Below are positions 1 through 34,974 of a DNA stretch of 34,974 nucleotides, one piece after another. The DNA is from a virus. The position numbers were made by a program, and so were the translations under genes. Positions within the stretch are counted from its first letter, which is position 1. Each line of letters starts with the position of its first letter. The stretch covers positions 1 to 34,974 of the IMG/VR virus record IMGVR_UViG_3300012147_000045; one strand, 5' to 3'. A model generated the notes under the pieces. That model was given only the letters and a program-made list of their open reading frames with translations, did not search any database and had not been told where the DNA came from.

Positions 1-225
1 CTCACATTCTCTTAATACTAATTCAGCCGAACTCATCGTTACCTCACCTGAAAATATAGATGATGAAATTTCATTGACATTGAATTTAATCAATCCTCTG
101 GATACATCCTTGGATCCAAGCACATATGTAGATGATATTTCTATAAGTTCATCCAAACCTGTATTTTGGTTCGGTTGTTGTTTGTAAATCGTGGCATCCT
201 TTGATGCTGTGTAAAATTGATACAT
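1..225 (-). CDS. Structural protein, N-terminal fragment (DNRLRE-like)
   Basis: This is the first 75 codons of a gene that runs off the left edge. The start ATG is at 223-225, one base after the stop of the gp6-like gene, so the two are translationally linked. The opening residues MYQFYTASKDATIYK, then a QPNQNTGLDELIEI segment, resemble the start of DNRLRE-type beta domains found in secreted and phage structural proteins (K-DATIY, then N-G-x-[DE]-L). Position after the baseplate wedge genes suggests a tail or fibre component. The family call is inference from a short N-terminus. Confidence 0.6.
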   Translation of the reverse strand, partial: MYQFYTASKDATIYKQQPNQNTGLDELIEISSTYVLGSKDVSRGLIKFNVNEISSSIFSGEVTMSSAELVLRECE

Positions 226-226
226 A

Positions 227-2092
227 TTAAATTGCCCTCCCCCGTATGTCTTTCGCTGGAAAACGTATTTCAAATATTGAGGGATCAAGTGATGGGTAAA
301 CCATTTTACCTTTGGTTGCATCCTGTATATTGTATGAGTTTACCGAATAGTTACCTAAACACTTGTTAACTATTTCCACATTTGGTACGGATTGAACCCC
401 CTCGATTCCAGCTATTAATAATTCTATCTCACTTATGTTTATTGGCATATTAAATGACCAATTATCTATATTAAAGTAATCGGTTATCTCGTTGACAACT
501 GCTACCAATACTTCTCTTTTATTATAACCACTATAAACCCGTATTTCAAACTCAACACCTATGTTGATAACAAGTCCATTCATTATATTTACACCATCGG
601 TAAGTAACCTATACTCATTTAAGTAGGTTTTTAAGTTTTCCTTAACACCTTGGTTCAACGTTGATAGTTTCTTGTTTACATCGTACCCCAATACATATAG
701 ATTTAATGCAAATGAACGTGAATCTTCTTTACCATAGGGTGCACAAAAAGCTTTTGAAATTCCACCATATTTCGATGGCATAGATAGTGCACGTATTTGA
801 TAATCCTTTGTTGTCACCGCTCTATTTTGAGAACCGAAATTACCCAATGAATTTTGTCTTATTTCTTCTACTGTTTCTGCACCCCTACCACCTGTAGCGG
901 GTTCTTCGTTTTCTACCGCTACGGATGATTTTACTTGATTATATAGTCCTCGCTCCGATGTCGAAAAGAAAGTGTTATCATCATCAAATTCTGCTGACTG
1001 GATTCTTGTTAAGTCCCCCTGTGGCACATTTGAACCAATACCACCTCCTGTTAAATATGATACGGTCAATGTTGTATTACTAGGTGATTGACCGTATGTT
1101 TTGGTTTTTAAAAAATTGGCGGGATCGAACGATGTACTTAATTTATCAATAGATGATTGTAATCCCAATCCTACATTTTTAAAATTAGGTATGAGTGATT
1201 CATCGGATGTACTGGAGTTACCACCACCAAATACGATTGTAGTCGTATTATCAGCGTTTACCCGTGTTACAAATCGCTTTGAAGTTTTCAATAATCGTAA
1301 TACATTGGAAACACTTCCCTTATACGGTAACAAATCCTCATCCGTCTGATCCGATACTGGATAATCCTGAAAAACCATTTCTTGTGCCAAATAGGGTACT
1401 TCATACCATTTATTACCATTTTCATCACGAACATCGAATACATCTATTACATTGGTCTCCGATAAATCTATTGTAGAGAACTGATTCGGTGAACCAAATG
1501 ATACAGTAGTTTCCCTGACTACACCTGAAATTGCTTTTACTGATTTTTTGGCTAAATAAAATGTAGGTTCACCTGTTGTCGTATCCCGCTCATGTACCGT
1601 TATTTCCCTGTCATTTCCATCGGAAAAATCTAATAGTTCGGTACTTCTGAATAGTGTACCGTTTGATTGTGATTCGATTACCATACCCTCGGAAATACGA
1701 AGAAAAAATCTTGAATCAGGTTGATTGTTCACGTCTGTCCCAATTGATGGTACTAATTGATATACCGATAAATTTACCAAGGCAGGTGTTGTTACTTTTG
1801 GTTTATATCCAAGATATGTTGCGAGTGCAATGACGTTTTCTTTATCCTCAGCATGAACCATGAGTGATTCCTTTAATGAATCATCTACGTAGTATGACAG
1901 AACATCACCAAGGTACGATGCCATTTCTATAAACATTGTTCCTGGGGATGCTTCGTTGAAATCCGAATACGACTTTGGAAAATAAGTTTTAGCGTACTCT
2001 ATTAGATTGCCGCGAAAATCGTTAAAATCTTTGTTAAGATATTTTATATCCCGATTTTGGTTGTTTTTTCTTGATATTTTATTTAATGCCAT
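227..2092 (-). CDS. Baseplate wedge protein, gp6 / J-like
   Basis: A 621-residue protein, close in length to T4 gp6 (660 residues), which forms the dimeric ring of wedge subunits in the T4-type baseplate. The N-terminal part has the pattern typical of gp6/J-like proteins: a DFNDFRGNLIEYAKTYFP-type opening, an EASPGTMFIEMASYLGDVLSYY helix around residues 47-68, then ATYLGYKP near residue 91. The C-terminal third (NRAVTTKDYQIRALSMP, then a V-x-EIT-D-YF helix) matches the baseplate_J arrangement. It lies directly after the gp25-like gene (4-nt gap), the usual gene order. Function is by family resemblance. Confidence 0.85.
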   Translation of the reverse strand: MALNKISRKNNQNRDIKYLNKDFNDFRGNLIEYAKTYFPKSYSDFNEASPGTMFIEMASYLGDVLSYYVDDSLKESLMVHAEDKENVIALATYLGYKPKVTTPALVNLSVYQLVPSIGTDVNNQPDSRFFLRISEGMVIESQSNGTLFRSTELLDFSDGNDREITVHERDTTTGEPTFYLAKKSVKAISGVVRETTVSFGSPNQFSTIDLSETNVIDVFDVRDENGNKWYEVPYLAQEMVFQDYPVSDQTDEDLLPYKGSVSNVLRLLKTSKRFVTRVNADNTTTIVFGGGNSSTSDESLIPNFKNVGLGLQSSIDKLSTSFDPANFLKTKTYGQSPSNTTLTVSYLTGGGIGSNVPQGDLTRIQSAEFDDDNTFFSTSERGLYNQVKSSVAVENEEPATGGRGAETVEEIRQNSLGNFGSQNRAVTTKDYQIRALSMPSKYGGISKAFCAPYGKEDSRSFALNLYVLGYDVNKKLSTLNQGVKENLKTYLNEYRLLTDGVNIMNGLVINIGVEFEIRVYSGYNKREVLVAVVNEITDYFNIDNWSFNMPINISEIELLIAGIEGVQSVPNVEIVNKCLGNYSVNSYNIQDATKGKMVYPSLDPSIFEIRFPAKDIRGRAI

Positions 2093-2096
2093 TTTA

Positions 2097-2525
2097 TTAC
2101 TCTATTGTAAATGTTATTTCCTGTGTATCTATACTATTTCCGACTGTAAACGATATACTAACATCTGCTCGGTTATTGTCTCTCATTTCATCACTCATTG
2201 TTATTTCTATGTCACCAATATTAATGTACGGTAGCCAGAAATTTACACTTTCTTCTATTGTTAATTGCAACCTTTCTTCTAAATCCTCCGTAGCTTGTTC
2301 GAATAAAAGAGATTTAATGCCAGTTCCGAAATTGGGTTGCATAACACGTTCCCCCATATCAGTCAATAATAGATTGGTAAGATTGGATTTTGCCTGATCG
2401 AATGATGTGAATCCTTGCCTGAAATATCCAGTATTTCCCCGTTGGACAGGTAAAGTTAATCCATATGCAAAATCATTAAACTCCGTAGTATCCTTAACTA
2501 CCTTTTTACCTATTACATATGCCAT
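2097..2525 (-). CDS. Baseplate wedge protein, gp25-like
   Basis: A 142-residue protein of gp25/lysozyme-like baseplate wedge type. The diagnostic region is near residues 55-75: LLLTDMGERVMQPNFGTGIK, then SLLFE. This is the GER-x-x-P-x-FG-x-G pattern of T4 gp25, which sits at the wedge-sheath contact and seeds sheath assembly. The C-terminal half is beta-rich, ending in a DVSISFTVGNSI-type strand. It sits between a hypothetical structural gene and gp6, with gaps of 9 and 4 nt, in one late operon. Confidence 0.88.
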   Translation of the reverse strand: MAYVIGKKVVKDTTEFNDFAYGLTLPVQRGNTGYFRQGFTSFDQAKSNLTNLLLTDMGERVMQPNFGTGIKSLLFEQATEDLEERLQLTIEESVNFWLPYINIGDIEITMSDEMRDNNRADVSISFTVGNSIDTQEITFTIE

Positions 2526-2534
2526 ACCTACTTA

Positions 2535-3122
2535 TTATTTTTTGAATTTTTTCACTAACTCACTATAATTTCTATTCATTGCTTTATCCAACGAAGGAAC
2601 TCCTGTCTGTACTCCAAGTCCTCCCTGCTGTGGCCCTTGCCCCACCATATCCCCATATCCCATTTTTGATGCCATTTGAGATCGTAATGCATCCATACCA
2701 CCGGCAGCACCATTCGAATCCAGTCCAATGGTTTTATCCATATTTTTAAAATCTTCGTTTAAATGTGTAGTTTGATCGTATTGATTACCATCATCGTAAT
2801 CCAACGCAGCACCATCTCTGAATGGTTTCGTTTCATTTAAAATTTGATTTAAGATGGGATTTTTACTTAGACTCTTGATTTCCGTCGCATGTTCTGATTC
2901 TTTGATTGAATTCCTTTCTCGATTCAAAACCGATTCTGCTAATGTGAACATATCTTGTTTCTTTTCTTTGGTATTTGGAGTATTTGTGGATTTTGATTTT
3001 CTAGCGATTGAATTTCGCATTAAAGATTTGGCAATTCCCTCCGATACCATTGCTGGTAATTGTTTTTTAATTTCTTTCTGTACTATTATTTCAATAATTC
3101 TAGATAACTTCTTTGAATTCAT
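2535..3122 (-). CDS. Hypothetical protein in baseplate operon
   Basis: A 195-residue protein I do not recognise. It begins with an amphipathic helix (LSRIIEIIVQKEIKKQLP), continues as a lysine/serine-rich low-complexity stretch, and ends in a glycine/glutamine-rich segment (GDMVGQGPQQGGLG) before a charged tail. It is first in its transcription unit: the ATG is about 23 nt downstream of a TATTTATA motif (3146-3153) that recurs before other late genes. Position just upstream of gp25 and gp6 suggests a virion or assembly protein. No catalytic motif is visible. Confidence 0.75.
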   Translation of the reverse strand: MNSKKLSRIIEIIVQKEIKKQLPAMVSEGIAKSLMRNSIARKSKSTNTPNTKEKKQDMFTLAESVLNRERNSIKESEHATEIKSLSKNPILNQILNETKPFRDGAALDYDDGNQYDQTTHLNEDFKNMDKTIGLDSNGAAGGMDALRSQMASKMGYGDMVGQGPQQGGLGVQTGVPSLDKAMNRNYSELVKKFKK

Positions 3123-3145
3123 ATGTTTTTATATTATAGTTCTAC

Positions 3146-3153
3146 TATAAATA
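3146..3153 (-). promoter_or_regulatory. Candidate late promoter element (TATTTATA)
   Basis: TATTTATA on the coding strand, 23 nt upstream of the ATG at 3122. The same octamer occurs 22-24 nt before the starts at 6252 and 13251, and 6 nt before 19441. T4 late promoters recognised by gp55 carry TATAAATA; the gp55-like gene in this window makes a related late signal plausible. Confidence 0.5.
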
Positions 3154-3188
3154 TGTGGATATATTTTTTTTAGGATTTTTAGCTACAT

Positions 3189-4556
3189 CTAACAACCAGG
3201 TGGTATTACGAATCCTATATATTTTTTTGGGGATTTGGTAAATACACCCACACCGTTCCTATCGAACCCACCACCACTCGTATTACCTTCTATTGTAATA
3301 ATACTACCATTTGGTAAAACAGTAGATACAATTCCAATGTGATGTGCATCCGTATCGGATCCATATAACACCGCTGCACCTATTTTTGGTTGTTGGGAGA
3401 AATAACCATTACTTTTAGCCCAATTTAACCAATTATCACAAGATGCTCCTCCGTTCGGAATAGGTAAACCGGCTTCCTTCCACCACGTAGCGACAGCAGC
3501 CGCACACCAATAGTACCCACTACCTGTGCGTTTTACTTTTTCTTGATTATCCAACCCGACGTTAGTAAACATTTCATCTATTCTTCCTGGTCTATTTATA
3601 TTGGATCCATTTCTATGCCCACCGTAGTTTAATCCCGGAGGAGAACCGAATTCCAATATACCCAAATCCCTTTTTGCAATTGCGACAACCGATCTGCCTT
3701 GTACACACTCATATATATCGTTCATATTATTGGTCAATGTACTCAACTCATCATCACTGATTTCTAATGGGGTTGCGTTTATAGTACGTGTAGATATTTC
3801 ATCCTGTAATAAGTTGGAGTAATCCCTTGCAGTATTTCTACCCTCGGTTGGAAGTGTGGTATCATTAATAACTATGTTTGCTTCGACTAATTCTTGTTCC
3901 TTAGCTATAATTTGCTCTTCATCCAGTTCATCTGCAGTTGATTGTAGTTCGGATACAATAACTGAAGCCGGCCGGACGGGAGTTGGTGTCGAGTTGGGTA
4001 CGGAAAATCCCTTCCAAATGAGTATCCCCGGTGCAGGGGGCAGTATTGGAAATCCGGGATATAGTGAAACCGTGTTATATATTCCCTCGATGGAAAGTAA
4101 ATGCATTTGTATTCCAAAAATAAGTTGATCTAGGAATCTAGCCGAATCACCCGTAGGAATCTGTGGGCCTACATCTGGAAATGTTCCTGGGTTCGATACC
4201 AATGCTGATGTAGTCTGTATATTCTGAAATGCACCAGTTGCGGGTATAATAGGAACTGGTGCAAGATTTAATGTTGCACCCGTCCAATATCCAATAATTC
4301 CCCTACCTATATCGTTTATAACGGAATGTTGTCCGTTTTGTTTTTGTATTGCACTTGTCAATGCAAGTGTTACCATGGTATTCATAAACTGTGTGTTAGT
4401 CTGTAGAACCATAACATTATTTATAGTCTGAAACCCCCTACGAATAGATAAATCATATTCTGTTGTTAGTTTATTTGCAAAATCCCCCAATGATGATATT
4501 CCATCTTGATTCTGCATATATGATAACATATTAGTTTTGAATATCTGTAATGACAT
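3189..4556 (-). CDS. Baseplate/tail protein with C-terminal CHAP amidase domain
   Basis: A 455-residue protein. The first ~290 residues are hydrophobic and proline-rich (NLAPVPIIPATG, then LYPGFPILPPAPG) with no family I recognise, followed by a helical linker. The last ~160 residues form a CHAP/NlpC-type cysteine hydrolase: SVVAIAKRDLG, the catalytic Cys in YYWCAAAV, His in DAHHIGIV, and IEGNTSGGG downstream. Such domains cleave peptidoglycan peptides or amides. Fusion to a tail protein, in an operon with the spike gene and one base from it (4556/4557), fits a cell-wall-degrading part of the injection device. Confidence 0.82.
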   Translation of the reverse strand: MSLQIFKTNMLSYMQNQDGISSLGDFANKLTTEYDLSIRRGFQTINNVMVLQTNTQFMNTMVTLALTSAIQKQNGQHSVINDIGRGIIGYWTGATLNLAPVPIIPATGAFQNIQTTSALVSNPGTFPDVGPQIPTGDSARFLDQLIFGIQMHLLSIEGIYNTVSLYPGFPILPPAPGILIWKGFSVPNSTPTPVRPASVIVSELQSTADELDEEQIIAKEQELVEANIVINDTTLPTEGRNTARDYSNLLQDEISTRTINATPLEISDDELSTLTNNMNDIYECVQGRSVVAIAKRDLGILEFGSPPGLNYGGHRNGSNINRPGRIDEMFTNVGLDNQEKVKRTGSGYYWCAAAVATWWKEAGLPIPNGGASCDNWLNWAKSNGYFSQQPKIGAAVLYGSDTDAHHIGIVSTVLPNGSIITIEGNTSGGGFDRNGVGVFTKSPKKYIGFVIPPGC

Positions 4557-5819
4557 TTACTGTGGATCTGTAAAGTTTAACTCGGATAACATTGTATCCA
4601 ATCTTGATTTCAATCTATTGAACTCGCCTTGGTTCGTAGGACCAACTGATGTTGGTCCAGATGGAGTCTGGTAAACTTGTTGTACGATTAAATCTATCAT
4701 TTCACTTAATAGAGTTTTTAACGTTTCACCCCTCACCAATGGTTCGGTTTTCTCCTCCGTATTCAGAAATATATTTCCCTGTCCACCCAATATGAATGTA
4801 TTGTTATCATTTGTAGTTATGCGAACATCACCGTTAAAATTCAGGTTTGCACCAGATTTTCCGTTATCAATGGACATTTTACCATCGGAAATGAATCCCC
4901 AATTACCCTTTGAGTAGAAAATCATTTCGGATGATTTTGCGGATAGTATGATTCTCTCGGAATTTATTAATATCTGATCATTACCCACCAATTCCGATGG
5001 GTATCCTTCAAAATTCTCCGGTTTTGTTTCAAAATTACTCGAGCCCCCCTCATCCACTATTCCGGGTTGAAATGGTATTTTATATTGTCCAGAAGAAATG
5101 ACTATACTAGAACCATCCCTGTTAATATCTTCTTCCACGATATCACCGGATTCCAGTTCACTTACAGAAACATCATTTTGTCTATTTCTAATTAAGATGG
5201 TGGGTGCAAATACATTTTCTGAATTATTATATCCACTGAATCTAATAGATTGACCAAATCTACTCTGTATAATTCTATCTCCCTCATATAGTCTTAATCG
5301 GTTAATTTGATTATCATCAAAGTACTTACCGATAATAGTGTCCCTACTAGTACTATCACTTGAATTTACAATACCAGTCTGTGATATTTTATTATACGAA
5401 TTTGCATTGTTCCTTGGTTTTTCTGTTTCTGGAAATACACGTTTGTTGAAATTCTGCTTGGAGTTACCCCTGTTTATCACGGGTGATCCCATTCTACGGT
5501 AGTACACGGAATTTCCCACCTTTACCAACTCTACTGTCTCACCTACCAACGGAATATCTAGATTTAGTGAATCCAATGGTGCAATAATCGGAAGGTCGGA
5601 TTCACTACTTGTTTGATTTGATAAATCCCGTATAACACATGAACCTATGATGGATGTATCTTTTCCAGATGAAAAGGTTTCACTATCATCGGTATCGAGC
5701 AGATTACTGGAATCCTCGTTTAGGATAACATCGACAACTATACCCACGTTGGATGAACGTATAAATTCGTGTTTATTGGTATTGCTTGTCTTAAATGAAT
5801 TATTAATCCTCTGGTTCAT
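4557..5819 (-). CDS. Baseplate central spike / hub protein, gp5-like
   Basis: A 420-residue protein. Residues ~25-110 look like an OB-fold (SNVGIVVDVILNED, then IIGSCVIRDLSN, then PLVGETVELVKVGNSVYY). The middle carries RLRLYEGDRIIQSRFGQSIRFSG, typical of T4-like baseplate hub/spike proteins. Residues ~280-350 are short repeating beta strands (ILINSERIILSAKSSEMIFYS, then NLNFNGDVRITTND), as in a needle-like beta structure, followed by a helical C-terminus. No lysozyme domain is seen, unlike T4 gp5; the CHAP domain of the next gene may replace it. Its start overlaps the end of the upstream gene by 17 nt. Confidence 0.75.
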   Translation of the reverse strand: MNQRINNSFKTSNTNKHEFIRSSNVGIVVDVILNEDSSNLLDTDDSETFSSGKDTSIIGSCVIRDLSNQTSSESDLPIIAPLDSLNLDIPLVGETVELVKVGNSVYYRRMGSPVINRGNSKQNFNKRVFPETEKPRNNANSYNKISQTGIVNSSDSTSRDTIIGKYFDDNQINRLRLYEGDRIIQSRFGQSIRFSGYNNSENVFAPTILIRNRQNDVSVSELESGDIVEEDINRDGSSIVISSGQYKIPFQPGIVDEGGSSNFETKPENFEGYPSELVGNDQILINSERIILSAKSSEMIFYSKGNWGFISDGKMSIDNGKSGANLNFNGDVRITTNDNNTFILGGQGNIFLNTEEKTEPLVRGETLKTLLSEMIDLIVQQVYQTPSGPTSVGPTNQGEFNRLKSRLDTMLSELNFTDPQ

Positions 5820-6252
5820 CCCGTATCATTTCTTTCTTTATCCTATCAATATCATCTTCTATATCACTGACAATTGAATCTGATTCGTCTGATACACTCG
5901 CACTCAACCCCTCTACTTCTTTTAGTAACTGTTGTTTTTCAGATTCGGAAAGAAAACCCGTATCACCTTCTGATTTGGATGTAGAATTTATTATTCTTTG
6001 TGCAATGGTTGCCATTTTTAATAATGAATCATCGTTTTTAACCGATGTATCCACCAAATCCCGTATAATGGGATATATCATCATTATATCGTTTGTATCC
6101 ATTCCCCCTGCCTTGGTTTTACGGATTGAATCTTTCAAATCAAATATTAATTCAGATATACGTCTTTTTTTGATTTGTTGATTTTTGTAAATATCTTTGA
6201 ACAACCCCCCTAAGTCTTTTCCCGGGAATAATTCGAAATCCATATCACTCAT
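5803..6252 (-). CDS. Hypothetical late protein, acidic C-terminus
   Basis: A 149-residue protein of unknown function, largely helical. It opens MSDMDFELFPGKDLGGLF, followed by a basic helix (KNQQIKKRRISELIFDLK), and ends in a very acidic tail (SDIEDDIDRIKKEM, then RDEPED). It is the first gene of the spike operon, with its ATG 22 nt downstream of a TATTTATA motif, and it overlaps the spike gene by 17 nt. A small structural or assembly protein is the best guess from position only. Confidence 0.72.
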   Translation of the reverse strand: MSDMDFELFPGKDLGGLFKDIYKNQQIKKRRISELIFDLKDSIRKTKAGGMDTNDIMMIYPIIRDLVDTSVKNDDSLLKMATIAQRIINSTSKSEGDTGFLSESEKQQLLKEVEGLSASVSDESDSIVSDIEDDIDRIKKEMIRDEPED

Positions 6253-6274
6253 AATATAATGTGTTTGTTCATTA

Positions 6275-6282
6275 TATAAATA
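6275..6282 (-). promoter_or_regulatory. Candidate late promoter element (TATTTATA)
   Basis: TATTTATA 22 nt before the ATG at 6252 and directly after the intrinsic terminator at 6291-6314. The arrangement terminator, promoter motif, gene is what an independent late unit needs. Confidence 0.5.
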
Positions 6283-6290
6283 TAGTAAAT

Positions 6291-6314
6291 AAAAAAACCC
6301 AACCGAAGTTGGGC
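6291..6314 (-). terminator. Intrinsic terminator with UUCG loop
   Basis: On the minus strand CCCAAC-TTCG-GTTGGG is a 6-bp GC-rich hairpin with a UUCG tetraloop, followed by seven Ts. It ends transcripts coming from the sigma-factor operon, or the short putative RNA that starts near 6395. Confidence 0.9.
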
Positions 6315-6399
6315 TTATGTGTCAATCTCTTTGATTTACGATTGATTTATACTCATCCAATTAGGAATTACGGTGTTACCTGTGAACCAACCTTACATA

Positions 6400-6407
6400 T
6401 ATAAATA
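6400..6407 (-). promoter_or_regulatory. TATTTATA motif before a possible small RNA
   Basis: Same octamer as before the late genes, but no ORF follows. About 100 nt downstream lies the strong terminator at 6291-6314, so this may drive a small non-coding RNA (about 6292-6393). Confidence 0.35.
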
Positions 6408-6416
6408 TGGTATCAT

Positions 6417-7169
6417 TTAAGATTCACTCCAAAATTCAGTATTACTTATTGAAAATTCTCCTGTCTCTAGATATTCATCCAACATTTTCTTTTGATGGAC
6501 CTTCATTGTATTTACTACCTTTGTAATATAGTGGGTTTTGCAGTTGGTCATTTCACGTATCAATAAATAAAGATGTTTTTTATTAAAATTTTCTATGAAT
6601 TCCGAACGTCTGAATAATTCCAGTATTGCATCCGCTATATCAATATCCCTACGTTTTGTGAAAACCCTTGTTAAATTTTTATCCCAATACTTTAACATGA
6701 TATCCTTGAACTCCCTGAATTCATCCCCCACCTCATCTTCGTAATGGCTATTTTGTGGATTCCACATTGCAGGCATTTCCGATAATAACGATTGCTGTTT
6801 CCATCGTTTATAATTTCCATTATTTTCCAGAATCAAATAGTTCTTAGCTACAATTGTAAAATATGAAAAAGCTTTTCCTCTTCCCTCTTTGTACATATGA
6901 AGTTTCTCTACCATGAACGATACAACTTCCTGTTGTACTTGAATCTTGGGTACATCAAAATATGAAAACTTGAACGTGTTCATCACATTTTCTGCCATTT
7001 TTTCAAATGGATATTTTATACGTTCTCTATATATTTTACTTCTCTCGTTAAAATCCGTAGTATTGTTATATTCTATGATTGCCTCTTGTGCAGGTAACCC
7101 AAAATACATTTTTGATTTTTTCTTTCTTTTCCTTGGTATTTTTTTTATTTCTTCTTTTTCTTTATTCAT
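6417..7169 (-). CDS. Late-transcription sigma factor, gp55-like
   Basis: A 250-residue protein with sigma-70 region 2-like features: after a lysine-rich N-terminus it has FEKMAENVMNTFKFSYFD, then EVVSFMVEKLHMYKEGRGKAFSYF and TIVAKNYLI. The G-KAFSYF-x-I-x-KNY pattern is characteristic of T4 gp55-type late sigma factors, which direct host RNA polymerase to late promoters. It is longer than T4 gp55 (185 residues), mainly at the basic N-terminus and in the C-terminal 60 residues. It is the last gene of a three-gene operon with gaps of 3-4 nt. The TATTTATA motif is its likely target, by inference. Confidence 0.85.
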   Translation of the reverse strand: MNKEKEEIKKIPRKRKKKSKMYFGLPAQEAIIEYNNTTDFNERSKIYRERIKYPFEKMAENVMNTFKFSYFDVPKIQVQQEVVSFMVEKLHMYKEGRGKAFSYFTIVAKNYLILENNGNYKRWKQQSLLSEMPAMWNPQNSHYEDEVGDEFREFKDIMLKYWDKNLTRVFTKRRDIDIADAILELFRRSEFIENFNKKHLYLLIREMTNCKTHYITKVVNTMKVHQKKMLDEYLETGEFSISNTEFWSES

Positions 7170-7173
7170 AGTA

Positions 7174-7443
7174 TTAAAACGGTGTTTGATTTACCTCATT
7201 AATAATGGATTTCATATCCTCGAAAACTGATCCGACCTCATCATCCGATTCAAATGAACCATTGATATCAGCATCTCTCAATGCTTTGTTAGCACTTCCG
7301 ATTTTATTTTTCACATAATTTCTGTAAGTTTGTAATCTGTTTTCAAAATCCTCTGTTTGTGCTATTAGATTCCGGACTCCGATGATTAAAAATATGTTAA
7401 GGAATGTACTTATTCCCAATATAATATAAATGTATATATCCAT
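7174..7443 (-). CDS. Small membrane protein with coiled coil
   Basis: An 89-residue protein. Residues 3-27 form one transmembrane helix (YIYIILGISTFLNIFLIIGV), followed by a helical, charged segment (AQTEDFENRLQTYRNYVKNK) likely to form a coiled coil, and an acidic C-terminus. It sits between the muralytic enzyme and the sigma factor with very short gaps. The pairing with a secreted wall hydrolase suggests a lysis-related membrane role (spanin- or holin-like), but there is no specific motif. Confidence 0.65.
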   Translation of the reverse strand: MDIYIYIILGISTFLNIFLIIGVRNLIAQTEDFENRLQTYRNYVKNKIGSANKALRDADINGSFESDDEVGSVFEDMKSIINEVNQTPF

Positions 7444-7446
7444 TAG

Positions 7447-7998
7447 TTATTTTAAATTTAATTTATATCCACTGAATGTGGATAAATACTTTGATAAATT
7501 AGTACCGTATTCATCGGATGGGTCTTCACCGTACATTAAATATCTTTTAACGTTACCTTGACCAGCCAAATGGGCCGCTGCCAACATCCCACTTTCCGTT
7601 ATTTCAATCCCCCATCGTTTTTTACCCACGTAATGTTTATAGTACTTCTTTAATCTTCGTTTATTATACCGAAGATTTTCAATCATTATAGTATCCTGTA
7701 ATGATGGATTATTAATAAATTGTTCTTGTGTTAGTTCACCATACCCCAACGTTTCAAGAGTTGATTTTCCGAATTGGTATTTCCCCAAATACCCTAGTGT
7801 ATTTACTTTAGTATAATCATTACTACTTTCATAATGACCTATATCATTTAGAAATAACCCCAATTCAGATTTTGTTTTTTCTTTTGGTAATTCCACGTGG
7901 GGTTCTATCACGAATGTTTCTCTGTTCGTCTCATTACAAATTACCGATGTGTTTATAAAAAACAAGGTAACCCCTAATATCGATGTATATCTTTTCAT
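7447..7998 (-). CDS. Secreted lysozyme/transglycosylase-like muralytic enzyme
   Basis: A 183-residue protein. The N-terminus (MKRYTSILGVTLFFINTSVIC) is a Sec signal peptide or signal anchor. The mature part begins GLFLNDIGHYESSNDY and continues NTLGYLGKYQFGKSTLETLGYG; the glutamate in the HYESS segment and the G-[KR]YQFG pattern are typical of transglycosylase/endolysin folds that cut peptidoglycan glycan strands. Later LAAAHLAGQGNVKRYL fits the same family. The signal peptide suggests host Sec export. Promoter-to-gene order makes it first in the operon ending with the sigma factor. Confidence 0.72.
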   Translation of the reverse strand: MKRYTSILGVTLFFINTSVICNETNRETFVIEPHVELPKEKTKSELGLFLNDIGHYESSNDYTKVNTLGYLGKYQFGKSTLETLGYGELTQEQFINNPSLQDTIMIENLRYNKRRLKKYYKHYVGKKRWGIEITESGMLAAAHLAGQGNVKRYLMYGEDPSDEYGTNLSKYLSTFSGYKLNLK

Positions 7999-8030
7999 AA
8001 TTATTTATATTATTACCCCACATATTGTAT

Positions 8031-8064
8031 TAAATATACGATAACTTCTTAATATAAACAAATA
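8031..8064 (-). promoter_or_regulatory. Bacteroidetes-type promoter
   Basis: On the minus strand a TTTG box (8059-8062) is followed after 20 nt by TATATTTA (8031-8038), matching the -33/-7 signals of the Bacteroidetes housekeeping sigma factor. It lies upstream of the muralytic enzyme gene starting at 7998. Confidence 0.65.
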
Positions 8065-8078
8065 AAGCATGTTAAATT

Positions 8079-8324
8079 TTACGCAACACCGCCACCTCCA
8101 GTCCAAGTTTTATTGAGTTTTTCAATTACATCCATTGATTTTGTTATTTCCTTTATATCTTCATTAACTTCGACACTTACCCCATCGACATATTCAGTGA
8201 ATTCATCAAGTGATATCACGTCCTTATCGATTAAAATATCGATAATTACTTTGATTAGTATACCTTGTTCCAACTTATCGTTTGATAAGTGTTCCAGTAG
8301 TTGTATTAAACCTTCGTTATCCAT
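8079..8324 (-). CDS. Hypothetical acidic protein
   Basis: An 81-residue, strongly acidic, helical protein with no recognised domain. It opens MDNEGLIQLLEHLSNDKLEQ, and the central IDILIDKDVISLDEFTEYV segment is a plain helix-turn-helix in secondary-structure terms but not a DNA-binding match. It ends TWTGGGGVA. It follows the deformylase gene by 9 nt, in the same operon. Confidence 0.65.
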   Translation of the reverse strand: MDNEGLIQLLEHLSNDKLEQGILIKVIIDILIDKDVISLDEFTEYVDGVSVEVNEDIKEITKSMDVIEKLNKTWTGGGGVA

Positions 8325-8333
8325 GTATATTAT

Positions 8334-8951
8334 TTAAATTATTTCACATCCTATTTGTAATAGGGGAATCGCCTTCTTATATTTCATAAATTCAGTATTA
8401 CCATCGGGCATCTTAATCATGACTCTCTCATTCCTTCCTGGTTTTTTGGGGGTGGTAACTGTTTCCAAATATCTTCTATCGACATCCGTAATCAATTTTC
8501 CATCCAAATGATCAATTTCATGTTGTGCACATACACATTCCAATAATCCCTTATCATCCCAAAATTTATGTGAATCCTCCCATCCATCTTTATTATCCGG
8601 TGAGAAAACTATTGTTCCAAGATTATCACACTCAACCGTAATAGATTCGTGCCTGATAGTTTTGACTGGTTTCTTCATTGATTTTTCTATGGATAAACAT
8701 TGTTCTAAGTACATCACCGTTTTCTTTGAACGATCTACTATTTTAGGATTTACCAATATCATGGGTGTATCTCCTGTATCTATTATACAAATACGTTCAT
8801 CCATTCCAAGTTGATTAGCAGATAATCCAAATCCCTTTTTGTAAGATAGTTCTCGTTTAAGGATGCCTCCAATATAATCCACCTCGGCAGTTGTATATAT
8901 CTTTGAATTAACGGGTACTCTTAATTTATTTTCATCCTTTAGTAACTTCAT
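8334..8951 (-). CDS. def: Peptide deformylase
   Basis: A 205-residue metalloenzyme that removes the formyl group from the initiator Met of nascent proteins. All three signature motifs are present: motif I GFGLSANQ (residues 40-47, with Ser where most have Ala), motif II EQCLS (83-87, metal-binding Cys), and motif III HEIDH (144-148, two metal His and the catalytic Glu). The segment between motifs II and III carries an insertion (SPDNKDGWEDSHKFWDD) compared with bacterial enzymes. Phage deformylases are known in other T4-like phages. Here it fits a genome rich in translation functions. Confidence 0.93.
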   Translation of the reverse strand: MKLLKDENKLRVPVNSKIYTTAEVDYIGGILKRELSYKKGFGLSANQLGMDERICIIDTGDTPMILVNPKIVDRSKKTVMYLEQCLSIEKSMKKPVKTIRHESITVECDNLGTIVFSPDNKDGWEDSHKFWDDKGLLECVCAQHEIDHLDGKLITDVDRRYLETVTTPKKPGRNERVMIKMPDGNTEFMKYKKAIPLLQIGCEII

Positions 8952-8954
8952 AAT

Positions 8955-9074
8955 TTATATATCTAATAATTGTTGTAAATGTTGTATCCGTAGTTTTTGT
9001 GCTATAGTAGGTACGGGGTTCTGCTTTAGTTCCCAAAGTTCTCTATAAACTTTTTGTGTGTCTAGTTCTCTCAT
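8955..9074 (-). CDS. Hypothetical small helical protein
   Basis: A 39-residue ORF, MRELDTQKVYRELWELKQ then QHLQQLLDI. I place the start at 9074 because this ATG overlaps the TAA of the upstream membrane-protein gene (TAATG), the coupling seen repeatedly in this genome. A longer reading to 9146 would overlap that gene by 73 nt. It is highly helical, probably an amphipathic protein. Function unknown. Confidence 0.55.
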   Translation of the reverse strand: MRELDTQKVYRELWELKQNPVPTIAQKLRIQHLQQLLDI

Positions 9075-9286
9075 TATTTTCTTTTTATAGTTTCTATGAT
9101 TTGTATCGTTAATCCACATAAGAATGCCAAGAATGAAATCGGCCATGTTATTATGATACCGATTTTCTTACTGGTCGACCATGTATTGTAAATAAGTGTA
9201 CGTTTGATCATGAATTGCATGAAATCGGACCACAATGTACCTAATAAAATGTAAAATAATATAACTGATATAAAATGAATTCCCAT
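9074..9286 (-). CDS. Small integral membrane protein
   Basis: A 70-residue protein with two predicted membrane segments: residues 2-20 (GIHFISVILFYILLGTLW) and residues 40-64 (KIGIIITWPISFLAFLCGL, continuing IQII). A short basic tail ends IKRK. The start overlaps the stop of the helicase gene and the stop overlaps the next start, so it belongs to a tightly coupled operon. Function unknown. Confidence 0.65.
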   Translation of the reverse strand: MGIHFISVILFYILLGTLWSDFMQFMIKRTLIYNTWSTSKKIGIIITWPISFLAFLCGLTIQIIETIKRK

Positions 9287-10668
9287 TATCCCTGAATTTG
9301 TTTTAATCTTAAAATTTCATTTTTAACTTTCATGTTCCATTCCGACCATTCAAAATTGGCCAACATATACTCCCTGTAATGTATTGGTATACTTTTCACC
9401 TCACTGCCTTTGTATTTTCCAAATGTAATAAATGTTTTTTCTATATCACCATCTACAATTTTAGTACCAAGGTCAATTCCACCTTCACGGTGTAATCCTA
9501 TTTCGTGCATCGGCACTCCAGTTATTTTTTTATTACCCTCCCCGTATAAATTCCATTCTTCATTACCATCATCCACATAATACAGATCTTCGACCTTACC
9601 GAACCTAATAACCGATCCGACGAAATCCACTACTAAGCAATTATCCTTTCCACTGTGGATACGAGTACCCCTACCAACGAATTGATACCACCAAGATATA
9701 GATGATGTTGGTCTACCTGTAATCAAACAATCCAATTCAGGATAATCAAACCCAATTGTTAAAACGTTTACTTGTACAATTACTCGTATTCGTCCACCCT
9801 TAAACTCACTTATTATTCGATTTCTCTCTTTTGTTGGTGTACCCCCATGAACAACTGCAGAATTTGGTATCTTCCCTGCTAAATCAAATGCTTGAGCTAT
9901 CGTAGGAACTGCAATTAATATTGCACGTCTATCCACTAATTCCTTAACTTTCTTTATTATCTTTTGTTCGATGTTCTGCTTCTCATACGCACGTTCCATT
10001 GAGGAATTTGTCCAATCCGCACGAGTCGAGTTATAGACTAAAGTTCCACTATCAAAATCATAGGATTGGTATTCCAACTTAGACCAAAATCCCAAATCGA
10101 CCATTTCTTTAATTTGAGCAACATAAAGGATATATTTGAAAAACATTCCTTTTTTACTATAATTCGTTAACATTACTAATTTAGAGTACGGACCATCATC
10201 ACCCATATTGGTCTGTAATTTCAATGGTGTTGCTGTTAATCCAAGTACGTGTGTTGCATTGAGGCCCGATATGAACCGACGTAATAGACCATCTGATTTT
10301 CTTGGATACCGATCACATTCGTCTATGATTACCTTTGTAAACCCTAGTTTTCTTAAATCCTGTGTTACTTTTATAATGGATCCAAGGGTTGCATATGTAA
10401 TATTTCCGATTTCCTTTTCACCCATTGATGCGGAATAAATAGATGCAGTACCACCCAAGTTAACAAACTTACCATAGTTCTGTTCTAATAATTCCTTTGA
10501 TGGTTGTAGTACCAATACTTTCTTACCGATACCTTTAGCTATATGTGCGATGACAATTGATTTACCGAATGCAGTTGGTGCAACGATTATAGATGGTGCC
10601 ATCTTCGGTGTTCGGAAGAATTCCTGACCTATTGCAACTGGATCTAGCTGATTTTCTCTTAATTTCAA
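9286..10668 (-). CDS. SF2 DNA helicase (UvsW-like) with C-terminal FGKYKG domain
   Basis: A 460-residue superfamily 2 helicase. Visible motifs: I, APTAFGKS (residues 30-37); II, DECD (116-119); III, LTATP (144-148); then VHGGT and the motif VI QFVGRGTR near residue 330. UvsW-type enzymes remodel replication and recombination forks and unwind R-loops in T4-like phages. The last ~55 residues contain FGKYKG followed by IPIHYREYMLAN, resembling the short FGKYKG domain (DUF3820 family) of phage proteins, so this looks like a fusion. The start is a TTG overlapping the upstream stop; no ATG lies before motif I. Confidence 0.85.
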   Translation of the reverse strand: MKLRENQLDPVAIGQEFFRTPKMAPSIIVAPTAFGKSIVIAHIAKGIGKKVLVLQPSKELLEQNYGKFVNLGGTASIYSASMGEKEIGNITYATLGSIIKVTQDLRKLGFTKVIIDECDRYPRKSDGLLRRFISGLNATHVLGLTATPLKLQTNMGDDGPYSKLVMLTNYSKKGMFFKYILYVAQIKEMVDLGFWSKLEYQSYDFDSGTLVYNSTRADWTNSSMERAYEKQNIEQKIIKKVKELVDRRAILIAVPTIAQAFDLAGKIPNSAVVHGGTPTKERNRIISEFKGGRIRVIVQVNVLTIGFDYPELDCLITGRPTSSISWWYQFVGRGTRIHSGKDNCLVVDFVGSVIRFGKVEDLYYVDDGNEEWNLYGEGNKKITGVPMHEIGLHREGGIDLGTKIVDGDIEKTFITFGKYKGSEVKSIPIHYREYMLANFEWSEWNMKVKNEILRLKQIQG

Positions 10669-10871
10669 AATTTATACTTTTTTTTGTATTTTTTATCAAA
10701 CCCACTACCTACACCAATATCAAGTATCTCGGATCCCTTCGGTAAAAGTGGTTTTCTTTTCTTATCATCGATAATATCATCTACAAAGGTATTTTTGAAT
10801 ACAATTAATTGAGTTTTTGCATTCTTACGTGCTGAAGTTTTATAAACGACCCATATATCTGGTTTATCCAT
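10665..10871 (-). CDS. Hypothetical protein
   Basis: A 68-residue protein beginning MDKPDIWVVYKTSARKNAKT. I choose the ATG at 10871 because it overlaps the stop of the preceding gene (TGATG); an in-frame ATG four codons upstream exists. Beta-rich first half, then a basic C-terminus (FDKKYKKKYKF). It ends four bases inside the helicase gene. No known family. Confidence 0.62.
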   Translation of the reverse strand: MDKPDIWVVYKTSARKNAKTQLIVFKNTFVDDIIDDKKRKPLLPKGSEILDIGVGSGFDKKYKKKYKF

Positions 10872-11377
10872 CAATCCCACCATCTTTGTATATTATGTTC
10901 AATATAATTCCATAATAATTTGTGAGCTCTTTCTTGTTTTTCCTGTGATTCTTTAAATAATTTGGTATGCATTTCCTCAACTTCATCCGCATTTTCCCAA
11001 GATTCAAATTCACTATTCAAGGTACTATATTTGTCATTATCCACACAATCCGTAAATACGAAATCTAAAACGTTCTCACCGTATAGTTTTCTCATCTTAT
11101 CTTGGTACTCACCTCCATATTCTGAATCATATACCTTATCGATTAATTTAATAGCAGTACGGATTTTCGACGCGTTTATTTTTGCACACATTGTGTTTGC
11201 ATGATCGGATTCCATGAAATCAGCTTGTCGTTTTAATTGATGTTTGAATAAATCAAGTGCATATGAGAAATCGAAATCAAATCCATTCCATATCATGGGA
11301 ATAAAATCTATTACCCTATTTATTTGATAGTATTTTCTTTTGAAGAAATATATTATGTTACTCCAGATTTGTTTCAT
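10871..11377 (-). CDS. Hypothetical protein, helical
   Basis: A 168-residue mainly helical protein, unrecognised. The N-terminal third is basic and aromatic (FFKRKYYQINRVIDFIPMIW), the middle has ALDLFKHQLKRQADFME then HANTMCAKINASKIRTAIKLID, and the end is glutamate-rich before NIQRWWD. It overlaps the upstream gene by 20 nt and the downstream one by 1 nt. The layout resembles small conserved proteins in T4-like phage helicase operons; role unknown. Confidence 0.7.
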   Translation of the reverse strand: MKQIWSNIIYFFKRKYYQINRVIDFIPMIWNGFDFDFSYALDLFKHQLKRQADFMESDHANTMCAKINASKIRTAIKLIDKVYDSEYGGEYQDKMRKLYGENVLDFVFTDCVDNDKYSTLNSEFESWENADEVEEMHTKLFKESQEKQERAHKLLWNYIEHNIQRWWD

Positions 11378-11603
11378 CCTCTTTATGATTATGTTCCATA
11401 TCTAAGATTCCTACTCGTTGATATGCATCGTATAACGATGTTACTGTTTTATGTAATAATTCCGTAAGTTCTGTATCCCCTAACCGACTTACTAGGATAT
11501 GATTTACTAAATGGGATTCAATGTTAGAAGTAATTACATGAAGTCTATCCATTACCTCCAAATAATGACCTTCGTTTATTTGATATTCTTCTTTCTCCGA
11601 CAT
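11358..11603 (-). CDS. Hypothetical helical protein
   Basis: An 81-residue, histidine-rich, helical protein (GHYLEVMDRLHVITSNIESH then LGDTELTELLHKTVTSLYDA). No metal-binding pattern is clear. It is the first gene of the helicase operon, following the promoter at 11623-11655. Confidence 0.62.
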   Translation of the reverse strand: MSEKEEYQINEGHYLEVMDRLHVITSNIESHLVNHILVSRLGDTELTELLHKTVTSLYDAYQRVGILDMEHNHKEDETNLE

Positions 11604-11622
11604 ATTATGTTATAGGTTTTAC

Positions 11623-11655
11623 CAAATATACGAAATATATTCGTATAAAACAAGT
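11623..11655 (-). promoter_or_regulatory. Bacteroidetes-type promoter
   Basis: A CTTG box (11651-11654) and TATATTTG (11623-11630) separated by 20 nt, just upstream of the operon that starts at 11603. Confidence 0.6.
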
Positions 11656-11657
11656 TT

Positions 11658-13070
11658 TTATGAATAAATTTTCATATTATCTTTATCGGGATACATATCT
11701 CGGTACTTCTGTAGTTGTGATTGTGTTCCACCTTTGTACTTTAACCAAAATTCAACTGCACGTTGATTATATAACCACCTTTGGGGCTTCTTCCAATCAA
11801 ACCACGGATGGTAGAAGTATTCATTTTCTTTATAACGATTATTCCACCCACCTTGATCATACTCTATCCATTTGGGATTATATATGTTCATTTCATCGGG
11901 ATTACTCACAAATGGAATATCCCTGTATTTCTTGAATGCTTCTTTTAGTTTTTCGTTGGGAGGAATTGTTCCATCCGATGGATCCTCCGTTTCCGGTGTT
12001 TTTTCTTCCGATTCGCGTCCGATTGTAGTATCATTCATAGTTGATTTATCTGTTTCGACCTTACTTTCTTGATATGAAACATTATTTTCCCGTTCCATAC
12101 ATTCACTGCATTGTTCCACACACCCATGCATTGCCTGGACTGGGCCCTGCATATCGTAACATTCAAATGAAGGAAGATTTTCCACTATAACATCCGATTT
12201 ATCATCTTTCGTTAAATTTTTTCCATCATCTCCATATACTTGGTAAATATTTTCCATTATAACCTTTTCCCCCTTCTCACCCTTATCAACTTTCAATGCA
12301 GTAGCGAACGCGATAACAAGTGTTACTGCTAATGGATCGAATACAAAAACAATAAATAATGCGAACCAATTTACAACGGAATCCATTTCTATTCCTGTTA
12401 TATTTGAGATATATCTAAGAGGTCCTATCTCGGCTGCAACACTATTATTTGATTTTAAATCTAAAATCTGAATATCTAAACTTGTAATGGAATCACGTGA
12501 GGTATCTTCTTTTAGAGTTAATTTATCACGTTGCAGCTTGGATTCTTCCAATTGTGACTGAAGTACATTTCTTGTACTACTTGATGTCGTTGTAATAATT
12601 TTCCCGGTTTCCCTATCTTTATATTGAATTACATTATTTGATAATCCCTTTGATAGTTCACCAATTGATTCGTTTAGTTGGTTCTTTTCCGTATTATAGT
12701 TCGCAAGTTGTTCTATATATCTATTTTTCTTTAACTGAATTATTTCAGTTTTTTTATCTATTATACTCATTTCATCCGCAGTTACCTGATACGCGGATGT
12801 AAGAAATCCATAGATGCCAGCGGATGTTATCAGAATAAGGATTACCGTGCCCACCACGAGATAAAATCGTAAAAATTTATTAATTTTGTTCCAGTAGTTA
12901 TATAGGAATCCAGCAGAAATAAGTTTGGCCAGTTCCAGTGAACTGGCCATTATCATCACCGAAAGTGTTGCTCCCGCGAATAAACTTGATAACCCACTTA
13001 TCGAAAAATAAGCGGCGTTACCTGCCACGAACAACGCGGAGAACCCTAGTAAAAAAGTTCTGAATTTCAT
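11658..13070 (-). CDS. Polytopic membrane protein with periplasmic coiled coil
   Basis: A 470-residue protein. There are three N-terminal membrane helices (residues ~5-30, 33-58 and 70-95), then a long coiled coil of about 110 residues (EMSIIDKKTEIIQLKKNRYI, later LEESKLQRDKLTLKED), then a further membrane helix (WFALFIVFVFDPLAVTLVIA, ~235-258). The C-terminal 200 residues are hydrophilic, with a Cys-rich patch (CVEQCSECMERE) and an aromatic end (GGWNNRYKENEYFYHPWFDW). Similar architecture occurs in uncharacterised T4-like phage proteins. It may remodel the host envelope; this is a guess. Confidence 0.75.
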   Translation of the reverse strand: MKFRTFLLGFSALFVAGNAAYFSISGLSSLFAGATLSVMIMASSLELAKLISAGFLYNYWNKINKFLRFYLVVGTVILILITSAGIYGFLTSAYQVTADEMSIIDKKTEIIQLKKNRYIEQLANYNTEKNQLNESIGELSKGLSNNVIQYKDRETGKIITTTSSSTRNVLQSQLEESKLQRDKLTLKEDTSRDSITSLDIQILDLKSNNSVAAEIGPLRYISNITGIEMDSVVNWFALFIVFVFDPLAVTLVIAFATALKVDKGEKGEKVIMENIYQVYGDDGKNLTKDDKSDVIVENLPSFECYDMQGPVQAMHGCVEQCSECMERENNVSYQESKVETDKSTMNDTTIGRESEEKTPETEDPSDGTIPPNEKLKEAFKKYRDIPFVSNPDEMNIYNPKWIEYDQGGWNNRYKENEYFYHPWFDWKKPQRWLYNQRAVEFWLKYKGGTQSQLQKYRDMYPDKDNMKIYS

Positions 13071-13071
13071 A

Positions 13072-13251
13072 TTATGATATACTTATGATTTCTCGTAAAT
13101 CCTGTAATGCCTTCTGCGATTGTTTGATGTATTGCTTAGCTTCGTTGGGGTCTGATTTCTTCACACCATCTACCATCTTATCAACTAAGTTGATTTTACT
13201 TTCAATTGAAGTAATGTAATCATATGCTCTTTGTTTGTATCCCTCTTTCAT
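13072..13251 (-). CDS. Hypothetical small helical protein
   Basis: A 59-residue ORF beginning MKEGYKQRAYDYITSIESKI and ending LQDLREIISIS. It is strongly helical, with regular charge spacing. One base separates its stop from the next ATG, and its start lies 24 nt downstream of a TATTTATA motif, supporting expression with the membrane protein. Function unknown. Confidence 0.68.
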   Translation of the reverse strand: MKEGYKQRAYDYITSIESKINLVDKMVDGVKKSDPNEAKQYIKQSQKALQDLREIISIS

Positions 13252-13275
13252 AATTGCGTATTTTATTTGTACATA

Positions 13276-13283
13276 TATAAATA
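13276..13283 (-). promoter_or_regulatory. Candidate late promoter element (TATTTATA)
   Basis: TATTTATA 24 nt upstream of the ATG at 13251, directly after a terminator hairpin (13294-13318). Same layout as at 6275. Confidence 0.48.
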
Positions 13284-13293
13284 TATAATATAT

Positions 13294-13318
13294 AAAAAAG
13301 GGGATTTTTACGATCCCC
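13294..13318 (-). terminator. Intrinsic terminator
   Basis: Minus strand: GGGGAT-CGTAAAA-ATCCCC (6-bp stem, 7-nt loop) followed by six Ts. It closes the unit ending with the gene at 13342. Confidence 0.85.
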
Positions 13319-13341
13319 AGTTTTATAACATCTATACTAAT

Positions 13342-13698
13342 CTATTCTTGATCTGGATATAAATTATAGTTTGTATCTTCATAAATATCCTGTGATGTTA
13401 ACGCCCTATATAATATTTCTATTTCTTCTTCCGTTTCACATTCACCCAATCCATTATAATCATATAATGTAACTAGATAGTTTCCTTTGGATAATCCAAG
13501 TTCTTCCCAATCATCCTCTGCGGATGAAACCAGACACACGGAATCCCCATCAGGATTATCCTTTGGCAGTGGTAAGGACCAATACACAAATTCTTCACCA
13601 TCTTCTGTTTCTGTGTTTTTTTCCCAACCCTGTGTTGTAAATGTAGTTATTGTTATCGGTGTATCCTGAATCGATATTGGTCGCCAAATTCTATCCAT
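13342..13698 (-). CDS. Hypothetical acidic protein
   Basis: A 118-residue acidic protein, beta-rich at the start (IQDTPITITTFTTQGWEKNT), then VYWSLPLPKDNPDGD and a C-terminal helical segment. It has no recognised domain. It follows the nucleotidase gene by 9 nt and ends at a strong terminator, so the two are co-transcribed. Confidence 0.68.
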   Translation of the reverse strand: MDRIWRPISIQDTPITITTFTTQGWEKNTETEDGEEFVYWSLPLPKDNPDGDSVCLVSSAEDDWEELGLSKGNYLVTLYDYNGLGECETEEEIEILYRALTSQDIYEDTNYNLYPDQE

Positions 13699-13707
13699 AT
13701 ATTTTTT

Positions 13708-14193
13708 TTAAAGAAGTTTTTTTAGAACAGAATCCCAATCAGGATACTTGTTCCAGTTTTTATTTTTATAATTCCACCCAAATGAAATAAGTTCACCTTT
13801 AAATTCTGTAGCACCCCTTTCAGTTCTATCATCAATAAGGTAATCACCCATTAGTAAATCTTTTCTATGAGTAGTAATCATTTTTTTTTCGAAACTTGGA
13901 ATCCAATCCTTTACCCATTTTAACTTTTCGTTCAGTGCAGTTGGATTATCCCATGGGGAAGTAGTTGCTATAAACATTTCGTATTTTCCACTTTGTTCTA
14001 ATTTTCGAATTGATTCGATAGAACCTTTAATTGGAGATGCGTTAATGAAAATATTTGGAATTAAATCAGGATGTGTTTCATGTTTAGTTAAATAAACATA
14101 ATCTGATCTACTTTTGGTTTCGTTTATAGATTTCCCAAAATCCACAAGAACACCATCCATATCAACATAAATTATTTTCTTTTCTGTCATCAT
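13708..14193 (-). CDS. 5'(3')-deoxyribonucleotidase, HAD family
   Basis: A 161-residue HAD-fold phosphatase. Motif I is DMDGVLVDF (residues ~11-19) with the nucleophilic and acid/base Asp; motif II is the Thr of IATTSPW; motif III and IV functions are in HRKDLLMGDYLIDDRTERG with the paired Asp. The NPTALNEKLKWVKDWIP cap helix is typical of NT5C-type nucleotidases, which dephosphorylate nucleoside monophosphates and adjust dNTP pools. Phages carry these in nucleotide metabolism modules. Two adjacent ATGs are possible starts. Confidence 0.85.
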   Translation of the reverse strand: MMTEKKIIYVDMDGVLVDFGKSINETKSRSDYVYLTKHETHPDLIPNIFINASPIKGSIESIRKLEQSGKYEMFIATTSPWDNPTALNEKLKWVKDWIPSFEKKMITTHRKDLLMGDYLIDDRTERGATEFKGELISFGWNYKNKNWNKYPDWDSVLKKLL

Positions 14194-14213
14194 CTCTCAA
14201 TTAATATTACTTT

Positions 14214-14270
14214 GTAATATACGAATAAGTATTCATAATTCCAAATAAAAAGTATTAAAGTTTTATCCTT
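14214..14270 (-). promoter_or_regulatory. Bacteroidetes-type promoter
   Basis: TTTGG box and TATATTAC (14214-14221) separated by about 19 nt, with ACTTTAATA upstream. It lies ahead of the nucleotidase gene. Confidence 0.6.
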
Positions 14271-14476
14271 TTTAGTAGTCGTTCATCTGATATATTATAA
14301 TCATCGACAGGATTAAAGGTGTTATGTATCGGGTTTGGATGTCTATAGGTTTCTTCATATCTAATAATATCCATGTTACGTAAACCTTGCCAGAATCTTA
14401 AATCATTACATTCAGTACGATTAAAGTACTCCGTAATCTTATCGATTATTTCTTTGTGTTCATTTTTCATCATCAT
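14255..14476 (-). CDS. Hypothetical protein
   Basis: A 73-residue protein: HKEIIDKITEYFNRTECNDL then LRNMDIIRYEETYRHPN. The start is one of three consecutive Met codons. Its end lies inside the upstream part of the promoter for the nucleotidase. No family recognised. Confidence 0.58.
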   Translation of the reverse strand: MMMKNEHKEIIDKITEYFNRTECNDLRFWQGLRNMDIIRYEETYRHPNPIHNTFNPVDDYNISDERLLKRIKL

Positions 14477-14486
14477 TTATACTTTT

Positions 14487-14663
14487 TTAGTTTTCACGTA
14501 TGGTAGTTATAATCCACTCCAACATTTCCATTTTACCCACAATCATTGCCTTTTCAGCAAGTAAATCAGTGTCCAATCCACCTACTGAAATAGATTTATT
14601 AATTATATTATATTCACTTGTTACTTCTAAAAATTTATCCATTAATATTTTATCCATTACCAT
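14487..14663 (-). CDS. Hypothetical small protein
   Basis: A 58-residue ORF opening MVMDKILMDKFLEVTSEYNI and ending MLEWIITTIREN. It is a helical protein between two other small genes on the same strand, 10 nt before the next start. Several Met codons leave the start uncertain. Confidence 0.55.
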   Translation of the reverse strand: MVMDKILMDKFLEVTSEYNIINKSISVGGLDTDLLAEKAMIVGKMEMLEWIITTIREN

Positions 14664-14702
14664 ATCCGTATATTATGTTGTAAATTCACTCTCATGATTT
14701 AT

Positions 14703-14909
14703 TTAATCGAACCCCTCACCAAAGGTGTTGGCCCATTCATTTGCAGTAATACCACTAATAATAAACTCCCGTTGATCGGGTGTAAGATTTGGAAATATAT
14801 TTTGTACTAATTCATTACCATTGGTGTACCTATCCAACTGTTCCTGTGTAATAGGTAGATCCATAGAATTTATATTTCCACTTAGAGTTGATTTTTTCGT
14901 TACTATCAT
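14703..14909 (-). CDS. Hypothetical small protein
   Basis: A 68-residue ORF. After a serine/threonine-rich N-terminus, the segment LPITQEQLDRYTNGNELVQN, then PNLTPDQREFIISGITANEW is characteristic of short phage proteins (an 'LT-x-x-Q-R-EF-x-x-GIT-x-x-EW' pattern), also found in cyanophage accessory genes. Function unknown. Six bases separate it from the gene upstream. Confidence 0.65.
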   Translation of the reverse strand: MIVTKKSTLSGNINSMDLPITQEQLDRYTNGNELVQNIFPNLTPDQREFIISGITANEWANTFGEGFD

Positions 14910-14915
14910 AATTTT

Positions 14916-15251
14916 TTATTTATTGTTCAAAACTTCTTTTATTGCTCTTTTGGTCGCGGTTTCTATATGAGTGTCATGACAACCAGTTGGATATAGTTCT
15001 AAGTTAAAATTAAAATCTATTAATTTTTTCCAGCCATCGGTATCATTTATTTGATGTGACATTTTAATTACATTACCATTTTTGTATAAGTGGTTATGGG
15101 GTTGTTTTTCAGATAATTGTTGATACGCTTTGTAGTGAAGTTGGCACGGGTGTATCGATTCAATATCGAAATATTCATCCATCACGGTTAATACCTGTAT
15201 TAGTTTAATATATTCAGATTTCGGATACTTTAAATTTACAGGATAGTTCAT
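14916..15251 (-). CDS. Hypothetical protein
   Basis: A 111-residue protein: PKSEYIKLIQVLTVMDEYFD, HPCQLHYKAYQQLSE, then HIETATKRAIKEVLNNK. Mixed alpha/beta, with several His and one Cys, but no clear metal site. Unrecognised. It belongs to the run of small genes between 14.2 and 16.1 kb. Confidence 0.6.
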   Translation of the reverse strand: MNYPVNLKYPKSEYIKLIQVLTVMDEYFDIESIHPCQLHYKAYQQLSEKQPHNHLYKNGNVIKMSHQINDTDGWKKLIDFNFNLELYPTGCHDTHIETATKRAIKEVLNNK

Positions 15252-15283
15252 GTTATATAATTTTTTATAGATTTATAAATGTG

Positions 15284-15520
15284 TTATTTGGATATATTTT
15301 GTATATCGGTTATATCACGTGATAGTTGTGTATTATCAAACCCATCCTCTGAAATTGATGAACTTAATGTATATGTTCCCCTTAAATCATCACGTTGTAA
15401 CCATTTATAATTGTCAGTTAATGTAATATTAACATCAGTGTATTTCCATTTCAATACATCAATCATTTTTTGTACTTCTGGTGTAAGGTTGTATATTTTA
15501 GTCATACTAGTAAATCCCAT
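15284..15520 (-). CDS. Hypothetical small protein
   Basis: A 78-residue ORF with LTPEVQKMIDVLKWKYTDVN then TDNYKWLQRDDLRGTYTLSS. Short alpha/beta protein of unknown role. The start could be the Met at residue 1 or residue 6. Confidence 0.58.
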   Translation of the reverse strand: MGFTSMTKIYNLTPEVQKMIDVLKWKYTDVNITLTDNYKWLQRDDLRGTYTLSSSISEDGFDNTQLSRDITDIQNISK

Positions 15521-15567
15521 AATAGTTAAATCCTTTAATTTTTATTATTGTTTTTACTTCGTTAAGA

Positions 15568-15714
15568 TCAGCTAGATATATAGTTTTGTCTATTGCGTAA
15601 TATCTTTTCCAATCGTTCGTACAACGTTTCTTTATGACGGTTATATATATCTTCGACTATATCATATCGAATATCATAATCCCTTGCAGTCTGTTCTATA
15701 AATGTGTTTTTCAT
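15568..15714 (-). CDS. Hypothetical very small protein
   Basis: A 48-residue ORF beginning MKNTFIEQTARDYDIRYDIV, then EDIYNRHKETLYERLEKILR. It is strongly helical with a regular hydrophobic repeat, and its start is 5 nt after the upstream stop, which supports it as a real gene. Function unknown. Confidence 0.55.
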   Translation of the reverse strand: MKNTFIEQTARDYDIRYDIVEDIYNRHKETLYERLEKILRNRQNYISS

Positions 15715-15719
15715 AATAT

Positions 15720-16094
15720 TTAGTTTTTAACTAGATAAGGTTTATCAAATCCACCAATGGAAACGTTAACATAGAATGTAGGTACAGAACCATAATCACC
15801 ATCATAAACAAGTTCACGTTGATCGGTTGAAGCTACATCAACTATCTTTGAAAGTAAATCAACTTTAGCGGGAAAATCCTTATGGTTTGTTTCGATGTAG
15901 AAGTGGTTTATTGATTGATAACCATTTTCCTGTTCCCATTGGGTAGCATCCTCCAACAATTCGATGGGGCCACTCAAAATATTAATGTTTATGGAACTAT
16001 GGTTTTTTCTACTTATAGAAAATTTATACTTAGGGAACATCTTTCTGATGATGTTTCTTTTTTCTTTTACTTCGTCGGTAGTGATGTAAGGCAT
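15720..16094 (-). CDS. Hypothetical protein
   Basis: A 124-residue protein: TDEVKEKRNIIRKMFPKYKF, SININILSGPIELLEDA, then a C-terminal beta segment (VNVSIGGFDKP). The N-terminal EVKEKRNIIRKMFPKYKFS helix-strand pattern occurs in small phage proteins (LPD29-like), but I do not assign a family firmly. It is first after the promoter at 16152. Confidence 0.65.
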   Translation of the reverse strand: MPYITTDEVKEKRNIIRKMFPKYKFSISRKNHSSININILSGPIELLEDATQWEQENGYQSINHFYIETNHKDFPAKVDLLSKIVDVASTDQRELVYDGDYGSVPTFYVNVSIGGFDKPYLVKN

Positions 16095-16151
16095 AACTTT
16101 AAATTTTTAAGGTTTATGTAGTTAAATCTCTCTCTCTCATTAACTACCCTA

Positions 16152-16197
16152 CTAAAGTACGAAATCGATTTTACAATTCCTAATTTAATATGTTAAA
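16152..16197 (-). promoter_or_regulatory. Promoter with conserved upstream AACATATTAAA motif
   Basis: Upstream motif TTTAACATATTAAAT, then a TTAGG -33 box, 19 nt, and TACTTTAG at -7 (16152-16159). It is one of a family of near-identical promoters in this window. Confidence 0.75.
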
Positions 16198-16238
16198 CGT
16201 TTGTTAATATATTTACACGTTTCAATTAATTTATATTT

Positions 16239-16436
16239 CTAAATTAAAGATTGATATGCGGATTCATTGATCCATTCCGGGTAAGTTTCGGTAATCCACA
16301 TACATTCTTCCTCGGATAGTTCTCTACCATCATAGGTTGCTTCACTTAAAAATGCATCACAGAAATCCGGATAATCCCATGTATACACATCTTCCATAAT
16401 TCCATTTAATTTATTTAAATCGAAATTTACAATCAT
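16239..16436 (-). CDS. Hypothetical acidic protein
   Basis: A 65-residue acidic protein (NLNKLNGIMEDVYTWDYPDF then LSEEECMWITETYPEWINES). It is a monocistronic gene following the promoter at 16465. Aromatic-rich and acidic, features shared with small early phage inhibitors, but no homology is seen. Confidence 0.6.
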   Translation of the reverse strand: MIVNFDLNKLNGIMEDVYTWDYPDFCDAFLSEATYDGRELSEEECMWITETYPEWINESAYQSLI

Positions 16437-16464
16437 AGTTTCTATAGGTTTAATTAATAAAGTA

Positions 16465-16509
16465 CTAATGTATGGATTAAATTTTAAAATACAAAATTTA
16501 ATATGTTAA
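16465..16509 (-). promoter_or_regulatory. Promoter with AACATATTAAA motif
   Basis: CTTAACATATTAAATTTTG, 19 nt, then TACATTAG (16465-16472). It drives the gene starting at 16436. Confidence 0.73.
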
Positions 16510-16532
16510 GATTTTCTCAATTGATTGATTAC

Positions 16533-16820
16533 CTAAATGTATTTAGGTAACCTCATTCTATTGTTGGTACACCCATCAAGGTAGCTCCATCCCCATTTCA
16601 ATTGAATATTACCATTTCTGGTTTCAATGTTACATCTATCCTCCATTAGTTGCCACTTGGACCACGATTTTCCATACCCATTGTATTCCCAGGATCGGTA
16701 AAATTGATTCCCCGCCACATCTATCCCAACATTGATATGTCTACCGTAGGTATCCGTTCCAAAAAAATAATTTGATTCCATAACACATTGATTGGTAACA
16801 TTAAATGGGAAAATCCCCAA
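16533..16820 (-). CDS. Hypothetical tryptophan-rich protein
   Basis: A 95-residue protein, rich in Trp, Tyr, Asn and Gly (SYFFGTDTYGRHINVGIDV-type segment, then RSWEYNGYGKSWSKWQLMED). It looks like a small beta-sandwich or carbohydrate-binding fold, but I do not recognise a family. It has its own promoter at 16836. Confidence 0.58.
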   Translation of the reverse strand: MGIFPFNVTNQCVMESNYFFGTDTYGRHINVGIDVAGNQFYRSWEYNGYGKSWSKWQLMEDRCNIETRNGNIQLKWGWSYLDGCTNNRMRLPKYI

Positions 16821-16835
16821 CTCATTATCAAAGTA

Positions 16836-16881
16836 CTAATTTACGAATTAAACCTTAAAATACAAAATTTAATATGTTAAA
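16836..16881 (-). promoter_or_regulatory. Promoter with AACATATTAAA motif
   Basis: TTTTAACATATTAAATTTTG, 19 nt, then TAAATTAG (16836-16843), just before the gene starting at 16820. It overlaps the end of the PhoH C-terminal gene. Confidence 0.73.
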
Positions 16882-16883
16882 AT

Positions 16884-17816
16884 TTATGAAAATTCTTCAA
16901 GTAATTTTAAAATGTCATCCAATGCAGCATGTCTATGGTTATCTTTTAATGCAACTGAAAATACATATTGGGATGACTTTACCCTTGATACGTCATGTAC
17001 CGCTGAATCGTTGATAAACTTTAAATCGATTTGCTGTGAATCTCCAGTTAATATCATAGTAGAACCCTTCCCCAATCTACCCAATACCATTCGTAACTGT
17101 CCCTTGGTGAGGTTTTGGAACTCATCCACTATAATACACGAGTTTTCAAAAGTTCTCCCTCTAAAGTGTGATAGGGATACTAATTCTATATCTTCATCTT
17201 TTTCCATTTTTTCAAGAAGAGCAGGTTTGTTATAAACTTTTCGCATATTCGATCGTATCGGTACTAACCAAGGCTCCATTTTTTCATTCAGTGAACCAGG
17301 AAGATACCCATTATCTTCGTTTGATACCGTTGGTCTTGTAATGATTATTTTATTTACCTTTCGTTGGAAGAACATATCTAATGCTATTTGACATGCGAGT
17401 AATGTATTGTGATGTATTATTTTATTAGATGTTTGATATAAGTGAGTACTACTATCAATTTCAAAATCAAATACTTTTTCTTTTGGTTGAGTTTTTAAAC
17501 TTGAAATGGTGGAAATTTCATTATCCGATTTTATTAAAGTATCCCCTACTTTTAAATTTTTTACAATTTTACAATCTACTTTATTATAACAAATTTTATG
17601 ATTTACAGCTGTTCTGAATATTTCATTGTCTGTTTCTATTCTACACACTTCATCAAATTTAAAAATGATTCCTTTTATATCTACCCAATTATTATATTCA
17701 TCTTGAATCTGTATATCTGTGTTTTGAAAATATTCTGAATTTTCCTCAAAATTAACATTTTCATATCGTTCAATTGCATCAAATAAGTTGCCGATTTCAA
17801 TAGTTATTTTCTTCAT
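16884..17816 (-). CDS. phoH: PhoH-like ATPase, C-terminal part, with C-terminal half of a split intein
   Basis: A 310-residue product if translation starts at the ATG at 17816 (A-rich leader, 28 nt after the upstream stop); an in-frame ATG at 17867 would overlap the upstream gene. Residues 1-137 are a C-intein: RTAVNHK (block B-like), VFDFEIDSSTHLY (block F) and a terminal IIHHN (block G), with no endonuclease domain. The next residue is Thr, the +1 nucleophile. The remaining 173 residues are PhoH: TLLACQIALDM, IIITRPTVSNEDNGYLPGSL, IIVDEFQN (Walker B) and ILTGDSQQID. PhoH proteins are ATPases or RNA helicase-like proteins common in phages. Confidence 0.9.
   Translation of the reverse strand: MKKITIEIGNLFDAIERYENVNFEENSEYFQNTDIQIQDEYNNWVDIKGIIFKFDEVCRIETDNEIFRTAVNHKICYNKVDCKIVKNLKVGDTLIKSDNEISTISSLKTQPKEKVFDFEIDSSTHLYQTSNKIIHHNTLLACQIALDMFFQRKVNKIIITRPTVSNEDNGYLPGSLNEKMEPWLVPIRSNMRKVYNKPALLEKMEKDEDIELVSLSHFRGRTFENSCIIVDEFQNLTKGQLRMVLGRLGKGSTMILTGDSQQIDLKFINDSAVHDVSRVKSSQYVFSVALKDNHRHAALDDILKLLEEFS
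17406..17816 (-). other. Split intein, C-terminal fragment (about 137 residues)
   Basis: This segment encodes the part removed by splicing. It starts MKKITIEIGNLFDAIERY and ends HHN, with the penultimate His and terminal Asn needed for Asn cyclisation. The +1 extein residue Thr is encoded at 17403-17405. The length and the position of the break, after a very short N-intein, match the atypically split inteins known from environmental phage sequences. Confidence 0.88.
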
Positions 17817-17844
17817 ATTTTTATTCTTATTGTGTACCGATTTA

Positions 17845-18069
17845 TTATTTAATGTATCCATTTTCAATCAAAAATGCATAAAATTTTTCATTTATTTTTA
17901 TATCTATTTTAGATTCGTATGTAATACATTTACCACTACCAGCTTTCCCAATAACAAAGTTATATGGATGAATTAGGATATTGGATTTAGCTATTTTTTG
18001 TTCTTCGGATAAGTTTATTGAAAATTTAATTTTTCCTTTCGGTGGTGTCTTACTAATATTTTCTGACAT
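17845..18069 (-). CDS. phoH: PhoH-like ATPase, N-terminal part, with N-terminal half of a split intein
   Basis: A 74-residue product. Residues 1-47 are the PhoH N-extein, ending NFVIGKAGSGK, a Walker A motif that lacks its final Ser/Thr. Residues 48-74 begin with Cys (CITYESKIDIKINEKF) and are a 27-residue N-intein; Cys1 is the splicing nucleophile. The missing Walker A Thr is the +1 residue of the other half, so trans-splicing would recreate GKAGSGKT and a 220-residue PhoH, a normal size. It is encoded directly upstream of the C-terminal gene, in a different frame. Confidence 0.9.
   Translation of the reverse strand: MSENISKTPPKGKIKFSINLSEEQKIAKSNILIHPYNFVIGKAGSGKCITYESKIDIKINEKFYAFLIENGYIK
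17848..17928 (-). other. Split intein, N-terminal fragment (27 residues)
   Basis: Codons for Cys1 through Lys27 of the N-intein, ending at the TAA at 17845-17847. The fragment contains only the block A strand region (CITYESKIDI). Such short N-inteins are the hallmark of atypically split inteins. Confidence 0.87.
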
Positions 18070-18124
18070 AGTCTATTATTTTTATTATACAATAATATTG
18101 TTATATATAACTACAAAATATATG

Positions 18125-18481
18125 TTATTCTATCATTGAAACGGATTCTTTGCTCTTAGTTTTTGATTTATTCAATATTTTAAGCTGTGTTTGTACTCGG
18201 GCACATTGCTCGTAATGTTCGAACTCCAGAAACCACCTTAAAGAGTGATTCAGTACTTCTTTGTAATCATCACTGCTAATACTGACGATGGCACCCGCGT
18301 TCTTATGGACTAGAATTAAAATTTCTCCTATGTTTTCATCGATAGCGTTCTCAATATTTTCCAATAGTTGATTAAATATGACCAATCCATTTGATTTTAA
18401 AAACCGTTCTACTCTTGGATTATGTGAAACATCAAAATATTTCCTCCATCCCACTCTACTGTAAATTTCTTGTCTACTCAT
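18125..18481 (-). CDS. Hypothetical protein
   Basis: A 118-residue, mostly helical protein: SRQEIYSRVGWRKYFDVSHN, FNQLLENIENAIDEN, then LRWFLEFEHYEQCARVQTQL. The pattern resembles small conserved proteins next to structural genes in T4-like phages. Function unknown. It follows the structural gene at 18509 by 27 nt. Confidence 0.66.
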   Translation of the reverse strand: MSRQEIYSRVGWRKYFDVSHNPRVERFLKSNGLVIFNQLLENIENAIDENIGEILILVHKNAGAIVSISSDDYKEVLNHSLRWFLEFEHYEQCARVQTQLKILNKSKTKSKESVSMIE

Positions 18482-18508
18482 ATTATGTGTCTTTAAGTTA
18501 GTTATCGA

Positions 18509-19441
18509 TTACATTTTGCTCCATCTATTCCCATCCCATATATATAACGCCGTTCCTGATAATGTTCTGGTTTCACCTGTATATCTACCCGCAGTATTGA
18601 ATGGTGGGTAATCCGTATTTGTCGAAAAATTACGTGTTCGTATGGGTGTTGTCATCCTTACGTTACGTGGCGTGGATGAACCACGGCCACGGGGCACAGT
18701 ATCAGTACCACCTCCTAGTAATATATTTGTATTGTCTCGTCTTGGTGTTGTGGGTGGTGCCACCCGAATACCCGTTGAACTTGTATTACTACGTGTATTA
18801 CCACTGGTTCTATCGGCAGAAGTTATTATTATCGGTTCACCTCGTTGTATTACATCTATTTGATCCGAATACTCAAATCCAAGTGAATCTGTTAGTGATA
18901 CCACCCACTTACCGAAATCCCTTACCGATCTTAAATCCTCTTGACCCGATACCATCCAATTTATATGGATTAACATATCCTCTTTAGTTGATATTGTATC
19001 GGTAACTTCAACATTAGCATATAGTTCAGAAACCTTAAATTCACTTTTTTTCCAATATTGACTTAGATAATTGAAATCGACTGTTGCGATCGTTATCTTG
19101 TCTTTTGTAAAATACGGATTATTTTCCTGTCTGGCAGATTTTAGTTTCTGCAGGAATCCAGGGGAAGTCCATTCCTCCACGGAGATACGGGATCCATCAC
19201 GGATACTTCTACGTATTGGTGTAGTTTCAAACCTAACTATAAATTCAAATGAAATTGCTGGTGATATTTGGATATCGGGAACAATAATGTTTGATATATC
19301 TACGATATCAAAGCGGATGAAATTTTGAGGATACAATCCTGTGAGTTGTATATTACTGGCATCCGATGTATAACTATCGGATATATCATCAGAATTTCCT
19401 GGATATGTGTCTCGGATTCTATTTAATTGTTTGTACTCCAT
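18509..19441 (-). CDS. Probable virion structural protein
   Basis: A 310-residue protein. The N-terminal 200 residues are beta-rich (NFIRFDIVDISNIIVPDIQI, then ISFEFIVRFETTPIRRSIRD). The next 80 are a Thr/Arg/Gly-rich low-complexity linker, and the end (GTALYIWDGNRWSKM) resembles short C-terminal domains of phage tail or fibre proteins. A TATTTATA motif lies 6 nt before the ATG, so it may be a late gene with an almost leaderless transcript, set among early genes. I cannot assign its place in the virion. Confidence 0.6.
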   Translation of the reverse strand: MEYKQLNRIRDTYPGNSDDISDSYTSDASNIQLTGLYPQNFIRFDIVDISNIIVPDIQISPAISFEFIVRFETTPIRRSIRDGSRISVEEWTSPGFLQKLKSARQENNPYFTKDKITIATVDFNYLSQYWKKSEFKVSELYANVEVTDTISTKEDMLIHINWMVSGQEDLRSVRDFGKWVVSLTDSLGFEYSDQIDVIQRGEPIIITSADRTSGNTRSNTSSTGIRVAPPTTPRRDNTNILLGGGTDTVPRGRGSSTPRNVRMTTPIRTRNFSTNTDYPPFNTAGRYTGETRTLSGTALYIWDGNRWSKM

Positions 19442-19446
19442 ACGTG

Positions 19447-19454
19447 TATAAATA
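19447..19454 (-). promoter_or_regulatory. Candidate late promoter element (TATTTATA), very close to a start codon
   Basis: TATTTATA followed by CACGT and the ATG at 19441. If used like a T4 late -10 box, transcription would begin at or next to the ATG. Confidence 0.4.
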
Positions 19455-19475
19455 TGGAATAACTATTTTATCATA

Positions 19476-19859
19476 TTATCCAGATGGATGAATATTTAAT
19501 ACATAAATTTTATTTCCACTAGTTACCAGTGTTCTATACGTAGTGTCATCCAGAACATTATCATCCACATCTGTCCAATGTGGGGAAATACGGGGATTAT
19601 ATTTTAATTCCCTTAACTTACTGATGTCAAATTTACCAACTGGGTGTTTTTCAACCATCTTGGTGTTAATCCAACTACATACGTGTTTTCCACCTCCACC
19701 GAATATCTTATCAGCATGTTGTCGTTTATTACAAAGAATTGAATCTTGTAACTCCAATTGATATTCCCATGGATCGTAATGAACTTTCTCACCAATGGAA
19801 GATGTAATCTGCCATTTACGATAATTAATTCCCCTACCTAAATTAAATCTTACTTTCAT
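19476..19859 (-). CDS. Hypothetical protein
   Basis: A 127-residue protein, beta-rich: VRFNLGRGINYRKWQITSS, a glycine run (FGGGGKHVCSW), then RTLVTSGNKIYVLNIHPSG. The N-terminus (NLGRG-x-NY-x-KWQ) looks like a conserved phage family, but I have no function for it. Two Cys and several His are spread through the middle. It overlaps the upstream gene by 17 nt. Confidence 0.66.
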   Translation of the reverse strand: MKVRFNLGRGINYRKWQITSSIGEKVHYDPWEYQLELQDSILCNKRQHADKIFGGGGKHVCSWINTKMVEKHPVGKFDISKLRELKYNPRISPHWTDVDDNVLDDTTYRTLVTSGNKIYVLNIHPSG

Positions 19860-20067
19860 TCTCTACTTCTTCAAACTCGACTTCTTCGATTTTGCTACAG
19901 AAAATGAATATTCCATGTTTATCAATTCTGAAAGCAGTATCACATCCCAACCATTCCTTTATAAGAGTGGGATTGTTTACCTGTTGGATTGGAATGTTAG
20001 CTGATACTAAATATGGTTCTTTGTTTATGTAGTGAATGGGTTTCAGTTTATTTGGATATATTTTCAT
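19843..20067 (-). CDS. Hypothetical protein
   Basis: A 74-residue protein if started at the ATG at 20067 (MKIYPNKLKPIHYINKEPYL); an upstream ATG at 20097 would overlap the preceding gene by 50 nt instead of 20. Beta-rich, ending in a run of Glu (IEEVEFEEVEN). Function unknown. Confidence 0.55.
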   Translation of the reverse strand: MKIYPNKLKPIHYINKEPYLVSANIPIQQVNNPTLIKEWLGCDTAFRIDKHGIFIFCSKIEEVEFEEVENESKI

Positions 20068-20218
20068 GTGTAATTGGATATGAGAATTTACCATCATTGA
20101 TTATATATCTTAATGATGTGCCCTCTCCTTTTATTTTTATTATTTTTCCGTTTTCTATCGTGCCTGCGAATTTGAACAATACATCATCACCTATTTTTAG
20201 TTTTCCTTTTCGCGACAT
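20048..20218 (-). CDS. Hypothetical small KOW-like protein
   Basis: A 56-residue ORF: MSRKGKLKIGDDVLFKFAGT then ENGKIIKIKGEGTSLRYIIN. The KIGDDVLFK-G-x-I-x-x-GKI-x-KIKG pattern resembles short SH3/KOW-like beta barrels. Its ATG overlaps the stop of the SWIM gene (TAATG), good evidence for the start. Role unknown. Confidence 0.62.
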   Translation of the reverse strand: MSRKGKLKIGDDVLFKFAGTIENGKIIKIKGEGTSLRYIINDGKFSYPITHENISK

Positions 20219-20403
20219 TATACCGGGTGTCCTAATCGTTCACTCAATAATTTCATATGTTTACACGGTGAGTATTTTCTAAATCCTCTTGCAGGACAAT
20301 CACAGTCAACCAATCTTCCACCCATCAACTTAACTTTATACCACGGGGTTTTACCAGTTTTCTTGATAGTCGAACCCATTGCATTATAAATATATGTAGT
20401 CAT
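20218..20403 (-). CDS. SWIM zinc finger protein
   Basis: A 61-residue protein with a SWIM-type zinc motif: CDCPARG (residues ~34-40), then CKHMKLL (~47-53), matching C-x-C-x(n)-C-x-H. The preceding beta strands (WYKVKLMGGRLVDCDC) are also typical. SWIM domains bind nucleic acid or protein. This is a minimal, single-domain version. Its stop overlaps the next start. Confidence 0.8.
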   Translation of the reverse strand: MTTYIYNAMGSTIKKTGKTPWYKVKLMGGRLVDCDCPARGFRKYSPCKHMKLLSERLGHPV

Positions 20404-20409
20404 AACTTT

Positions 20410-20652
20410 TTAGTTTTGAGATGGAATAGAATATGCTGATTCCAATAAATTCAAAAAAGGATATTTTTTATCGTAGTGGTTCTTACGAATTAACTCCCTG
20501 ATAAACAAATTAAACGATAGGTTTTTGAATCCATCCAATGTAACTATTTCATTGTATGATTCTACTAGGGCAGGTCTATATATTGGATTTATTTCCATGT
20601 TATATTCGGTTGTCCATTTATCGATTATATTATTATATTCCTTTGCATTCAT
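20410..20652 (-). CDS. Hypothetical protein
   Basis: An 80-residue helical protein (NAKEYNNIIDKWTTEYNMEI then FKNLSFNLFIRELIRKNHYD). No family recognised. It is 1 nt downstream of the gene at 20654 and 6 nt upstream of the SWIM gene, within one operon. Confidence 0.62.
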   Translation of the reverse strand: MNAKEYNNIIDKWTTEYNMEINPIYRPALVESYNEIVTLDGFKNLSFNLFIRELIRKNHYDKKYPFLNLLESAYSIPSQN

Positions 20653-20653
20653 A

Positions 20654-20941
20654 TTAGAAGAATTTATTAAAAGGATGATTATCTATTTCAGTCTGTCTGG
20701 CCTGTTGTATTATAGTTTTTGGATCCTCCGGTGTGCACCACGTATCCCATTCTATTGAATTGAGATATAACTTGTGATCACGTCTATAAATATCATTAAA
20801 TATTCTATCCGCGTGTTCCATGGGTGTTAATTTCTCCGTATACAGGGCATCCTGTTCATATTCGTACTCATCATCCATATTACATAGTGTGTTCAAGTTT
20901 ACATTTATCACATTGGTACTGGTATTTAACTGCAGTACCAT
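20654..20941 (-). CDS. Hypothetical protein
   Basis: A 95-residue acidic protein: LNTLCNMDDEYEYEQDALYT, then MEHADRIFNDIYRRDHKLYL and WDTWCTPEDPKTIIQQARQT. Mainly helical. No family recognised. Confidence 0.6.
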   Translation of the reverse strand: MVLQLNTSTNVINVNLNTLCNMDDEYEYEQDALYTEKLTPMEHADRIFNDIYRRDHKLYLNSIEWDTWCTPEDPKTIIQQARQTEIDNHPFNKFF

Positions 20942-21004
20942 ATGAAGTATGAAAATATTTACAATACTGGATCTTTCCTAATAATTTTATTAATAGATTT
21001 TTCA

Positions 21005-21319
21005 TCATTTCAAATAATGTGGCCCGTACGCTGTAAACTTTGCAGTTCCGTTAAAAATATTACCCCTTGCATGTCTTGCGGGTGTATTAAAACTCGCGGG
21101 TTTTAACAAATCACCTAGTTTGATGGGAACTTCTTTATTAAACCCATTTATCATGGATACGAATCCCCATACGGCACCTCCTTTTAGAATTTTTATAAAC
21201 TTCCTACCCTTTGAATACGTTAGTGGTGTATATTCTAAACTACTAAATTGTTCATTGTGTTTGATTTCCAAACTCTTGTTGGTAAGTTCCAACCATATTT
21301 CAAATTGTGTATTAGCCAT
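21005..21319 (-). CDS. Hypothetical protein
   Basis: A 104-residue, beta-rich basic protein. Residues 40-60 (GRKFIKILKGGAVWGFVSMI) and the C-terminus (NTPARHARGNIFNG, then YGPHYLK) look like a nucleic-acid-binding beta fold, but the family is not known to me. Five bases separate it from the gene upstream. Confidence 0.6.
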   Translation of the reverse strand: MANTQFEIWLELTNKSLEIKHNEQFSSLEYTPLTYSKGRKFIKILKGGAVWGFVSMINGFNKEVPIKLGDLLKPASFNTPARHARGNIFNGTAKFTAYGPHYLK

Positions 21320-21324
21320 AATTT

Positions 21325-21540
21325 TTATTTTAAGGAAGTTAAGGGAATTAATTTACCGTTTACTGATTTATGAGGGACACCATTTACGATTGTAAATTTT
21401 GATCGTTTGGTGGGGTTTGAATTAGAGAATAATTTGCCGAACTTTGATTTAACATCGGCGGATTTTACCTTTTCCCGTTTCACCGAACCACTTATGAATC
21501 CAATACTTTTTTCCACTTTAGCTGTTTCTGAAAAATTCAT
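21325..21540 (-). CDS. Hypothetical basic protein
   Basis: A 71-residue lysine/serine-rich protein (KVEKSIGFISGSVKREKVKS then KRSKFTIVNGVPHKSVNGKL). Its charge suggests nucleic acid binding. It follows the promoter at 21589 directly. Confidence 0.6.
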   Translation of the reverse strand: MNFSETAKVEKSIGFISGSVKREKVKSADVKSKFGKLFSNSNPTKRSKFTIVNGVPHKSVNGKLIPLTSLK

Positions 21541-21588
21541 CTTTTAATTGTTTTAAGGTTTATTACTCTTTCAATAATTACTACCTTA

Positions 21589-21636
21589 CAAATATACGGA
21601 ATGAATTTTACGAATCAAAATTTAATATGTTAAAGT
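21589..21636 (-). promoter_or_regulatory. Promoter with AACATATTAAA motif
   Basis: ACTTTAACATATTAAATTTTG, then 19 nt, then TATATTTG (21589-21596). This is the clearest example, with perfect TTTG and TAnnTTTG boxes. Confidence 0.8.
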
Positions 21637-21696
21637 TTAACTGTATTCTATTGATTCCATAACTCGTTTTTGATTATCCAATCACTTATCTCGTTA

Positions 21697-21915
21697 CTAT
21701 TCATTTGTCAATAATCTCTCATTCTCTTTATTTACAACTAAACAAGCTGTTTCAAACTCCATATCATAATCCATTAACTCTTTTCTTCTTGCTCTGTTTT
21801 GTGATGCTCTTTCGGCTGATTCACTTCTTTTACCTAAATTCATAGAAGCAATGGTATTTAATCTTGTATATCCAGTAACTTCCATTTTTTTGATTATTTG
21901 CTTTTCAATATCCAT
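21697..21915 (-). CDS. Hypothetical protein
   Basis: A 72-residue helical protein (EKQIIKKMEVTGYTRLNTIA then LGKRSESAERASQNRARRKE). Basic centre and acidic end. The leader before its ATG (GATAGAAATT) is shared with two other genes (22203 and 34341). Confidence 0.6.
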   Translation of the reverse strand: MDIEKQIIKKMEVTGYTRLNTIASMNLGKRSESAERASQNRARRKELMDYDMEFETACLVVNKENERLLTNE

Positions 21916-21969
21916 AATTTCTATCTATTTCATTTTGTTATTATTTTTTAACTCACCAAGAACTTAACG

Positions 21970-22203
21970 TTAATGTAAATTAAACACATTTTCGGTCAAT
22001 ATTATTTTTCTAAATAACAAAACTTTACTTGCACAATGAGGCATAACTCTTAATCTTTCTTTTATTTCAATAAAATCACGTTCTGTTTTAGAAGTGCTTA
22101 ACATATCACCTACTATTTTAGTAAAATGTTTATCTATTTTTTCTTCGAGTTGTCTTAATTCAAATTGTTTTGTTATGTATTGTTCAATTAATTTAGTTTC
22201 CAT
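21970..22203 (-). CDS. Hypothetical protein
   Basis: A 77-residue helical protein (LIEQYITKQFELRQLEEKID, then FIEIKERLRVMPHCASKVLL). Probable coiled coil. It is expressed from the promoter at 22228 with a leader ending GATAGAAATT before the ATG. Confidence 0.6.
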   Translation of the reverse strand: METKLIEQYITKQFELRQLEEKIDKHFTKIVGDMLSTSKTERDFIEIKERLRVMPHCASKVLLFRKIILTENVFNLH

Positions 22204-22227
22204 AATTTCTATCTCTTTATTACTCTA

Positions 22228-22275
22228 CTAAAGTACGAAATTTATTTTACAGTTCATAATTTAATATGTTAAAGT
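22228..22275 (-). promoter_or_regulatory. Promoter with AACATATTAAA motif
   Basis: ACTTTAACATATTAAATTATG, 19 nt, then TACTTTAG (22228-22235). Drives the gene starting at 22203. Confidence 0.75.
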
Positions 22276-22279
22276 TTAA

Positions 22280-22450
22280 TTATATTCTAGTTCCACTCAT
22301 AGTTTCAATTCTTCTGATAAAATATATAGCCGATTTTTCTTTTGGGTTAATTCTACCTAAAAATATCCACTGCATTAATTTAAAAATTGAAACTATTTCC
22401 CATCCACCCATTGATGATATCTTATCTTCGTAATATACTTTTACTTTCAT
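22280..22450 (-). CDS. Hypothetical small protein
   Basis: A 56-residue ORF: MKVKVYYEDKISSMGGWEIV then LMQWIFLGRINPKEKSAIYF. It starts 3 nt after the stop of the gene at 22454, so the two are coupled. The sequence around this start is part of a direct repeat with 22987-23033. Function unknown. Confidence 0.58.
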   Translation of the reverse strand: MKVKVYYEDKISSMGGWEIVSIFKLMQWIFLGRINPKEKSAIYFIRRIETMSGTRI

Positions 22451-22492
22451 AAATTATTGTATTTCTGCTGATAATCCAAGTTCTATTAAATC
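22446..22492. repeat. Direct repeat, copy 1 (encodes SDLxELGLSAEIQ)
   Basis: About 47 bp almost identical to 22987-23033. It spans the last 13 codons of one gene, its stop, and the start codon of the next. Confidence 0.8.
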
Positions 22493-22660
22493 GCTTTCTC
22501 TTACCACCTCATAAAAAATTTGGTCTGGAGAATAAGATCCACCACCATTTCCATAACTTGGATCACTCCATTTACTACTTTTAACTTCTACCATTAATTT
22601 ATTTTTACCCCAAAAAGTTTTTTTAAGATACCATTTACCTGTTAATTTTCTTCGTTCCAT
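22454..22660 (-). CDS. Hypothetical protein with ELGLSAEIQ tail
   Basis: A 68-residue protein, basic at the start (ERRKLTGKWYLKKTFWGKNK), with a Gly/Tyr/Ser-rich middle and a C-terminus VRESDLIELGLSAEIQ that is nearly identical to the end of the gene at 22995. Its ATG lies directly in the conserved promoter motif (AACATATTAAATT then ATG), with no -7 box between motif and start. Function unknown. Confidence 0.6.
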   Translation of the reverse strand: MERRKLTGKWYLKKTFWGKNKLMVEVKSSKWSDPSYGNGGGSYSPDQIFYEVVRESDLIELGLSAEIQ

Positions 22661-22754
22661 AATTTAATATGTTAAAGTTTAAGAATTTTTATACTTGATC
22701 GGTTCGAACATATCCAGCCATGCATCTTGTCTTTTGTTTATCTACATATTCTCG

Positions 22755-22991
22755 TTATCGAATATTGAATCCATTGTGTCTTAATTTACATTCGATTGTT
22801 TCCAAACAACCCTTGAACATTTTATCGTTCTTATGTACCTTAAATAACATAAGAACACCATACATTCGATTGAAATCATTTGATGTGATTATTTCACTTA
22901 TACGAGTATCCAACATTTCATAATGTTTGTTGGTAAAGTATTCAACCATAATATCGTGGTCATACTTCAATAAATCTGTTCCGGTTTTCAT
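22755..22991 (-). CDS. Hypothetical protein
   Basis: A 78-residue helical protein (LLKYDHDIMVEYFTNKHYEM then SNDFNRMYGVLMLFKVHKND). Unrecognised. It starts 3 nt after the stop of the gene at 22995, the same coupling as in the repeated copy at 22450. After its stop about 95 nt run to the next start without a clear gene. Confidence 0.6.
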   Translation of the reverse strand: MKTGTDLLKYDHDIMVEYFTNKHYEMLDTRISEIITSNDFNRMYGVLMLFKVHKNDKMFKGCLETIECKLRHNGFNIR

Positions 22992-23033
22992 AAGTTATTG
23001 TATTTCTGCTGATAATCCAAGTTCTAATAAATC
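22987..23033. repeat. Direct repeat, copy 2 (encodes SDLxELGLSAEIQ)
   Basis: Second copy of the repeat at 22446-22492, again covering the end of one gene and the start of the next. Confidence 0.8.
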
Positions 23034-23264
23034 AGAACACATTGGTACTAAATCTTCATAATCCCCCGTCTTGACTTCACATTTTCCATTGTTATGTATA
23101 ATGTTAGCACATTGCTCGGCCTGTAGATTATCATGACCACATACATGGACTAAAGAAATAATCACATGATCGAATGTATTTACATCATCATTATGAACCA
23201 CAATCACATTTTGATTTTTGGTTTGATCAAGTACATCTGTCGATTTTTCTGTTTCTATATTCAT
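22995..23264 (-). CDS. Hypothetical protein with ELGLSAEIQ tail
   Basis: An 89-residue protein (NQNVIVVHNDDVNTFDHVII, then HDNLQAEQCANIIHNNGKCE). The first part, with VVHNDDVNTFDHVI and later L-AEQCA-x-IH-x-x-G, closely resembles ClpS, the adaptor that delivers N-degron substrates to ClpAP (ClpS core: NDD-x-(N/T)-(P/T)-x-x-x-V, then A-x-x-IH-x-x-G). It is short, so a minimal phage ClpS-like protein is likely. It ends in the repeated SDLLELGLSAEIQ tail. The start overlaps the stop of the ATP-grasp gene upstream by 4 nt. Confidence 0.72.
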   Translation of the reverse strand: MNIETEKSTDVLDQTKNQNVIVVHNDDVNTFDHVIISLVHVCGHDNLQAEQCANIIHNNGKCEVKTGDYEDLVPMCSDLLELGLSAEIQ

Positions 23265-24010
23265 ATTTTGGAATTTTTTCCGATTTCTATCATTCTACGT
23301 ATACACGCTAACACATATTCACTTGAATTATGTCCGTATGATCCAATTGCCCACATATCGTTAACTTCTATCAATATGGTATCACCATCATCGGTAACAC
23401 CGACATCCAAGGTATATGCACACGGAGAGTTTTTATATTCATGTATCATCTTTGATATTTTCATTGGATCCGGAAACTCCGTAAAATCACCCGAGTAATA
23501 TTGAATTCCCCTTGACATGCCATCGCGGATGAAACATCGGTACTCTGAAATTATTTGTATGACTGGACTTATATATACTTCTGTATTATCATTTAACCCA
23601 TAATGTTCCGTTAAAAAATCCAATTGAAAATTTGAAGATATGACTTCACCTGTAAATAATTTAACATCCATAGATGGTTTCAAGAAAAATGGTTTCCCCA
23701 TTTCCCTCAAATATTTGCCACGACTCTCTGTAATCTTCCTACCATAGAATTCGGAAAGTTCATCCGGGTATCCCAAATATTTGGGCACTTGGACACCACA
23801 TCCTTTGAAAAATTCAACGGTAGCTTGTACCGATCCGATGAGAATATCAGTTTCAATATTTAGAAATCGGTTCAATAAAGTATTTTCCATATCATCACCA
23901 TCGAATTCTATTACTTCAAATTCTCGTTCTAATAAAGGTTGTTTTGATATATAGACAAAATCATCCAACCACTCACCTCCAATTTTTTCTAAAAATGCTC
24001 TACGTTTCAT
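23261..24010 (-). CDS. ATP-grasp protein, R2K clade
   Basis: A 249-residue protein with ATP-grasp features: FFLKPSMDVKLFTGEVI (nucleotide-binding Lys in the central strand), EYRCFIRDGMSRGIQYYSG, and the metal-binding end TLDVGVTDDGDTILIEVNDM with Asp, Glu and Asn. This arrangement fits the R2K-clade ATP-grasp family (PF14243 or related), which is common in phages and predicted to ligate peptides or modify proteins. Substrate unknown. It overlaps the ClpS-like gene by 4 nt, so co-translation with a proteolysis adaptor is possible. Confidence 0.8.
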   Translation of the reverse strand: MKRRAFLEKIGGEWLDDFVYISKQPLLEREFEVIEFDGDDMENTLLNRFLNIETDILIGSVQATVEFFKGCGVQVPKYLGYPDELSEFYGRKITESRGKYLREMGKPFFLKPSMDVKLFTGEVISSNFQLDFLTEHYGLNDNTEVYISPVIQIISEYRCFIRDGMSRGIQYYSGDFTEFPDPMKISKMIHEYKNSPCAYTLDVGVTDDGDTILIEVNDMWAIGSYGHNSSEYVLACIRRMIEIGKNSKI

Positions 24011-24017
24011 TTTATAA

Positions 24018-24422
24018 TTAATTATAATTTTCCTTTACAACTTTAGTAACTAGGTTACCGCCCGCCTTTCCTTTTAGGAATCCCATAGCCTTACCCATTC
24101 TTACACCAAAGTTTGGTAATTTTTCCAATTCCAATCCTTTCAATGATTCAAGCACTTCTGATTCGGATAATTCACTTGGTACATACGTTTCCAATATTGA
24201 AATTTCCCCACGCGCAGAATCAGTATCAATCAATTGTAAGTTCTTGATGAATTTTTTTGTAATAAAAATAACTACTTCATCATGTGTGCGACTTCCCTTT
24301 TCCTTTAGCTTTGTATCTATTTCACCGATTAACGTACCCAATAGATTTGAAACTAAAATGTTTTTAGATTTTCTGGAATTTAAGTGTTCTTGTTTTAATT
24401 TATTATATTTTTCCATTTTCAT
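24018..24422 (-). CDS. GatB/YqeY-like protein
   Basis: A 134-residue protein matching YqeY: KQEHLNSRKSKNILVSNLLG at the start, a middle helix with THDEVVIFITKKFIKN, ETYVPSELSESEVLESL, and the end MGKAMGFLKGKAGGNLVTK. The MG-x-x-MG-x-LK-x-K-x-GG-x-x-V signature is the C-terminal tail domain shared with GatB, which contacts tRNA in the amidotransferase. In bacteria YqeY often lies next to rpsU or dnaG. Here it is near a large tRNA cluster. It overlaps the upstream gene by 20 nt. Confidence 0.88.
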   Translation of the reverse strand: MKMEKYNKLKQEHLNSRKSKNILVSNLLGTLIGEIDTKLKEKGSRTHDEVVIFITKKFIKNLQLIDTDSARGEISILETYVPSELSESEVLESLKGLELEKLPNFGVRMGKAMGFLKGKAGGNLVTKVVKENYN

Positions 24423-24633
24423 GTTTTACAAGTTTTAAAATATCTTCGGATAATTCATCCGAAAGATTATATAACATATTCAGTCTCTCACTCTCATCAT
24501 CCCCCCAACGTTTGTTTTCCCTATATCCAAGTTTTGACAGAAGATTTATGAAGGCCATACGGTTCATAACTTTAATCTTAATATTCAGTGGGACATTTTT
24601 AGACAAGTCGTTTAGTGTTTTGTTTTTTTTCAT
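24403..24633 (-). CDS. Hypothetical protein
   Basis: A 76-residue helical protein (LNDLSKNVPLNIKIKVMNRM then FINLLSKLGYRENKRWGDDE). Unrecognised. Its start overlaps the stop of the upstream gene (TAATG) and its end overlaps the YqeY-like gene. Confidence 0.62.
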   Translation of the reverse strand: MKKNKTLNDLSKNVPLNIKIKVMNRMAFINLLSKLGYRENKRWGDDESERLNMLYNLSDELSEDILKLVKHENGKI

Positions 24634-24860
24634 TACTTAATATCGTTTAAATCATAAGAGTTTAAAATTGAATCTTCTACGATATCATATACATTTCTTT
24701 CCGATGAATAAAGAAAACAATTTTCGGAATCAACATTTTCACTAATAACTTTAGCTTGTTCCATACAATGAAGCTTAGCAAATTCAATCATTGCTTTACA
24801 TCTATTTTCAGAACCCTCAATATGTCTTGATTCTAAAAATTCTCTTGATGTTGTCATCAT
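24633..24860 (-). CDS. Hypothetical protein
   Basis: A 75-residue protein (RCKAMIEFAKLHCMEQAKVI then YDIVEDSILNSYDLNDIK). It contains four Cys and looks helical. In small T4-like genes the sequence A-IEFAK-x-HC-x-x-Q is seen in short unnamed proteins. Function unknown. Confidence 0.62.
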   Translation of the reverse strand: MMTTSREFLESRHIEGSENRCKAMIEFAKLHCMEQAKVISENVDSENCFLYSSERNVYDIVEDSILNSYDLNDIK

Positions 24861-24876
24861 AATTAAAGTTTTTGTA

Positions 24877-25056
24877 TTAATTAATATTGTTTGTTGGTTG
24901 ATTTATTTCATCGGTTAATTCTAATATCAAATCCGTGTTGATGAATAGTTCGGTTACATTTTTACCCTCCCAATGAATTATTAGTGGTACTATGAGTCCA
25001 TCGGAAAATTTCTCGGTTTGGATATCCAACTCTAGTTTTTTGAATAAGTGTATCAT
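24877..25056 (-). CDS. Hypothetical small protein
   Basis: A 59-residue ORF (MIHLFKKLELDIQTEKFSDG then VPLIIHWEGKNVTELFINTD). The start follows a Bacteroidetes-type promoter at 25077 by about 20 nt, so it is probably the first gene of the 23.0-25.1 kb operon. Function unknown. Confidence 0.62.
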   Translation of the reverse strand: MIHLFKKLELDIQTEKFSDGLIVPLIIHWEGKNVTELFINTDLILELTDEINQPTNNIN

Positions 25057-25076
25057 ATCGTTTATTTATTAGACCA

Positions 25077-25109
25077 CTAATATACGAAATTAATTTTACA
25101 TTACCAAAT
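25077..25109 (-). promoter_or_regulatory. Bacteroidetes-type promoter
   Basis: TTTGG, 19 nt, then TATATTAG (25077-25084), directly after a strong terminator. It starts the operon that contains the YqeY, ATP-grasp and ClpS-like genes. Confidence 0.72.
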
Positions 25110-25111
25110 AA

Positions 25112-25145
25112 AAAAAGGATAAAGTTTTTCAACAATATCCTTTTT
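25112..25145 (-). terminator. Intrinsic terminator
   Basis: A 10-bp stem (AAAAAGGATA paired with TATCCTTTTT) with a 14-nt loop, T-rich on the 3' side on both strands. On the minus strand it ends transcripts from the small gene at 25301. Confidence 0.75.
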
Positions 25146-25300
25146 GGATTAATTTGCAAGGGTCAACCGATACCACCCTTACATGGAAGATTTGTTCATC
25201 TTGTCGGAAATAAACTGGAGATTTGTTTTTATTTATGTGAGATATTCACAACTCACTGCAAGTTCTTCTTTCCCCGTCTCGATTCGGTATTAAGGTATTT

Positions 25301-25474
25301 TTATACTTTAGTTTTCAATATTGAAATTTCTTTTTCAATACGCCTTTTATCTGTATCTGTTAGTGGAACTTTCTTATCAAATGATTTCTTTTCTGTTTTT
25401 GAACCTTGTTTTAATTGAGATTCTAATGTGGATAAAGATCTACTCTGTCTTGATTTTTTATTTTGTGTAGCCAT
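25301..25474 (-). CDS. Hypothetical small basic protein
   Basis: A 57-residue ORF: MATQNKKSRQSRSLSTLESQ then FDKKVPLTDTDKRRIEKEIS. It is very basic and helical at its C-terminus. It follows the large structured RNA region, so it could share that transcript. Downstream about 155 nt to the terminator hold small hairpins but no gene. Confidence 0.6.
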   Translation of the reverse strand: MATQNKKSRQSRSLSTLESQLKQGSKTEKKSFDKKVPLTDTDKRRIEKEISILKTKV

Positions 25475-25640
25475 AAGTTATTTTTAATTTTTTACATATC
25501 GATTACTCTATAATTAACTTAAATACATTACACCACAAGGTTATCATCCTTGAATATGTGGTTTTTTCTACCCAATTCCACGTTCTACTAGTAGATTGAA
25601 AAGTTTGTGCACCTAGGATTGGATGGTGTAATAATATAGA

Positions 25641-25710
25641 GCGGGAAGCTGGAAATGAGCCAACTTCTTCATACTGGTCGTATGACACTTTAACAATAAG
25701 CTATTCCCGC
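25641..25710 (-). other. tRNA-like cloverleaf with non-canonical loops
   Basis: Seventy nt fold as a full cloverleaf on the minus strand: acceptor GCGGGAA/TTCCCGC, D stem GCTT/AAGT, anticodon stem TCATA/TATGA, T stem GTTGG/CCAGC. The loops are wrong for a working tRNA: the D loop lacks GG, the anticodon loop CGACCAG lacks U33, and the T loop is CTCATTT. Either a decayed tRNA or a tRNA-like RNA domain. Confidence 0.55.
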
Positions 25711-26105
25711 GTACTATGGTTGATTTATATGGTTCAACCATAAAGACCAAAATTATTTATACACTCAAACATACTTACTCTTGTGTATATATTCAGTTTT
25801 ATTAAAGTCGTAATGTCATTCACTCTAATATTGAATACCCATGTTCTGGAAATAATTCTTTAAATTAAATTATAGGTAATCCCCACATTATCGATTACCC
25901 AACCCAATGACCTATGCAGTTGTGATTCTGTTTTAAAGGATTTTCCTCGGTTTTGGATTTATAACTTAATCGTTTTTTATCTTTACGTTTCAAAGATAGT
26001 AAGCAGGTTTGGTTAGTCGTCTTTCCTACTAGATGATGTTTCATTTTTTATCAAAGGGTCTGTTATTCATCATTCACTTAACTGACCATGTTAAGTAACA
26101 TCTGA

Positions 26106-26252
26106 TCAAGAGGTTAGATTCGAACCAACACACAAAGGTTGAATTTACGGACTATTTTTATTTAATATAAATCACCTACCTTATACCTGGTTACCGAACT
26201 TTGAATTAAATTAATTCGTTAGCAAGCTGTACTACCGTTGTACTACTCTTGA
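26106..26252 (-). other. Interrupted or enlarged tRNA-like gene
   Basis: The 5' part has exact tRNA geometry: acceptor TCAAGAG, TA, D arm GTAC-AACGGTA-GTAC, then GCTTG. The 3' part has T arm GTTGG-TTCGAAT-CTAAC directly next to CTCTTGA, the perfect complement of the 5' acceptor. But the two are 147 nt apart end to end, about 70 more than a normal tRNA, and no 3' anticodon strand is clear. Confidence 0.5.
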
Positions 26253-26607
26253 ATTTAAAATAAAATGCTGAGATTATACATTTAATGTTCCCACTTTCGT
26301 TTCCGTACTCTTTGGGTGCAAACCCATCGATTAAAAACTTATCCACCTCAATCTTTCGAGGTATGAAAACAACACCGCCTTTTTTAAAGAGTGGCTTTTC
26401 TCTTATCACTTTGAAACTACTCGACTTTCATCCTACCCTTGATCTTGCGAACCATTCATTCCTGCTAAGGAATTAGGTGTGGAATTCAATCAATTCACAT
26501 CTACCTTGCGAGTGTCCGTGAACCTACATTACCGTAAACGATTGTAGGATTAGGTGATTTGTTTTTCCAAAGTTGTTAGGGTCTTTGCTGTTATCATTAT
26601 TAATGAC

Positions 26608-26679
26608 GGAATGTGCAGGAGTTGAACCTACGACTTTTTGTTTAACATACAAATGCTCTACCAACTGAGCTAACTTTCC
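26608..26679 (-). tRNA. tRNA-Asn (GTT)
   Basis: Canonical D arm (AGCTCAGTTGGTAGAGC), anticodon stem TTTGT/ACAAA with loop ATGTTAA, T arm GTAGG-TTCAACT-CCTGC. The acceptor has one A-A mismatch. It sits inside an 8-bp flanking helix (26705-26712 with 26574-26581), so it may be part of a larger RNA before processing. Confidence 0.93.
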
Positions 26680-27455
26680 TAAGTTATTTATTCACCTCCT
26701 CGTGCCCTAACACCGTTTCATACTATTTTGTAGTACAAAATGCGGGACGAAAAATACGTTTCGGTCTACCAAACCTACTGTGCGATACTTCAAGATTACT
26801 TTGGATTCATTATGATTCCTTTTACCTTTTGTATTGATTACTTGCTCTAATACTGGTGGTACTTGAACTCATAATCTATATCTTATCTACTTTTGGTTTT
26901 GTTAGTTTAGTATGTAATAACAAAAGGAACTACCCTTATTTAGAAAAACCCACCGTTGGCCAGTCTTTACTATATCCCGTTCCACGGGGAGTTATTACCT
27001 AACTTTCTCCATATCTACCACGTTGACGGTGATAACCTGTTTGGCACAGCTAAGATGATACTTGTTTAAATAAACCAATGAAACTTGGCGGAGGGATGTG
27101 AACCCCTCCTTTCGATACTTTACAGTACCATATCTTTGTTATAAAACCGTAGTCCTATAGTAGGATGTCAAACCACCCTTATAAAATTAATCAGTTGGTA
27201 TCCTCTGATAACAACCTATATACTTCAATCCGAATTCCAATTCCGTACCTAGTAGTTATATACTTTAATCCAAGACCAAGCTCGAATCGTTTCTATAAAA
27301 CATATATAAATTATTTTGTTAATTTATTTTTTCAATCTGTAATTTCAATGAACATCGTTTGTTATATTGGGTATATATATATATATACAAATTTCCCAAA
27401 CGTAATATTTTTTTAAAAAAAATACCAAATTATTTATTAGTATTTTTCTACTCTG

Positions 27456-27503
27456 TAAAGATACGATAATTAAATCGTATTTCCTAATTTAATATGTTAA
27501 AGT
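27456..27503 (-). promoter_or_regulatory. Promoter with AACATATTAAA motif, upstream of the structured RNA
   Basis: ACTTTAACATATTAAATTAGG, 19 nt, then TATCTTTA (27456-27463). No protein gene follows for about 2 kb, so the product is probably RNA. About 270 nt of AT-rich leader lie before the first clear helices. Confidence 0.75.
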
Positions 27504-27517
27504 TTTGTTAAAACTCT

Positions 27518-27605
27518 TGGAGTTCTAGGTTGGATTTGAACCAACGGGGAAGTTTCCTTCAATAGTTTTGCAGACTATCCTAATCGACCACTCTAGCACT
27601 AGAAC
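27518..27605 (-). tRNA. tRNA-Cys (GCA) with a class II variable arm
   Basis: Acceptor GTTCTAG/CTAGAAC, discriminator T and an encoded CCA (27518-27520). Anticodon stem ATAGT/ACTAT with loop CTGCAAA gives GCA. The variable region is 16 nt with a GAAG-GAAA-CTTC hairpin, and the D arm is of the long-arm (Ser/Leu) kind. U73 agrees with Cys, but Cys tRNAs normally have a short variable loop. Confidence 0.88.
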
Positions 27606-27977
27606 ATAAAATAAAAACGATTGGATAATACAAGGGTTATCGGTTGGATAACTACCCCGTGTAAGTTGATTCAAACTTAATATCCTTTCTCAATACTTTC
27701 TAACAGAATTGTTTTTATTATTTGATAAATTATTTAGAATATTTTAATGATATTGATACCTTGTATTTATTATTAATAAATCCTAGATATAAGTATATAA
27801 ATTATATGATTAACAAATATAATAATAGTTTAAAATACAACCTTGATTTTTTACCTAGTGTTTTCTCACTTTTGAATAAACTTAAACTAAAGGTTGTAAT
27901 TTAATTTTTGAATAATTTTTCAAAATCGGATTTGACATCAACATACATAATTTTTATCTTTAATAATTACTACGTAG
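27606..27977. other. Stretch without a credible gene
   Basis: About 370 nt of very AT-rich sequence between a promoter and tRNA-Cys. It holds a 9-bp stem-loop (TACAACCTT with AAGGTTGTA, about 27837-27899) and a GTTATC-CAACC-GATAAC hairpin near 27640. A 60-codon plus-strand ORF here is probably chance. A 15-codon minus-strand ORF follows the promoter. Confidence 0.5.
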
Positions 27978-28026
27978 TAAATATACGATAATTAATTTAT
28001 TTTTCCTAACTTCAAATCTTAAAGTT
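27978..28026 (-). promoter_or_regulatory. Bacteroidetes-type promoter
   Basis: AACTTTAAGATTTGAAGTTAG -35-side region, 19 nt, then TATATTTA (27978-27985). It is a variant of the AACATATTAAA family and leads into the tRNA-Cys region. Confidence 0.62.
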
Positions 28027-28034
28027 TTGTTAAA

Positions 28035-28349
28035 TTATTTTTTCTTACCACCTCTTGCACGTTTATCTCCAGGTGAATCCGATTTACTTCCTCTATTCTT
28101 ACTAGATTCTTTGAACCGTATTCCGTTCTTCGTATGGGATGCATCCTTTCCTTTTATATCTTTTCCTGCCTTTTTTGCATCCCGTCTTGCCTTATTAGTT
28201 TCAACCCTAGATTTTACCTGTTCCGGTCGTTTATTTAATTCAGCATCATACTTTTGTTTTGCCTTACGTTTATCCGGGTTATCCCTATAATATTTAGCCG
28301 AACTAGATAGTTCGGCTAATATCTCTTTAATCATATTCATTAATTTCAT
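28035..28349 (-). CDS. Conserved small basic phage protein
   Basis: A 104-residue, lysine/arginine-rich protein starting MKLMNMIKEILAELS. The core AKYYRDNPDKRKAKQKYDAE, then NKRPEQVKSRVETNKARRDA and KDIKGKDASHTKNGIRFK, SSKNRGSKSDSPGDKRARGG is a well-conserved pattern in many aquatic T4-like phages (A-x-K-x-Y-x-x-NP, KDASHTKNG, S-NRGS-x-x-D-x-PGD-x-RARG). It is probably nucleic-acid-associated; the function is not established to my knowledge. A longer start at 28418 would cover the upstream gene. Confidence 0.8.
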   Translation of the reverse strand: MKLMNMIKEILAELSSSAKYYRDNPDKRKAKQKYDAELNKRPEQVKSRVETNKARRDAKKAGKDIKGKDASHTKNGIRFKESSKNRGSKSDSPGDKRARGGKKK

Positions 28350-28374
28350 AATACATCGTTTTATATAAGTATCA

Positions 28375-28956
28375 TTACAGGAAAAGATACGGCTTCCATT
28401 CTGATGGAATATGTCCAATTGTTTTAAGTAACATTAGGAAGTGAGGCCGCTTCGGGTTTGGATGGTCCAATCCCAATTCCTCGATTAACAAATCTGCCTT
28501 TGTATGGTTACACGGTTTACACGCGGTTACCAAGTTGTTCCAACTATTCTTACCGCCCTTTGATTGTGGGTGTACGTGATCCAACGTCAAATCGGATTTG
28601 TGATGTACAACTCCAGGAGGACAGTACACACATTCGTAATTATCCCTACGGAATACATTCTCCCTTGATAACGGCACTTTTTGAAAATTCTTTTTTACAT
28701 AAGTGAATACACGGATAATAGATGGTTTACCAATTTCTAGTTCAGGATTAACCAATCCAAAACTTTCAGGATGTTCTTCTATAACTTCTGCATTTCCCTT
28801 ATAAGAAATAACGAAAGCACGTTCGGTTGTAATAATTGATCGTGGTATCCAAGCTGAATCGATAACAAGGCATCGTTTGTATAGATGTGAATTATCTACG
28901 TTTGGATTAACAATTACCCGTTTTCCCCGTACTGATTTTTTCTGTTGTGTTTCCAT
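28375..28956 (-). CDS. HNH endonuclease
   Basis: A 193-residue protein. The C-terminal half carries an HNH nuclease with a zinc site: ECVYC (first Cys pair), LTLDHVHPQSKGGKNSWNNL (catalytic DH-x-x-P and NN), and CKPCNHTK (second Cys pair). The N-terminal half (residues 1-95, LVIDSAWIPRSIITTERAFV) is the domain often found before HNH in phage and cyanobacterial proteins. It could be a free-standing homing endonuclease or a DNA packaging nuclease. Placement beside the tRNA array fits a mobile type. Confidence 0.88.
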   Translation of the reverse strand: METQQKKSVRGKRVIVNPNVDNSHLYKRCLVIDSAWIPRSIITTERAFVISYKGNAEVIEEHPESFGLVNPELEIGKPSIIRVFTYVKKNFQKVPLSRENVFRRDNYECVYCPPGVVHHKSDLTLDHVHPQSKGGKNSWNNLVTACKPCNHTKADLLIEELGLDHPNPKRPHFLMLLKTIGHIPSEWKPYLFL

Positions 28957-29111
28957 GACCTATACATTCTATATTTGAATGATAATATACCTTTTCTATA
29001 GTAAATTCCTTCATCCCAATAAATTGGATATAATTCACTCATTAATAATCGTTTGTACTCTTTACTATTGTGGGATTTATTAAATCTTCCACGATTAAAA
29101 TTTATACTCAT
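28914..29111 (-). CDS. Hypothetical basic aromatic protein
   Basis: A 65-residue protein (SINFNRGRFNKSHNSKEYKR then YPIYWDEGIYYRKGILSFKY). Basic and tyrosine-rich. It overlaps the HNH gene by 43 nt, so its 3' end is less sure. Function unknown. Confidence 0.5.
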   Translation of the reverse strand: MSINFNRGRFNKSHNSKEYKRLLMSELYPIYWDEGIYYRKGILSFKYRMYRSWKHNRKNQYGENG

Positions 29112-29177
29112 TTTGCATTTTGGTTTAATTAAACCTAATGCAAATCAAATTGGATTTTCATAATTAATAATTTTTGT

Positions 29178-29248
29178 ACCCGTAGAGGGAGTCGAACCCC
29201 CAACACTGCTTTAGAAGAGCGGTATTTTTCCAATTAAACTATACAGGC
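29178..29248 (-). tRNA. tRNA-Arg (TCT)
   Basis: Acceptor GCCTGTA/TACGGGT with two G-U pairs, D stem GTTT/AAAT, anticodon loop CTTCTAA, T arm GGGGG-TTCGACT-CCCTC. One mismatch in the anticodon stem. Reads AGA codons, frequent in this AT-rich genome. Confidence 0.88.
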
Positions 29249-29591
29249 AAAGTGGGATTTATTTTATGACAGCCTGATGGCGGCTCCTACTAAATAGGTA
29301 CGTTGTTTCATCCCAAACGCGATAATTTTAATGTTATAAAGATAGTAAATTAAGAAAACCACCTACTGGGAAATTAAGGATTCTCCAGTTCTTCCTATTT
29401 TAATTTACGCAGTATGTCTACTCCGTGATTTCCAAACAACCCTTGCGGTTGTTCTATGTAAACTATTTCTCCTACGTTCAGCGTATCTTGTCCGAGTTCC
29501 CATTTGTGTATTCATCATATCTTATCGATTTAATGTATTACTATTCAGTTTGGCTATCGAGTCTACCACCTATTTTATAGCCATTATCTAC
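29249..29591 (-). other. Non-coding stretch with helices
   Basis: About 340 nt. Minus-strand helices include AACAACC-GCAAG-GGTTGTT, and a TGGGAT/ATCCCA stem enclosing CCTA-TTTAG-TAGG and AGCC-GCCATCA-GGCT hairpins near 29265-29315. Short reading frames are interrupted by stops. Possibly a structured RNA; nothing recognised. Confidence 0.4.
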
Positions 29592-29804
29592 TTACATTTC
29601 CCTTGAATATACAACGGTTTCCTTGTAATCTTTATCATCTATTGTAGTGGATTTATATCCCCTGTATTTTAATGATTCTATTTCATCATCCGAAATACTG
29701 AAATTGAATACTTTTGCAGCATATCCCAATGATGTAGATTTTTCAACCTCTGTTATTATATTGTTTATTTTGTTTTTCATGATATAATTTATTTTATTCT
29801 CCAA
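29592..29804 (-). CDS. Hypothetical protein
   Basis: A 70-residue protein (NKINNIITEVEKSTSLGYAA then FSISDDEIESLKYRGYKSTT). The start could be any of three Met codons. A weak TATATTAG promoter box lies about 30 nt upstream. No family recognised. Confidence 0.55.
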   Translation of the reverse strand: MENKINYIMKNKINNIITEVEKSTSLGYAAKVFNFSISDDEIESLKYRGYKSTTIDDKDYKETVVYSREM

Positions 29805-29862
29805 TCATTATTAGGATACTAATATAGTAATAATATTCTTTAGATTCGTAGTATTAAAAAGT

Positions 29863-29933
29863 GACCTCGGAGGGATTCGAACCCCCATCTGTTGAGCCGT
29901 AATCAACTGTTCTATCCGTTGAACTACGAGGCC
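29863..29933 (-). tRNA. tRNA-Arg (ACG)
   Basis: Acceptor GGCCTCG/CGAGGTC, D arm GTTC-AACGGATA-GAAC, anticodon stem GTTGA/TCAAC with loop TTACGGC, T arm GGGGG-TTCGAAT-CCCTC. A34 would need editing to inosine to read CGN codons. Confidence 0.92.
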
Positions 29934-29962
29934 AAAAATTACCCAATTTTCGTATTGGGTAA
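29934..29962 (-). terminator. Hairpin with T run (terminator or processing signal)
   Basis: Nine-bp stem TTACCCAAT/ATTGGGTAA, loop ACGAAA, followed by five Ts that touch the 5' end of tRNA-Arg (ACG). It closes the tmRNA gene. Confidence 0.65.
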
Positions 29963-29973
29963 GTACGTGATTC

Positions 29974-29995
29974 AAAAATTCCTAGAAATTAGGAA
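29974..29995 (-). terminator. Hairpin after the tmRNA tag
   Basis: TTCCTA-ATTTC-TAGGAA followed by five Ts, on the minus strand, just after the tag stop. It may be the 3' end of the coding piece. Confidence 0.5.
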
Positions 29996-30006
29996 TCAAA
30001 CAGTTT

Positions 30007-30030
30007 TTAGGCTGCAATTGCAAAGTTTCC
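30007..30030 (-). other. tmRNA tag reading frame
   Basis: Codons for GNFAIAA then TAA if the resume codon is GGA, as Gly is usual in Bacteroidetes tmRNAs; an upstream GTA would give VKGNFAIAA. The hydrophobic AIAA ending fits a ClpXP-type degradation tag (compare ALAA). The exact resume codon is uncertain. Confidence 0.7.
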
Positions 30031-30217
30031 TTTTACAGTAATATCAATCTCAATTATCACATCTTCTACTGTCAAAACAATCCAACCCCATATTTAAAAT
30101 CTATACTAAGTTACGTTATGTGTACACATAAGAGGTTTTACTTAGTCTATGTGGAGTTGCAGGGTAACGAACCCTGGTCCAGTAAATTGTTAATAATCAT
30201 CAACAATTAATATTTGT

Positions 30218-30298
30218 AGTACGGATAGGATTCGAACCTATAACTCTAGACCGTTTTAATGGGTGACCTACCGTTTTGCCATTATAAGATACCGTACT
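30218..30298 (-). tRNA. tRNA, anticodon uncertain (irregular anticodon arm)
   Basis: Acceptor AGTACGG/CCGTACT and T arm ATAGG-TTCGAAT-CCTAT are perfect, and the D loop has GG. At 81 nt it is 8-10 nt too long for class I. The anticodon arm is best drawn as TAG+ACC paired with GGT+CTA with a GTC bulge and loop CATTAAAAC, suggesting TAA (Leu), but this is unsure. Confidence 0.6.
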
Positions 30299-30309
30299 AT
30301 TAAAATTGC

Positions 30310-30380
30310 ACTCCCCAAGGGATTCGAACCCTCATAAATGGTTTTGGAGACCATCATGTTACCAGTTACATCAAGGAAGT
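30310..30380 (-). tRNA. tRNA-Trp (CCA)
   Basis: Acceptor ACTTCCT/GGGGAGT, D arm ATGT-AACTGGTA-ACAT, anticodon stem ATGGT/ACCAT with loop CTCCAAA, T arm GAGGG-TTCGAAT-CCCTT. All stems form. Confidence 0.92.
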
Positions 30381-30482
30381 ATATTAGTTTTATTTCATTA
30401 TGGTGTTTGAAAAACTAAAAAAACAACGCCCGCTAGGATATTTTATACGTAATTTAGGAATCTCTAGCTCTACCTTATTCGT

Positions 30483-30561
30483 AACCCAAGTGGGACTCGA
30501 ACCCACACGCCTAGGCAACAGCGCTTAAAACTGTCGTGTCTTCCAATTCCACCATTGGGCT
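30483..30561 (-). tRNA. tRNA-Leu (TAA)
   Basis: Acceptor AGCCCAA/TTGGGTT, class II D arm, anticodon stem ACAGT/GCTGT with loop TTTAAGC, variable arm with GCC-TA-GGC, T arm GTGGG-TTCGAGT-CCCAC. Confidence 0.9.
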
Positions 30562-30636
30562 ATGTAGGAGTAGTTTTAGCGAATTTGTACTTCAACGAAA
30601 CCGTTGGCATCCTTTCTTAACCACATTTCTACTCTA

Positions 30637-30670
30637 CTAATATAAGTATAATAAATCATAAAAACTAATT
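30637..30670 (-). promoter_or_regulatory. Bacteroidetes-type promoter
   Basis: TTAG box and TATATTAG (30637-30644) spaced by 20 nt, between the ORF at 30687 and the tRNA-Leu gene. Likely drives the Leu-Trp-tmRNA group. Confidence 0.55.
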
Positions 30671-30686
30671 TATTTTGTTAAATCAT

Positions 30687-30935
30687 TCATATTATTCTTC
30701 TTATTTTTTCAATTACATCAAACTCGTTACATTTCATCGAATATCGTATTGGTCTAACTCGTTCTTGTTTAAATATAACATATTTTACGAATTTATTATC
30801 ATCGAACTTACTTCCGATACAGTATCCGAAATATCTGAATAATGGATTACTTAAAACTTTTAGTAAAGAACGGTGGTTAACTACATTACCGCGATTGTAA
30901 AGAATGCCTAGATTTAATTTAATATCCAATTTCAT
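30687..30935 (-). CDS. Hypothetical basic protein
   Basis: An 82-residue protein (KLDIKLNLGILYNRGNVVNH then PLFRYFGYCIGSKFDDNKFV). Basic, beta-rich. It overlaps the upstream gene by 17 nt. Function unknown. Confidence 0.58.
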   Translation of the reverse strand: MKLDIKLNLGILYNRGNVVNHRSLLKVLSNPLFRYFGYCIGSKFDDNKFVKYVIFKQERVRPIRYSMKCNEFDVIEKIRRII

Positions 30936-31170
30936 CCTTTACTTTCCAGATTATTTCGTGATCGATTTGTTCTATTAGTGTCAACGGCACAAACCCATCA
31001 GACCTATCGGACTGTACATCTTCAAAATGTTCTATCGTATCCATTCGATACCCAAACTTATATCTAAGATGGATAAATCTATCTTCTTTTTTATCCCATA
31101 GTGCAACTCGTGTATTTCTACAAAATCCATTGTACCATCTACCATCGATCATCTCATTTTTTGGTATCAT
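30919..31170 (-). CDS. Hypothetical protein, WYL/SH3-like fold possible
   Basis: An 83-residue protein (IDGRWYNGFCRNTRVALWDK then KFGYRMDTIEHFEDVQSDRS). The GRWYNGFCRN-x-x-ALWD-x-x-x-x-F-HLR-x-KFG-x-R-D-x-x-x-H-ED pattern recurs in small phage proteins as a barrel-like fold. Function unknown. 3 nt after the gene upstream. Confidence 0.62.
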   Translation of the reverse strand: MIPKNEMIDGRWYNGFCRNTRVALWDKKEDRFIHLRYKFGYRMDTIEHFEDVQSDRSDGFVPLTLIEQIDHEIIWKVKDEIGY

Positions 31171-31173
31171 AAC

Positions 31174-31398
31174 TTATCGTTCAATTTTTTTAATAATTTC
31201 ATATACCCAATCTTCAAATCTAAATTTATATCCAAGATAAATATTTCTTAATTTTCTCCGCCAACTTTGTTTATTATATTCTATCTTAATTCTTTCTGAA
31301 ATAAATCTAATCTCATTATCAGTCAAGTTATCAGGAAACATATCATAGGGATTCTCATCAGAATCGTTTATTTTATTATCAAGATTTTTTCCACACAT
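31174..31398 (-). CDS. Hypothetical protein
   Basis: A 74-residue protein: acidic N-terminus (MFPDNLTDNEIRFISERIKI), then a basic aromatic half (WRRKLRNIYLGYKFRFEDWV). The first gene of a three-gene group, following tRNA-Met. Confidence 0.58.
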   Translation of the reverse strand: MCGKNLDNKINDSDENPYDMFPDNLTDNEIRFISERIKIEYNKQSWRRKLRNIYLGYKFRFEDWVYEIIKKIER

Positions 31399-31457
31399 GA
31401 TATTATTACGTTATTTGATTATAATTAACTTTATAAGGATATTACATTATATATTGT

Positions 31458-31529
31458 AGCGTAGAGGAGATTCGAACTCCTGACTTCGAGGTTATGATTC
31501 TCACGTTCTACCAACTGAACTACCACGCC
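31458..31529 (-). tRNA. tRNA-Met or tRNA-Ile2 (CAT)
   Basis: Acceptor GGCGTGG/CTACGCT, D arm GTTC-AGTTGGTA-GAAC, anticodon loop ATCATAA (stem TGAGA/CCTCG, one mismatch), T arm AGGAG-TTCGAAT-CTCCT. CAT can be elongator Met or, with a modified C34, Ile for ATA. Confidence 0.9.
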
Positions 31530-31570
31530 GTGTTTTTAATTTTTACTATTTCATGAAAATAATCCCCTCA

Positions 31571-31673
31571 TGTTCGGTTTATGGTGTAAGAATCGAACTT
31601 ACATTCCCAACAATAACGTAGTACCACCACATTGCAATGCATTGATACTTATGTGTACACACATTCCCGAACA
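31571..31673 (-). other. Structured RNA element with a T-arm-like hairpin
   Basis: A 103-nt segment bounded by TGTTCGG and CCGAACA (7-bp helix) and containing GTAAG-TTCGATT-CTTAC, which looks like a T arm, but eight bases separate it from the closing helix, so it is not a normal tRNA. It also holds ATGTGTGTACACAT, similar to the palindrome in the tmRNA spacer. Confidence 0.4.
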
Positions 31674-31694
31674 CTTATACGGGGATTATAATAT

Positions 31695-31915
31695 AATTAA
31701 GAGTTATAGCCGGATTTCTGTATCTACACTATCATTTGTCTATTTTCCTCCAACCCGTTCATCATAGAATTGCTCACCTCCTAGAACTGTTTAAGTTTCA
31801 TCTTCCGTAGTATAATCGATTCCTTTATTGAACTTAATCATTTTGGTAATATCTCCTACGTTAAGCAAAGATGTTCCGAACTTCCTCACCGTAGTGCGAT
31901 AGTCACCTTTTAATT
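31695..31915 (-). ncRNA. rnpB: Miniature RNase P RNA
   Basis: Minus strand. P1 AATTAA/TTAATT (31910-31915 with 31695-31700); P2 ACTATC/GATAGT (31898-31903 with 31728-31733); P3 CAC-TACG-GTG; GAGGAA then P4 AGTTCGGA (31875-31882, with the bulged U) paired with TCCGGCT (31708-31714); P5 CATCTT/AAGATG (31868-31873 with 31799-31804). The 3' core GATACAGAAATCCGGC matches the universal RNase P sequence, and the preceding TAGACAAATGATAGT matches E. coli UAGAUGAAUGACUGU. At about 221 nt it lacks most of the specificity domain. RNase P cuts the 5' leaders of tRNAs. Confidence 0.82.
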
Positions 31916-31919
31916 TTGA

Positions 31920-32004
31920 AGAGAGCATCGGGATCGAACCGAATCCAGTTTCCCGGACGTTTTACTTAGCAGGTAAACCCTATCACCGTTTAGGATTACT
32001 CTCC
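31920..32004 (-). tRNA. tRNA-Ser (GCT)
   Basis: Acceptor GGAGAGT/GCTCTCT, D arm CCTA-AACGGTGA-TAGG, anticodon stem TTTAC/GTAAA with loop CTGCTAA, long variable arm CCGG-GAAA-CTGG, T loop TTCGATC. Its 3' end lies 4 nt before the RNase P RNA, so both are probably on one precursor. Confidence 0.92.
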
Positions 32005-32013
32005 ATCTTTAAA

Positions 32014-32217
32014 TTAGTACAGGTGGACGGACTCGAACCGCCAACTTTTTCCATGTAAAAGAAACACTCTACCAAATTGAGTTACACCTGTAAAACGGGG
32101 TTTTTTTGATAGATACCCCACACGTGTAATCATACTACACATTAAAACTATTAAAATCACGGTAATTGTTAAAGGAGTCATCACGATACCCTCTCCTATT
32201 TTATCTTCCCTTTTCAT
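32014..32217 (-). CDS. Possible small membrane protein overlapping tRNA-Val
   Basis: A 67-residue ORF whose first half (MTPLTITVILIVLMCSMITR from an internal ATG at 32181) is a convincing membrane helix followed by basic residues. The second half is translated from the tRNA-Val gene and its stop lies just past it. It overlaps the phosphatase stop by 17 nt. It may be a decayed gene or real with a tRNA in its 3' end. Confidence 0.35.
   Translation of the reverse strand: MKREDKIGEGIVMTPLTITVILIVLMCSMITRVGYLSKKPRFTGVTQFGRVFLLHGKSWRFESVHLY
32019..32091 (-). tRNA. tRNA-Val (TAC)
   Basis: Acceptor ACAGGTG/CACCTGT, D arm ACTC-AATTTGGTA-GAGT, anticodon stem TTTCT/GGAAA with loop TTTACAT, T arm GGCGG-TTCGAGT-CCGTC. 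All stems form. Confidence 0.93.
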
Positions 32218-33022
32218 TCGGGTATAAATTCCTACTTAGTTCCGATTGCCAAAATTCGTGAGTATCGATATCCATTATAGTCAAACAACCTCCCCATCCT
32301 GCACCAGTATCCACATTCCATAGATTTATATTATTTATTGGTTGTGGTAAACTTCCATCTTTAGTACGTATTTCGGTGTGACCTATATACACCTGATTGA
32401 ATTGTTTCAGTGGGTTAAACCCAGATGGTTCACCTGTTTTCCTATTCTTTACAGCCCCACTTTGAGACCCGTGCCAAATATCCCTATCCCAATGACATGA
32501 ACGTGCGATACTTCCAATATCGACAGTTGAACCGTACCAATCATTTGCTTGCTTTTCAAATAACTCTCTTGGTGATAAATCTTCCCAACCAAGTTTCATT
32601 AAAGAATAATCCCATCCCCCGTGTATAAACAGATTATTTTTTTCATCTATATACCAATCTTCCTGTTCGGACCAAAAAGATTTGTGATCACTATCTCCCA
32701 CCTTATCGGTTCTTATATAGGAATCCAAAGTAGCTTGCCCACCTTGGGTAGTCCACAAAGATGGGGTTGTTCCGAACTTCATCCAATCATACATCCAAAC
32801 ATCATGATTGCCTCGAATGAATACTGGTTCATTTTCTTCACCTGATTTAGATTTGATATCCAAAAGTATATCAACACACTCGGATACTTCACTCCATCCA
32901 TCCGCAATATCTCCAATAGAAATTAATTTATCACGTAATGGATCGAAGTTACATCTATCCAATACTTGCTCTAATGCTTTTGCGGACCCATGTACATCAC
33001 CAATCACTAATGTTCTTCCCAT
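32201..33022 (-). CDS. Metallophosphatase, PPP family (lambda phosphatase-like)
   Basis: A 273-residue protein with the PPP metal-binding motifs: GDVHGS (residues 8-13), GDIADGW (~37-43), GNHDVW (~70-75), later FIHGGWD and YIGHTEIRTKDG. These form the two-metal site of Ser/Thr phosphatases and related diadenosine tetraphosphatases; size matches lambda phosphatase-like enzymes (about 220 residues) plus an insertion. The substrate could be protein or a nucleotide such as Ap4A. It stands alone between tRNA-Phe and tRNA-Val. Confidence 0.9.
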   Translation of the reverse strand: MGRTLVIGDVHGSAKALEQVLDRCNFDPLRDKLISIGDIADGWSEVSECVDILLDIKSKSGEENEPVFIRGNHDVWMYDWMKFGTTPSLWTTQGGQATLDSYIRTDKVGDSDHKSFWSEQEDWYIDEKNNLFIHGGWDYSLMKLGWEDLSPRELFEKQANDWYGSTVDIGSIARSCHWDRDIWHGSQSGAVKNRKTGEPSGFNPLKQFNQVYIGHTEIRTKDGSLPQPINNINLWNVDTGAGWGGCLTIMDIDTHEFWQSELSRNLYPNEKGR

Positions 33023-33038
33023 TTTTATAAATTTTTGT

Positions 33039-33110
33039 GCGGCAGGAGGGGTTCGAACCCTCGACCTCTAGAGCTTCAATCTAGCGCTCTACCAACTGAG
33101 CTACTCCCGC
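33039..33110 (-). tRNA. tRNA-Phe (GAA)
   Basis: Acceptor GCGGGAG/CTGCCGC (one G-G mismatch), D arm GCTC-AGTTGGTA-GAGC, anticodon stem CTAGA/TCTAG with loop TTGAAGC, T arm GAGGG-TTCGAAC-CCCTC. Confidence 0.92.
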
Positions 33111-33151
33111 GTTTTTTAAAATTAATTTCCATTATTCGTAATGGAACTTGT

Positions 33152-33223
33152 ATCGGGGACTGGAATCGAACCAGCGACCTTCGGGTTATAATCCCGACGT
33201 TCTACCAACTGAACTACCCCGCG
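33152..33223 (-). tRNA. tRNA-Ile (TAT)
   Basis: D arm GTTC-AGTTGGTA-GAAC, anticodon stem TCGGG/CCCGA with loop ATTATAA, T arm GCTGG-TTCGATT-CCAGT. The acceptor is imperfect: GGGG/CCCC and one more pair form, while the two outer pairs do not, as if CG had been duplicated in the 5' strand (ATCG-CG-GGG against CCCCGAT). Confidence 0.85.
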
Positions 33224-33244
33224 ATATATTTTAAAAACTATTGT

Positions 33245-33335
33245 AGCGAGTGAGGGATTCGAACCCCCGTTATACCGTAATTAGCGGACTCCGTGCTTAT
33301 GAGACAGGTGAGATACCAAACTTCTCCAACTCGCG
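33245..33335 (-). tRNA. tRNA with CAT anticodon and class II variable arm
   Basis: Acceptor CGCGAGT/ACTCGCT (first pair open), D arm GAGA-AGTTTGGTA-TCTC, anticodon loop CTCATAA, T arm GGGGG-TTCGAAT-CCCTC. The variable region is 23 nt and contains CCG-CTAATTA-CGG. Met and Ile2 tRNAs are normally class I, so identity is uncertain. Confidence 0.8.
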
Positions 33336-33349
33336 ATTTATTATTTAGT

Positions 33350-33420
33350 CCCCTTGGTGGGAGTCGAACCCATATCTCCGGTCTCAGCAACCAGCGACTT
33401 TCCAGTTTGTCCACAAGAGC
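33350..33420 (-). tRNA. tRNA, possibly Gln (CTG), lacking U33
   Basis: Acceptor CTCTTG/CAAGGG (outer G-G), D stem GAC/GTC, anticodon stem CTGGT/ACCGG, T loop TTCGACT with a 4-bp T stem. The loop TGCTGAG has G at position 33, giving CTG by position. If the inner T-A pair opens, GCT could be read instead. Confidence 0.7.
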
Positions 33421-33424
33421 AATA

Positions 33425-33613
33425 TCAATAATTAATTTCGGCAAAAACTAAATTGATAAAGGAATTAGTTTCAAGTTCCAATGGATTGCCGTCCATCCTA
33501 AACCGTTCACTCTCATTCTTAGTTATATAAAAAGGAATTGAACCTAAATCTACCTCGCCGGTTTCAGTTGATTTCATCAACATACTAACTTTGTGGAGTG
33601 CACCGTACACCAT
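33425..33613 (-). CDS. Hypothetical protein
   Basis: A 62-residue ORF (MKSTETGEVDLGSIPFYITK from an internal Met, then SERFRMDGNPLELETNSFIN). It ends 4 nt before the 5' end of a tRNA gene. Mixed composition, no family. Start may be any of three Met codons. Confidence 0.5.
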   Translation of the reverse strand: MVYGALHKVSMLMKSTETGEVDLGSIPFYITKNESERFRMDGNPLELETNSFINLVFAEINY

Positions 33614-33674
33614 ATATAATCGAGTTGTTCGAACAACTCATACTAAAGGTAATTAATCTTTAGATTTACTTTTA

Positions 33675-33872
33675 CTATAGTTCGAAACCGCCTTTCCAGA
33701 ATCCAATTTGATCACCATCCATTAATTTAGATTTAATTGATTCACTAATCTTAGTGTTAATTGACTGTCTACCTGATTTCGTAGAAAATGATTTTGTACA
33801 CCTCTTAGAGCAAAATCTACCAGATGCATAATTTATAGCAATTATCTCATTACAATTTTCACAATTGACCAT
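33675..33872 (-). CDS. Small zinc-ribbon protein
   Basis: A 65-residue protein with CENC (residues 4-7) and CSKRC (~21-25), a four-Cys zinc knuckle, followed by a basic helix (FSTKSGRQSINTKISESIKS). This module (zinc knuckle then KS-x-KI-x-x-SIK-K) is often found at the start of phage HNH or homing endonucleases, so it may be a free-standing remnant. It ends LMDGDQIGFWKGGFEL. Confidence 0.7.
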   Translation of the reverse strand: MVNCENCNEIIAINYASGRFCSKRCTKSFSTKSGRQSINTKISESIKSKLMDGDQIGFWKGGFEL

Positions 33873-33892
33873 TATAAATTATATATTATTGT

Positions 33893-33963
33893 ATTGCTAT
33901 GGGGATTCGAACCCCAGACTCCTCATAGAAAGTGAGACGTGATAACCACTTCACTATAGCAAC
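33893..33963 (-). tRNA. tRNA-Glu (TTC)
   Basis: Acceptor GTTGCTA/TAGCAAT, D stem GTGA/TCAC, anticodon stem TCTCA/TGAGG with loop CTTTCTA, T arm TGGGG-TTCGAAT-CCCCA. Confidence 0.93.
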
Positions 33964-33985
33964 ATTGTATTTTTTTATAACATTG

Positions 33986-34030
33986 TAAATATACAATTTT
34001 AATTTTACAAATCAAATTTTAATATGTTAA
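33986..34030 (-). promoter_or_regulatory. Promoter with AACATATTAAA motif
   Basis: TTTAACATATTAAAATTTG, 19 nt, then TATATTTA (33986-33993). It begins the transcript carrying tRNA-Glu. Confidence 0.75.
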
Positions 34031-34047
34031 ATAAATGTTAAAAAAGT

Positions 34048-34119
34048 TGTCCCCAAGGGAGTTGAACCCTTATCCCCCATATTATGAGTATGGTGCTCTA
34101 CCAATTAAGCTAGAGGACG
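34048..34119 (-). tRNA. tRNA-Met or tRNA-Ile2 (CAT)
   Basis: Acceptor CGTCCTC/GGGGACA (six pairs), D stem GCTT/GAGC, anticodon stem CCATA/TATGG with loop CTCATAA, T arm AAGGG-TTCAACT-CCCTT. Confidence 0.9.
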
Positions 34120-34131
34120 ATTTGTACTTGG

Positions 34132-34178
34132 TAAATATACGGATAATATTTCTAATATCCTAATTTAATATGTTAAAG
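34132..34178 (-). promoter_or_regulatory. Promoter with AACATATTAAA motif
   Basis: ACTTTAACATATTAAATTAGG, 19 nt, then TATATTTA (34132-34139), directly ahead of the tRNA gene at 34119. Confidence 0.75.
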
Positions 34179-34203
34179 TTTAACTATCGTTTTACGTACA
34201 AAC

Positions 34204-34341
34204 TTAATTTTTTGAAAAGTTTGATTCTAAGAATGATATATACCAAGTTTGTTGACCGTTTATGGAATATGAATTATAATCCTTTAATTGATCTGGTCTT
34301 AGACTTTTTAAAAACCATCTAAAATATACGTTATCTCTCAT
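34204..34341 (-). CDS. Hypothetical small protein
   Basis: A 45-residue protein (MRDNVYFRWFLKSLRPDQLK then SINGQQTWYISFLESNFSKN). I use the ATG at 34341 because the promoter at 34369 lies inside any longer frame, and the leader ending GATAGAAATT before the ATG is the same as for the genes at 21915 and 22203. Confidence 0.6.
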   Translation of the reverse strand: MRDNVYFRWFLKSLRPDQLKDYNSYSINGQQTWYISFLESNFSKN

Positions 34342-34368
34342 AATTTCTATCTCTTTAATTATTACATA

Positions 34369-34402
34369 CAAATATAGTAATTTATTTTTATAATACAAAT
34401 AA
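34369..34402 (-). promoter_or_regulatory. Bacteroidetes-type promoter
   Basis: ATTTG, 19 nt, then TATATTTG (34369-34376); upstream TTTAACACTTTATT is a divergent copy of the AACATATTAAA motif. Confidence 0.68.
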
Positions 34403-34436
34403 TAAAGTGTTAAATATTTGTTAATAATATTTTAGA

Positions 34437-34509
34437 GCTCTTGGTGGGATTCGAACCCACGACCTTTTCACTACCAATGAAATGTTCCACCCACTGAACT
34501 ACAAAGAGC
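34437..34509 (-). tRNA. tRNA-Thr (GGT)
   Basis: Acceptor GCTCTT/AAGAGC with a bulge near the base, D arm GTTC-AGTGGGTG-GAAC, anticodon stem TTTCA/TGAAA with loop TTGGTAG, T arm GTGGG-TTCGAAT-CCCAC. Confidence 0.9.
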
Positions 34510-34529
34510 AATTGATAATTGAAATTTGA

Positions 34530-34602
34530 TCTCCTTGTCGGGATCGAACCGACTCTGTTCCAGGTTACAAATCTGGTGCACCACCTCTTATGCGTAAGGA
34601 GA
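34530..34602 (-). tRNA. tRNA-Thr (TGT)
   Basis: Acceptor TCTCCTT/AAGGAGA, D stem GCAT/GTGC, anticodon loop TTTGTAA (one mismatch at the top of the stem), T arm GTCGG-TTCGATC-CCGAC. Confidence 0.9.
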
Positions 34603-34610
34603 ATATTTGT

Positions 34611-34689
34611 ACCCACGATGGGAGTCGAACCCACAAACCGAAGTGTCACCGTTTAAGGATGATGCGTTTACCAGTTTCGCCACGTAGGT
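34611..34689 (-). tRNA. tRNA-Leu (TAA), second copy
   Basis: Acceptor ACCTACG/CGTGGGT, D stem GCG/CGC, anticodon stem TCATC/GGTGA with loop CTTAAAC, short variable arm around TTCG, T arm GTGGG-TTCGACT-CCCAT. It differs from the copy at 30483, so it is not a recent duplicate. Confidence 0.9.
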
Positions 34690-34897
34690 ATAAAAATCCG
34701 ATTCTGTATATCGGAGTATCATCTTTAGGTAATTACTTTGATGAAATAAAATCCTAGATGAAAACATATACCCTTTAGGGTATAATAGTGGAAGTGACTA
34801 TATTTTATATGTTATATATCATATTCTTAACAGCTAAATCTTCAATAAATTAATTAAAAAAATGGAAGTAATGTAAATTGGATTCAAACATTGTAGT

Positions 34898-34969
34898 GGT
34901 CCGACCGGGCCTCAAACCCGGGTCTCTTGTGTGCAAGACAAGTATTTTAGTCAGCTAAACTATCAGGCC
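34898..34969 (-). tRNA. tRNA-Ala (TGC)
   Basis: Acceptor GGCCTGA/TCGGACC (one C-A mismatch), D arm GTTT-AGCTGACTA-AAAT, anticodon stem CTTGT/ACAAG with loop CTTGCAC. The T stem CCGGG/CCCGG is sound, but the T loop TTTGAGG lacks the usual TTC. Confidence 0.85.
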
Positions 34970-34974
34970 AATTA

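What the first reader, a model, noticed from the sequence alone, without database searches (positions are those of the whole stretch)
25528..27180. A 1.65 kb structured RNA region with an embedded tRNA-Asn
Long-range perfect helices (8, 7, 7 and 6 bp), many hairpins, a strong dedicated promoter and no plausible protein gene point to a large RNA. An 8-bp helix closes around tRNA-Asn. GOLLD and ROOL RNAs, which form large assemblies, sit next to phage tRNA genes and may contain tRNAs, so this could be a divergent member or a new class.
Basis: partly seen in the sequence, partly recalled or inferred. Interest (0 to 1): 0.85.

Follow-up and report, generated by a model that had tools for sequence, protein, structure and literature searches.

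The report
GOLLD RNA carrying a tRNA-like domain
This phage region encodes a GOLLD RNA, a known large RNA whose relative builds hollow RNA cages, and the tRNA inside it looks, across its relatives, less like a working tRNA than like a built-in tRNA mimic whose reading head changes unusually fast, which gives a way to test what these cages do.

Summary
Rfam finds a full-length GOLLD at 26265-26753, minus strand (162.5 bits, cut-off 150). Seven distinct related phage GOLLDs show the conserved RNA runs 27179->26265 (about 915 nt), with strong covariation in the 5' and 3' domains. 25528-26252 is not part of the RNA; a likely promoter lies on the minus strand (27487-27458).

tRNAs in the GOLLD linker were already reported (PMC12286853). 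New here: across about 90 distinct examples the linker "tRNA" behaves like a tRNA-like domain. D, anticodon and T stems are kept, but the three outer acceptor pairs occur only at chance level (ordinary tRNAs 92-98%). The anticodon differs in 10 of 26 independent near-identical pairs, against 3 of 181 for ordinary tRNAs. In cultivated Caulobacter phages (phiCbK versus CcrSwift and others) the domain and flanks are identical except for five anticodon-loop bases.

The window's own copy is among the most tRNA-like (6 of 7 acceptor pairs), so a decoding tRNA-Asn is not excluded for it. Best guess: a retained tRNA mimic inside the RNA cage, perhaps bait for host anticodon nucleases (inferred, not shown).

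The parts
27458..27487 (-). Promoter-like element TTAGGA-N18-CGTATCTT (resembles the Bacteroidota type TAnnTTTG)
   Evidence: Same pattern upstream of the GOLLD in 4 of 7 distinct members. It lies in a 58-nt stretch repeated at about 27977-28042 and has a counterpart upstream of the GOLLD in L082. Function inferred.
27342..27353 (-). boxA-like element GTTCATTGAAAT in the leader (possible rRNA-type antitermination signal)
   Evidence: Related GTTC(T/A)TTNA elements upstream of the GOLLD in 6 of 7 distinct subfamily members; in a fixed 245-nt leader window 5 of 7, 0.013 expected by shuffling. The window's copy is a weak match. Function inferred.
26782..27179 (-). GOLLD 5' domain
   Evidence: Homologous in related phages. 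92 pairs, 92.6% of cells paired, 50 pairs with two-sided changes, 0/500 shuffles as high.
26758..26781 (-). Conserved motif ACAGTAGGNTTNGNANNCNGAAAC at the 5'/3' domain junction, used to find the subfamily
   Evidence: Exact match in 12 IMG/VR contigs, all with a tRNA 101-105 nt downstream or a degenerate tRNA-like element there.
26265..26753 (-). GOLLD 3' domain (Rfam RF02032, positions 1-416)
   Evidence: 162.5 bits, cut-off 150, E 5e-44. 137 pairs in the alignment of 7, 98% paired, 76 with two-sided changes.
26705..26712 (-). 5' strand of the 8-bp helix that closes around the linker tRNA (UGUUAGGG)
   Evidence: helix 5.
26574..26581 (-). 3' strand of the same helix (CCCUAACA)
   Evidence: helix 5.
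26607..26679 (-). tRNA-Asn(GUU)-like domain in the GOLLD linker; acceptor stem with an A.A mismatch at pair 5
   Evidence: ARAGORN, Rfam tRNA 64.9 bits. Same place, different anticodon loop in each distinct relative.
26105..26252 (-). tRNA with intact acceptor, D and T arms but an insert of about 75 nt in the anticodon region, starting 13 nt after the GOLLD 3' end (flanking element, not part of the GOLLD)
   Evidence: Rfam tRNA 32 bits over 148 nt. In L084 an ordinary tRNA-Leu stands at this place.

Best explanation
The region encodes a GOLLD RNA of a T4-like phage with a large tRNA array. It is transcribed on the minus strand, probably from its own promoter. By homology it should fold into a 5' and a 3' domain and assemble into a 14-mer RNA cage, with the variable linker facing the lumen (inferred from the cryo-EM structure of GOLLD env-38). 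In this lineage the linker carries a tRNA-shaped domain held by a conserved 8-bp helix. Across GOLLDs this domain is best explained as a tRNA mimic that stays covalently in the RNA, not as a tRNA that is cut out and decodes: its elbow and anticodon arm are kept, its acceptor end is usually broken, and its anticodon changes faster than the rest of the domain. The most likely role, inferred only, is bait for a host factor that reads anticodon loops, such as an anticodon nuclease of an anti-phage defence. My probabilities: GOLLD 0.97; non-decoding mimic in the family 0.75; the same for this window's copy 0.6; bait for anticodon nucleases 0.3.
For: Shown: full-length GOLLD match. Covariation through both domains and the helix around the tRNA. 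50 of 50 tested contigs with a linker tRNA arm are GOLLD by Rfam, 48 over the cut-off. Linker domains versus ordinary tRNAs on the same loci: acceptor pairs 1-3 form in 41/51/58% (shuffled 47/42/46%) against 92-98% in controls, while D, anticodon and T stems are 96-100% paired. Perfect 7-bp acceptor in 9% of the ARAGORN-found linker tRNAs against 85% of controls (p 2e-41). Anticodon differs in 10 of 26 independent near-identical pairs against 3 of 181 (p 4e-8); anticodon sites change at 3.2 times the average site, in controls at about 0.08 times. Seven distinct members of the window's subfamily carry seven different anticodon loops at the same place, three with Leu or Ser anticodons but no long variable arm. 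In cultivated CbK-like Caulobacter phages the domain and flanks are identical except five loop bases, giving three alleles CTCTTAA, CGTCCTA and CATCCTA. The nearly identical phage G001 has another tRNA-Asn(GUU) with a perfect acceptor. From PMC12286853: the linker lies inside the cage, and tRNAs are 'sometimes present' in it.
Against: The window's own domain is nearly a complete tRNA-Asn: 6 of 7 acceptor pairs, U33, GUU, 64.9 bits, the second-best tRNA score in the window. Most anticodon loops keep U33 (99%) and A37 (86%), as decoding tRNAs do. 19 of 45 linker anticodons duplicate an ordinary tRNA on the same locus, so most do not on these partial contigs. No expression, processing, cage or nuclease data exist for these phages. 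Near-identical pairs were chosen on the domain itself. The Caulobacter block change may be one or two events. Lack of an encoded CCA does not discriminate.
Confidence: 0.55

Rival explanations
1. The linker tRNA-Asn is an ordinary decoding tRNA, co-transcribed with GOLLD and cut out by RNase P and RNase Z. The two GOLLD domains, which are separate in the cage, tolerate the cut.
For: High tRNA scores and a canonical anticodon loop in the window's copy. It sits at the end of a tRNA array of at least 28 tRNAs. The 5' and 3' domains are separate in the GOLLD structure (PMC12286853).
Against: None of 7 distinct subfamily members has 7/7 acceptor pairs while 83% of control class-I tRNAs do (L218 judged by eye). 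Anticodons switch between amino acids with the same body. Leu and Tyr anticodons occur without long variable arms: 0 of 4 of length 80 or more, against 163 of 215 Leu/Ser/Tyr controls. phiCbK's copy has G33 and U37. A second tRNA-Asn(GUU) exists.
Confidence: 0.2
2. The conserved tRNA scaffold displays a variable loop that base-pairs with a changing outside target RNA (antisense or kissing loop), rather than baiting a protein.
For: In Caulobacter phages exactly the loop changes, as a block of five bases, on an invariant scaffold. Kissing loops are a common device in GOLLD and ROOL assembly (PMC12286853).
Against: No covarying partner for positions 34-36 was found in the 3' domain or the 110 nt 5' of the domain among 87 sequences. 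Most loops keep the tRNA-like N-U-U-A-A pattern (71% NUU), which a free guide would not need.
Confidence: 0.15
3. The linker tolerates any insert, and the tRNA is a captured, decaying gene without function.
For: Linkers vary in sequence and most GOLLDs lack the domain (5 of 87 distinct in a sample taken by the 3' end). Acceptor stems are degenerate.
Against: D, anticodon and T stems stay 96-100% paired with many pair types, above shuffles wherever the columns vary. Near-identical domains sit in GOLLDs with a mean 3'-domain identity of 78% (the pairs were chosen on the domain). Decay would not focus change on the anticodon.
Confidence: 0.1
4. It is a ROOL RNA or a new class of large RNA.
Against: Full-length GOLLD match and no ROOL match.
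Confidence: 0.01

Closest known systems
GOLLD RNA (Rfam RF02032); structure of GOLLD env-38, 14-mer cage (PMC12286853)
   Same: Whole 3' domain model matched. 3' region of about 416 nt and whole RNA of about 830 nt plus insert. Variable linker at the same place. Phage location beside a tRNA island. tRNAs in the linker have been reported.
   Different: 5' domain of a subtype found exactly in only 12 IMG/VR contigs by its junction motif. The linker holds a tRNA or tRNA-like domain in every distinct member of this subtype. Degenerate acceptor ends and fast anticodon change in the wider family are not described in the papers I could read.
ROOL RNA
   Same: Large phage RNA near tRNAs that forms a cage with a disordered inner linker (PMC12286853).
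   Different: No sequence or structure match in the window.
Phage-encoded tRNA-Asn(GUU)
   Same: Cloverleaf, anticodon GUU, U33.
   Different: Embedded in GOLLD inside an 8-bp helix, acceptor mismatch, not conserved as Asn in relatives.
tmRNA and viral tRNA-like structures (general knowledge)
   Same: A tRNA fold used as a fixed part of a larger RNA.
   Different: Here the acceptor end, the part those use for charging, is the part that is lost, while the anticodon arm is kept and varies.

Membership tests
GOLLD (RF02032) | Covariance-model score over the curated cut-off | tested here: met
   162.5 against 150 bits, positions 1-416
GOLLD (RF02032) | Conserved 3' domain supported by covariation | tested here: met
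   76 of 137 pairs with two-sided changes, 98% paired, 0/500 shuffles as high
GOLLD (RF02032) | Separate, less conserved 5' domain upstream | tested here: met
   5' domain aligned and covarying in 7 relatives, 61% mean column identity against 76% for the 3' domain
GOLLD (RF02032) | Variable linker inside the 3' region | tested here: met
   The tRNA aligns to the model's unpaired stretch around positions 80-108
GOLLD (RF02032) | Phage or prophage location near tRNA genes | tested here: met
   Virus record with T4-like baseplate and PhoH genes; 28 tRNAs on one 20-kb stretch of the near-identical contig
GOLLD (RF02032) | Assembly into a 14-mer cage | not testable with these tools
   Needs cryo-EM or mass photometry
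GOLLD (RF02032) | Raised expression during lytic growth | not testable with these tools
   No RNA-seq for this uncultivated phage
Decoding tRNA-Asn (linker domain) | Anticodon GUU with U33 | tested here: met
Decoding tRNA-Asn (linker domain) | Intact 7-bp acceptor stem | tested here: not met
   GGAAAGU/ACAUUCC has A.A at pair 5; 0 of 7 distinct subfamily members reach 7/7 (L218 by eye)
Decoding tRNA-Asn (linker domain) | Anticodon identity conserved among orthologues | tested here: not met
   Seven distinct members, seven different anticodon loops
Decoding tRNA-Asn (linker domain) | Released and aminoacylated | not testable with these tools
   Needs tRNA sequencing or acid northern blots
ROOL | Match to the ROOL model | tested here: not met
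   No match up to E 0.5 over 24900-30600

The most novel reading that the evidence does not exclude
GOLLD cages of many phages carry about 14 copies of a non-decoding tRNA mimic on their inner linkers, whose anticodon loop is under diversifying selection. The cage would be a tRNA decoy or trap in the conflict between phages and host tRNA-directed defences.
Probability: 0.3. Interest if true: 0.85.

Novelty: new member of a known kind. Interest (0 to 1): 0.6.

Why it matters
GOLLD was described from metagenomes and its cage structure was published in 2025, but its function is unknown. A domain kept inside it as a tRNA shape, with a broken acceptor end and a fast-changing anticodon loop, points to what the cage may deal with, namely something that reads tRNA anticodon arms. 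Laboratory Caulobacter phages (phiCbK, CcrSwift and relatives) carry natural alleles that, within the domain, differ only in that loop, so the idea can be tested directly. It also means that 'tRNA-Lys', 'tRNA-Gly' and similar annotations inside GOLLD in public phage records may not be decoding tRNAs.

Tried and rejected
ROOL or a new class: rejected. DNA similarity of the window region to annotated phages finds only tRNA-like pieces. A covarying kissing partner for the anticodon within the 3' domain or the 110 nt upstream of the domain: none found. Comparing whole GOLLDs of near-identical domain pairs to find compensating changes: flanks too divergent to read. Sigma-70-type promoter scan: not above chance. 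rRNA comparison for the boxA-like element: a related element lies downstream of a Chitinophagaceae 16S gene, probably in the spacer, which is suggestive only. Genome-contig pattern hits: mostly chance matches; only seven with a tRNA-like element were kept in the first domain set, and none in the pairwise rate test.

Full report
What is there. Rfam finds a full-length GOLLD RNA at 26265-26753 on the minus strand (162.5 bits, cut-off 150, E 5e-44), with tRNA-Asn in the model's unpaired linker. The window is an IMG/VR virus record with T4-like baseplate, endolysin, helicase and PhoH genes. A 70.5-kb contig 99.9% identical over the region (G001; L083, L220) shows the rest of a tRNA array: 28 ARAGORN tRNAs on one 20-kb stretch, with GOLLD at the end and a second tRNA-Asn(GUU).

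Extent and structure. Two relatives found through PhoH carry GOLLD too. DNA homology runs from about 27183 to 26253 and stops there. A junction motif found 12 contigs in IMG/VR. Aligning 7 distinct members gives a 5' domain from 27179 (92 pairs, 50 with two-sided changes) and a 3' domain (137 pairs, 76 with two-sided changes). Both exceed all 500 shuffles and all slid controls. The structure was predicted on the same alignments, which favours it.

Expression signals (inferred). TTAGGA-N18-CGTATCTT lies at 27487-27458 on the minus strand, with the same pattern upstream of the GOLLD in 4 of 7 distinct members. A boxA-like element lies upstream of the GOLLD in 6 of 7. I saw nothing to suggest that the plus strand is transcribed here.

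The linker tRNA. In the window's subfamily a tRNA starts 101-105 nt after the motif in every distinct member where ARAGORN calls one, with anticodons Asn GUU, Leu CAG, Leu UAG, Lys CUU, Ser UGA and an eight-base loop. L210/L217 have a degenerate version. The Leu and Ser ones lack the long variable arm that bacterial tRNA-Leu and tRNA-Ser have (established knowledge).

Test on a larger set. All 50 tested contigs with linker tRNAs are GOLLD (48 over the cut-off). Against ordinary tRNAs on the same loci (69 linker, 1193 control; 91 and 862): D, anticodon and T stems are kept, acceptor pairs 4-7 are kept, and acceptor pairs 1-3 are at chance. Anticodon sites differ more between near-identical pairs than any other region (19% of sites against 6% overall; controls 0.6% against 7%). 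71% of anticodons are NUU and 82% have U36. No covarying partner was found. In a sample taken by the GOLLD 3' end, 5 of 87 distinct GOLLDs have the domain and 0 of 87 shuffled.

Cultivated phages. GOLLD with a linker domain occurs in Caulobacter phages phiCbK, Ccr10, CcrSwift, Magneto, Karma, RBC57 (Rfam 165-171 bits) and, by 94.5% DNA identity, BL57. It also occurs in Sinorhizobium phage Phosso (187 bits) and Mesorhizobium phage Cp1R7A-A1 (194 bits). Two Erythrobacter phages carry a tRNA-like element followed by the GOLLD flank, but XM05's GOLLD did not reach the Rfam cut-off. In six CbK-like phages 38 of 1214 alignment columns vary; five are in the seven-base anticodon loop and none in the other 65 domain positions (p 5e-7 if sites were independent; the change may be one event). 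With BL57 there are three loop alleles, and two of them (G33 or A33, with U37) should not decode (judgement from general tRNA knowledge).

Function. From the published structure (PMC12286853) the linker lies inside the cage, tRNAs are 'sometimes present' there, and ribosomes bind GOLLD in pull-downs. I infer that the domain is a retained tRNA mimic. A broken acceptor end makes charging and clean release unlikely, while a kept elbow and a changing anticodon loop suggest recognition by something that reads that loop. Host anticodon nucleases are the best-known candidates, but this is a hypothesis. The window's own copy is among the most tRNA-like, so decoding cannot be excluded for it.

Limits. 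I could read only open-access papers; the original GOLLD paper and others may have noted some of this. Pairs in the rate test were chosen on the domain. The downstream 25528-26252 stretch was not explained beyond its tRNA-like pieces.

Noticed in passing
30007-30198 (minus): Permuted (two-piece) tmRNA, Rfam RF04321, 53.7 bits (cut-off 47); ends ...GCAATTGCAGCCTAA. Permuted tmRNA is known in marine phages (PMC9004378); here it sits in a phage with Bacteroidota-like promoters. Also in G044, G046 and G050, and next to GOLLD on the opposite strand in CbK-like Caulobacter phages.
   Followed up: partly
26105-26252 (minus): tRNA with perfect 7-bp acceptor, D and T arms but about 75 extra nt in the anticodon region, 13 nt after the GOLLD 3' end: intron-like insert or pseudogene. 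About 18 of 121 GOLLD loci have a tRNA starting roughly 10-20 nt after the GOLLD end, which could set its 3' end by RNase P.
   Followed up: partly
25637-25710 (minus): Complete cloverleaf (acceptor GCGGGAA/TTCCCGC, canonical spacing) without the TTC T-loop or U33, loop CGACCAG. A similar one with loop CTACCAG follows GOLLD in L210, where L211 has an ordinary tRNA-Gly(UCC).
   Followed up: partly
27455-27512 and 27977-28042: 58-nt direct repeat, 84% identical, holding the promoter-like element, upstream of GOLLD and again upstream of the tRNA-Cys.
   Followed up: no
L357:219-292: Second tRNA-Asn(GUU) of the near-identical phage has a perfect acceptor but an unusual T-loop (ATCGTAA).
   Followed up: no
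L084:1839-1912 (minus): Linker domain with an eight-base anticodon loop (TTTTAAAC); four further linker domains parsed with eight-base loops.
   Followed up: partly
G068:C1:167864-168218: A second, weak GOLLD-like match (40 bits) on a 424-kb phage contig that also has a full GOLLD.
   Followed up: no
L407:1291-1363: Public records annotate the linker domain of Caulobacter phages as tRNA-Gly(TCC) or tRNA-Lys; with G33 and U37 the phiCbK one is unlikely to be a decoding tRNA.
   Followed up: yes

Follow-up and report, generated by a model that had tools for sequence, protein, structure and literature searches.

A compact circularly permuted tmRNA gene in a probable Bacteroidota phage

Introduction

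So far, permuted tmRNA has been associated with only three lineages of bacteria and with the phages of those lineages. The Rfam family RF04321 (tmRNA_permuted) merges the alpha, beta and cyano two-piece tmRNAs (PMC11915505), and its seed sequences come from Alphaproteobacteria, Betaproteobacteria and Cyanobacteria, with none from Bacteroidota. The same source lists 11,946 permuted sequences and 79 bacteriophage tmRNA sequences, and 53 two-piece tmRNA calls in phage genomes are counted in a paper that also covers the two-piece tmRNA of the OM43 phage Melnitz and SAR11 phages (PMC9004378). The Melnitz/SAR11 type is alphaproteobacterial, and similar phage genes that we sampled carry A-N-D tags behind a longer pre-tag segment. 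The Bacteroidota tmRNA (RF00023) is a one-piece, non-permuted molecule with a Gly resume codon GGC in many members, a UUGAC D motif in part of the phylum, and tags such as GENNYALAA. For Maribacter phage Panino, a tmRNA/SsrA gene has been described without use of the word permuted (PMC11590407).

Here we analyze a permuted tmRNA gene on a 34,974-nt viral stretch (the window; IMG/VR record IMGVR_UViG_3300012147_000045). It shares with RF04321 the gene order, the tRNA-like domain, P2, and a resume codon followed by a tag ending in Ala-Ala; unlike RF04321, the class to which it belongs has a Gly resume codon, located some 60 nt from the 5′ end. Unlike the Melnitz-like genes it lacks the A-N-D tag and the longer pre-tag segment, though it is likewise phage-encoded. 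Its class shares the Gly codon and the UUGAC motif with the Bacteroidota one-piece gene, but differs from it in permutation, tag and spacing. A full-text search of openly accessible papers for a two-piece tmRNA in a Bacteroidetes phage returned no result. Permuted phage tmRNAs are already known, while a compact group with Gly tags does not appear to be described within the open literature searched.

Results

The window carries a permuted tmRNA gene on its minus strand

A sequence-only reading of the window had proposed a permuted tmRNA with fully pairing acceptor strands, a P2 across the same join and a tag ending in AIAA. All of these elements were found where it had placed them, on the minus strand (Table 1). 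By coordinates and by the RF04321 alignment, the T arm and 3′ acceptor strand lie upstream of the 5′ acceptor strand and tag. The acceptor stem forms 7/7 pairs with the G3-U70 wobble and A73 present, and P2 forms 7/7 pairs across the join of the two pieces. No CCA is encoded, since CAU follows A73, and the two neighboring tRNA-Arg genes whose 3′ ends were read likewise have no encoded CCA. By analogy with known two-piece tmRNAs, the 62-nt intervening stretch would be removed.

Table 1. Features of the permuted tmRNA gene (window positions)
Feature	Positions	Strand	Basis or remark
Permuted tmRNA gene core	30007..30198	(-)	RF04321 match 53.7 bits; self-excluding class model 86.9 bits
Possible P2 extension, 5′ strand GAUUAUUA	30191..30198	(-)	Read directly; pairable with 30059-30052, by inspection only
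P2 5′ strand UUUACUG	30180..30186	(-)	7/7 pairs with 30071-30065; P2 covarying in relatives
T arm CAGGG - UUCGUUA - CCCUG	30160..30176	(-)	Rfam match and direct coordinates
Acceptor 3′ strand CAACUCC (30159-30153) and discriminator A73 (30152)	30152..30159	(-)	
Intervening sequence, 62 nt, with stable hairpin	30090..30151	(-)	Expected to be removed
Acceptor 5′ strand GGGGUUG	30083..30089	(-)	G3-U70 wobble with 30155
D-like region GAUUGUUUUGA	30072..30082	(-)	Rfam and class-model alignments
P2 3′ strand CAGUAGA	30065..30071	(-)	In predicted fold; covaries in relatives
Possible P2 extension, 3′ strand UGAUAAUU	30052..30059	(-)	Read directly
Tag frame GGA AAC UUU GCA AUU GCA GCC = GNFAIAA, resume codon GGA	30010..30030	(-)	
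Tag stop codon UAA	30007..30009	(-)	
Terminator-like hairpin AUUCCUA/UAGGAAU and U run, 3′ of tag	29974..29996	(-)	Direct reading; hairpin in computed fold

The covariance-model search supports this assignment: the RF04321 match (E = 6e-8, for the window searched against all 4227 families) lies above the curated gathering score of 47 bits, and the presence of a permuted tmRNA in the window is confirmed. None of the alpha, beta and cyano subtype models (RF01849, RF01850, RF01851) exceeded its cut-off on the window; only RF01850 (beta_tmRNA) appeared, at 31 bits against a cut-off of 84. We also built a class model from 35 other phage or prophage sequences, with the window left out. On the window gene the E-value of this model was about 1e-16; its scores elsewhere were 59–74 bits for seven phage-borne permuted tmRNAs that fall outside the class and 23–40 bits for four of the one-piece form. 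The minimum-energy fold of the gene contains the T stem, acceptor and P2 (z = -1.67), which by itself is weak support for a tmRNA. ARAGORN listed 18 tRNAs on the window and missed the permuted tmRNA.

Pairing and covariation are conserved among relatives

Permuted tmRNAs are common in phages, since the permuted form accounted for 76 of the 121 tmRNAs found by scanning viral contigs for a T-arm pattern, a set to which the window had been added. Scans for the UUGAC D motif returned at least 119 stretches in one case and 31 in the other, and in the 154 that were parsed, which include repeat copies of the window's own gene, the acceptor was paired at 7/7 positions in 154/154 among the matches listed. 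Viral contigs hold at least about 150 similar compact permuted tmRNAs. The pairing proposed between 30153-30159 and 30083-30089 is kept throughout the class, with 7/7 acceptor pairs in all 113 distinct members.

Among these 113 members, acceptor pairs 5 and 6 covary freely; the T stem is paired in 98–100%, with pairs 1 and 2 covarying; and P2 pairs 4–7, which also covary, are paired in 83–90% compared to 45–62% expected. The search pattern preset GGGG, CTCC, GGGTTCG and TTGACA, so those columns are not evidence, but the covarying positions were free. In a formal count over 35 sequences, two of them from Bacteroidota prophage loci and none from the window, 94.3% of cells were paired with a covariation of 0.42, a value reached in 0/500 shuffles, and sliding the strands out of register abolished the covariation. 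P2 contains a 1-nt bulge in most relatives, whereas the window P2 has none. At the DNA level, searching phage records with the window tmRNA gave only a weak T-arm match to the crAss-like phage cr50_1 and chance tailspike matches.

The class is compact, with a Gly resume codon

The resume codon of the window gene lies at +59 from the 5′ end, in accordance with the 53 long-IVS members of the class (+56 to +63, median 60), in which Gly is the first residue of 23/25 parsed tags. The corresponding position is about 95 nt from the 5′ end in Bacteroidota one-piece tmRNAs, mostly +89 to +97 with one at +102, and mostly +80 to +108 in other permuted phage genes sampled. Because only about 34 nt separate P2 from the resume codon, PK1, which would lie between them, is probably missing from the window gene, judged by length. 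A short-IVS subgroup (tags such as GEQVEMAMAA; L134, L163, L170 and similar loci) has 18% SD-like starts, and for that reason Bacteroidota hosts are not claimed for the whole subgroup. At these loci, the sequence 3′ of the tag can be read as an H-type pseudoknot.

The window tag stands in the context UAAAA|GGA ... GCA GCC UAA, with an Ala-Ala end followed by the stop. The bases ahead of GGA are GUAAAA, placing UAA at -5 to -3 as in relatives, and the held-out class model aligns GGA to the class resume codon GGC. Tags of Bacteroidota one-piece tmRNAs commonly begin with Gly, and those of the other sampled permuted phage genes rarely do. The window copy is somewhat divergent: its resume codon is GGA in place of GGC, its D region reads UG for GG, its tag has 7 residues, and T-loop position 58 is U, where 112/113 class rows have A. 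A TAnnTTTG promoter motif was found 36–52 nt upstream of the T arm in 20/110 relatives, compared to 1.5 expected, and not within 90 nt upstream of the window gene.

The phage and its likely hosts

Baseplate wedge, CHAP endolysin, helicase and PhoH genes mark the window as part of a tailed-phage genome, and it is extended by a 70.5-kb contig (IMGVR_UViG_3300012031_000010), the sole near-identical contig found. Shine-Dalgarno-like sites were found in 0/26 long ORFs of the window and likewise in 0/45 further ORFs on pieces of the longer contig, part of which overlap the window. The tail-fibre-like protein of that contig has matches in Maribacter phages only, and the baseplate gene has its best matches in a Microcystis phage, an uncultured phage and Flavobacterium phages. 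From the SD-less genes and the Maribacter and Flavobacterium phage relatives, the phage looks Bacteroidota-directed, in line with the Bacteroidetes-type phage of the earlier reading. Relatives by baseplate gene (49 records, many of them fragments) yielded no further full tmRNA match besides the longer contig, so there was no sign of the tmRNA gene moving together with the structural genes.

Compact permuted tmRNAs also occur in named phages. Maribacter phage Panino, Chryseobacterium phage MA9V-3 and cr50_1 carry permuted genes scoring 62.2, 64.7 and 60.3 bits with RF04321, all annotated simply as tmRNA/SsrA. The Panino gene (PP540027.1), permuted by our reading, lies in a tRNA array and has its resume codon at +60 and a Gly tag, GKVMNVSFAPTVRQFA, that is longer than the window's. 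Other Bacteroidota phages, Cellulophaga phi38:1 and Calle_1, have a one-piece tmRNA.

One form of the pattern, run over 84,980 genomes, matched three times: in Sunxiuqinia indica, in Draconibacterium aestuarii and in a small Pelagibacter MAG contig. The Sunxiuqinia locus includes RecT and antirepressor genes; at the Draconibacterium locus, a putative prophage, the only candidates for phage genes are regulators. Each of the two genomes additionally holds an intact one-piece tmRNA (157 and 164 bits) on a contig other than that of the prophage copy. RF04321 exceeded its cut-off in 2/396 sampled Bacteroidota genomes, a lower bound because few candidates were scored per genome and a Synechococcus control was missed at the same threshold; these were Sunxiuqinia and a second genome (G283), where the match adjoins phage-like DNA polymerase and helicase genes. 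In all, three phage-like loci in Bacteroidota genomes carry the compact permuted form. With a one-piece tmRNA in 40/41 sampled Bacteroidota genomes and both above-cut-off permuted matches at phage-like loci, the view that these hosts usually carry the one-piece form holds. The sequence-only reading had called a permuted gene unexpected in a Bacteroidota phage; the case is not isolated, given Panino, MA9V-3 and cr50_1.

Discussion

We consider it likely that the product of this circularly permuted gene is a two-piece tmRNA, of the compact kind seen in Bacteroidota phages, that works in ribosome rescue. The gene order, the pairings and their covariation in relatives, the resume-codon context, the tag, and the occurrence in Bacteroidota phages and prophage loci are observed; transcription, processing, charging, tagging and any benefit to the phage we infer. 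The precursor would be transcribed as part of the tRNA array, host tRNA-processing enzymes would cut out the intervening stretch, and CCA would be added onto the acceptor piece, which AlaRS could charge via G3-U70 while the acceptor stem and P2 keep the two pieces together. Together with SmpB, the tmRNA would enter stalled ribosomes, resume at the Gly codon and append GNFAIAA, such that during infection ribosomes would be recycled and unfinished proteins degraded. The cutting into two pieces, Ala charging and use of SmpB are proposed by analogy with known two-piece tmRNAs (PMC11915505, PMC9004378). Since a search of 16 records, among them the window and its longer contig, revealed no SmpB gene, the SmpB is presumed to be the host's.

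The divergent features of the window copy leave room for decay, in which a formerly working permuted tmRNA would be losing its function in this phage. U58, UG in the D region and the short tag are rare in the class, and the RF04321 score is just modestly over the cut-off. We nevertheless regard this as unlikely, as the acceptor (7/7, with G3-U70), T stem (5/5) and P2 (7/7) are intact, as are the UAA context, the open tag ending in AIAA and the stop, and the class-model score falls among those of bona fide members. The gene could instead act as a decoy, titrating SmpB or tmRNA function of the host. Such a role has been put forward for mycobacteriophage DS6A, whose molecule consists of the tRNA-like domain only (PMC4131195, citing Mao et al. 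2009). The window gene has a short coding piece, and a tRNA-like domain of any kind could bind SmpB. Unlike the DS6A molecule, however, the window gene and most relatives have a resume codon, tag and stop, and the distance to the resume codon is constant, making a decoy improbable. We give very little credence to the suggestion made by the authors for Panino (PMC11590407), if extended to this gene, of a phage copy that serves site-specific integration into the host tmRNA gene and restores the disrupted gene: a gene that is compact and permuted is no replacement for a disrupted one-piece gene of the host, and in Sunxiuqinia and Draconibacterium the one-piece gene is undisrupted and on a different contig.

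Returning to a working two-piece tmRNA, its origin could lie within Bacteroidota. Tentatively, and with somewhat more doubt than belief, we suggest that the Bacteroidota phages hold a separate, fourth lineage of permuted tmRNA, one that arose not from the alpha, beta or cyano permuted genes but from a one-piece gene of Bacteroidota, losing PK1 on the way. The Gly resume codons, UUGAC motif and short spacer fit such an origin. In a 54-column tree of tRNA-like domains the group falls beside some Bacteroidota one-piece genes, though this tree is too short, partly biased by the search pattern, and does not resolve the placement. The spread of a compact form among Bacteroidota phages, one of them crAss-like, alongside sampled hosts with the one-piece gene would mean that phages keep up an architecture of their own for a core ribosome-rescue RNA. 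Natural tmRNAs that apparently lack PK1 offer test cases for what trans-translation needs, and the isolated phages Panino and MA9V-3 could be used to ask why phages carry tmRNA.

Several other RNA elements were observed nearby and in a relative. Just upstream of the tmRNA, a weak tRNA match (window 30217-30277, minus strand, 19.1 bits) might, through its 3′ processing, set the 5′ end of the tmRNA acceptor piece. Also on the minus strand, a tRNA at 34529-34602 scores 40.6 bits with Rfam and was missed by ARAGORN, and a 148-nt tRNA-like element at 26105-26252 (32 bits) looks like a tRNA into which about 75 nt have been inserted. In cr50_1, a RAGATH-22 match upstream of the permuted tmRNA (L358, 1-136) scores 109.8 bits, below the cut-off of 120.3, and is clipped at the stretch end. 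The window of this apparently Bacteroidota-directed phage also contains a GOLLD RNA at 26265-26753 on the minus strand (162.5 bits, cut-off 150), with a tRNA-Asn inside it at 26607-26679.
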